Source of the DNA: Candidatus Cloacimonadota bacterium
GTDB taxonomy: Bacteria > Cloacimonadota > Cloacimonadia > Cloacimonadales > TCS61
Direction of reading: 5' to 3'
DNA: 40,665 nucleotides
Assembly: GCA_021735645.1 (NCBI GenBank)
Contig: JAIPGP010000026.1
Span: forward strand, 1 to 40,665
The translations under genes and the position numbers were made by a program. Below are positions 1 to 40,665 of this stretch, piece after piece. A model generated the notes under the pieces. It saw only the letters and a program-made list of their open reading frames with translations. It ran no database searches and had not been told where the DNA came from. How positions within the stretch are numbered: the stretch's first letter is position 1; each line of letters starts with the position of its first letter.

Positions 1-508
1 CTCAATATAATCGCTTTCCCCCTCAGCACTCTCTGTGGTGAAATATCTTAAATTATCAATATAATTCTTTTTTATCACAGAGGCACAGAGGACACAGAGA
101 AAGAAAGAAATTTCTGTATATTTTATCATGAAATATTATCCTACTATTTTCAAATCCTTTGTTATCAAGCCGTCACCATATTTTATTACTACTTAAACTA
201 ATCAACTCTCAATATAATCGCTTTCCCCTCAGCACTCTCTGTGGTGAAATATCTTAAATTATCAATATAATTCTTTTTTATCACAGAGGCACAGAGGACA
301 CAGAGAAAGAAAGAAATTTCTGTATATTTTATCATGAAACATTATCCTACTATTTTCAAATCCTTTGTTTTCAAGTCGTTACCATATATTATTACTACTT
401 AAACTAATCAACTCTCAATATAATCGCTTTCCCCACAGCACTCTCTGTGGTGAAATATCTTAAATTATCAATATAATTCTTTTTTATCACAGAGGCACAG
501 AGGATACA
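1..508. repeat. About 207-bp tandem repeat, 2.4 copies
   Basis: Three successive copies begin at 1, 208 and 414, each starting CTCAATATAATCGCTTTCC. The third stops after the CACAGAGG segment near 505. Copies differ by only a few bases, for example CCCCCTCAGC, CCCCTCAGC and CCCCACAGC. Each unit contains CTCTGTG and, about 50 bp on, CACAGAG, which can pair as a 7-bp stem. No open frame of note crosses the array, and its left edge is outside the window. Confidence 0.9.
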
Positions 509-781
509 AAGTTTCTATAATTATTAACATTAGCCAATCTAATATTCTTTTTTATCATTAACTACTAACCACTAACTAATAATTACCAGTTTTTTTTCCG
601 TGTGTTCTGTGTGTTCCGTGGTTCAAGATCTTGATTACATTTGCATTTTGTTCGCGCTTGTTCGGTTTATTCGCGGCTAAAATATCTTTCATCCGTGTTA
701 ATCCGTGAAATCCGTAGCTACCTCGTATTGCCATTATCTTATTTTACTTCCCAAAGTCCCAATCTCCTGCTACCCAGTCCC
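509..781. repeat. Intergenic repeat modules downstream of the SGNH gene
   Basis: No gene is seen. From about 548 to 575 there is a degenerate heptamer run (ACTACTAACCACTAACTAAT). At 622-640 a CAAGATCTTG palindrome is followed by GATTACATTT, the right flank of the hairpin family described in the findings. At 651-720 is a TTCGCG...GTTCGG...TTCGCGGCTAAAA...CCGTGTTAATCCGTG module, which recurs near 3416, 5542, 5685 and 5834. Confidence 0.75.
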
Positions 782-1714
782 TCAATTCGCGATCATTTTC
801 CCAATCTCTCTGCTAAACTTCTTTGCCCCTTTCAGATTAAAGTGATTGTAATCAGCAAAGTATTCATCACCATAATCATTATCTATTTCCAGATAGTTAA
901 TGAATTCTTTATCAAGTTGTTCTACTATCACGTTATCTATATAGTCAATAAACTCTCTCTCATTCGTAATCCTTTGATAAGAGGGATATGGCAAATAAAT
1001 AAAAACTAATTCAGTTCCATTCTGCTCAGCTAATTCACTTATCTTGTGAAGATACTTAATATTCTTTAAAAGGGTATCATTCTTGGTAAATTCCTGTTCT
1101 TTGAGTTCATCATTCTCAATATAATTTTCCACAAAACCTTTCTCATGATACTTCAATTTCCTGTCATAGTGCTCTGCTATATCATTCTTTGCCCAATGAT
1201 AAAAAAAATCGATATCTCTCCTGTACCGATAAACTGGAAGCAGTAATTCCATTTGTTCCTTAAAATCAAACCCATTGAAAAAAAAGTCCAGTTTAACAAG
1301 ACTTAATCTCATAGCATCTATTATATATCCGCCATTAAATAACTGATCACTACACATAACATCCAGAGCTAGATCCATAACTATCAGATGCGGTTGACAG
1401 TATTTATACGCTTCTTTCAGAACAAAATAGCTGGTTATTGGTGTCTGCATACTGCTGCCAAGATTAAATGAATTCAACTTTGTTATAGAATCCACTATAC
1501 TGGGCACAAAGGTCTGATAAGTCCTTGATGAACCCAGAAAGATAATATCTACATTCTCCTTTTGATTGTAAAATTCATCCATCCTCAAATCCTGATAGTA
1601 CAGCTTTCTCCTGGTAAGAACTCTTTTCTCGGTTCGCAATATATATCCGCCTGAAATGTTCAGGATTAAACCAAAAGCTACAAATAGTACTATCCTCTTT
1701 AAAAATATATTCAT
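782..1714 (-). CDS. Membrane-anchored SGNH/GDSL-like hydrolase fold protein
   Basis: This 310-aa protein has an N-terminal hydrophobic segment (about residues 6-25) that should anchor it with the rest outside the cytoplasm. FLGSSRTYQTF near residues 59-69 resembles SGNH block I with a candidate nucleophile serine. FADYNHFNLKGA near 286-297 resembles the C-terminal block with Asp288 and His291. Such anchored SGNH proteins often modify envelope polysaccharides by acyl transfer. The gene lies 32 bp after the GT-C glycosyltransferase gene and is probably co-transcribed with it, which fits glycan modification. The exact substrate cannot be told. The Shine-Dalgarno signal is weak, and the family call rests on motifs only. 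Confidence 0.65.
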   Translation of the reverse strand: MNIFLKRIVLFVAFGLILNISGGYILRTEKRVLTRRKLYYQDLRMDEFYNQKENVDIIFLGSSRTYQTFVPSIVDSITKLNSFNLGSSMQTPITSYFVLKEAYKYCQPHLIVMDLALDVMCSDQLFNGGYIIDAMRLSLVKLDFFFNGFDFKEQMELLLPVYRYRRDIDFFYHWAKNDIAEHYDRKLKYHEKGFVENYIENDELKEQEFTKNDTLLKNIKYLHKISELAEQNGTELVFIYLPYPSYQRITNEREFIDYIDNVIVEQLDKEFINYLEIDNDYGDEYFADYNHFNLKGAKKFSREIGKMIAN

Positions 1715-1746
1715 AAATCATGAAAATTCAATATTCTTTTGCAAAT

Positions 1747-3195
1747 TTATAGTTCCTTATTTTTTTTTGAAAATATATCAAGAATCTGATCAGAATATAA
1801 TAAATTATGTGTCTCTTCTAAACTCAAAGGTTTATAGTTATAATCAGTCTTTTTCTGTATCACATAATCATATTGGCGGATTTTATTCAACACGTCTTCC
1901 CTGTATATATTGTGAATATCTATTAATTCATAACGATCCATTACTGGCTTAAATCTCAAAATCCACCCATCCTGCACTGTTTCAGAAAATTCTAAATTCA
2001 CGTCATTGTAATTATACATTTCGCCTAAAGCCAGAATTTTACTTTTAGATTCCTGGCTAAGGTCTATTATCTGTGATACTTTATGATAAATATACCGCTG
2101 CTCTTGAATATTTTTGTAGTTATGCCGAATTAGTTTTGCTTCAGGAATGAATAGATATAGTATTATTATTGCTGCAAGTAATAGCTTCCTGTTGAATAGT
2201 CTAACTTCCATATATGGTATTAAAAGTAAAAATGGAATTACCAAACCTAACGTTAGACGATAGGTGAAACCACGAATGAATAGGAAAAATAGAATAAAAA
2301 GAGTAATTGAGATAAAAACTATTGATATTTTCTTTTTTATGATTTTTTTGAAATCAATTAAACTTGCTAAGATAATAAAAAATAAAATATTCTCTATGAA
2401 CCTGATGATGTTCTTTATCCCAAACCTTATTACATCTGCTCCCTGTAATATCTCTCGAATACTCATTTTTTCTATTTTTTGCGAAAAATCATAACCCCAG
2501 TCAGCTATACCAAAAAATTGAGCTATAATAAATTTCTGATTACCTAAAGATATTTGGTTATAGGCAATATATGATAAAATATGTGGTATGGCGAGACTTG
2601 CTAAAATGCCTAATCCTGCCTGAATAAACGATTTTATGTTTCGAGTACTGATCAGTATTACTAACGGAAATAGAAGACTGAAAATCATAAAGTGAAATCT
2701 GAACCAGAAACTTATCCCAATTAAAAATCCAGATAAAAAGTAATTACCTGGCTCTTTCACAGATTTATAAGTAAACAGAAAGATTATCGATAAAGGTATC
2801 GCATCAAAATGCATGCTGATCATTGTATCAAATAGCCAGGGAGAGATAGCAAATGCTAATAATATAAGTGATTTATCCCTGCTCTTATATTCCTCTTTTT
2901 TCATGATATAGAGCAGTGTATAGAGCAGAAAAAAACAGCCCAGACCAGACATGATCCTTTGAGATAATAGTAAATTACCTGTCACTAATGTGAATAGATA
3001 GGCAATCAAAGGCACCATAAAGCCCCAGTTATTATTTACGCAATGCAGGATATTGTCATCCATCACATTACATACAGCAGCCAAACCCGGAAAATCATTA
3101 TAATGCGGTGCATACAATAAGGCATTGGTTACTATTAGCATAAATAGTAATATTAAATAATAAACTGTATCCCCGTAAAATTTTTTATTACTCAT
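1747..3195 (-). CDS. GT-C fold (PMT/ArnT-like) membrane glycosyltransferase
   Basis: This 482-aa protein has a multi-spanning hydrophobic core of roughly 10-12 segments over residues 10-375 and a soluble C-terminal part. The first extracytoplasmic loop, after TM1, holds acidic residues (DFPG, then VMDDN near 45-48), as in lipid-phosphate-sugar-dependent mannosyl- and arabinosyltransferases. These enzymes move a sugar from a polyprenyl phosphate donor onto protein or lipid outside the membrane. The start is supported by AAGGT about six bases upstream. It is the first gene of a two-gene unit with the SGNH-like gene. The donor and acceptor are unknown. Confidence 0.65.
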   Translation of the reverse strand: MSNKKFYGDTVYYLILLFMLIVTNALLYAPHYNDFPGLAAVCNVMDDNILHCVNNNWGFMVPLIAYLFTLVTGNLLLSQRIMSGLGCFFLLYTLLYIMKKEEYKSRDKSLILLAFAISPWLFDTMISMHFDAIPLSIIFLFTYKSVKEPGNYFLSGFLIGISFWFRFHFMIFSLLFPLVILISTRNIKSFIQAGLGILASLAIPHILSYIAYNQISLGNQKFIIAQFFGIADWGYDFSQKIEKMSIREILQGADVIRFGIKNIIRFIENILFFIILASLIDFKKIIKKKISIVFISITLFILFFLFIRGFTYRLTLGLVIPFLLLIPYMEVRLFNRKLLLAAIIILYLFIPEAKLIRHNYKNIQEQRYIYHKVSQIIDLSQESKSKILALGEMYNYNDVNLEFSETVQDGWILRFKPVMDRYELIDIHNIYREDVLNKIRQYDYVIQKKTDYNYKPLSLEETHNLLYSDQILDIFSKKNKEL

Positions 3196-3215
3196 TTTTT
3201 ACCTTAAATTATAAT

Positions 3216-3469
3216 TACGTGAGTCGTGAGTGAGCTGCTTTGCAGCCGTGAATCGTGAGTCGTGAGTCGTGAGTCGAAATGCGTAACCATAGCTTCCAGC
3301 TCTGGATTAGAAACCTTGCGGATGGTCGCAGACCTCCGCAATGGTCGAACTCCGTGAGTCGTGAGTCGTGAGACGAAATTATTAATGCTATCCTGTAGTT
3401 TAACATTTCTTCTCTTTGTTCGCGGCTAAAATATCTTTCATCCGTGTTAATCCGTGAAATCCGTGGCTA
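3216..3469. repeat. Composite repeat: GTGAGTC heptamers, hairpins and CCGTG module
   Basis: In order there are GTGAGTC/GTGAATC heptamers, a GCTGC-TTT-GCAGC hairpin (3232-3245), more heptamers to 3275, a TGCGTAACC...CTGGATTA hairpin (3280-3310), the inverted pair TTGCGGA/TCCGCAA (3314-3341), heptamers again (3354-3374), and a TTCGCGGCTAAAA...CCGTGAAATCCGTGGCTA module (3416-3469). The same order, with changes, is present at 5240-5430. The last module overlaps the 3' end of the small gene that follows. Confidence 0.85.
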
Positions 3470-3668
3470 ATACTCTCAACTCCGGATAAATCCTCTTGAT
3501 CATTGCCTTACGCTTCTCTTCTTCAGAAAGTCCTTCCGGTAATGAAGCTTCTACAAATTTCTTAGCTGTCTCAAACATGGAAACACCCATTTTCACGCGT
3601 TCTGCTCCGCTCTTTGCCATCAACATCTTGCGGTATATTTTTTCTATTTCTTTACTTGTGTCGTTCAT
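3447..3668 (-). CDS. Small conserved protein of unknown function, tail encoded by a repeat
   Basis: This 73-aa predicted soluble, mostly helical protein has the pattern EKIYRKMLMAKSGAERVKMG...SMFETAKKF...SEEEKRKAMIKRIYPEL. I recognise this as the style of a widespread short uncharacterised family. Its last residues (LATDFTD and the TAA stop) are read from the CCGTGTTAATCCGTGAAATCCGTGGCTA repeat module, so the natural C-terminus was probably replaced when the repeat arrived. No clear Shine-Dalgarno sequence precedes the ATG. A GGGATTA heptamer array begins 12 bp upstream of the start. No function can be assigned. Confidence 0.6.
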   Translation of the reverse strand: MNDTSKEIEKIYRKMLMAKSGAERVKMGVSMFETAKKFVEASLPEGLSEEEKRKAMIKRIYPELRVLATDFTD

Positions 3669-3679
3669 GTTTTTTTCAC

Positions 3680-3830
3680 GGGACTCGGAACTCGGGATTA
3701 GGGATTAGGGATTAGGGATTAGGGATTAGGGATTAGGGATTAGGGATTAGGGATTCGGGAACCTCAATACCCATTTCCCAGTACCCAGTACCCAATTCCC
3801 AGTTCCCAGTCACTACTCCCCATTCCCTGA
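3680..3830. repeat. Compound heptamer array: GGGATTA then CCCAGTA
   Basis: Perfect 7-bp periodicity runs from 3680: GGGACTC, GGAACTC, eight GGGATTA and one GGGATTC. A junction GGGAACCTCAATA follows, then C-rich heptamers (CCCATTT, CCCAGTA, CCCAATT, CCCAGTT). The array sits downstream of the four-helix-bundle gene and encodes its last residues. Runs of GGG every seven bases could form G-quadruplexes. There are no spacers of CRISPR type. Confidence 0.95.
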
Positions 3831-4181
3831 CTTATTTCTTTGATATCGAATAACGCCTTGTAACATTTTAGCAATACTATCTAAACTTACTTCAAGTTCA
3901 TCGAATTTCTCTTTAGATATATAATTCAGTTCTTTACTAATAATCAACTGAGTATCCAATTCTGCTAAGGATCCAGCAGCTATATACAAAAATCTTATAT
4001 AATCTTTACTTGAACTTCTTGCAGCACCTTCACTGATATTCGATGGAATTGAAACCGCACATCTTCGTATTTGAGAGGTTAATCCATACAATTCTTCTTT
4101 TGGAAAAGTTTTAGTAATTATATAGATACTTTTTACCAGTTCTATACTATTTTTCCACACATCTAAATCTTTGTGAAACAT
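3813..4181 (-). CDS. Four-helix bundle protein (S23/IVP-Avd-like family), copy 1
   Basis: This 122-aa protein has family hallmarks: FHKDLDVWKNSIELVKSIY at the N-terminus, [22 protein letters not shown] around residues 40-62, and [22 protein letters not shown] around 70-95. The family includes proteins encoded in 23S rRNA intervening sequences and Avd of diversity-generating retroelements. Members are small helical oligomers thought to bind nucleic acid. The start is supported by AAGGAG six bases upstream. The C-terminal SGNGE and stop come from the flanking heptamer array, and related compound arrays lie on both sides. No reverse transcriptase is present, so an Avd role is not supported. Confidence 0.9.
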   Translation of the reverse strand: MFHKDLDVWKNSIELVKSIYIITKTFPKEELYGLTSQIRRCAVSIPSNISEGAARSSSKDYIRFLYIAAGSLAELDTQLIISKELNYISKEKFDELEVSLDSIAKMLQGVIRYQRNKSGNGE

Positions 4182-4197
4182 ATTTGCTCCTTTTTTG

Positions 4198-4575
4198 GGG
4201 ACTGGGGGTTAGGGACTCGGAACTCGGGATTAGGGATTAGGGATTAGGGATTAGGGATTAGGGATTAGGGATTCGGGACTCGGAACTCGGAACTCGGGAT
4301 TAGGGATTAGGGACTCGGAACTCGGGATTCGGGATTCGGGATTCGGGATTCGGGATTCGGGATTCGGGAACCTCAATACCCAGTTCCCAGTACCCAGTTC
4401 CCAGTACCCAATTCCCAGTACCCAATTCCCAGTACCCAATTCCCAGTCCCCAGTCCCAGTTCCCAGTCCCCAGTCCCCAGTACCCAGTACCCAGTACCCA
4501 ATTCCCAGTCCCCAGTCCCCAGTCCCCAGTCCCAGTTCCCAGTCCCCAGTATCTAATCCCCAATCCCTAACTTAC
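4198..4575. repeat. Long compound heptamer array: GGGATTA/GGGATTC then CCCAGT family
   Basis: This is a G-rich run of GGGATTA, GGGACTC, GGAACTC and GGGATTC units to about 4369, then the junction GGGAACCTCAATACCCA (same as at 3753), then more than 20 units of CCCAGTA, CCCAATT, CCCAGTT and CCCCAGT. The array fills the gap between the four-helix-bundle gene and the nucleotidyltransferase gene and runs into the 3' end of the latter. The CCCCAGT units match the heptamers known as STRR sequences in heterocyst-forming cyanobacteria. Confidence 0.95.
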
Positions 4576-5068
4576 TCTTCCAGAATTCAAGATATTCTTT
4601 ATCAATTTCCTGATTCATTAAATTTTCTACATCAGACCATTGCGCTTCGGAATTACTGCCTTTTGCCCAAAGCATTTTAGAGATTATTAAGTCCTCTATT
4701 GATACGATGAATACTTCAAATCCATCTATTTTTACTATTTTTCTTCTCTTAAACTCTGTCATTCTATATTCTGTTTTCTTTCTTACTATGAAGTCAATTT
4801 TGATGATAGATTTGTAGTTAATTATATTAAAAGCTGTATTATGAATCAATGCGTCTTTAATTCCTTCTTCTGAGATATAATAGTCATCTTTAAACAAGGC
4901 AAAAATCCCTGGAATATCCTCAATTTGCATTTCAATGATCATATCGATATCCCTGGTCATTCTTGGTACGGCATAATAGTTCATAGCCATCGAGCCTGTA
5001 AGCATATATTTAATGCCAGCTTGATCTAAGCGCTTTACTACATCTGCTAAAATTTCTAATTCGGTCAT
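4553..5068 (-). CDS. Nucleotidyltransferase-fold protein (MNT/AbiEii-like)
   Basis: This 171-aa protein carries a nucleotidyltransferase signature: [23 protein letters not shown] over residues 23-45, with the GS motif at 25-26 and the DxD pair at Asp40 and Asp42. [14 protein letters not shown] near 120-135 is the usual second helix of this family. Relatives act as toxin-antitoxin or abortive-infection components that transfer nucleotides to RNA or protein. The C-terminal GIGD and stop lie in the GGGATTA-type array. Upstream, GGGACTC heptamers abut the ATG, and no good ribosome binding site is visible. Its neighbour is a four-helix-bundle gene within related arrays; whether the two form a functional pair is unknown. 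Confidence 0.8.
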
Positions 5069-5940
5069 TTTATTTCGGAACTCGGGACTCGGGATTAGGG
5101 ACTCGGAACTCGGGACTAGTCCCCAAACAAGTCCGTCCTGTTGCTAAAATCAAGTGAGTCGTGCGTACCAAGACCATCCCTGGTCTTAATTACATTCCCA
5201 TTCAAAATCAAAAATTTATAATTCAACTTTGTTTTATTCCGTGAATGGTGAATGAGCTGCTTTGCAGCCGTGAGTCGTGAGTCGACTATAGTCAATTTTA
5301 AATTTTGATTTTTGAATTTTGAATGAATTAAGAATATCAATATGCAAATCCATAGCTGGATTAATAAACCTTGCGGATGGTCGCAGACCTCCGCAATGGT
5401 TGAACTCCGTGAGTCGTGAATAGTGAGACGATTTTCTTCCAGTAACAGATTTTACTGATTTGCATGGTTTCTTATCTATTTTCATTATCAATTAATTTTT
5501 CTACTAACTATTAACTACTAACCACTAACTAATCATTCCCAGTTCGGTTTGTTCGCGGCAAAAAACTTCTATCCGTGTTTATCCGTGAAGTCCGTGGCTC
5601 ATTTATTTCAATGCTCACTGTGTGCTCTAGTATATATATATATATATAATTCAGAGCTGGAAGCTCTGGTTACGCATAATAAAAGTTCGCGATTGTTCGG
5701 TTTGTTCGCGGCTAAAAATCTTTCATCCGTGTTTATCCGTGAAGTGCGTGGCTCATTTATTTCAATGCTCACTGTGTGCTCTAGTAGATATATATAATTC
5801 AGAGCTGGAAGCTCTGGTTACGCATAATAAAAGTTCGCGCTTGTTCGGTTTGTTCGCGGCTAAAAATCTTCTATCCGTGTTTATCCGTGAAATCCGTGGC
5901 TCCATATTTCTCTGTGCTCTCTGTGTGCAATTTTATATTT
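5069..5940. repeat. Gene-free repeat mosaic of 0.87 kb
   Basis: I see no credible gene. Contents in order: GGGACTC-type heptamers (5075-5118), a TGCGTACC...GGTCTTAATTACATT hairpin (5162-5196), the GTGAATG/GTGAGTC composite with its two hairpins (5240-5430), an ACTAAC-type heptamer run (5503-5533), and three TTCGCGG...CCGTGTTTATCCGTG modules (5542-5599, 5685-5752, 5834-5901). The last two belong to a tandem duplication of about 150 bp (5600-5752 and 5753-5901), each copy holding a CAGAGCT-GGA-AGCTCTG hairpin. A (TA)n run lies at 5631-5648. Short open frames here are translated repeats. Confidence 0.85.
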
Positions 5941-6909
5941 TCAATTATTCGCGGTCACAAGTGAACGCAAATACTCACCATAAGCGCTCTTCCCATAACT
6001 CTTGGCTGTCTTCTTAAGTTGTTTACTATTGATATATCCCATCCGCCAGGCGATTTCTTCAATGCAGGATATCTGCAATCCCTGTCTCTTTTCAATGATT
6101 TCCACAAATTGAGCTGCTGCCAGTAAGGAATCATGCGTTCCTGTATCAAGCCAGGCCATTCCTCTTCGCATTTTTACAAGTTCCAGCTCTCCCAGATCAA
6201 GGTATTTCTGCATCAGCGAAGTGATTTCCAGTTCTCCACGTTTAGAGGGTACTATCTCTTTGGCAAACTTCGCAACCCGGTTATCAAAAAAATATAAACC
6301 TACTAAGGCTAAATTTGATTTAGGCACAGCAGGTTTTTCTTCGATATTAAGCACACGATTATTCTCGTCTATTTCAGCAACACCATATCTTTGCGGATCT
6401 TTGACAGGATACCCGAATATTTTACCACCCTGAGTAAGTTTGGCAGCTTCCTGGACCATATGCGACAAATCCTGACCATAAAACAGGTTATCACCCAATA
6501 TCATGCACACGCTGTCAGCACCAATGAATTCCTCACCGATAATAAATGCCTGAGCTAACCCTTCAGGATTGGGCTGATCAGCATAGCTGAACGATAACCC
6601 CAATTGCTCGCCACTGCCAAACAAAGTCTTAAAATGCGGTAAATCCTGGGGTGTGGATATAATCAATATCTCCCTGATCCCAGCCAGCATCAGTACACTC
6701 AGCGGATAATAGATCATGGGCTTATCATATACCGGTAACAGCTGCTTGGATACCGTAAAAGTGAGCGGATGAAGCCGACTGCCAGCGCCACCAGCTAAAA
6801 TTATTCCTTTTATTCCTGGTGATTGGTGATTGGTGATTGGTGATTGGAATTCTTTTTTGGTAACTGGTGATTCGTGATTGGTGATTGGAATATCGTGCGA
6901 CCTTTTCAC
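5941..6909 (-). CDS. rmlA: Glucose-1-phosphate thymidylyltransferase with repeat-encoded leader
   Basis: The enzyme makes dTDP-glucose from dTTP and glucose-1-phosphate, the first step to dTDP-rhamnose. [16 protein letters not shown] (residues 35-50) is the nucleotide-binding motif, followed by [16 protein letters not shown] and [10 protein letters not shown], all typical. The family normally starts with a Met just before KGIILAGG. Here an Ile codon stands in that region and the frame stays open for 32 more codons made largely of GTGATTG-type heptamers, giving [14 protein letters not shown] repeats. The likely start is GTG at 6909 with AGGA about seven bases upstream; it overlaps the preceding stop as TAGTG, implying translational coupling to the four-helix-bundle gene. 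The last codons lie beside a TTCGCGG module. Confidence 0.93.
6810..6896. repeat. GTGATTG heptamer array inside the rmlA 5' end
   Basis: Units GTGATTG, GTGATTC and GTAACTG repeat with period 7 and are read in frame as the leader of RmlA; three heptamers make seven codons. The same heptamer family recurs at 7275-7386 on the other side of the four-helix-bundle gene. Confidence 0.9.
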
Positions 6910-7265
6910 TATTCTTTCCTGTTTAGATACTTTATCAAGCCTTGTATTAATCTACTAATTCGAGAAATCTGTTCTGCAAAATTATTATAACTTTCTTTAT
7001 TTATATAACCTAATTCATTACTTATGATCAATTGTGTATCAAGTTCAGCCAGTGAACCAGCTGAGATATTTAAAAAGCGGATATATTCCTTATTGGAATT
7101 GCGAGCTGCACCTTCTGCTATGTTAGAAGGTATAGAAACAGCGCATCTTCTAATTTGAGAGATTAATCCATAAAGTTCATCTTTGGGTAATTTTCTTGTT
7201 ATTAGATAAATCTCTTTAACAAGCGTTATACTAACTTTCCATGCATCCAAATCCTTGTGTATCAT
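6909..7265 (-). CDS. Four-helix bundle protein (S23/IVP-Avd-like family), copy 2
   Basis: This 118-aa protein is a close paralog of the one at 3813-4181: [19 protein letters not shown], then [22 protein letters not shown], then [29 protein letters not shown] lies just upstream of the ATG, so it keeps a strong ribosome site of its own. It sits between rmlB and rmlA and interrupts what is usually a contiguous sugar-nucleotide operon. GTGATTG-family heptamers flank both sides. Its stop overlaps the rmlA start by one base (TAGTG). This arrangement suggests insertion of a cassette into the rml operon. Confidence 0.9.
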
Positions 7266-7274
7266 TTCTCCTCC

Positions 7275-7386
7275 TTTACAGTGATTGGTGATTAGTGATT
7301 GGTGATTTGAAATTTATATGATCTTTTATCAAATTCACATCGCAAGATGTGAACCTCCAATCACCGTTCACTAATCACCAATCACT
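7275..7386. repeat. GTGATTG heptamers around a GCAA-loop hairpin
   Basis: Heptamers GTGATTG/GTGATTA occupy 7280-7308 on the plus strand and their complement occupies about 7357-7386. Between them lies a perfect 8-bp stem TTCACATC/GATGTGAA with loop GCAA (7334-7353). The stop codon of rmlB is part of the right-hand array. On the minus strand the hairpin is followed by TTTGAT, a poor U tract, so termination is possible but weak. Confidence 0.8.
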
Positions 7387-8443
7387 TTCTCCCATAATAT
7401 CTCTCATATTCCCCACTTATCACATTCTCCATCCAATCTAAATTATCCATATACCAGTTAATCGTCTTCTCCATGCCTTCTTCAAAACTAATCTGCGGCT
7501 GCCAGCCTAATTCCGTTTTTGCTTTGGAAAAATCTATCGCATATCGCCAGTCATGACCTTTTCGATCTTCCACATAGGTGATCAGCTCTTCACTTTTGCC
7601 CAGTTTCTCTAAGATCAGTTTCACGATCTCCAGATTAGGCTTTTCTGCATCTCCCCCAAAATTATACACCTCACCGTCTCTACCCCGCTCTAAAGTAGTC
7701 AAAATCCCCCGGCAATGATCATCCACATAGATCCAGTCTCGCACATTCATGCCAGTGCCATATACAGGTAATGACTTATTCTGCCTGGCATTATTGATCA
7801 TGAGTGGAATCAGTTTTTCCGGGAACTGATAAGGTCCGTAATTATTGGAGCAACGCGTGATATTCACTGGTAATTGAAAGGTTTTATGATATGCCATCAC
7901 CAGCAAATCCGCACTGGCTTTAGAGGCAGAATACGGTGAAGAAGGTTCCAGAGCCATAGTCTCCACAAATTTCCCGGAAGCTCCTAATGCGCCATATACC
8001 TCATCAGTGGATACCTGCAAATATTTCTTTACACCCAGTTCAATTGCCAGGTTCAGCATATTCTGCGTTCCCACTACATTGGTAAGCACAAATTGATTAG
8101 GCTCTATAATACTGCGGTCAACATGCGACTCAGCAGCAAAATTAATGATATAATCTATATCAGGATACTTCTTCCCTATTTCCTGCAAAGCCTCTTTATC
8201 CGTAATATCCGCTTTTATAAAAGTATATCTGGGATCATCAGCAATATCAGCCAGATTCTCCAGATTACCCGCATAAGTCAGCGAATCGATATTAATAATC
8301 TGGTTCGCTGTATTTAATAGGACAAATTTAATAAAATTTGATCCTATAAAACCGGAGCCACCAGTTATTAATAATTTTGAATTTTGAATTTTGAATTTTG
8401 AATGAGCTTGACTTTCTATTCCTGATTCTCGGTTATCTATCAT
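7382..8443 (-). CDS. rmlB: dTDP-glucose 4,6-dehydratase with repeat-encoded leader
   Basis: This second enzyme of dTDP-rhamnose synthesis converts dTDP-glucose to dTDP-4-keto-6-deoxyglucose using NAD. LLITGGSGFIGSNF (residues 24-37) is the Rossmann motif, STDEVYG holds the active-site Asp-Glu pair, and YSASK holds the catalytic Tyr and Lys. The family normally begins two or three residues before LITGG. Here 23 extra residues (starting MIDNRESGIESQ and ending KFKIQNSK) come from a dispersed repeat that also provides GGAG ten bases before the ATG. The same leader starts the gene at 10550. The TGA stop falls in a GTGATTG heptamer. rmlC and rmlD are not in the window. Confidence 0.95.
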   Translation of the reverse strand: MIDNRESGIESQAHSKFKIQNSKLLITGGSGFIGSNFIKFVLLNTANQIINIDSLTYAGNLENLADIADDPRYTFIKADITDKEALQEIGKKYPDIDYIINFAAESHVDRSIIEPNQFVLTNVVGTQNMLNLAIELGVKKYLQVSTDEVYGALGASGKFVETMALEPSSPYSASKASADLLVMAYHKTFQLPVNITRCSNNYGPYQFPEKLIPLMINNARQNKSLPVYGTGMNVRDWIYVDDHCRGILTTLERGRDGEVYNFGGDAEKPNLEIVKLILEKLGKSEELITYVEDRKGHDWRYAIDFSKAKTELGWQPQISFEEGMEKTINWYMDNLDWMENVISGEYERYYGRK

Positions 8444-8702
8444 AATTTACTATCTCCGTTATATTACTTATAAGCGAGCAAGCTCGCTTCCATTTAACAT
8501 TCATAATTAAAAATTCAAAATTACGAAAGTGCCCGTTTTGTGCTTATCTAACATAACTTACTATCTCCATTATATTACTTATAAGCGAGCAAAGCTCGCT
8601 TCCATTTAACATTCAAAGTTCTTAATTCAAAATTAAACATTTCCACCCAACTTTAGATAAGCCTATCAAGTTAGTAATTCATAATTCAAAATTCAAAATT
8701 GA
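8369..8702. repeat. Leader repeat locus 1 with TTTTGAA heptamers
   Basis: TTTTGAA heptamers (8374-8403) lead into the leader segment containing the rmlB ATG. Two tandem 111-bp units begin at 8442 and 8553. Each unit has TATCTCC (GGAG on the minus strand), an AAGCGAGC/GCTCGCTT hairpin (8472-8489 in the first unit) and ATTCAAA-type heptamers. A TAATTCA/AAATTCA heptamer run (8674-8701) ends beside the next gene. Apart from the rmlB start there is no gene in the 265-bp gap. Confidence 0.9.
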
Positions 8703-8708
8703 GAAAAA

Positions 8709-9059
8709 TTACGAATGTAATTTTTCTTTCGTTGTCTTTACAATTGATGTAATTATTCTAATTATTTCTTCACAGTTTTCAATTGCTTCATCACTATGAT
8801 AATAATCTGATTTATCTAACAATTTTAGCCAATATAGCGTTTCATACGTTTCTTTGGAAGCTATTGCCATTTTATTACAAAAATCCTTCGTTGTTACTGC
8901 TGCTATAGCTTCATTGCAGTTTGCTCCAATGGAAGTACCCGATCGCAGTAATTGTTTTGACATTATATATTCATGCTTTTCCACTGTAAGATACTTATAA
9001 ATATCAATTACCATTAAAGCAAAATCAAATGATTTCTCAAGAATAATATTCTTTTTCAC
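8709..9059 (-). CDS. Four-helix bundle protein (S23/IVP-Avd-like family), copy 3
   Basis: This 116-aa protein belongs to a different branch of the family from copies 1 and 2: KSFDFALMVIDIYKYL, then SKQLLRSGTSIGANCNEA (residues 34-51), then MAIASKETYETLYWLKLL. The start is GTG at 9059 and overlaps, as GTGA, the stop of a 37-codon leader frame carried by the upstream repeat. The stop lies in a hairpin GAAAAATTAC-GAAT-GTAATTTTTC (8703-8726). TTTTGAA-family heptamers lie on both sides. Its role is unknown; nucleic-acid binding is only a family-level inference. Confidence 0.88.
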   Translation of the reverse strand: MKKNIILEKSFDFALMVIDIYKYLTVEKHEYIMSKQLLRSGTSIGANCNEAIAAVTTKDFCNKMAIASKETYETLYWLKLLDKSDYYHSDEAIENCEEIIRIITSIVKTTKEKLHS

Positions 9060-9169
9060 AGCTCAGTTAATTTTGAATTTTGAATTATCAACTTGACCCG
9101 AAAGTAATTTTGAATTTTGAATTTTGAATGAACTTGACTTTCTATTCCTGATTCTCGGTTATCTATCAT
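9056..9169 (-). CDS. Repeat-borne leader frame coupled to four-helix-bundle gene
   Basis: A 37-codon frame begins MIDNRESGIESQ, as in the leaders of RmlB and the DUF6922-like protein, and ends NSKLTEL with TGA overlapping the GTG of the next gene by four bases. GGAG lies ten bases before its ATG. It may act as a coupled leader peptide. Its product probably has no function of its own. Confidence 0.4.
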   Translation of the reverse strand: MIDNRESGIESQVHSKFKIQNYFRVKLIIQNSKLTEL

Positions 9170-9546
9170 AACTTACTATCTCCATTATATTACTTATAAG
9201 CGAGTTTTGCTCGCATCCATTTAACATTCATAATTAAAAATTCAAAATTACGAAAGTGCCCGTTTTGTGCTTATCTATCATAACTTACTATCTCCGTTAT
9301 ATTACTTATAAGCGAGCAAAGCTCGCTACCATTCAACATTCATAATTAAAAATTCAAAACTCATAATTGCTTTCTCCCGTGAATCGTGAGTCGTGAATCG
9401 TGAGTCGAAGTGCGTAACCAGACCATCCTGGTCTGGATTACATTTCCATTCAAAATTAAAAATTCACAATTCAACATTGTTTATCTCCGTGAGTCGAAAT
9501 GCGTACCAAGACCATCCTTGGTCTTGATTACATTTCCATTCAACCT
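9066..9546. repeat. Leader repeat locus 2 plus GTGAGTC and hairpin modules
   Basis: TTTTGAA heptamers (9066-9130) precede the leader segment. Two tandem 112-bp units start at 9168 and 9280, and the second keeps the perfect AAGCGAGC hairpin while the first has a GCGAG-TTTT-CTCGC variant. Then come GTGAATC/GTGAGTC heptamers (9378-9406), the hairpin TGCGTAA-CCAGACCA-TCC-TGGTCTGG-ATTACATTT (9411-9446), and a second hairpin CCAAGACCA/TGGTCTTG with the same flanks (9500-9535). No gene other than the small leader frame is seen. Confidence 0.88.
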
Positions 9547-10176
9547 TCAAAACTCATAATTCAAAATTTCTTCTCTGATTTTTTCTTTTACTTCCTGCCA
9601 TGATAAAACTGAATCATCTAAAATTTCTGTCCCTTCATTATCCGCGTCTTCAAAAAAACTTAATGATTTCTGCAAATGCCAAAGATTGGCGTTATGATAC
9701 TTCTTCTGAAAAAATTCAATTTGCTTTTCTAATGGATATATTTTCAATAAATAAGCTAAATCCCAAAAATCCTTCTTACTTCCTCTGCCCATAATAGCAT
9801 TTAACTTAAAAGCACATAAATCTTCTATACTACATAACCTGATCCCGGAAATATGCGATAGACTGCCTACCAGTGGATATTGGTGTAAAAAAAATTCTGC
9901 TTTTATGTCATTTATTGAATATGCCACTGTGCCCTTTTCAATATTGATCTGCTGCCCCCTGTATTCATTTTCTAAAATTGAGGCTATCCTTCTCTCATTA
10001 AATTCAAGTTCAGTAAAAAGATCGATATCAATTGATTTCCTGTGACCCAAATATAAGGCTAATGCAGTCCCACCGACTAAATAAAAAAAATTAAACTCAG
10101 AATTCTTCATGATCTTAAGGAGAAGTTCATGAAATTCTTTGGTAAATAACTCTAAATGAAGTTCTTTTATTTCCAA
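9547..10176 (-). CDS. AbiEii/AbiGii-type nucleotidyltransferase
   Basis: This 209-aa protein has the AbiEii signature LVGGTALALYLGHRKSIDIDLFT (residues 33-55), with catalytic Asp50 and Asp52, and KDFWDLAYLLKIY in the second half. Family members are toxins of type IV-like toxin-antitoxin and phage-defence systems that transfer nucleotides to tRNA or similar targets. Its start lies 10 bp inside the end of the DUF6922-like gene, so the two are translationally linked and form the usual antitoxin-like plus toxin-like order. The last residues (LNYEF) and stop are read from TTTTGAA-type heptamers. The target is unknown. Confidence 0.88.
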   Translation of the reverse strand: MEIKELHLELFTKEFHELLLKIMKNSEFNFFYLVGGTALALYLGHRKSIDIDLFTELEFNERRIASILENEYRGQQINIEKGTVAYSINDIKAEFFLHQYPLVGSLSHISGIRLCSIEDLCAFKLNAIMGRGSKKDFWDLAYLLKIYPLEKQIEFFQKKYHNANLWHLQKSLSFFEDADNEGTEILDDSVLSWQEVKEKIREEILNYEF

Positions 10177-10550
10177 TTTTGGTTTTCCAATCGTTTTCTA
10201 AAGGATCTAAAACTATCGGAAGTGAGATTATACTTCAAAGCAAAATAGCTAATAGTTTGCTTGTGCAAATAGGGAACTGATAGTAAAACATTCTTTATAA
10301 AATCTTCCGCATAAATCATGAATAATAATTTCACATCCTTTTGCATACCATAATCTACGACTCGAGGGATAATATAATAAGCATTCCTTTCAGGATCAAG
10401 ATCAGTAATATCCGTATCCCAGAAAAGATAATTCGAAAATGAATTCAATGAATTCGTTAATTTTGAATCAAGTTCAGTTAATTTTGAATTTTGAATTTTG
10501 AATTTTGAATGAGCTTGACTTTCTATTCCTGATTCTCGGTTATCTATCAT
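10167..10550 (-). CDS. DUF6922-like partner of AbiEii, with repeat-encoded leader
   Basis: This 127-aa protein has a core FWDTDITDLDPERNAYYIIPRVVDYG (residues 43-68) matching small proteins that commonly precede AbiEii genes. The C-terminal half (HKQTISYFALKYNLTSD) looks like a helix-turn-helix, which suits an antitoxin or autorepressor. Residues 1-24 are the same repeat-derived leader as in RmlB, followed by further repeat-derived residues (TELDSKLTN). The natural start is probably near LNSFSNYLFWD. GGAG stands ten bases before the repeat ATG. The DUF assignment is from memory of the motif. Confidence 0.75.
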   Translation of the reverse strand: MIDNRESGIESQAHSKFKIQNSKLTELDSKLTNSLNSFSNYLFWDTDITDLDPERNAYYIIPRVVDYGMQKDVKLLFMIYAEDFIKNVLLSVPYLHKQTISYFALKYNLTSDSFRSFRKRLENQNWK

Positions 10551-10745
10551 AATTTACTATCTCCGTTATATTACTTATAAGCGAGCAAAGCTCGCTTCCA
10601 TTCAACATTCATAATTAAAAATTCAAAATTACGAAAGTACCCGTTTTGTGCTTATCTATCATAACTTACTATCTCCATTATATTACTTATAAGCGAGCAA
10701 AGCTCGCTACCATTAAACATTCATAATTAAAAATTCAAAATTCCC
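10455..10745. repeat. Leader repeat locus 3 with TTTTGAA heptamers
   Basis: TTTTGAA heptamers (10455-10508), then the leader segment with ATG at 10550, then two tandem 112-bp units beginning at 10549 and 10661, each with GCGAGC-AAA-GCTCGC hairpins. This is the third copy of the arrangement at 8369 and 9066, in the same orientation. Confidence 0.92.
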
Positions 10746-11017
10746 ATAGATACAGCTCCGCCGCCTCACTTGCAGGTCGTGAGTGTTAAGGGCAGGATAA
10801 ATTCAAAGCAATTACTTAATTATCCAATATAATGTCAATCTCTTTAACACTCGGATAATCCTCCCAGAATACCTTATAAATCCACACTATATGCTTATTA
10901 CCAAACACCTAAACAACTTATCCAGTTACTCTATCTTGAAAATTTGAGTAATTTGTCAATACTTTTTGCTCGTTTTCGCTCATTATGAGCGATTTTGAAC
11001 CGGAGTCATTAAGAATA
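10746..11017. other. Gap without a confident gene; possible gene remnant
   Basis: Between the leader repeat and the MITE-like elements, a minus-strand frame at 10816-10908 (GTG start, 30 codons, FWEDYPSVKEIDIILDN at its end) looks like the tail of a decayed gene, with an in-frame stop right before it. A palindrome TCGCTCAT-T-ATGAGCGA lies at 10977-10993. I cannot name the remnant. Confidence 0.3.
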
Positions 11018-11119
11018 GAACACAGATTGGGCGGATTGGACGGATTTCCGCAGATAAAAGAGATAATTAACTTCAATATAATGACCACCATGTATAAACA
11101 AGACCTCATATCAGTGTTC
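11018..11119. repeat. Degenerate MITE-like element, type C
   Basis: It begins GAACACAGATTGGGCGGATTGG and ends at a GTGTTC with little of the usual right arm. It lacks the cores of types A and B and is probably a decayed copy. Confidence 0.5.
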
Positions 11120-11187
11120 TTCCGTGGAATCTGTGGCTAAATGCTTGTTAATCCAGAACCGGGATATCTATAGAGATTTGAAGAATA

Positions 11188-11425
11188 GAACACAGATTGG
11201 GCGGATTGAGCGGACTAACACTGATAAGAGGAATATTAACATATAAAAGAGATTATTCTGTTGAGCATTAACCCTCACCTTCCGAATAGTAGCATTGACT
11301 GCCCCTTATCAAAACCATTCAAAAAAAAATACATGAAGCTTAACTGACCAACCATTCAGGAGGTCTAACGACTAGAAGGTTTTACATATCCGCGATCATC
11401 CGTGTAATCCGTCCAATCCGTGTTC
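11188..11425. repeat. MITE-like element A1
   Basis: This 238-bp element is bounded by GAACAC and GTGTTC. The left arm reads GATTGGGCGGATTGAGCGGA...ACACTGATAAGAG and the right arm is its imperfect complement, ending ATCCGTCCAATCCGTGTTC. The core (GTTGAGCATTAACCCTCACC and onward) has no open frame and is shared with the copy at 11462. Confidence 0.85.
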
Positions 11426-11461
11426 TATCTTCATATTCATCTCCAGATACCTTCAAATATA

Positions 11462-11695
11462 GAACACCGATGTTACAGATTGGACGGATTAACACTGATA
11501 AGAGGAATATTAACATATAGAAGAGATTATTCTGTTGAGCATTAACCCTCACCTTCCGAATAGTAGCATTGACTGCCCCTTATCAAAACCATTCAAAAAA
11601 AAATACATGAAGCTTAACTGACCAACCATTCAGGAGGCCTAACGACCGGTTTTATATATCCGCGATCATCCGTGTAATCCGTCCAATCCGTGTTC
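11462..11695. repeat. MITE-like element A2
   Basis: This second copy of type A is 234 bp, nearly identical to A1 in the core and right arm, with small changes in the left arm and a short deletion near 11647. A1, A2 and B1 lie head to tail, separated by a conserved tail (CTTCGTCTTCTATCTTTCTA then TTCATCTC and CCTTCAAATATA). Confidence 0.85.
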
Positions 11696-11744
11696 CATTC
11701 TTCGTCTTCTATCTTTCTATTCATCTCTTAAACCTTCAAATATA

Positions 11745-11936
11745 GAACACAGATTTTACGGATTGGACGGATTTACACTGATAAGAGAAAGAGTTAATAT
11801 TGCGGTTTAACTTCATAATAGCAACAGATAATCTGATCCATAGCTCTTTAAGCAACATCTCCCCCATAAATTCCTCCAAAAAAAATCAATCTTCTCTTAT
11901 CCGCGATCATCCGTGTAATCCGTCCAATCCGTGTTC
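11745..11936. repeat. MITE-like element B1
   Basis: This 192-bp element has the same terminal arms as type A but a different core (GCAACAGATAATCTGATCC and onward). Arms of about 45 bp can pair, including GATAAGAGAA on the left with its complement on the right. A copy of identical length lies at 18573. The tail module after its right end contains the stop codon of the chaperone gene. Confidence 0.88.
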
Positions 11937-11961
11937 CATTCTTCGTGTTCTATCTTCATAT

Positions 11962-14676
11962 TCATCTCTTTATCCTTTTGCCTTCTCGATAGTTTTGCAG
12001 CCATTCCTGATAGTCTTTTTGTTCAACCTGCTGGCGAAATGTATTTTTTTGCCGAAAAAAGTCTTGTTTACTCACTTTCTTTATATCATTTATACGATAA
12101 AACATCAGTCGATCTTCTCCAACTTTGAGAACAGGACTGTAATATCCGGCATCGTGATTTGTCATATCTTGAATCAGCACGCTGCTTTGCTCAAACCCCG
12201 GGATATTGCTGTCGAGGCTCAGATTGTGTTCCCTCTTCATTCCGCCCAGGAAGTATAATAAAGAATCAGCAGAAGCACCTCTTTTCAGGTCATCAATTAT
12301 TGAGCGGATATACTTTTTACCTCGTTCCAGTTTATTATTAGCCGCAAATATACCTTCAATCTTAGTTCGTGCTTCTGCATAGGTAAGTTCCTTTGCTACC
12401 TGTTTTTTTCTCATAAATATCACAGCATAGCCATCATTGAGTTTCACTATTTGGGTTAGTTTTTCATTCCAGTATAGTCTCATCAGAGCGGCTTTGTATT
12501 TAGCCAGATTACCCAGTTCCGGAAAATCACTTTCAAATTCCTGATAAGGAGTCTTGAAAATATTTGCCTGCTTCGCATATCTGGCGCAGTCATTGAAGTT
12601 TGCCGTAGAATCAAAAACTGCTTTTGTCAAACTATATGCCACCGAATCAGCTTTGAACAGGCGCAGTTTTTTTTCTATCTCAGCCTGAGCCTCCTTTATG
12701 GTAAAATACCCAGCAGCTGCTTCAGCCTGCTTTCCTATGATCAGCCAGCCATCCTCTATTTCTATGGGTTTGCTATACATCTGCTCAGGCATATTGCGAA
12801 CCTCTTTTTCAATTTCCTCGGGTAAATCCTGATATTCTATCATCCCATCGGGCAGAAAATACGAAGTATCTGCAAAGCACCAGCAAACCAGGTCATAATC
12901 AACGCCCTTTCGCAGATAATTTGAGGCAAGTATTGCTCTTTCTTCATCTCTGCAAACCAGAAATCGGCAATCAACTGCAGCTTCATGATAAAATCTACCC
13001 AGATTACGCTGGTAATATTCTTCAATCTCCAGACTATCCAGCCTGATCTTGTCCGGCTCCAGTTTATAATACACTCCAGCCAGTGACACGCTATCACGAG
13101 TAGTCATATCTTTTTGATGTTTTGAATAATACTCCTGCCAGGCAGCTTCGCTGCTCTTATGTTCCAGCTCAACCTGAAAATAACCACTCGCCAGTAAATC
13201 ATCAAATTCAGGAATATAACGCGGATAGATAGAGCTGAGTACAAAAAAAGATTCTATTCCGTCACCGGAGGCAACGCCATATACAGTTCCAGATTCCACC
13301 ATCTCAGCTATCCGGCTCTCAATGCTGTCACGAAAACTGTATTTTTCCAGGTAGATTGGCTGTTTCACACACTTTAAGCCATTATCTTCTGCTACCCAGG
13401 CAAGGTAATCTTCATTAAAAAGATATTTTTCCAATTGCTCAATAATATGCTCTTTACCTTTCATCAGGGGCCACTTTCGTCCATGCAGACGTTCAATGAG
13501 GTCCACGCGATTGACTATCAAAGTAGGCACTTTAAAATCTTCCAGATGATCAAAAAAATAACGCCGGTATTCTTCTATGTTTTCCTGAAAATCCAGATCA
13601 CGAATATAATCGCTCCAGACTTTTGATTTCACTTTATCAAGAGCAACTTTATTTTCCTGTTTTTTTTCTATCAGCCAGGTAATAATCAATCCGTCTTCAA
13701 GTTCATAAGGCTTACTCACATCTCCCCTTTGCATCTCAAGCCCCTGCCGGATCAGTGCTGCCTGTATCTTGCCGGCACCGGTTTCAGGGTCTATGAAGCC
13801 CGTAGATAATTTGGGGTAACGGATAGGCAGATCGCGGGAAAGATATTGCCGCACCAGTCTTGCTTCTTCAGCTGCCAGGCGTTTCTTTTCATTTTGCCTG
13901 GCTGTTTCCCGGGCTTGCCGGTTCATTGCAAAAGCCTGCTGCTCCAGCAGCGACTGATCTATACTATCCCCCTCAGCATATTCCTTCATCAGCTCAAAAA
14001 CTGTAATTTCAGGAACGCTGTCAGCCAGATTATGTTCTGCTGTCTGGTTGAAGTCGTTATACGGTATAAAGGTAAGACCCAGCTTCACTTGCGGGTAGCC
14101 GTAGTATTCTGCATAATGCTCATTAAAATATTTTCTGGCACCACGGGAAGTTAATTGGGGAGAGATACTCACATCTTCCAGATCAAACTGGGCATAACTG
14201 ACATCAATGCGGACATTTTCCAGGAAAAAACGGTCTAAAAGTTCATCATCAGTTTTCTCAAGTTTCCTATAAACAAGCGCTCTGGTTTTTTCGATCAGAA
14301 TGTCCTGATGCATTTTTGCCAGAATCTGCTGAATCCGGGGACTTTGCTTATGTTCCAGAAATTTATCGTAACTGAAAGCACCATTCACCTGAAACATCTC
14401 ATGCTCGGAGAAAGTATTGATAAATAATGCTTCAACCTCTTCCTCACTCACTTCAGTACCCTGCTCCCTGCCATAGAGCAAGAGCAGCTTTTCTTCTATC
14501 ATACTCTCAAGTGCCTGCTGCCGTTTGCTTACTATATTTAGGGTATCTGGCAATTCTGCCATTTTTTCCTGATATTCCTCTCCTTCAATTGCCAGGTCTT
14601 CCACCCAGGCTATGGGGATACTCCACAATATTTCTACCATTATCACCAGGACGATAATCAGTTTAAATCTCAGCAT
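11962..14676 (-). CDS. Large PpiC/SurA-type periplasmic peptidyl-prolyl isomerase or chaperone
   Basis: This 904-aa protein has an N-terminal hydrophobic signal or anchor (residues 1-18). A SurA/PpiD-like N-terminal chaperone module follows: VEDLAIEGEEYQEKMAEL, then QQALESMIEEKLLLLYGREQ and MFQVNGAFSYDKFLEH, to about residue 130. PpiC-like rotamase segments follow; the clearest is near 560-660 (YYQRNLGRFYHEAAVDCRFL, then GVDYDLVCWCFADTS, then IEIEDGWLIIGK). It should help fold or deliver outer-membrane and secreted proteins in the periplasm, which fits the divergent neighbouring T9SS cargo. AAGGT lies about seven bases before the ATG. At 904 aa it is longer than PpiD (about 620 aa). Its last codons and stop lie in a MITE tail. 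Confidence 0.8.
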   Translation of the reverse strand: MLRFKLIIVLVIMVEILWSIPIAWVEDLAIEGEEYQEKMAELPDTLNIVSKRQQALESMIEEKLLLLYGREQGTEVSEEEVEALFINTFSEHEMFQVNGAFSYDKFLEHKQSPRIQQILAKMHQDILIEKTRALVYRKLEKTDDELLDRFFLENVRIDVSYAQFDLEDVSISPQLTSRGARKYFNEHYAEYYGYPQVKLGLTFIPYNDFNQTAEHNLADSVPEITVFELMKEYAEGDSIDQSLLEQQAFAMNRQARETARQNEKKRLAAEEARLVRQYLSRDLPIRYPKLSTGFIDPETGAGKIQAALIRQGLEMQRGDVSKPYELEDGLIITWLIEKKQENKVALDKVKSKVWSDYIRDLDFQENIEEYRRYFFDHLEDFKVPTLIVNRVDLIERLHGRKWPLMKGKEHIIEQLEKYLFNEDYLAWVAEDNGLKCVKQPIYLEKYSFRDSIESRIAEMVESGTVYGVASGDGIESFFVLSSIYPRYIPEFDDLLASGYFQVELEHKSSEAAWQEYYSKHQKDMTTRDSVSLAGVYYKLEPDKIRLDSLEIEEYYQRNLGRFYHEAAVDCRFLVCRDEERAILASNYLRKGVDYDLVCWCFADTSYFLPDGMIEYQDLPEEIEKEVRNMPEQMYSKPIEIEDGWLIIGKQAEAAAGYFTIKEAQAEIEKKLRLFKADSVAYSLTKAVFDSTANFNDCARYAKQANIFKTPYQEFESDFPELGNLAKYKAALMRLYWNEKLTQIVKLNDGYAVIFMRKKQVAKELTYAEARTKIEGIFAANNKLERGKKYIRSIIDDLKRGASADSLLYFLGGMKREHNLSLDSNIPGFEQSSVLIQDMTNHDAGYYSPVLKVGEDRLMFYRINDIKKVSKQDFFRQKNTFRQQVEQKDYQEWLQNYREGKRIKR

Positions 14677-14812
14677 CTTTATACCTTATCCTCTCATTAT
14701 TTCTGAAAACAACTATCAAAAACAACTCTTCTTTTCAATGATTACCATAGTTTTTATCCCGAATAATTATACAAGATTTTTCTCTGATTAAGGAAAATAA
14801 TCGGGAATTTTA

Positions 14813-14843
14813 TTGACAGATATTTGAAAAGTATAATTTTATA
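14813..14843 (+). promoter_or_regulatory. Possible promoter for the large T9SS protein
   Basis: TTGACA at 14813-14818 is followed by TATAAT at 14832 (spacer 13, too short) and TTTATA at 14838 (spacer 19). The region lies between divergent genes, with the ATG 44 bp downstream. TTGACA is clear; the -10 choice is uncertain. Confidence 0.4.
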
Positions 14844-14886
14844 CATAAATAATTTGTTACTCTATTTATAGAGCTGAGGAGATTTT

Positions 14887-17800
14887 ATGAAAAGAGGAAT
14901 TCTATTTGTTATTTTGTTGATGATTTTAGTAACCGTATATGCGCAGGGGCCACATCCTATGTACATTGAGATCAGAAATGCCCAAAATGAAATACCGGTG
15001 GCAGGTGATATCAGCTTTGAAGCCTGGCTGCTTTCTAATCCCCAGGAAGTCCTTGATGAGAATGTTACAGATTGCTATTATCCCGCATTTGGTTCCACCG
15101 TAAAGGTGAATTGTGGTCAGTTCAGTACCTGGACAGCCGGAGATATTCTTCATCTGGATGTACTGGAAATTTCTTCCGGAGATATGGGCACAGGAGAATA
15201 TGTTCTCACTTTTGATGCTTCCCAGTTTTTCTGGATGGAAGATGGCGGTATATATCTCGGTGGTGCTATGCCCCCTGATATTGAGCTGCCCGAGGAATTT
15301 TCCACTGATGAAGACGTGGCACTAAGTATAGATTTTGCAACTTATATCAGCGGAATTTATTCCGGCATTACAGCTTCCGGAGGTGAAAATATTAATGTCT
15401 CTATAATCGGCAGTATGGTGACATTTTCGACTGCAGAAAACTGGAATGGCAGTGAATTGATCAGTTTTGAAGTTACCGGCATTGAAGAAAATGACTCTGA
15501 TTCTGTCATAATAGTGGTCAACCCTGTTAATGATCCGCCTGATCTAAACATGCCTGCCCAATTTCAATTCAATGAAGATAGCAGTTTCAGCGAAGACATC
15601 AGCCAGTATGCCAGTGATGTGGAAGGTGATATTCTTAGTTATGCTGTTACAGGCAGTGCTCATATTACGGCAGAAATAACCGGCTCGCAATTAAATTTAT
15701 CTGCAGAGGCAAACTGGAATGGTACTGAATATATCACAATTATGGTTTCAGATGATCAAAGACGGGAAACTACTACAATAGATATGATGGTGATCGTAAA
15801 CCCTATGAATGATGCTCCGGTGCTGGATATTCCGGAGCAGCTCACTTTTCAGGCAGGAACCCCGGCAGTTATCGATTTTAGTCAGTTCATGGATGATATT
15901 GATGGGGATATATTAACAATTTCTGTTTATGGCGAAGATGACCTGGAAGTTGAAATAACCGGCAGTAATGTCACTTTCAATTATCCTCAGGACTGGCATG
16001 GCAGCGAAGAACTGATATTTACTGTTGATGATAATGTCTTTAGGCTAACAGCCAGTGACACAGTAATGATCAATATATTTTATCCTGAAGACACTATTTT
16101 ATCCTGCCAGGATTATGAGATCAATGACGGACAATCTCTGACAGTGCCAATATACACAACTGAGATATTTGAAGGATGGTCTCTTCCTTCTTATGAACTG
16201 CATTTTGCTTATGACCCTACGATATTGACCTATAATGATTATTCGATTACTAATACAATATTGTCTGGCGGGGTTGCTGTAGTTGAAGAAAATGAGCCGG
16301 GCTATTTAGTAATTAATTATGCCAATTATCTGCCCATGAGCGGAGCAGGTGCCTTGATCGAGCTGGAATTTGAGGCAGTATGTTTCGGCGATTCACCTCT
16401 TGATATCGTGCTGTGCATGATGGGAGCACAGGGTCTCTCCGAGTTTATCGATGGCGAAGTGATTGTAAATGATATTGGCCTCGCACATCCACCAGTAGCA
16501 GATGCCGGAGATAATTTCGGCGTGGTTTCAGGAAGTGAAGGAACTTTGGATGGCAGCGGGTCTTTTGATCCTGATGGCGATGATATCACTTATTTATGGG
16601 ATTCTCCCGCAGAAATCGTGATCAGTGAGCCCACTTCGGCAATTACTCAGTTCACTGCCCCTATCGTGATGGATGATACTGATTTTATTGTAACGTTAAC
16701 TGTATCGGACGGACAATATTTCACTTCTGATTTTGTAGTAGTAACCGTTAACTATATGAATCATGCTCCCGAAATAGCTCTGCCGGCAGAATTTAATTTT
16801 GCAGAAGATGAACTGCTACTGCTTGATTTTAGCGAATATGTGAATGATATTGATGAAGATAATCTTAGCTTAGCAGTAACCGGCAATGAAAATATAATAG
16901 TTAGTTTCGACGATTTGGAAGTGGAATTATCGGCAGCAGTTAACTGGAATGGCTCAGAAACACTCACCTTTATCGTAAGTGATAATATCCAGCGTCTGGA
17001 AGCTGAAGCAGATGTTGTGATAAACGTAAGTGCTGTTAATGATCAGCCGCATGCTGATGCCGGTATGAATAGCAATGGCAGAGATGGAGAAGTTATCTCC
17101 CTGGATGGCTCTGCCTCCTGGGATGTGGAAACTGAAGAGCTGGAATATATCTGGATAGCTCCGGCCGGGGTGATGCTGAGTGATCCCTATGCTGTCAGCC
17201 CCACCTTCACTGCTCCCCAGGTAGTTGATCCTACAGAATATGAATTTACTCTGCAGGTATCTGACGGAGAATTGCAGGATGAAGACAGCGTGATAATTAC
17301 TATTCAGGACGATGAGCCAGTGCTTCTAAACGTGGAATTACTCCCGGAAAATAATGCCTTGTTCACCTGGTTTGCCCCAGGCAGCGGTGGTAGTGGTGAA
17401 GAACTTGATCAGGGTTTTGAAGGCATAATCCTTCCTCAAGGCTGGTTGAATATTGATCATGACGGGGATGGCTATGGCTGGTATATTTATGTTCAGTCAC
17501 CGCATTCCGGCTCCAGCTCCGCTGGCAGTCAATCTTATCATCCCACTTCCGGAGCTCTAACCCCTGATAACTGGCTGATCTCACCTGAAATAGAAATTGG
17601 CGGCTTATCGGAACTCCGCTTCTGGATGGCTGCTCAGGATGAATTTTACCCGCAGGAACATTTTGCTGTCTTAGTCTCTGATTCCGGTACTGCTATTGAT
17701 AATTTCCAGGAAACGCTGGTGGAAGAAACTCTGGAAAACGATAACTGGATTGAATATAGCATTAGCCTGACAGCCTGGGCTGGCAGCTCTATCAATATTG

Positions 17801-18399
17801 CCTGGCGGCATTATGATGTAACTGATCAGTTCATTCTAAAGCTGGATGATGTGCAGGTGATTAATACTGCTACCAGAGCAGTAGAATTTTCGGCTGATTT
17901 CAATAGCGGGGAAGCAATAGAATTTGGCTTGCAGTCTGGCAGTAGAAATCGTGACCTGCTGGGTTATAATGTCTTTCTGGATAATGTATCCCAGGGATTT
18001 GTGGAATCCAGAGAATATCTTTTTGAAAATGTGGTCGGTGAACATGTAGCCGGAGTGCAGGCAGTATATGATTACGGTGTTTCTGAAATTGTGGATACTA
18101 CCTTCAATCATACTGCAAATGATCTGGATATCCCACTGATAACTGGCTTAAATAGGATTTATCCCAATCCCTTCAACCCTGAAACCCGCATTGAATTCAG
18201 TCTGGCAGAACCAGGAAATGTACTGATTGAGGTCTATAATGTCAAAGGTCAGAAAGTGAAAGTTATAATGAATGCTGATCTAGCTGCCGGAAATCATGAA
18301 ATTTCCTGGCAGGCGGATAATTGTGCTTCAGGAATATATTTCCTGAGCATGCGAACTCGTGACTATACAAAAACGGAGAAATTAATCCTCCTGAAATAG
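14887..18399 (+). CDS. Giant multidomain secreted T9SS cargo, adhesin-like
   Basis: This 1170-aa protein has a signal peptide (residues 1-20, ending VYAQG). Domains in order: a short N-terminal beta domain; three cadherin/Ig-like repeats (about 130-395) marked by NWNGSE and VNDPP/MNDAP; a cohesin-like domain (about 400-530, FAYDPTILTYNDY); a PKD-like domain (VADAGDNFG...DGSGSFDPDGD); a fourth NWNGSE repeat; a second PKD-like domain; a choice-of-anchor J/cleaved-adhesin-like domain (about 835-1000, GFEGIILPQGWLNIDHDGDG); and a C-terminal T9SS sorting tail (IYPNPFNPETRIEFSL to LILLK). It is probably surface-displayed and may bind polysaccharide, protein or neighbouring cells. AGGAG precedes the ATG. 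A strong terminator follows. Confidence 0.9.
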   Translation: MKRGILFVILLMILVTVYAQGPHPMYIEIRNAQNEIPVAGDISFEAWLLSNPQEVLDENVTDCYYPAFGSTVKVNCGQFSTWTAGDILHLDVLEISSGDMGTGEYVLTFDASQFFWMEDGGIYLGGAMPPDIELPEEFSTDEDVALSIDFATYISGIYSGITASGGENINVSIIGSMVTFSTAENWNGSELISFEVTGIEENDSDSVIIVVNPVNDPPDLNMPAQFQFNEDSSFSEDISQYASDVEGDILSYAVTGSAHITAEITGSQLNLSAEANWNGTEYITIMVSDDQRRETTTIDMMVIVNPMNDAPVLDIPEQLTFQAGTPAVIDFSQFMDDIDGDILTISVYGEDDLEVEITGSNVTFNYPQDWHGSEELIFTVDDNVFRLTASDTVMINIFYPEDTILSCQDYEINDGQSLTVPIYTTEIFEGWSLPSYELHFAYDPTILTYNDYSITNTILSGGVAVVEENEPGYLVINYANYLPMSGAGALIELEFEAVCFGDSPLDIVLCMMGAQGLSEFIDGEVIVNDIGLAHPPVADAGDNFGVVSGSEGTLDGSGSFDPDGDDITYLWDSPAEIVISEPTSAITQFTAPIVMDDTDFIVTLTVSDGQYFTSDFVVVTVNYMNHAPEIALPAEFNFAEDELLLLDFSEYVNDIDEDNLSLAVTGNENIIVSFDDLEVELSAAVNWNGSETLTFIVSDNIQRLEAEADVVINVSAVNDQPHADAGMNSNGRDGEVISLDGSASWDVETEELEYIWIAPAGVMLSDPYAVSPTFTAPQVVDPTEYEFTLQVSDGELQDEDSVIITIQDDEPVLLNVELLPENNALFTWFAPGSGGSGEELDQGFEGIILPQGWLNIDHDGDGYGWYIYVQSPHSGSSSAGSQSYHPTSGALTPDNWLISPEIEIGGLSELRFWMAAQDEFYPQEHFAVLVSDSGTAIDNFQETLVEETLENDNWIEYSISLTAWAGSSINIAWRHYDVTDQFILKLDDVQVINTATRAVEFSADFNSGEAIEFGLQSGSRNRDLLGYNVFLDNVSQGFVESREYLFENVVGEHVAGVQAVYDYGVSEIVDTTFNHTANDLDIPLITGLNRIYPNPFNPETRIEFSLAEPGNVLIEVYNVKGQKVKVIMNADLAAGNHEISWQADNCASGIYFLSMRTRDYTKTEKLILLK

Positions 18400-18410
18400 C
18401 TAAAATATTA

Positions 18411-18445
18411 AAGAAAGGGCAGACTGCCAGGTCTGCCCTTTTCTT
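18411..18445 (+). terminator. Rho-independent terminator
   Basis: An 11-bp stem AAAGGGCAGAC/GTCTGCCCTTT with loop TGCCAG and a following TCTT tract begins 12 bp after the stop of the giant T9SS gene. Confidence 0.9.
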
Positions 18446-18485
18446 ACCCCCCCATTCCTCGAAAATAATACAACTAAATTACATT

Positions 18486-18830
18486 ATCCGCGATCATCCG
18501 TGTAATCCGTCCAATCCGTGTTCCATTCTTCGTCTTCTATCTTTATATTCATCTCTTTAACCTTCCAATATAGAACACAGATTTTACGGATTGGACGGAT
18601 TAACACTGATAAAAGAAAGAGTTAATATTGCAGTTTAACTTCATAATAGCAACAGATAATCTGATCCATAGCTCTTTAAGCATCATCTCCCCCATAAATT
18701 CCTCCAAAAAAAATCAATCTTCTCTTATCCGCGCCCATCCGTGTAATCCGTCCAATCTGTGTTCCATTCTTCGTCTTCTATCTTTGTATTCATCTCTTTA
18801 CCGTGTTCCATTCTTCGTGTTCCACATTAA
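18486..18830. repeat. MITE-like element B2 with a solo right arm
   Basis: A solo right arm (ATCCGCGATCATCCGTG...GTGTTC) lies at 18486-18524, followed by the usual tail. A complete 192-bp type-B element occupies 18573-18764. By eye it differs from B1 (11745-11936) at 7 of 192 positions. A duplicated tail follows to about 18827. B1 and B2 are direct repeats that bracket the chaperone and the giant T9SS gene. No gene lies in this gap. Confidence 0.88.
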
Positions 18831-18867
18831 ATTACATAAACTATTTATTATAAAAACCATTATTTGA

Positions 18868-18897
18868 TTGACAATATTAATAAGGTTTACGTTATCC
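18868..18897 (+). promoter_or_regulatory. Possible promoter of the four-gene membrane operon
   Basis: TTGACA at 18868-18873 is followed after 18 bases by TTATCC (18892-18897), about 25 bp before the preferred ATG. The -35 is perfect; the -10 is weak. Confidence 0.4.
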
Positions 18898-18921
18898 AGA
18901 TAAAGAAATATGGGAGTATAT

Positions 18922-20001
18922 ATGAGAAAAATATTGATTTTCCTGATATTATTTGCGATTTACTCACTATTTGCCAGCCCTCCGGAACTTATTGTGAAAG
19001 ACATGCCTAACGACGATGGTACTGGCGCAAGCCTTAGCTGGAATGTCGGAGAGTTGCCATTTGAAGAAGTCACTATCTGGCGGGGCGAGGAAATAATCCT
19101 GCAAAGCACATCACCCTCCGGCGAATTCACGGATAAAAATTTGAAAGCCGGGCAGGAATATGAATACAGTATGGTTATCAAGCCTGATAATCTTACACTG
19201 GCTGTAGTATTATTTTCTCCCAAACCGGAATATTTCAATACTGATAAGATAACTTTATTGATCTTTTTAGTTCTTGTATCAGCGGCAATTATCTATTTTA
19301 TCATCTCTGCCAGAACCGGGAAAGAACTGTATATTAGAAAGATTTCCGGACTGGAATCCATCGATGAAGCAGTAGGAAGAGCTACGGAAATGGGACAGCC
19401 CATTCTCTTTGTCCCGGGTATTAATGACATCGATGATATGCAGACGATAGCCGGACTCACAATTTTGCGGAAAGTTGCCGAGAAAGCTGCTGCATACGAT
19501 ACAAAAATAATTGTCCCTGTTGCCAGGTCAATGGTGCTCAGCACTGCCAAAGAAGTGGTTCGCACTGCCTATATTCAGGCTGGCAGACCAGATGCGTATC
19601 AGGAGGATAGCGTTTTTTACCTCACTGATGACCAGTTTGGCTATGTCTCCGGTGTGGACGGCATTATCGTGCGGGAAAAACCAGCTGCTAATTTCCTGCT
19701 CGGCGCGTTTTATGCCGAATCATTGATTCTAGCTGAAACCGGATTCTCTTCCGGGGCTATTCAAGTGGCGGGAACTGCCATGCCCTCGCAATTACCCTTC
19801 TTTGTCGCTGCCTGTGATTATACCCTGATCGGAGAAGAATTATTTGCTGCCAGTGCTTATCTCTCCCGTGATCCGCAGCAGCTTGGCAGTTTGAAAGGTC
19901 AGGATTTTGGCAAAGCAGTATTTGTGATTGTGCTGCTGCTTGGTATTATCCTGGAAATCATTAATGTTCATATCCTGAAAGATTACATGATCATCCACTA
20001 A
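18922..20001 (+). CDS. DUF6754-like membrane protein, gene 1 of unknown operon
   Basis: From the preferred start this is 359 aa. An earlier in-frame ATG at 18910 is less likely because GGGAG stands five bases before 18922. The order is a signal peptide (ending LFAS), an extracytoplasmic fibronectin-III-like domain (about 20-100), a transmembrane helix (TLLIFLVLVSAAIIYFIIS), a large conserved cytoplasmic domain (QPILFVPGINDIDD, then IIVPVARSMV, REKPAANFLLGAFYAESLIL, AETGFSSGAIQVAGTA, DYTLIGEELFAASAYL), and a C-terminal helix (FVIVLLLGIILEII). The central domain resembles DUF6754 proteins, whose function is not known. The membrane topology and conserved glycine-rich block suggest binding of a partner or ligand, but nothing definite. 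It is followed 10 bp later by gene 2. Confidence 0.75.
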   Translation: MRKILIFLILFAIYSLFASPPELIVKDMPNDDGTGASLSWNVGELPFEEVTIWRGEEIILQSTSPSGEFTDKNLKAGQEYEYSMVIKPDNLTLAVVLFSPKPEYFNTDKITLLIFLVLVSAAIIYFIISARTGKELYIRKISGLESIDEAVGRATEMGQPILFVPGINDIDDMQTIAGLTILRKVAEKAAAYDTKIIVPVARSMVLSTAKEVVRTAYIQAGRPDAYQEDSVFYLTDDQFGYVSGVDGIIVREKPAANFLLGAFYAESLILAETGFSSGAIQVAGTAMPSQLPFFVAACDYTLIGEELFAASAYLSRDPQQLGSLKGQDFGKAVFVIVLLLGIILEIINVHILKDYMIIH

Positions 20002-20011
20002 AGGAGAGGCA

Positions 20012-20704
20012 ATGAAGATAAAAATACCACTATTAATTACTCTGATCACGGGATTGATAATAATCATCTCCGAATTTATCCCAGCTCAGCCCTTTCCCAA
20101 AGTGAGTACTAACCTGGAAACATGGGTGATGATAATCTCTGGATTTGCCATGCTGCTCGGTCTGCTCAGCTTGTTTAAAGTCAATATTCTCAAAATACAA
20201 TTTAAAGCTCCTAACTGGCAATATTCCATCATTACACTCGTAAGCTGCCTGGTGATGATCGTGCTGGGTTTCTTATGGGGTACTGATAAACAAATCGGGT
20301 TAATGGGTCATGGTGAAGGTATCCAAAGCGTATTAGGCTCCAAACCTTTTGACTACCTGTTCAATAATATCTATCAGCATCTGGCTGCTACCATGTTTGC
20401 ACTGCTGGCTTTTTTCATCGCCTCAGCAGCCTATCGTGCCTTTATTGGCAGAACTATGGAAAGCAAGCTGCTCTTAATTGCCGCCATTATCGTGATGCTG
20501 GGTAGAACCAGCCTGGGTAGCTGGCTAACGGGATTTCTACCTGATACTTCTTTTTTTCACCTGCCAAACCTGGCGGAATTTATTATGAAATACCCTAATA
20601 CAGCGGGTCAAAGAGCAATTATGATCGGCTCCGGACTGGGTGTGATCGGCTCTAGTTTACGCATTCTCCTGGGCATTGAAAGAATGTGGCTGGGAGGTGA
20701 ATAA
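20012..20704 (+). CDS. Multi-spanning membrane protein, gene 2 of unknown operon
   Basis: This 230-aa protein has about five or six hydrophobic segments (IPLLITLITGLIIIISEF, WVMIISGFAMLLGLLSLF, SIITLVSCLVMIVLGFLW, MFALLAFFIASAAYRAF, LLLIAAIIVMLGRTSLG and a last one near IMIGSGLGVIGSSLRILL). Charged or polar stretches are few; GHGEGIQSVLGSKPFDYLF is the longest loop. AGGAG lies just upstream. The stop overlaps the next ATG by one base (TAATG). I do not recognise a named family. Confidence 0.75.
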   Translation: MKIKIPLLITLITGLIIIISEFIPAQPFPKVSTNLETWVMIISGFAMLLGLLSLFKVNILKIQFKAPNWQYSIITLVSCLVMIVLGFLWGTDKQIGLMGHGEGIQSVLGSKPFDYLFNNIYQHLAATMFALLAFFIASAAYRAFIGRTMESKLLLIAAIIVMLGRTSLGSWLTGFLPDTSFFHLPNLAEFIMKYPNTAGQRAIMIGSGLGVIGSSLRILLGIERMWLGGE

Positions 20705-21546
20705 TGGCTCAAGAACGCAAACCCCTTGATAGAAGAATCATTTTCCTCCTCGTATTTATTGGCGTGGCTTTACCTATTCTCATTAAAGTTGGACTGCCCA
20801 TTGAAACTACTGAAAATGTGGAACTCGTCTATAACCTGGTGGAAAATACTCCCGCAGGTTCTCATGTACTTATCTCATTTGATTATGATCCTTCCACCAA
20901 ACCGGAAATCCATCCCCAGGCTACTGCTGTGATCAAACATGCCCTGCTTAAGAAACAAAAAATAATCTGCATGGCATTATGGCCCATGGGCGTGAAAATG
21001 TGCGAACAGATTTTCGCTACTCTGGAAGAAGATGGTATTAAACCCGTATATGGCGAAGACTGGGTGAATGTAGGTTATAAATCCGGGGGAGCCATCAGTT
21101 TGAAAGCGTTGGGTAAAGACTTTCAAAAAGTATTTACTCAGGATACTAATGGAACCCTGATTGATGATATTCCGGCAATGCAAGGTATCAGAAACCTGCA
21201 GGATTTTCAGTATGTGATGTCCTTTTCCGCTGGCGCACCCGGTATCAAAGAATGGGTGCAGGTAGGACATGATATGTTTAAAACTCCCGTGTCCGGTGGT
21301 GTAACTGCCGTTTCTGCACCTTCTATCCTGCCTTATGTAAATGAGCAGCAGCAGCTTACTGGTCTCCTGGGCGGTATGAAGGCTGCAGCGGAATATGAAG
21401 CACTTATCGGCATTCCCGGAACTGCTACTCAGGGTATGGACGCTCAAAGCTTTGCCCACTTGATAATTATCATCCTGATAATTATTGGTAATGTTAATTA
21501 TTTCCATAATAAAAAGATCAAAGCTCTTCAGGAGGCAGCAAAATGA
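20704..21546 (+). CDS. Two-helix membrane protein with large soluble domain, gene 3 of unknown operon
   Basis: In this 280-aa protein TM1 (IIFLLVFIGVALPILIKV) and a C-terminal TM (HLIIIILIIIGNVNYF) bracket a soluble alpha/beta domain of about 210 residues. In it HVLISFDYDPSTKPEIHP and KQKIICMALWPMGVKMCEQ look like successive strand-helix units, followed by the glycine-rich KSGGAISLKALG. The N-in, C-in topology would put this domain outside the cytoplasm, but that is a prediction. GGAGGTG precedes the start. The gene overlaps its neighbours on both sides (TAATG upstream, ATGA downstream). Function unknown. Confidence 0.75.
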   Translation: MAQERKPLDRRIIFLLVFIGVALPILIKVGLPIETTENVELVYNLVENTPAGSHVLISFDYDPSTKPEIHPQATAVIKHALLKKQKIICMALWPMGVKMCEQIFATLEEDGIKPVYGEDWVNVGYKSGGAISLKALGKDFQKVFTQDTNGTLIDDIPAMQGIRNLQDFQYVMSFSAGAPGIKEWVQVGHDMFKTPVSGGVTAVSAPSILPYVNEQQQLTGLLGGMKAAAEYEALIGIPGTATQGMDAQSFAHLIIIILIIIGNVNYFHNKKIKALQEAAK

Positions 21547-22184
21547 TAACATTCTTTGAAACTCTGGGTATCTGGATTGGTGCTGTGATGACCTTTGCCA
21601 TTTTCAGTTTCCTCTACAAAGATAATCCGTTTTATAAGATTGCTGAACAGATTTTCGTGGGACTTTCAGCTGGATACTGGTTTGTATATACCATCTATAA
21701 TATAGTGCTGCCCAACCTGATAATACCTCTGAAAACAGATTTCAGGGCAAACTTCCTGCTGCTGGTTCCAGGAATTCTGGGGATATTCATGCTGATGCGG
21801 ATAATCCCCAAAACCGAGTGGTTCTCCAGATTCCCCATGGCTCTCATGATCGGTTCTTCTGCCGGGCTCGGTATGCTTACATATACTAAGAGTGATATCA
21901 TCAAGCAATTGACCGCTACTATGATGAACCCCTTTGATGGAGGTGACTGGATTGTGATATTAGGTCAAACTCTCCTGATCCTGGGAACTATCACCGGAGT
22001 GATATATTTCTTCTTTTCTGCCCGGCATAAGGGAGCAATCGGAGTATTATCACGCATCGGGATTTACTTCCTGATGATCTCCTTTGGCGGAGCTTTCGGC
22101 TACACTGCCATGGCGAGGATTTCTCTGCTGATCGGCAGACTGCAATTCATCCTGGGAGACTGGCTAGGCTTGATCCATCCCTGA
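21543..22184 (+). CDS. Multi-spanning membrane protein, gene 4 of unknown operon
   Basis: This 213-aa protein has about six hydrophobic segments (ETLGIWIGAVMTFAIFSFLY, SAGYWFVYTIYNIVLPNLII, FLLLVPGILGIFMLMRII, ALMIGSSAGLGMLTY, VILGQTLLILGTITGVIYFF, GIYFLMISFGGAFGY). Between them lie short loops with conserved-looking KDNPFYKIAEQIFVG. AGGAGG precedes the start and the ATG overlaps the upstream stop as ATGA. It closes the operon and is followed by an inverted repeat that may terminate transcription. Function unknown. Confidence 0.75.
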   Translation: MITFFETLGIWIGAVMTFAIFSFLYKDNPFYKIAEQIFVGLSAGYWFVYTIYNIVLPNLIIPLKTDFRANFLLLVPGILGIFMLMRIIPKTEWFSRFPMALMIGSSAGLGMLTYTKSDIIKQLTATMMNPFDGGDWIVILGQTLLILGTITGVIYFFFSARHKGAIGVLSRIGIYFLMISFGGAFGYTAMARISLLIGRLQFILGDWLGLIHP

Positions 22185-22197
22185 TAAAAAATTATAA

Positions 22198-22234
22198 AAC
22201 CTGACCTGAGCAGTTAAACTACCCAGGTCAGGTT
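22198..22234 (+). terminator. Possible terminator of the membrane operon
   Basis: An 11-bp perfect stem AACCTGACCTG/CAGGTCAGGTT with a 15-base loop lies 14 bp after the last stop. The U tract is poor (TTATATCC). Confidence 0.55.
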
Positions 22235-22370
22235 ATATCCTAAAAAAGTATTATTTCATTTCAACCCACTTTATGCAGTACATCTCTGGTCTTGAATTCT
22301 TCCAACTCCCAAAGCGAAAAATTCCATAATTACAGCGACCTATTTTTCACATTTTCCTAATGCCTGCGAT

Positions 22371-22424
22371 TATAGGTCTTATAGGTCATATAGGTCTTAT
22401 AGGACTTATAGGACTTATAAGGAC
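22371..22424. repeat. Nine-base tandem repeat, about six units
   Basis: TATAGGTCT, TATAGGTCA, TATAGGTCT and TATAGGACT (twice) follow one another with period 9, then a degenerate unit. The rest of the 362-bp gap (22185-22546) holds the hairpin at 22198, a GTACATCTCTGGTCTTGAATT remnant near 22278, and a CCGTCTAATCCG remnant of the MITE arm near 22478. No gene is seen. Confidence 0.85.
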
Positions 22425-22546
22425 TAAAAGAAACCCTGTCTTGCCATAGTTCTTCACTTCACATTCTGTGTAAAATCCGTCTAATCCGCCTGCCGTGCCG
22501 TAGCCTTGTGCGGAGGATGGTGTTCTATATTACATTTTTCAATTCC

Positions 22547-23119
22547 TCACCTCGCTCTGCACATATCCAGAATATTATTGCCTGCCTCATCTGCCGTTTC
22601 ACCCAAACTTATAAATCCATGCTTACGCAATAGCACAATACTTTCATCACCCAATATCTCCAGCACATCCTTAACCAGATCTATACTGCCATATTCTGCT
22701 GCCCGAGCCGTGATCTTCAACCCCAAACGCATAAAGTTCTCTTCAAATGCCGGGTAATGCCCATGAAATACCGCCTTTATCTCTGGTCGCGCTTTATAAA
22801 CAGCACCGTGCAGTAAAGTTTCTGAGGAAGGCAGACACCAGCCTTCTGCATCTACTTCCAGTCTGTTAAGATCAAAATTTACCACGCGTACTATCTGGTC
22901 ATTACCCAAATTTGCCAGATTTGCCCCGGAAGCTGTGATCAGAAAACTATTGCCCTCTCTGCAACTCAGGTTTCCACCATACCCGCCTGGTATTGCCGGA
23001 GCACAGTTATTTCTGGCAAGCACGGCAGACCAGTATTTCAGCTCTGCTGCCAGAGGGCTTTCTATAACAGCCTCTTTCAGATTTGTCCTGAATTTTGTAC
23101 CTTTATATTCATTTCCCAT
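22547..23119 (-). CDS. Class II aldolase/adducin-family enzyme, likely methylthioribulose or deoxyribulose phosphate aldolase
   Basis: This 190-aa protein has the family zinc site FHGHYPAF (His119, His121) plus KHG (His167), with Glu100 in PSSETLLH as the likely acid/base. GGNLSCREGNSFLITASGANL is the phosphate-binding region. It follows mtnA with a 43-bp overlap. In other bacteria such pairs run the DHAP shunt: MtnA makes methylthioribulose-1-phosphate (or 5-deoxyribulose-1-phosphate) and the aldolase splits it to dihydroxyacetone phosphate and an aldehyde. MtnB dehydratase is in the same superfamily, so dehydratase activity is the main alternative. An AAGGA site lies about 12 bases upstream. 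Confidence 0.82.
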   Translation of the reverse strand: MGNEYKGTKFRTNLKEAVIESPLAAELKYWSAVLARNNCAPAIPGGYGGNLSCREGNSFLITASGANLANLGNDQIVRVVNFDLNRLEVDAEGWCLPSSETLLHGAVYKARPEIKAVFHGHYPAFEENFMRLGLKITARAAEYGSIDLVKDVLEILGDESIVLLRKHGFISLGETADEAGNNILDMCRAR

Positions 23120-24120
23120 AATTTATCAAAGTCCTTTTTATTGAATATCCCTGCCGGTGTAATATATCCGCTTATATATTTAGCTTTAGTAATATCAAAA
23201 GCCGGATTAAGTGCACCACTCAGTCCCGAGCTAAGTGCCACGCCATTAAAAGTAAGCACTTCCTCAGCCGGTCTTTCCTCTATGGGAATATCCCTTCCAC
23301 TCAGCAGCTGGCGGTAAAAGGTTGAAAATGGTGCCGCAATATAAAAGGGGATATTATTCTCTTTTGCCAGTACAGCTTTGCTATAGGTTCCTATCTTATT
23401 AGCAATATCACCATTTCGCGCTATTCTATCCGCCCCGGTTATCACCAGGTCGATCTTGCCCTGCTGCATATAATATCCGGCAGCATTGTCCGCAATGATA
23501 GCATGATCAATGCCTTCCTGAGCCAGTTCCCAGGCTGTTAACCGCATACCCTGCAACCTGGGTCGCGTCTCATCTACATACACAAAGATGTTCTTGCCGG
23601 CATAATGCGCCTCTCGCATCGGGGCTAAAGCAGTTCCATAGTCCACTGTCGCCAGAGCTCCCGCATTACAGTGCGTTAGTATCCGGCAATTATCTGCTAT
23701 CAGTTCATTACCATATTTCCCGATCAGCAGGCATTCATTAGCAATATTATCCGTAAACTGCTGAGCTGCCCCTATTGCTGCTGCTTTTATCCCTGCTCCT
23801 GTAATCTGCCGGGCTATTGCCTGTTTCACAAAGTCTAACCCATTCTGCAAATCTATTGCGGTAGGACGGCTGGACAGCAGCAGCTGATAACTCCTGTGTA
23901 TATCTTCCCCCTTGCCTATAGCAAGAGCATATCCCAAAGCTGCAACTGCCCCTATAGCCGGTGCACCCCGCACTTTCATAATTTTTATCGCTTCATAAAC
24001 CTGCTCAATATCATGCAATTCTATAATAGTAAATTCAAAAGGCAACTGGTTTTGATCGATGATAAAAAGTCTCCCATTCTCCAGCCAGACTGTCTGATAA
24101 TCCTTATCCTGATAACGCAT
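23077..24120 (-). CDS. mtnA: S-methyl-5-thioribose-1-phosphate isomerase
   Basis: This 347-aa enzyme (from the preferred start) interconverts methylthioribose-1-phosphate and methylthioribulose-1-phosphate in methionine salvage. KVRGAPAIGAVAALGYALAI is diagnostic; Cys151 (THCNAGALAT) and Asp231 (TGADRIARNGD) are 80 residues apart, as in characterised MtnA. A longer frame from 24162 is open, but the ATG at 24120 has GGAAGG upstream, overlaps the previous stop as TAATG, and gives the usual family length. It sits between msrC-like and aldolase genes in an overlapping operon. Confidence 0.95.
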   Translation of the reverse strand: MRYQDKDYQTVWLENGRLFIIDQNQLPFEFTIIELHDIEQVYEAIKIMKVRGAPAIGAVAALGYALAIGKGEDIHRSYQLLLSSRPTAIDLQNGLDFVKQAIARQITGAGIKAAAIGAAQQFTDNIANECLLIGKYGNELIADNCRILTHCNAGALATVDYGTALAPMREAHYAGKNIFVYVDETRPRLQGMRLTAWELAQEGIDHAIIADNAAGYYMQQGKIDLVITGADRIARNGDIANKIGTYSKAVLAKENNIPFYIAAPFSTFYRQLLSGRDIPIEERPAEEVLTFNGVALSSGLSGALNPAFDITKAKYISGYITPAGIFNKKDFDKLWEMNIKVQNSGQI

Positions 24121-24587
24121 TAATCCTTCCGATAAATCAATTCTACTACTTTTGCCAGCCATTCAGCATCTGTCTCGTCAAAAGCAGCTAATTCCCGGCT
24201 GTCCACATCAAAAACCGCTGTAATCTCTCCAGTTGCATCATAAACCGGGATCACTATTTCCGATACAGACCTGCTGTCACAGGCTATGTGCTCCGGAAAT
24301 TTGTTCACATCTTCCACGATCACATTCTTCCTGCCATCTATTCCCGCCCAGCAGACACCGGTATGTGCCGCAAGCACCAGGCAGGCTACAGGTCCCTGAT
24401 AACAGGCAACTGTGAGTTCACCCTCAATAAGCCGATAAAACCCGGTCCAGAAATAATAATCAAATTTGTGATGCAGTACAGCACAGATAGTAGCCATTCT
24501 GGCAGCAGGATCTGCAGTCTTGCTTAATAACTTATGTAATTGACCATATACCCTCAGATACCTGTCTGCCTTACGCGTTTGATCCAT
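24120..24587 (-). CDS. msrC: Free methionine-(R)-sulfoxide reductase (GAF fold)
   Basis: This 155-aa protein is a single GAF domain. It reduces free methionine-R-sulfoxide. The catalytic cysteine trio is present at Cys69 (PVACLVL), Cys79 (TGVCWAG) and Cys103 (HIACDSRSVSEIVIPV), with the same 10 and 24 residue spacing as E. coli fRMsr (84, 94, 118). A Trp replaces the usual Gly after the middle Cys. AGGGG lies upstream of the ATG. Its stop overlaps the mtnA start, tying methionine repair to methylthio-sugar salvage. Confidence 0.92.
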   Translation of the reverse strand: MDQTRKADRYLRVYGQLHKLLSKTADPAARMATICAVLHHKFDYYFWTGFYRLIEGELTVACYQGPVACLVLAAHTGVCWAGIDGRKNVIVEDVNKFPEHIACDSRSVSEIVIPVYDATGEITAVFDVDSRELAAFDETDAEWLAKVVELIYRKD

Positions 24588-24699
24588 AACATTGTCCCCT
24601 TTAATACATTTTCATCAGGCAAATTTCCTTAACCAGAAAATTATGTCCAGAATTTCACCCTCTCCCGTCTCTTAAATTAACTCATAGAATGGTGATAAT

Positions 24700-24935
24700 G
24701 TAATATCTTTTATAGAGTGAATGGTGAATGGTGATTTGTGATTAGTGAATGAGGAAACGAGGGATGGACTGATGGAGGGATGGAGGGTTTGATTAAATGT
24801 AATCCAGAGCTGGAAGCTATGGGTACGCAGAATCCAGACCATGTGAAGGAGTTCACTGTCTTCTCTGTTCACTCTTCACTCTTCACTCCTCACTATTCAC
24901 TCTTCGCATCTTCCCATCTTCACTCTTTCCCTTGA
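24700..24935. repeat. Heptamer runs and hairpin remnant upstream of the TsaC fusion
   Basis: GTGAATG/GTGATTT/GTGATTA heptamers occupy 24717-24748, an ATGGAGGG run follows, and an AATCCAGAGCTGGAAGCT...GGTACGC hairpin remnant lies near 24800-24827. TTCACTC-type heptamers occupy about 24868-24926. No gene is seen in the 402-bp gap (24588-24989). Confidence 0.8.
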
Positions 24936-24989
24936 CTTCAAAACTATACTCCGCAAATTTCTGCTTAGAAAATGGCAAGGAGCAATAAA

Positions 24990-26051
24990 ATGAAATTGTA
25001 TCACGCTATGTCCAAACAAGTGGCAGAAGCCTGGCAGCAGGCAGAAAATCCCATCCTGCTCCATTATACAGGCTCCATGTTTGGCATGGGTTGCGATGCC
25101 AGAAATCAGGCGGCAATCTCACGGCTGAATACTTTGAAGCAGCGTCCCCAATCCAGCGGCTATATTGTGCTGGCAGCAGATTACAGACAGCTCGTGGAAT
25201 ACCAGGTGCAGATGACTCCCAAATTTGCCGGTCTCATCAGACAATATTCACCCGGCTCTCTCACTGCCGTGCTGCCCTGCACCCATCCGCAGCTACAGCA
25301 TCTGCTGCTAAATAATAAAATTGCTTTCCGCATCCCGGCTGCTCCCCTCATCCGCCAGTTTCTCAAAGCTACTGGTTCACCTCTGATAAGTACCAGCATC
25401 AATGTTGCCGGTGCCAGACCTCAAACTGACTACCGCTATATCCTGGCAGGATACAAAACCTGGTTTGATCTTGCTCTCCTGCCCGAAAACGAGCTGGTAG
25501 CACCCGGCGAACCTTCCACAGTAGTCACCACAGAAGATGACAAGCTCATCTGTCTGCGGGAAGGACTACTGGATTTTTCTGAACTTAAAGAAGACTTTGA
25601 GCATCCACTCATCACCTTTGTCTGCACCGGCAATATCTGCCGCAGCCCTCTGGCGGAATACTATTTCCGGCAGCAGGTAGAATTACACGGTCTCCCCTAT
25701 CGCACTGCTTCAGCAGGTTTCATGGCAAGCGATATCAAAATCAGCGAAAACTCCCGCCTTGTCCTGCAGCAGGATGGCATTAATGCCAATGCTCATCTAT
25801 CGGAAACCCTGAATCACGAAATTGTCAGAAGAAGCAGGTTAGTGCTCACTATGACGCAATACCACAAGAATAGCCTCATTAATACCGGCTGGAGAAGTGA
25901 CCATGTGTACACTCTGGCAGAATACATCGGCAAAAATATTGATGTGGAAGACCCCTATCAGGAACCTCTGGAAATGTATCAGCAAACCTATCAGCAAATC
26001 AAATATTTTATTGATCTTCTGATTGCCAAACTGGTGCAGGAGCAAAAATAA
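24990..26051 (+). CDS. TsaC/Sua5-YrdC domain fused to low-molecular-weight tyrosine phosphatase
   Basis: From the preferred start this is 353 aa: AAGGAG lies eight bases before the second ATG and inside the longer frame that begins at 24972. Residues 1-200 are a YrdC-type threonylcarbamoyl-AMP synthase domain (KQRP-SSGYIVL, SPGSLTAVLP, STSINVAGARP), which makes the precursor for tRNA t6A37. Residues 205-350 are an LMW-PTP domain with the full P-loop CTGNICRS (nucleophile Cys212, Arg218) and the general-acid loop DPYQEP (Asp321). Both active sites look intact. The stop overlaps the rnhC start (TAATG). The phosphatase may act on phosphotyrosine or phosphoarginine; the substrate is unknown. Confidence 0.9.
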   Translation: MKLYHAMSKQVAEAWQQAENPILLHYTGSMFGMGCDARNQAAISRLNTLKQRPQSSGYIVLAADYRQLVEYQVQMTPKFAGLIRQYSPGSLTAVLPCTHPQLQHLLLNNKIAFRIPAAPLIRQFLKATGSPLISTSINVAGARPQTDYRYILAGYKTWFDLALLPENELVAPGEPSTVVTTEDDKLICLREGLLDFSELKEDFEHPLITFVCTGNICRSPLAEYYFRQQVELHGLPYRTASAGFMASDIKISENSRLVLQQDGINANAHLSETLNHEIVRRSRLVLTMTQYHKNSLINTGWRSDHVYTLAEYIGKNIDVEDPYQEPLEMYQQTYQQIKYFIDLLIAKLVQEQK

Positions 26052-26959
26052 TGTCCCCTGAAATTATGAGCTTTCTGGAAAAAATCCTCCCTGCTTTAGA
26101 AAAAAACGGCTTTATTCTCTGCGACGAAAAACCCATCAATTACGGAATTCAACTTAAATTATCCAGAAATAATGACTCTATTCCCCTTTCTATCTATTAT
26201 TCTGCCAAAAAAGGTATTTCCACCGTAATTGGCGGTTCTCCCCAAAGTAAACTACGTAACCCGCTGGCTCTCATCATCAATAAACCACTCATCAATCTTG
26301 ATACTGACCACACCTGGCAAACCTGGATCGGCACTGATGAATCCGGGAAAGGAGACTTCTTTGGTCCGCTCGTAACTGCCGGATTTTGCGGTAACCGCAA
26401 AATTATTCCCTACCTGCAGCAGATTGGCGTGCAGGACAGTAAAAAAATGAATGACACAGATATCGAGTCGGTGGGCAAACATCTCTATGCGGTTTATTTT
26501 GACCAGATCAAGGTGATCACGCTGCTGCCTGAGGTCTATAATAAACGCTATGCCGAACTGCATCAAAAAGGCAAAAACCTCAATGACCTGCTCGCCTGGA
26601 TGCATGCCCGGATTATCGTTGACCTCGATCAGCAATTCCATCCTGATGGTGCTTTCATCGATAAATTCACTACTGAGGGACGCATCAGGGCGGCACTCAA
26701 AGAAATGAAATCTATTAATTTCATTGCCCAAACCAAAGGCGAAAGTGACCCTTTTGTCGCGGCTGCCTCTATTATTGCCAGGTTCCACTTCAACCGCTGG
26801 TTCAAACGGCTCGCTTCTGAACTGGATTTCAAAATACCCCGCGGTGCAGGTGCACTCGTTGATAAAGCTGCTCAGGAACTCGCTGCTAAAACCGGTAAAA
26901 ATAACCTGTTTAAATACGTTAAAACTCATTTCTCTAATTATAATAAAATTACAGGATAA
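26051..26959 (+). CDS. rnhC: Ribonuclease HIII
   Basis: This 302-aa enzyme cleaves RNA in RNA-DNA hybrids. An N-terminal substrate-binding domain (about 1-85) precedes the RNase H core, whose motif GTDESGKGDFFGPLV has Asp96 and Glu97, the Asp-Glu pair that separates HIII from HII. VQDSKKM and AAASIIARFHF are further conserved blocks. The gene overlaps the TsaC fusion by one base and is followed 4 bp later by the carbonic-anhydrase-like gene, so the three are one operon. Confidence 0.94.
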   Translation: MSPEIMSFLEKILPALEKNGFILCDEKPINYGIQLKLSRNNDSIPLSIYYSAKKGISTVIGGSPQSKLRNPLALIINKPLINLDTDHTWQTWIGTDESGKGDFFGPLVTAGFCGNRKIIPYLQQIGVQDSKKMNDTDIESVGKHLYAVYFDQIKVITLLPEVYNKRYAELHQKGKNLNDLLAWMHARIIVDLDQQFHPDGAFIDKFTTEGRIRAALKEMKSINFIAQTKGESDPFVAAASIIARFHFNRWFKRLASELDFKIPRGAGALVDKAAQELAAKTGKNNLFKYVKTHFSNYNKITG

Positions 26960-26963
26960 TATT

Positions 26964-27500
26964 ATGCTGCAAAAATTTCAAGAATGGACTCCCACACTAG
27001 GTAAACGTGCCTGGGTAGCAGATTCTGCTGCCGTGATCGGCAGAGTTGAATTAGGTGAAGATGCCTCTGTCTGGTTCGGAGCTGTAGTACGCGGTGATAT
27101 TCATTACATCAGGATCGGTAAAGGCTCAAACATCCAGGACCTGGCAGTTGTCCACGTAACCCATTATACCTTGCCTGATATGTCAGACGGCTTTCCCACG
27201 ATTATCGGTGAATATGTAACTATTGGTCACAAAGCCATGCTGCACGGCTGCACAATTGAAGATTTCTCCCTGATCGGTATGAATGCCACTATCTTAGACG
27301 GAGCAGTAATTGGCACAGAATCAATAGTAGGTGCCGGCTCAGTTGTCACCAAAGGCAAAATTTTCCCACCCCGCAGCCTCATCATTGGCTCTCCAGCCAA
27401 ACTTATTCGCCAGCTCACTCCCGAAGAAGCCCTCAGCCTCCACCACCACAGCGAACTCTACGTAAAATTTAAGGATGATTATTTGAAGAGTGAGAAGTGA
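26964..27500 (+). CDS. Gamma-carbonic-anhydrase-like left-handed beta-helix protein
   Basis: This 178-aa hexapeptide-repeat protein is of the PaaY/YrdA/Cam-like group. Zinc-ligand histidines are in place: His67 (HVTHYTL), His89 (IGHKAM) and His94 (LHGCTI). A longer frame reaches back into rnhC, but the ATG at 26964 matches the family start and has AGG upstream. The final KSEK and the TGA are read from GTGAGAA/GTGAGTC heptamers, so the natural C-terminus has probably been replaced. The substrate is uncertain; many relatives have no proven carbonic anhydrase activity. Confidence 0.9.
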   Translation: MLQKFQEWTPTLGKRAWVADSAAVIGRVELGEDASVWFGAVVRGDIHYIRIGKGSNIQDLAVVHVTHYTLPDMSDGFPTIIGEYVTIGHKAMLHGCTIEDFSLIGMNATILDGAVIGTESIVGAGSVVTKGKIFPPRSLIIGSPAKLIRQLTPEEALSLHHHSELYVKFKDDYLKSEK

Positions 27501-27545
27501 GTCGTGAGACGAATATGCGTACATCCTGGTCTGATTACATTTCAA
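27485..27545. repeat. GTGAGTC heptamers and hairpin remnant
   Basis: GTGAGAA, GTGAGTC and GTGAGAC follow one another, overlapping the stop codon of the preceding gene. A half-hairpin TGCGTACATCCTGGTCTGATTACATTT with the usual flanks comes next. Confidence 0.8.
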
Positions 27546-27661
27546 TTCACTTTTAACTACAAAACATCTTCACATTACATTTCTCTGCGTTCACAGCCCC
27601 CGCCCCCAAAAAAACTGCTGTTCAGGGGATTTATAAGTATAGGTCTTATATTCCCCATGAT

Positions 27662-29761
27662 TTATCTCTTTTGCCAAAAGGTTACCTGGGCGATGCTGTA
27701 GGTATATGTCCGGTTATTTATTCTCAAAAGGAAGGGGCAATCCCGGGGAGACTGCAATTCCGTGAAATTATCCTGCAGCAATTGGTGCAAAGTATCCAGC
27801 GAGAATATCGGTTCACCATCCTGGCGGAATCCACCGAGTTGTTTTTCTTTGCTGGTGAATTTTTCTGACCAGTTATAAGTAGAAGAGATGATCAGGATAC
27901 CATTTTGATTAAGTCTTTGGGCAATGATATTAAGAAAGTTCATGGGATCGTATATTTTCTCAAAGATATTTTGAGCAAGTATGAAGTCATAATCCTTGAA
28001 CTTAGCCCCCAGATTTGAGGCATCCGCCTGCCAGAATTCTGTTTTATGAGCTACATCCTGCAGGTTAAGGTCTGCCAGATTCGCTTCCTGAAACGAGAGT
28101 ATCTCTCCTTCTTCCGGGAGTAGATATTTTATCTTCTGCTGTGTTTTCATTTTTTCAGCCACTTTTATGAGCCGGGCAGTGAAATCTACACCAATCACTT
28201 TCTCGCAGAATTTTGCCAGTTCAAAGGCAGTTCTGCCGGTACCACAGCCGATATTTAGCGCTTTGGCAGTATTATTTATATAAGGCTGGCATAATGCCGC
28301 CAGATTGTGTGAGAAATTGCCGAACTGGAGTATATCTTTGCCATAATCCAGTTCACAATAAGGTGTGATCTCCAGATCATCTTCATAGAAATCATTAAAG
28401 GCAGGGACGGGCTGCTGCGAAATCACATAACGGAATCCGGCATGCTGGAAAAAATGCCTGCGGAAGGCATAGCGGCTGTCCCGCGTGGCTTCATTACCAG
28501 TGGAAATCCAGGAACCGCCTTTGATCAAATTATGCCTGCCGTCAAAGGTAGGCGTGGAAAAATCATCGTAGCAGGGATGCACTTTGAAACCCTGAAAACC
28601 GTTCATGGGAGTTTCCGTCCATTGCCAGACATTGCCGATGATGTCATAGAACTCGCCAAACTGAAAAATATCTACCGGACAGGGTGAATCATAATGTTCC
28701 AGATTGATATTCCCGGGTGCAGTCTTCCACCAGGGCTGATCCAGCGGAACGTGGTCATCATATAAGATATACCATTCTTCTTCAGTGGGCAGTCGTACTG
28801 GTAAGCCGGTTTGAGCAGTTTTCCAGTTGCAGAAGGCTTTTGCTTCCAGATAATTGATTTCCACCGGGAAACTCCAGGGCAAAGGGATTTCACTGGTAAC
28901 CAGTCTCAGATACCATTTATCAAATCGCATTACCCAGAATTTAGGATGCTCCGCCTGAGTGTATTCTCGCCAGTTCCAGCCTTCTTCTGTCCACCATCCC
29001 GGCTCTTGATAGCCACCAGACTGAACAAATTCCAGAAATTCCTGATTACTCACCAGATATTTTGCTGCCTGGAAATCGGCTACATCATATTCATGAGTGC
29101 CATATTCATTATCCCAGCCGTAAAGTGGATGCTGCTGTGATTTTCCCAGCTTCACCGTTCTGCCGGTAACAGCGATGAGCTTATTTACTGGTGGAGTGTT
29201 ATCCTGCCGGCAGATTTGAGAAAGTTCGTTGTCCTGCAAATCTTCCAAAGGCAACTGACGAATGAGCATAGAAGAAGTTTCCAGATGAATCCGCTGGTGC
29301 TCTATACCCATCATAATAATCCAGAAAGGGCTATGCCAGGTAACTGGCAGAACTAAATCCAATTCAGTAATCAGTTTATCGATCAAATCTCTGACCTGCT
29401 TCCGATAAGACATCACTTCTGAAAGCGAAGACCAGTTATAATTAGCCTCGTTCAGGTCGTCCCAGGACATTTCATCTACGCCCACGGCAAACATGGATTC
29501 AAATTCAGGATTGATACGCTGTGTAATCACTTTGGCAAGAATGAGTTTATTAATATAAAATACTGCTGTGTGCCCGATATAGAAAATCAACGGGTGACGC
29601 AGCGGATCAGCTCTTTTATATAGGGTATTTTCATTGACTATTGCGGTATATAGCTGATCATCAATCTCCCAGGTTTTATGGAAATACTGCCGTATTTCTG
29701 CTCTTTTATCAGAAGCATTCCCTTCTGATAAAATTATCGTTCTGGCGATATGATCTTTCAT
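27662..29761 (-). CDS. ovoA: 5-histidylcysteine sulfoxide synthase/4-mercaptohistidine N-methyltransferase
   Basis: From the preferred start this is 699 aa (AAGGAG seven bases before ATG 29761; the frame opens six codons earlier). The order is a DinB-like N-terminal domain with iron ligands (LIFYIGHTAVF; GIEHQRIHLETSS with His155 and His159), a formylglycine-generating-enzyme-like sulfatase domain (ending FRRHFFQHAGFRYV), and a SAM methyltransferase domain (ALNIGCGTGRTAFEL, then IGVDFTARLI). It joins cysteine to histidine with O2 and a nonheme iron, then methylates the later mercaptohistidine to give ovothiol. A separate sulfoxide lyase is needed and is not in the window. The gene stands alone. 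Confidence 0.93.
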   Translation of the reverse strand: MKDHIARTIILSEGNASDKRAEIRQYFHKTWEIDDQLYTAIVNENTLYKRADPLRHPLIFYIGHTAVFYINKLILAKVITQRINPEFESMFAVGVDEMSWDDLNEANYNWSSLSEVMSYRKQVRDLIDKLITELDLVLPVTWHSPFWIIMMGIEHQRIHLETSSMLIRQLPLEDLQDNELSQICRQDNTPPVNKLIAVTGRTVKLGKSQQHPLYGWDNEYGTHEYDVADFQAAKYLVSNQEFLEFVQSGGYQEPGWWTEEGWNWREYTQAEHPKFWVMRFDKWYLRLVTSEIPLPWSFPVEINYLEAKAFCNWKTAQTGLPVRLPTEEEWYILYDDHVPLDQPWWKTAPGNINLEHYDSPCPVDIFQFGEFYDIIGNVWQWTETPMNGFQGFKVHPCYDDFSTPTFDGRHNLIKGGSWISTGNEATRDSRYAFRRHFFQHAGFRYVISQQPVPAFNDFYEDDLEITPYCELDYGKDILQFGNFSHNLAALCQPYINNTAKALNIGCGTGRTAFELAKFCEKVIGVDFTARLIKVAEKMKTQQKIKYLLPEEGEILSFQEANLADLNLQDVAHKTEFWQADASNLGAKFKDYDFILAQNIFEKIYDPMNFLNIIAQRLNQNGILIISSTYNWSEKFTSKEKQLGGFRQDGEPIFSLDTLHQLLQDNFTELQSPRDCPFLLRINNRTYTYSIAQVTFWQKR

Positions 29762-29815
29762 GCTATTCTCCTTTATCACTATTGATCATAAAATAATGCA
29801 GTTGGAATAGTGGTC

Positions 29816-29849
29816 AAATAAAAAGCAGGCTGAAATATCTCCAGCCTGC
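29816..29849 (-). terminator. Rho-independent terminator of the TetR gene
   Basis: On the minus strand an 8-bp stem GCAGGCTG/CAGCCTGC with a 9-base loop is followed by TTTTTATTTG, about 75 bp after the regulator's stop. Confidence 0.88.
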
Positions 29850-29922
29850 GTTAATTTTTGTTCTGTAAATAACTTACCTGATTCAAGAAGTTTCTAATCT
29901 AAACAACATTGAATCTGAAAAT

Positions 29923-30636
29923 TTATTGCGGTATCTCTGTGCCTATCTTGTCCAATTGTTTCGGGGTAAGCTGACCCGGGTCTTCAATACCAAGGATAGT
30001 GCAGGCACTCTGGGTAGTGAAATATGCCCATTGGATCAACTGAGCCTCGAATTTTTGCAGGTTAATTTTGGGACCATTGATTACACGATATGATATCGTG
30101 ATAGCGCAAATATTATTCCAGATCAAATGGCTTACCTGATGCAGAAGCTCTTCGTCTTTGCACAGGTTTGAAAGGTAACTTTTGAAGAATTTATCAATTT
30201 CTTCAAACTTCTTGTAAAGCGTGATCAGGGCTGGTTCATAGTCGTGGGAAACCACTCCTGGAACCATAAAGGCAAACTTGATGTTCTTTTCAGAAAATGC
30301 ATAAAGAAAAAGCTTGTGAACCATTATGTTGAATGATTGAGCAGTAACTTTTTCTTTAAGATGCGGATTAAGCAATTCGGCAAACTGAAAATGCTTTTCT
30401 GCCAGAAGACATATTACTTCACTCCAAAGAGCTGCTTTGGAGCCATAATAATAGTTTACGGCATGAATAGAGCATTTTGCATCGTCCACTATGTCCTTAA
30501 TACTGGTTTCATCAAAGCCTTTCTCACTGAAATGCTTTGTCGCTGACTTCAGAATCTGAGTCTTTCTGGGTGACTTTTTCTTACGGCGGTAGCGTATATC
30601 TACCATAGCTGTTTCGTAATCATACACTTTTTTCAT
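29923..30636 (-). CDS. TetR/AcrR-family transcriptional regulator
   Basis: The protein is about 237 aa from ATG 30636. The frame extends to a TTG at 30660, but neither start has a strong ribosome site. The N-terminal domain has the family pattern TQILKSATKHFSEKGFDETSIKDIVDDAKCSIHAVNYYYGSKAALW, with the helix-turn-helix at ETSIKDI to NYYYGSK. It is preceded by a basic stretch (RYRRKKKSPRK). The ligand-binding half is long and helical, with no clear family hint. It lies between ovoA and yigZ on the same strand but has its own terminator. It may respond to a small molecule; the target genes are unknown. Confidence 0.9.
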   Translation of the reverse strand: MKKVYDYETAMVDIRYRRKKKSPRKTQILKSATKHFSEKGFDETSIKDIVDDAKCSIHAVNYYYGSKAALWSEVICLLAEKHFQFAELLNPHLKEKVTAQSFNIMVHKLFLYAFSEKNIKFAFMVPGVVSHDYEPALITLYKKFEEIDKFFKSYLSNLCKDEELLHQVSHLIWNNICAITISYRVINGPKINLQKFEAQLIQWAYFTTQSACTILGIEDPGQLTPKQLDKIGTEIPQ

Positions 30637-30793
30637 AGTCCAAAATTTGACGAAGCACAAATAAAAGTCAAATGATATTTTATTTAACCGTAAAATAATT
30701 CACTTAGCGATATATTTTTATTACAAAAATGTAACATAACGGAATTGCAAAACCTTATAAAACATAAACCAATAGCTATTTTATCGATCTGTT

Positions 30794-31405
30794 CTATAAA
30801 CTAATATATTTATAGGTAATTTTCTTCTTTGCTGTCATTTCCTGGAGATAGCCTTTCAGTATTTCTACTTCCGATTCCTCTATTACAGCAATAAGCTCAA
30901 CATCTGCCCCATATTCTATCTGCGAAATTTCGGCTTGAAATTCATTCAGGTCATACTTTAATTTCTCAATATATTCGTAAGGAGCAGTTATCAAATATTT
31001 TTCATAATTTACCTGTTTCTGGAGAGTCTGTAAAGAAATTGCTTCATCAACAGCAAGAGCATAAGCATCAATAAGACCTCTGATTCCTAACTTAACTCCG
31101 CCAAAATATCTTGTTACAACTGCAACAATATTTGTCATTTGATGTTTTTTAAGAGCATTCAGCATGGGTTTTCCAGCCGAGCCGGAAGGTTCTCCGGCAT
31201 CAGAGCAGTGTTCGTTTTCAGCCTTATTACCCACAATATATGCCCAGCAGTTGTGATTAGCTGTGTGGTATTCTTTGCTGATTTCGGTGATGAATTCTTT
31301 TGCCGAGATTAAAGTCTCACAATAGTGCAGATGGGCAATAAAGCGGGACCGTTTGATTTTAATCTCGTTATGGACATCAGAGCTTATGGAGTACAGATAG
31401 GGCAT
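30794..31405 (-). CDS. yigZ: YigZ/IMPACT family (UPF0029) protein
   Basis: From ATG 31405 this is 203 aa, the family length; a longer frame into the helicase gene is open but less likely. The N-terminal domain has EIKIKRSRFIAHLHYC, then AYIVGNKAENEHCSDAGEPSGSAGKPML and VVTRYFGGVKLGIRGLIDAY, the diagnostic block. The C-terminal ferredoxin-like domain is weaker. Relatives bind nucleic acid or the translation machinery and affect stress response. The start lies one base after the helicase stop, so the two are co-translated. Confidence 0.93.
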   Translation of the reverse strand: MPYLYSISSDVHNEIKIKRSRFIAHLHYCETLISAKEFITEISKEYHTANHNCWAYIVGNKAENEHCSDAGEPSGSAGKPMLNALKKHQMTNIVAVVTRYFGGVKLGIRGLIDAYALAVDEAISLQTLQKQVNYEKYLITAPYEYIEKLKYDLNEFQAEISQIEYGADVELIAVIEESEVEILKGYLQEMTAKKKITYKYISL

Positions 31406-31406
31406 C

Positions 31407-34400
31407 TCAGATTTCCGGTTCTTCTTCTTCCTGGTTCTCAGAGCCAGAGAATTCCAGCAGTTCACGCAGCTGCTCAGCTGTCATGTTTTTAATCACATCC
31501 TGACCACTTTCAATCAGATTGTCAAACATTTCTCTTTTCTGCTGCTGTAAATCGAGAATTTTTTCCTCAATAGTACCGCGGGTTATTGTCTTATATACCA
31601 TCACTTTCTGAGTTTGACCTATGCGATGTGCGCGGTCAATAGCTTGATTTTCGCCCATGGGATTCCACCAGGGATCTGTGATGATCACCATATCAGCTGC
31701 CGTGAGGTTCAGTCCATAACCACCGGTCTTGAAACTGATCAGGAATACCGCTATTTTGTTATTATTATTAAAATTCTCAATAATTTTCTGCCTGTTCCGC
31801 GTCGAACCGTCCATATATTCAAAGGTGATCTTTTCCTTTTTAAGCATTTTCTTGAGTAATTGCAGCATACCTACAAACTGCGAGAAAACCAGAAGTTTAT
31901 GACCTGAATCCACTGCGTCACGAATAAGTTCCGAGAGCAATTCCAGTTTTCCCGAATACTTCAGATCATCATTAATATCGGAATTAACCAGCATTGGGTG
32001 ATCACAAATCTGTCTCATCTTGGTAAGTGCCGCCAGGATGTGAAGAAAGTTCCCTGAAAGATTGGCAGGTCCCGAGAGATATTCCTTTTTAACTTTCTCC
32101 AGTATCTGTAAATATAATTTCTCCTGAAGCGGAGAAAGCTTGCAGTAAAGGGTCTGCACCTGTTTATCCGGCAATTCGATCAGCACCTGTTCTTTTTTTC
32201 GTCGCAGAATGAAAGGCGAGATCATAAGTCGCACTTTCTGCCGGTCTTTCAGATTATTTTCATCGGAATACATCTCTTTAAATCTTGCCTGCGGCGGCAG
32301 ATAACCGGGCATCAGGAAGTCAAACAACGACCAGATTTCAGAAGTATTATTCTCGACAGGAGTTCCAGTAAGACATAGTTTATTAGCAGTATTCAATTGT
32401 TTGATAGCCCTGGTTCGCAAAGCAGATACATTCTTGATGTGCTGGGCTTCATCCAGGATCACATAATCAAAATTGATTTTTTGAAAATATTCCAGGTCAC
32501 TGGGAATTATGGAATATGAAGCCATAATAACATTTACTCTTACATTTTTGAGCAGTTTGCGGCGTTCTTTCTGCGTTCCTTCATAAATGATATAGCTCAA
32601 AAAGGGACAGAACTTCTCAATCTCTGCTGCCCAGTTGAAGAGCAGTGTTTTGGGGCAGACCACCAGCGAGACGGGATTACCGGGCAGATCAGCTAATATG
32701 GAAAGTGCCTGAAGCGTTTTTCCCAAGCCCATATCATCAGCCAGGATACCTGATAAGCCATAGTGCTGCAGCATTTTGAGCCAGCGGAACCCGGATTTCT
32801 GGTATGAGCGCATCACTGGCTGCAGGCTTTGGACAGGCTTTTCGGTTTTCTCGGTATGCCTCTGCAGTATATCATTTACCATGCCGTTCAGGTAGTTGTC
32901 TCCCTTAATCTGAATTCCGTCGTTCACTGTCTGAAGCTGGTAAATATAAGTAAGATTATATACCGAGAGTCTCCATGATTCAGAGATCCCTTTGCGGCTG
33001 CGTTTGATCAGGTTTTCCATTTCACTGAAAGCTTCTTTATTCTGGAAATAAAGGAGTCTGCCGTCATCAACCTTGAGATATTTCTCTCTGGTTCTAAAGA
33101 ATTTCTTCAGTTCGGAATGGCTGAATGTAATGTCCTTATACTGATATTCAATATCATATTCAAACCATCTGATGTCTTTGGATTTTCTGGTTTTTATCAC
33201 CGGCTGCAGGTTCACTTTATAGATAAATTCCTTTTTCAATTCATCAGTTAAGATCACTTCCCAGCTGGGGTCTACATATTCAAATACGGCTTTCTTCAGT
33301 TCATCACGTGATTTCTGGCTGCTGTAAACCAGTTCGGAGGAGCTTTCGAGTCTGTTTTCATCAGCCTCTGGCAGCTTGAGAAAAAATTGATATATCCCGA
33401 ATTTCACCTGGGGAGGTATATAGAACCAGGTTTCCTGCCCCTCCTGATCATATCGGGCTAATTGCACAGGAAAATTGATCACGGACATCGGTATTGTGAC
33501 CTGGTCGGAATATTTCAATTCACCCCTGATAATGATGCTGTCATTTTCGCTGCGCAGATAAAAGGCTATTCTGGGAAAATTGTGATATACTTCCGGCAGC
33601 ATAATTTCTTCATCAAAATCTATATAGCATTTAATGAGACCTAATTGCCGGGCGACTACAGAAGAAAAATATACCAGGTCTTCCTTCTGCAATTTATAGC
33701 CATCAGTGAACATCACTTGAGCCACTTCCTCTTTGAAGGGAAGCTGCATACCGGCAACTTTGTTCCGTTGGAAAAACCAGGTAGTAGAGCCCACATAAAC
33801 AGCAGACAACGGTGTAGCAGTAGCCACTTTGCAGATATATTCACCTTCTCCGTCCGGAAAAACAGTGAAATTCAAACGGAAATTATCAGCAGAAAATTCC
33901 ACAGGCTCTCCTGTTTCACGAATATAAACCTTACCCGGCAAATTCCGCATAAGATTAAAAAAATAACGGAATCTGTCCTTATATATCGTAAAAAACATGC
34001 CCTTGCGGGAATAGGAGCATTTGTGCTCATAAAGAGTTCGCAATAGGTCTATCTCTGCCTGTGAAAGAGCCTGCATCTGCTTACGGGCAGAGGTAAGTTG
34101 CTCTATATCAGCTTCCTTCATTTCCGCTTCAGATGCCAGTAAAGCCAGAATCCTGATTTTCATGGGCTCATAACTGGTAAAATAAAATCTGATCTTATTA
34201 TTCTGATTATTATAGATATCTGAAACTTCTATGCGGGCATTTAATACTGTCTGCTGCCAGTATTCATCATATTCCAGCAGTTCACTGTCATAGGTCTGCA
34301 CTGCATTGATCATCAGTTCCTCTGTCGTCATGTTGTGATAGGCAAAATCTATTATGGAAAGAAAATGACGGCAGACCTGCTGACTGCAGGTAAAACATTT

Positions 34401-34622
34401 CCAATTGATGATACTTCTGTTTTGCAGGTCATAGGTTATCTTGATATTCAAAGGAAAATATCTGGCTTTCTCTTTGACTGTCCGGAATTCCATGATCACA
34501 TTACCCTGCTCATCAAGATACTTTTTGAAATCTATATCTGTCTTTGCGAGCTTATATACCGACTTCTGATAATACCAGGAATTGGAATGTTCATGAAATT
34601 CACTGCCAAATAAGCGAGCCAT
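31407..34622 (-). CDS. SWIM zinc-finger SNF2-family DEAD/DEAQ helicase
   Basis: From ATG 34622 this is 1071 aa (AGGAG six bases upstream and inside the longer frame). A SWIM-type zinc site lies near residues 76-86 (CFTC then VCRHF). A long middle region of about 500 residues follows, then the SNF2 ATPase: Walker A ILADDMGLGKTLQ near 626-638, LDEAQHIKN, CLTGTPVENNTSEIWSLFDF, and C-terminal motifs GGYGLNLTAADMVI and DRAHRIGQTQKVMVYKTI. Such bacterial Swi2/Snf2 proteins move along DNA to remodel bound proteins, including RNA polymerase. It is followed directly by yigZ. No nuclease or methylase neighbours point to a DISARM-type defence role. Confidence 0.93.
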   Translation of the reverse strand: MARLFGSEFHEHSNSWYYQKSVYKLAKTDIDFKKYLDEQGNVIMEFRTVKEKARYFPLNIKITYDLQNRSIINWKCFTCSQQVCRHFLSIIDFAYHNMTTEELMINAVQTYDSELLEYDEYWQQTVLNARIEVSDIYNNQNNKIRFYFTSYEPMKIRILALLASEAEMKEADIEQLTSARKQMQALSQAEIDLLRTLYEHKCSYSRKGMFFTIYKDRFRYFFNLMRNLPGKVYIRETGEPVEFSADNFRLNFTVFPDGEGEYICKVATATPLSAVYVGSTTWFFQRNKVAGMQLPFKEEVAQVMFTDGYKLQKEDLVYFSSVVARQLGLIKCYIDFDEEIMLPEVYHNFPRIAFYLRSENDSIIIRGELKYSDQVTIPMSVINFPVQLARYDQEGQETWFYIPPQVKFGIYQFFLKLPEADENRLESSSELVYSSQKSRDELKKAVFEYVDPSWEVILTDELKKEFIYKVNLQPVIKTRKSKDIRWFEYDIEYQYKDITFSHSELKKFFRTREKYLKVDDGRLLYFQNKEAFSEMENLIKRSRKGISESWRLSVYNLTYIYQLQTVNDGIQIKGDNYLNGMVNDILQRHTEKTEKPVQSLQPVMRSYQKSGFRWLKMLQHYGLSGILADDMGLGKTLQALSILADLPGNPVSLVVCPKTLLFNWAAEIEKFCPFLSYIIYEGTQKERRKLLKNVRVNVIMASYSIIPSDLEYFQKINFDYVILDEAQHIKNVSALRTRAIKQLNTANKLCLTGTPVENNTSEIWSLFDFLMPGYLPPQARFKEMYSDENNLKDRQKVRLMISPFILRRKKEQVLIELPDKQVQTLYCKLSPLQEKLYLQILEKVKKEYLSGPANLSGNFLHILAALTKMRQICDHPMLVNSDINDDLKYSGKLELLSELIRDAVDSGHKLLVFSQFVGMLQLLKKMLKKEKITFEYMDGSTRNRQKIIENFNNNNKIAVFLISFKTGGYGLNLTAADMVIITDPWWNPMGENQAIDRAHRIGQTQKVMVYKTITRGTIEEKILDLQQQKREMFDNLIESGQDVIKNMTAEQLRELLEFSGSENQEEEEPEI

Positions 34623-35091
34623 TATTACTCCTGTCATACTTTTCTTTCACATCAATTACACTCAATACACCATGAAAAATTTAGAATAGTATAGCATTAT
34701 GAATACTTCTCCCACGTCAAGTAATATTTTGTAAGCCGGAACTTCCAAGTGTGCAAACTTATCAGTTCAAAATGACTTGGCAAATTATAGACCCTTTTTT
34801 ACTCCATAAAAGTTGGCTATGGATAGAAAACAAAACAATCCCCCAACACCCGACCTTACACCTGAGCATTGTATCAAGTACATCCTGGTCTTGGACTCCC
34901 CCAAAGGGGTAATTTTGCCAGCTTCAAATGTGTGATTGAATATTATATATCCCCTACTGGGAAAGGGATTTTGAGGGAAAGGGGTATTCTTCTACAAAAA
35001 AAACAAACTTCTTTACCCTTAGGGGATATACACCTCTAAAACATAGCGCTGCAATAAAACAACCTCTCAGAAATATAAATAGTCCTGTTTA
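34623..35091. other. Gap with an inverted repeat, no gene
   Basis: I see no coding frame. An isolated AGTACATCCTGGTCTTGGA remnant of the hairpin family lies near 34877. TATATCCCCT (34946-34955) and its complement AGGGGATATA (35021-35030) form a 10-bp inverted repeat 65 bp apart, with G-rich and C-rich stretches just inside. Confidence 0.6.
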
Positions 35092-35463
35092 TTAGTCTGT
35101 TGTGACAGGTTCCTCTTCTTTTGCTATTTCTGCCTCTGGCTCAGCTTCCAGTTTCTGGTCAATTTCGATAACAATCCGGTCAGGCCGGAAAACAGGATAA
35201 TACTTGGTGATGTATTCCAGCGTTGTATCAGCAATATCCGGATGCTTTGCAATGGTTTTGGCTGAAAAGCTGAGACTGATCGTTATCCTGTTAAACACCA
35301 TATTGATGTTCATTGAAGGAGTTTCTCCAATTACATTTTTCAGATAAACCGGTAATTCCTTGCTGATATTAATAAGCCCTGTGATATAGCTGTATGCCTT
35401 GTAACCAAGATATGCAAATCCTCCCAGACATAAAAAATTGAAACACTTTTTCCCGAATGACAT
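35092..35463 (-). CDS. Small membrane-anchored protein of unknown function
   Basis: This 123-aa protein has one hydrophobic segment near the N-terminus (CFNFLCLGGFAYLGYKAYSYI), a short soluble middle with VVFNRI-like strands (MNINMVFNRITISLSFSAK), and an acidic Glu-rich tail (AEPEAEIAKEEEPVTTD). AGGAGG seven bases before the ATG gives good support for translation. It stands alone between two terminator-like structures. I do not recognise the family. Confidence 0.7.
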   Translation of the reverse strand: MSFGKKCFNFLCLGGFAYLGYKAYSYITGLINISKELPVYLKNVIGETPSMNINMVFNRITISLSFSAKTIAKHPDIADTTLEYITKYYPVFRPDRIVIEIDQKLEAEPEAEIAKEEEPVTTD

Positions 35464-35526
35464 TTTACCTCCTGTAATTAGTCTTGTTCATAAATCATTA
35501 TTTCTACTTTTTCAGTCAATAATTAA

Positions 35527-35554
35527 ATCAGGCATATCCGCAAATATGCCTGAT
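35527..35554 (-). terminator. Terminator of the triple-domain T9SS gene
   Basis: An 11-bp perfect stem ATCAGGCATAT/ATATGCCTGAT with a 6-base loop lies about 23 bp after the stop. On the minus strand it runs into TTAATTATTG. Confidence 0.8.
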
Positions 35555-35576
35555 TTTTATTATCCAATATTCCTGA

Positions 35577-37946
35577 TTATTTCAGCAGGAGAATTTTAGC
35601 TGATTTCGCAATACCCTCTGCCCTTAGCTGATACAGATAAATTCCTGCAGGTAAAGCTGCTCCAGCAGTGTCTCTGCCATTCCAGGAAATCTGATATGTT
35701 CCTGCTGGCTGCATTCCTTCTGCCAGTTGAGCTATCTTCTGTCCGCGGATATTATATACTGCCAGTTCAAGTTCTGAAGCATTTTCCAGGGTATAGCTGA
35801 AATTAATTACACTTCTTTCACCTGCAGCTCTGAAGGGATTGGGATAGGCTTTCAAATCTACCACTGTCACGATATTCTCATCATTATCCTGACCATAATC
35901 GATCTCATAATCAAATTGAGGATTTAAACCATATTCGGAAAAACTGTAATCCACCAGACCATATATGTGACTGATCTCATCTCCGATTTGCAGTTCAGGA
36001 AAGGTGACACCAAATCCATCATCTATCTGGCATTCTCCGCTGCCGTCATCTACAAACCATTCCCCGTAGTCATTCGATTCCTGAGTTATTGTAACATTGT
36101 GAATTGCAACATATACGCCTTCATAAGCTTCTTCTGTTGCCAGCTCTTGCGTGGTGATCGATGGATAAGTGGGTAAGGCATTTCCGGAAGAAATTATCTG
36201 AAAATCCGTTACATCACCCAATTCGGTATATCCGAAATATTCTGATACTTCGGCAGTAAGCCGCACCAGATCGCCCCGGGCAGGACTGTTTTCGCTGTCA
36301 TATACATAAATCCCATCCCAGGCACCTCCCTCATTAGTCAGAAAATAACCAATACCTCCAGAATATCCTACTCCAGTCACTAAAGCTTCAACCGTAACAC
36401 TCTGCCCTGCCAGAGGAGAATCACCTGAAGCGTCTTCTGTGTACTGAATATCATAAATTGGAGTAAATTCAGGATTTCCACCTGTATTGAAATCTGCCAT
36501 GCTGCGGGGATGCAAGCCATAGGTATCAAAACTGTAATCAATAATTCCGGTGATAGAAACAAACTGATCGTCGATAGCCAGATCAGGATAAATAAATCCA
36601 AAACCATCATCCACCTGACAGTCCCCACTGCCGTCATCTACCAGCCATTCATTGTATTCATTTGGCAGTTCCGTAACTGATACATTATTTACTTTTACCA
36701 GCACGCTCTCATAAGCCTCTTCTGAAGCAACTTCTGCTGTTGTGACTTCCACCGCTGCCGGCAGTGCATTACCACTGCTGTTGATCACTATTTCGGAAAT
36801 ACTTCCCAGCTCAGTGAATCCGAAATACTCGCTGATCTCTCCCGTGATAGTAACATTGTCGCCCTGAGCAACAACTACATCATACTGATACACATAAAGC
36901 CCGTTCCAGGCTCCACCTTCTTCACTGGTGATAAAGAAAAAATTATTACCACCGAAATCTGCTCCTGATACAATACCGGATACAGTTACTACCTGACTGG
37001 TATATGGTGAATCTCCAGAAATATCTTCCGTATATTGAATGTCGTAAATGGTCACTTCTGCCGAAGGTGTAAGCGTGAAATCTATTCCGGAAGTAGTTTC
37101 ATCTTCTTCCACCAGCACATCTGTAAGAGTCATGGGGCTATAGCCGGCTAAGGATGCTGTCACATTATATGTTCCGGGAGGAAGTTCCATATCATATTCA
37201 CCGTATTCATTAGGAGATGCAGTATGCCCGGCAGCAGATACAATTGCATCTTCCACATTGCCGGCACCTCCATCAAGCTCTACCATCCCTTCTATATAGC
37301 CAGGTTCTCCTGCCACTGCCACATCCATGGCAGATCTCGGATTCAAGCCATATTCATCATAAGAATAATCCACTATTCCTATGATATATTGATACTCATT
37401 TCCAGCAACCGGTTCATAGGAATACATGGCGTCATCTGTTTGACATTCACCACTGCCATCATCGATAAAGGCTTCACCATAATTATTAGGTCCTACTGTA
37501 ACTACTACATCATTGACCTGCACCAGCACACTTTCATAAGCTTCGGTTCCGGACACTGCCAGCGTAGTAACTTCCAGGGGTTCAGGAACGGGGTTCCCAC
37601 TGGATAATACTGTTAATTCCGTCAAATTAGTTAACTCTGTAAAACCAAAATACTCAGAAACTTCGGCGGTAAGCTCTACTTCATCTCCCAGCTCCACTTC
37701 AAAATCATAATTAAATACAAATATCCCGTGCCATTCCCCACCCTCAGGGTCAGAAATGAAAAAACGGTTGGCATTTCCGGATACATACCAGTTTGTAGCT
37801 GTCACTATGCCACTAACAGTCACAATCTGTCCTGCCAGTGGTGAATCGCCCGATGGATCTGTAGTGTACTGAATATCATACACTGTCTCACTCCAGATCA
37901 CACTGCTCATTATCAATAAAACTAAAAGTAATAATACTCTTCGCAT
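35577..37946 (-). CDS. Secreted T9SS protein with three repeated OB-like domains
   Basis: This 789-aa protein has a signal peptide (1-19, ending VIWSE). Three homologous units of about 190 residues begin at 23, 300 and 498, each opening YDIQYTxDxSGDSP and containing SEYFGFTEL, then EAYESVLVxV and DDGSGxCQxDD, then GLNPRS. The opening is like the OB-fold module found next to extracellular nuclease domains, but no nuclease follows. A carboxypeptidase-regulatory-like domain lies at about 215-293 (NEYGEYDMELPPGTYNVTAS). The C-terminal T9SS tail starts at AYPNPFRAAG. Substrate unknown; surface adhesion or nucleic-acid binding are possibilities only. AGGAGG precedes the ATG. Confidence 0.88.
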   Translation of the reverse strand: MRRVLLLLVLLIMSSVIWSETVYDIQYTTDPSGDSPLAGQIVTVSGIVTATNWYVSGNANRFFISDPEGGEWHGIFVFNYDFEVELGDEVELTAEVSEYFGFTELTNLTELTVLSSGNPVPEPLEVTTLAVSGTEAYESVLVQVNDVVVTVGPNNYGEAFIDDGSGECQTDDAMYSYEPVAGNEYQYIIGIVDYSYDEYGLNPRSAMDVAVAGEPGYIEGMVELDGGAGNVEDAIVSAAGHTASPNEYGEYDMELPPGTYNVTASLAGYSPMTLTDVLVEEDETTSGIDFTLTPSAEVTIYDIQYTEDISGDSPYTSQVVTVSGIVSGADFGGNNFFFITSEEGGAWNGLYVYQYDVVVAQGDNVTITGEISEYFGFTELGSISEIVINSSGNALPAAVEVTTAEVASEEAYESVLVKVNNVSVTELPNEYNEWLVDDGSGDCQVDDGFGFIYPDLAIDDQFVSITGIIDYSFDTYGLHPRSMADFNTGGNPEFTPIYDIQYTEDASGDSPLAGQSVTVEALVTGVGYSGGIGYFLTNEGGAWDGIYVYDSENSPARGDLVRLTAEVSEYFGYTELGDVTDFQIISSGNALPTYPSITTQELATEEAYEGVYVAIHNVTITQESNDYGEWFVDDGSGECQIDDGFGVTFPELQIGDEISHIYGLVDYSFSEYGLNPQFDYEIDYGQDNDENIVTVVDLKAYPNPFRAAGERSVINFSYTLENASELELAVYNIRGQKIAQLAEGMQPAGTYQISWNGRDTAGAALPAGIYLYQLRAEGIAKSAKILLLK

Positions 37947-38095
37947 ATTATGCCTCCTGATTATTTTTTTTCACTTTCATGCTCGTAAATACAATTATTT
38001 CTTAATTACTTAGTGTCAAGGAAAAGATGATTTTTTATGTGTCAATACCCGCCGCAATGTAAAACTTATCTTATCTAAATATTGTACAACGTAGG

Positions 38096-38142
38096 TCAAT
38101 CATTGATTGAGAATTCTTTTTCAGTCAATCAAGGGTGATTGA
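38096..38142 (-). promoter_or_regulatory. Pair of inverted repeats, possible operator
   Basis: TCAATCA-T-TGATTGA (38096-38110... with a 1-base centre) and TCAATCA-AGGG-TGATTGA (38125-38142) share the same arms. Their centres are about 30 bp apart, close to three helical turns. They lie about 150-195 bp upstream of the triple-domain T9SS gene. The rest of the 331-bp gap holds a TGTCAA (TTGACA on the minus strand) at 38014-38019, a possible -35. Confidence 0.4.
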
Positions 38143-38235
38143 ACACCATAGTAAGTATTTGATATTTAAAATTTACCTTATTGAAATAGGCTTACTCTTC
38201 TGAGAAATTTGAGTTAGGTGAATTTAATAAAAACA

Positions 38236-38269
38236 ATCCATAGAAATGGGGTAACCCATTTCTATGGAT
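38236..38269 (-). terminator. Terminator of the beta-helix gene
   Basis: A perfect 15-bp stem ATCCATAGAAATGGG/CCCATTTCTATGGAT with a 4-base loop begins 9 bp after the stop. On the minus strand it is followed by TGTTTTTATT. Confidence 0.92.
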
Positions 38270-38277
38270 GATATACA

Positions 38278-40531
38278 TTACTTTAACAATATGCACTTCT
38301 TCATAAAACGTGATTTACCATTTACAGATAATTTATAGAAATAAACTCCAGAGCTTACTGTTTTGCCTGATTCATTGACACCATACCAAACTACAGTATG
38401 TGTTCCTCTATTATAAATCCTGTCTGTGATGATTTTAACTCTTTGACCTTTAATGTTATAGATATTGATATTTACATCACTTACTTCAGGGATACTGAAG
38501 GAGATGTTTGTTACTGGATTGAAGGGATTGGGATAACAATTATACAAAATAATTTGTTGAGGAACATCATCTGGCTCGTTTGGATTCTTTGTTAATGATA
38601 CAAATTGATAATCGTCACTATATAGCATAATTGTTCCTATTTCGAACTCGTATGAAGAATTATTGAATACATAATATTCTTCAACAGGCTCAGTGCCTCT
38701 TTGTGAAACCAATTTAAAAGTAACTTCAACATCACTACGTTCAATATCTTCTTTGTAAGCAAGGATTTGTGCCTGACTGTCAACCACTACAGCAGCACCC
38801 ACACAAATAGAATCAACAAATGCTCCAATTTCATATACATCATCATCTAAACCAATAACATCAATTGCTGTGTAGTCGGAAGTTTGCTCACATTCGAAAT
38901 AAGAAGGTGTTTCAATCGCTTCCTTTGTATAGGGATTCCCTGTATAATTCCAATTAAAGCCTTCAATTATCTCACTTACTTTCACCAGATAGCCTCGACC
39001 AAAATGAAGTGCTCGCATTTTATTACTTGGTGAAACGGGTATTCCCGTCTCTCTATCAGGATTCTGTACTTGCTGACCATAATACCAACATTCGGATTTT
39101 ATACTGATCAACTTATCAAAATCATCTCCAAAAGCATCATCTATATTTTGACTGCCATCTTGCCAGTAACCTATCCAATTGTATTGATTGGGATATAGTG
39201 TTTTAACGGCATATGGATTTCCTCCGCCAAGATCAATATCATAGGAATTAGCATCAAATGACATATTTACCTGATAACATTCTGTGTTTAAGAAGTCTGA
39301 TAAACCATAATTATCCCATTCTCGGTTTGTTTCATCATAAATCATATAACCATCTGCTGAAGATATTGATATCCCAAATGGATTTATGGCATTAATGACA
39401 TCTTCAGAATTCAGATATTCTCGAGGAAATGATACATAATTCCAACCTGAATGATAATTCGTATTAGCATAGAAAGGTATCCTGATTTCTGGGATAAATA
39501 CATCATCACTATTGATTATGATAGTACCCTCATAATTCTCATACATTTTAGTAGGAGAAAACTTTAATACAATGTAATCCTGTGACTGTATTGATAGTGT
39601 AGAAGGACAAAATGTAATCTCCAGATAGGTGTCCAGTCCATCACTTATCTCACAGCTTATATTGTCAATTGTGCGATTATAACTTTGATTTTGAATCAAT
39701 AGTTTATGTGAAACCGGACTGTCTGGATTTACATTTCCTAATGACAGAACAAATTTCTCAAGATAAAGACCTAAATCATATGCTTCACAATGTCCTATAT
39801 CTAAAGTAGTTCCAGCAAATCTAGGGTTTCCATAAATATCTATAGAAGGAAATTGGAAAGTATTATCTAAATAGCTGGAAACATCATCTAAAGATATTCC
39901 TGCTTCAAAACATGGAGAATCAGTTCCAATTTCTTGATTAGAGAAGTTAGGATCAGAATTTATATTATAACTTGCTCCATGATTCAAATCTACCGTATCT
40001 TCATCATCATCTATATTGTAAACCGTAATCCAGTCACTTCCTTCAAAATCATTAATGTTAGTGAATATGCCATTGTCTTCAATGCAACCTTCGATATCAT
40101 TATTTCCAAAAATAAGATTGTGGCTTAATAAACTTGCAGTATTTAGTTCCACAACTATTTGATTTCCACCTCCGTGTTCTACCCATTCCGGATGATCCTC
40201 AGGATCATACATAGAGATGTTATCCCAGAAAACATTGTTAAATAACATCACGTTATCACCGGGATTCCTTAAACATAATGCTCCGCTACATTCGTCAGCG
40301 AAATTAAAACAAAAAGTATTGTTAATTAGGATAGGATTCATAGCCGTTTCGTGAAAGTTACAAATATATACACCTCCATACCAAGGAGCTTCATTACTCC
40401 AAAAACAATTACCAATTAATATAGGAGTAGTAACATTAGAGCCATCCCCCAGAATGGCGATCCCCCCAATTGATGTTTCAGCATGATTAGTTGAAAATTT
40501 ACAGTTTACAAATTTAATATTATTAATACTA
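38278..40531 (-). pseudogene. Parallel beta-helix T9SS protein gene, 5' end cut by an IS
   Basis: The 3' part of a large secreted-protein gene. The frame stays open upstream of the ATG at 40341 as far as 40531, with beta-helix sequence still readable (FVNCKFSTNHAET, then GGIAILGDGSN and PILIGNCFWSNEAPWYGG). It then meets a stop inside the IS630-like end. The remaining part has right-handed beta-helix or choice-of-anchor Q repeats (LINNTFCFN, NNVFWDN, LIFGNN), a middle beta domain, and a T9SS tail (CYPNPFNPVTNISFSI to CILLK). The ATG at 40341 has no ribosome site, so the fragment is probably silent. The 5' part would lie beyond the window's right edge. Confidence 0.8.
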
Positions 40532-40665
40532 GTGTCACGTCAAGCTTGACATGACGTAAGGCGAAATTATAATTGTCTCATAAAAAAGTGAGGTGATTAT
40601 GATAAAGTATAAAGTTACATTAACAGAAGAAGAAAGAGAAGAGCTTAATACTATAGTTAATAAGG
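40532..40665 (+). mobile_element. Left end of an IS630-like insertion sequence (partial)
   Basis: The beta-helix reading frame stops being recognisable right after the TA at 40530-40531, and IS630/Tc1-mariner elements insert at TA. The end begins GTGTCACGTCAAGCTTGACA and includes a GTCAAGCTTGAC palindrome (40540-40551 region). A transposase start follows at 40599. The element runs off the window, so its right end and TA duplication cannot be seen. Confidence 0.75.
40599..40665 (+). CDS. IS630-family transposase, N-terminal 22 codons
   Basis: ATG with GAGGTGA upstream opens MIKYKVTLTEEEREELNTIV, a typical beginning of IS630-type transposases (the helix-turn-helix follows in intact members). 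The frame runs off the edge of the window. The catalytic DDE domain is not visible. Confidence 0.75.
   Translation, partial: MIKYKVTLTEEEREELNTIVNK

Follow-up and report, generated by a model that had tools for sequence, protein, structure and literature searches.

GlmL, a member of the Pfam family PF13941, is the accessory protein of methylaspartate mutase, and GlmL-type proteins are thought to reactivate or assemble B12 mutases. A MutL-type protein of the same family was found as a partner of the membrane operon described here. It gives full-length PF13941 matches and shares the ASKHA motifs (motif 1 in 32 of 32 proteins and motif 2 in 31 of 32), but it is about 150 amino acids longer and falls below the GlmL, Or-4 and GlmL-family cut-offs, scoring 208 against 475 bits for the NCBIfam GlmL equivalog and 152 against 204 for TIGR01319. 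In the loci read, part of whose neighbours were scanned, its gene lies in an operon with HYB, c10 and the four membrane genes A to D and apparently not with a mutase. HYB, a second partner of 375 amino acids, weakly resembles RnfC_N and NQRA_N at its N-terminus. The match to the RnfC barrel-sandwich domain reaches 25.3 bits against a Pfam cut-off of 25.6, that to NqrA is weak, and the remaining 250 amino acids match no Pfam family. Pfam links none of the proteins A to D to subunits of Rnf or NQR, and redox subunits were not seen among the genes of the module. A to D also have no Walker A motif, and an ABC ATPase domain is absent from the Pfam matches of the module. The Tol-Pal and Ton systems likewise span the envelope and are neighbours of the module in Zixibacteria and Stahlbacteria; however, A to D are by Pfam no homologues of TolQ/R/A or ExbB/D, and this neighbourhood is not conserved in other phyla. 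No characterised transporter or secretion system, nor any other characterised relative of the module, was found by sequence, PDB-fold or literature searches (DUF6754, PF20539 and PF13941). The parts of the module have known folds or Pfam names, but the assembly matches no system tested, and its families were not named in the literature searched.

The window, a stretch of 40,665 nucleotides from a Candidatus Cloacimonadota bacterium, contains genes A to D but not those of MutL and HYB (Table 1). A sequence-only reading had described the four genes as an operon in which a 10-bp gap is followed by two overlaps (TAATG and ATGA) and each gene is preceded by a ribosome site, all of which were found in place; an alternative in-frame ATG for gene A lies at 18910. 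This packing is not a matter of chance, since the gaps are conserved over 90 complete sets, with medians of 10 (A-B), 0 (B-C) and -1 (C-D) that match the window. The flanking signals proposed in the same reading were less well sustained. A sigma-70-type scan found no acceptable -10 element within 16-18 nt of the promoter-like TTGACA at 18868; the strongest promoter-like match nearby was located on the minus strand. The terminator-like hairpin does fold strongly; the U-tract, however, belongs to the minus strand and faces the converging gene. The statement that the neighbourhood gives no clue to the substrate holds for the window. Just upstream of the operon, 14887-18399 (+) encodes a secreted protein of 1170 amino acids that contains cadherin/PKD repeats, a Cleaved_Adhesin domain and, as a type IX sorting tail, Por_Secre_tail. 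A run of class II aldolase, methylthioribose-phosphate-isomerase-like (IF-2B family) and GAF-domain genes (22547-24587, -) converges on the operon, and 24972-26051 (+) encodes a single protein in which a Sua5/YrdC domain is fused to a low-molecular-weight phosphotyrosine phosphatase.

Table 1. Genes and flanking hairpin of the membrane operon, in positions of the window
Feature	Position	Strand	Description
Gene A	18922-20001	+	359 aa; GGGAG 5 nt upstream of 18922
Gene B	20012-20704	+	230 aa; GGAGAGG upstream; 10-bp gap after A
Gene C	20704-21546	+	280 aa; GGAGGTG upstream; TAATG overlap with B
Gene D	21543-22184	+	213 aa; AGGAGG upstream; ATGA overlap with C
Hairpin	22198-22234	.	between D and converging gene at 22547; -20.1 kcal/mol, z -5.6

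The products had been described as a protein with a signal peptide, an Fn3 and a DUF6754 domain (A), two multi-spanning proteins (B and D) and a two-helix protein with a soluble domain (C), and Pfam, AF2 models and alignments agree with these descriptions. Profile searches, advised for all four proteins, identified A as a DUF6754 protein and left B, C and D without any matching Pfam family; scans of further members of the B, C and D families gave scattered weak matches at most. A is a full-length, high-scoring member of PF20539 (DUF6754), above the gathering score (E 2.2e-124, 414 bits against a cut-off of 27) and with the full domain covered (profile positions 2-256 of 257). PF20539 is a domain of unknown function that brings A no function, partner list or structure, and neither of its names was encountered in the literature searched. 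The protein begins with a signal peptide or first helix, followed by an Fn3 domain at about 20-100, a transmembrane helix at 107-131, the DUF6754 domain and a C-terminal transmembrane helix. Its AF2 model (pLDDT 88) shows the same layout, with a helix, Fn3 and then an alpha/beta domain flanked by two transmembrane helices, and the Fn3 domain is also matched by Foldseek; comparison with solved structures gave just Fn3 and long low-TM fold matches. By the positive-inside rule the Rossmann-like DUF6754 domain is predicted to be cytoplasmic, and the Fn3 domain would be located on the periplasmic side. Among 108 sequences of A, 72 positions are at least 95% conserved, and the Fn3 ectodomain varies in size from about 80 to 740 amino acids.

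B possesses about six transmembrane helices. Its loop 92-119, between helices three and four, is predicted to be periplasmic, which fits the gain of about 380 amino acids at this place in some planctomycetes. C has one transmembrane helix at each end, the last one long, around a soluble Rossmann-like alpha/beta domain (AF2 model, pLDDT 95) that is predicted to be periplasmic, again by the positive-inside rule. Among solved structures C matched generic Rossmann folds alone, with TM values, normalised by query length, of no more than 0.35; neither the DUF6754 nor the C fold gave a specific match there, and no relative was returned when the PDB was searched with the sequences of A, C, HYB and MutL. 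Conserved polar residues in the membrane segments, which the sequence-only reading had suggested looking for, are present in C and D. The last helix of C carries near-invariant Q248 (96/99), H252 (97/99) and N263. In D, a multi-spanning protein, D27, N28, E35, R86, R96, Q122, H162 and R192 are invariant; E35, R86, H162 and R192 lie within or near membrane segments, and E35 and H162 are conserved in 92 of 92 sequences. A and C have a similar order of strands and helices in their AF2 models, which raises the suspicion that they may have a common origin. Paralogy between A and C and between B and D was also searched for by profile comparison, which yielded nothing.

A scan of species genomes gave 173 relatives of A, and 80 loci were kept; the 115 A genes counted are those in the kept loci together with those of the window's own genome. 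The order A-B-C-D is kept across phyla. A is followed by B-C-D in 90 of the 115 sets, another 22 are cut by contig ends, and the remaining three are gene-calling artefacts in which tblastn finds all four genes. The pairwise distances obtained for the four genes show mutual correlations of 0.87-0.94. When multi-set genomes are compared, all four genes point to one and the same nearest counterpart set in 208 of 298 cases. This joint divergence and these shared counterparts indicate that A-B-C-D sets are inherited as units. Often a genome carries two or three sets that are ancient paralogues. On contig 45 this genome has its second set, with an A of 996 amino acids. In a tree of 92 sets this one joins the third Zixibacteria set with a clade support of 1.0, the inner supports being mixed; either a duplication that predates these phyla or the transfer of a set would account for this.

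ABCD sets are found in at least eight phyla. Relatives of A occur in Cloacimonadota, Zixibacteria, Latescibacterota, Stahlbacteria/WOR-3, Fermentibacteria, Coatesbacteria, Planctomycetes (mainly Phycisphaerae), Calditrichota and others, these names being database labels, some of them possibly mis-binned. Separate occurrence of the four genes, which would speak against the complex, was encountered in a weak form: the cluster is split in some planctomycetes, with MutL-HYB-A lacking B, C and D at two loci and A and HYB lacking B-D at a third, but the parts stay in the same genome. C is located elsewhere in four split-cluster genomes, with B and D alongside it in two. In each of 22 genomes A and C are either both present or both absent (C in 11 of 11 with A and in 0 of 11 without). 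These genomes were chosen for the search and are not a random sample, and in four of them C is unlinked from A.

The reading of the four proteins as a membrane complex is well supported by gene order, joint divergence and the agreement of A with C, but it was incomplete, as it covered the membrane half only. Outside Cloacimonadota, ABCD usually adjoins the PF13941 MutL-type ASKHA protein and HYB, often together with the small protein c10 and sometimes c18, and two loci contain the whole operon c18-c10-MutL-HYB-A-B-C-D. This genome has c10-MutL-HYB on contig 131, and on contig 9 MutL and HYB are fused into one protein of 998 amino acids. In another Cloacimonadota genome fused MutL-HYB is directly followed by a long A and B-C-D. 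HYB is present in 97 of 99 Cloacimonadota genomes and in all 71 of the high-quality ones; in other phyla, 49 of 50 genomes with ABCD also have it. Among 118 Planctomycetota genomes, 25 possess A and HYB, four A only, one HYB only and 88 neither, an agreement of 113/118 (Fisher p 2e-20, shared ancestry ignored). MutL is retained in two of the four genomes with A only and absent from 20 of 20 sampled genomes without A and HYB. That the MutL-type ASKHA protein, the barrel-sandwich HYB and the small protein belong to the ABCD module is well supported by these distributions.

We propose, with a probability of roughly 0.45, that ABCD forms the membrane core of an envelope-spanning machine of which MutL and HYB, often with c10, are the cytoplasmic part that would energise or regulate it. 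That A-B-C-D, MutL and HYB form one module is itself well supported, by gene order, joint divergence, A/C co-occurrence, adjacency to or co-occurrence with MutL and HYB, the MutL-HYB fusion and the intact ASKHA motifs. ATP hydrolysis by MutL would power the machine, and HYB would relay the energy to the cytoplasmic DUF6754 domain of A, by which a change in the B/C/D membrane part would be driven. This part would then act on a component of the envelope, which on the outer side would be contacted by the variable Fn3 ectodomain of A together with the periplasmic domain of C. Paralogous sets whose A ectodomains differ would handle different substrates or partners. As to function, we infer, and hold weakly, that the machine most likely uses ATP to export an envelope component or to put it in place. 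Several points count against the machine: the two Cloacimonadota genomes, taken up below, in which c10-MutL-HYB persists while A and C are absent, the lack of a fold match that names a mechanism, the disagreement of neighbour genes on a role (fatty-acid synthesis, Tol-Pal, ExbB-ExbD), and the dependence of its membrane sidedness on the positive-inside rule. It is more doubtful that the module represents a membrane machine of a new class, of ancient origin and nearly universal in some phyla, in which an ASKHA-fold (actin/hydantoinase-type) ATPase working through a barrel-sandwich adaptor takes the place of an ABC, P-type, rotary or AAA motor. Since A is retained in 97 of the 99 genomes sampled from Cloacimonadota, a phylum with genomes of 1.4-4 Mb, the system likely does something basic. 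DUF6754, three unnamed membrane families, a MutL-type ATPase and a barrel-sandwich protein, six or seven unknowns in all, are thereby turned into one testable question. Several single-contig planctomycetes are among the hosts, and knock-outs may be possible if these include cultured strains.

The same parts might instead form an envelope tether or force transducer, in which the ASKHA protein is a switch or scaffold and the cytoplasm is linked, without transport, to the outer membrane or a cell-surface layer in growth or division. Fn3 ectodomains of such variable size would suit this role, and so would the Zixibacteria loci with MutL-c13-HYB directly upstream of a tolQ-tolR-tolA-tolB-pal-like operon and those of Stahlbacteria with ExbB-ExbD-TonB after ABCD. 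We consider it unlikely, as the invariant polar residues in the membrane segments of C and D look beyond an anchor role and the Tol-Pal neighbourhood was seen only at Zixibacteria-type loci. Two Cloacimonadota genomes hold c10-MutL-HYB without A and C, so that MutL-HYB may have a further role; together with the PF13941 membership of MutL, this is consistent with a chaperone or maturation system that reactivates or assembles something in the manner of GlmL and has ABCD as one client. The missed NCBIfam GlmL cut-off makes this quite unlikely, and a dedicated partner fits better with the shared operons and with the presence of both A and HYB in 25 of the 30 Planctomycetota that have either. A membrane enzyme built like Rnf or NQR, coupled to ions or electrons and containing HYB as its barrel-sandwich subunit, is improbable: the near-cut-off RnfC match, the weak NqrA match and the conserved H, Q and N of the membrane helices stand against the absence of CxxC from A-D and HYB, the absence of a consistent flavin or iron-sulfur domain from the Pfam matches of A-D and the fact that, to our knowledge, Rnf and NQR have no ASKHA partner.

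For the proposed envelope-spanning machine, neighbour genes were also considered as a source of function. The fatty-acid genes of Phycisphaerae, Tol-Pal, ExbB/ExbD, PPDK and SprA were each rejected, being limited to one or a few lineages. Several of these neighbourhoods may be recorded on their own account. At four Phycisphaerae loci, plsX-, fabH-, fabG- and fabF-like genes, named by eye from sequence, are located after ABCD. On contig 9 of this genome (L088, 2407-12682) the MutL-HYB fusion is followed by a coaX-like gene and by the gene of a 2092-aa SprA-type secretion protein. SprA is not beside the fusion at the other Cloacimonadota loci read, and one WOR-3 locus has an SprA-like gene near its MutL-HYB pair. 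Finally, tandem repeats of the 'RPGMVWIRKN' type, in several frames, are found beside c10-MutL-HYB at L087 (6482-6910).
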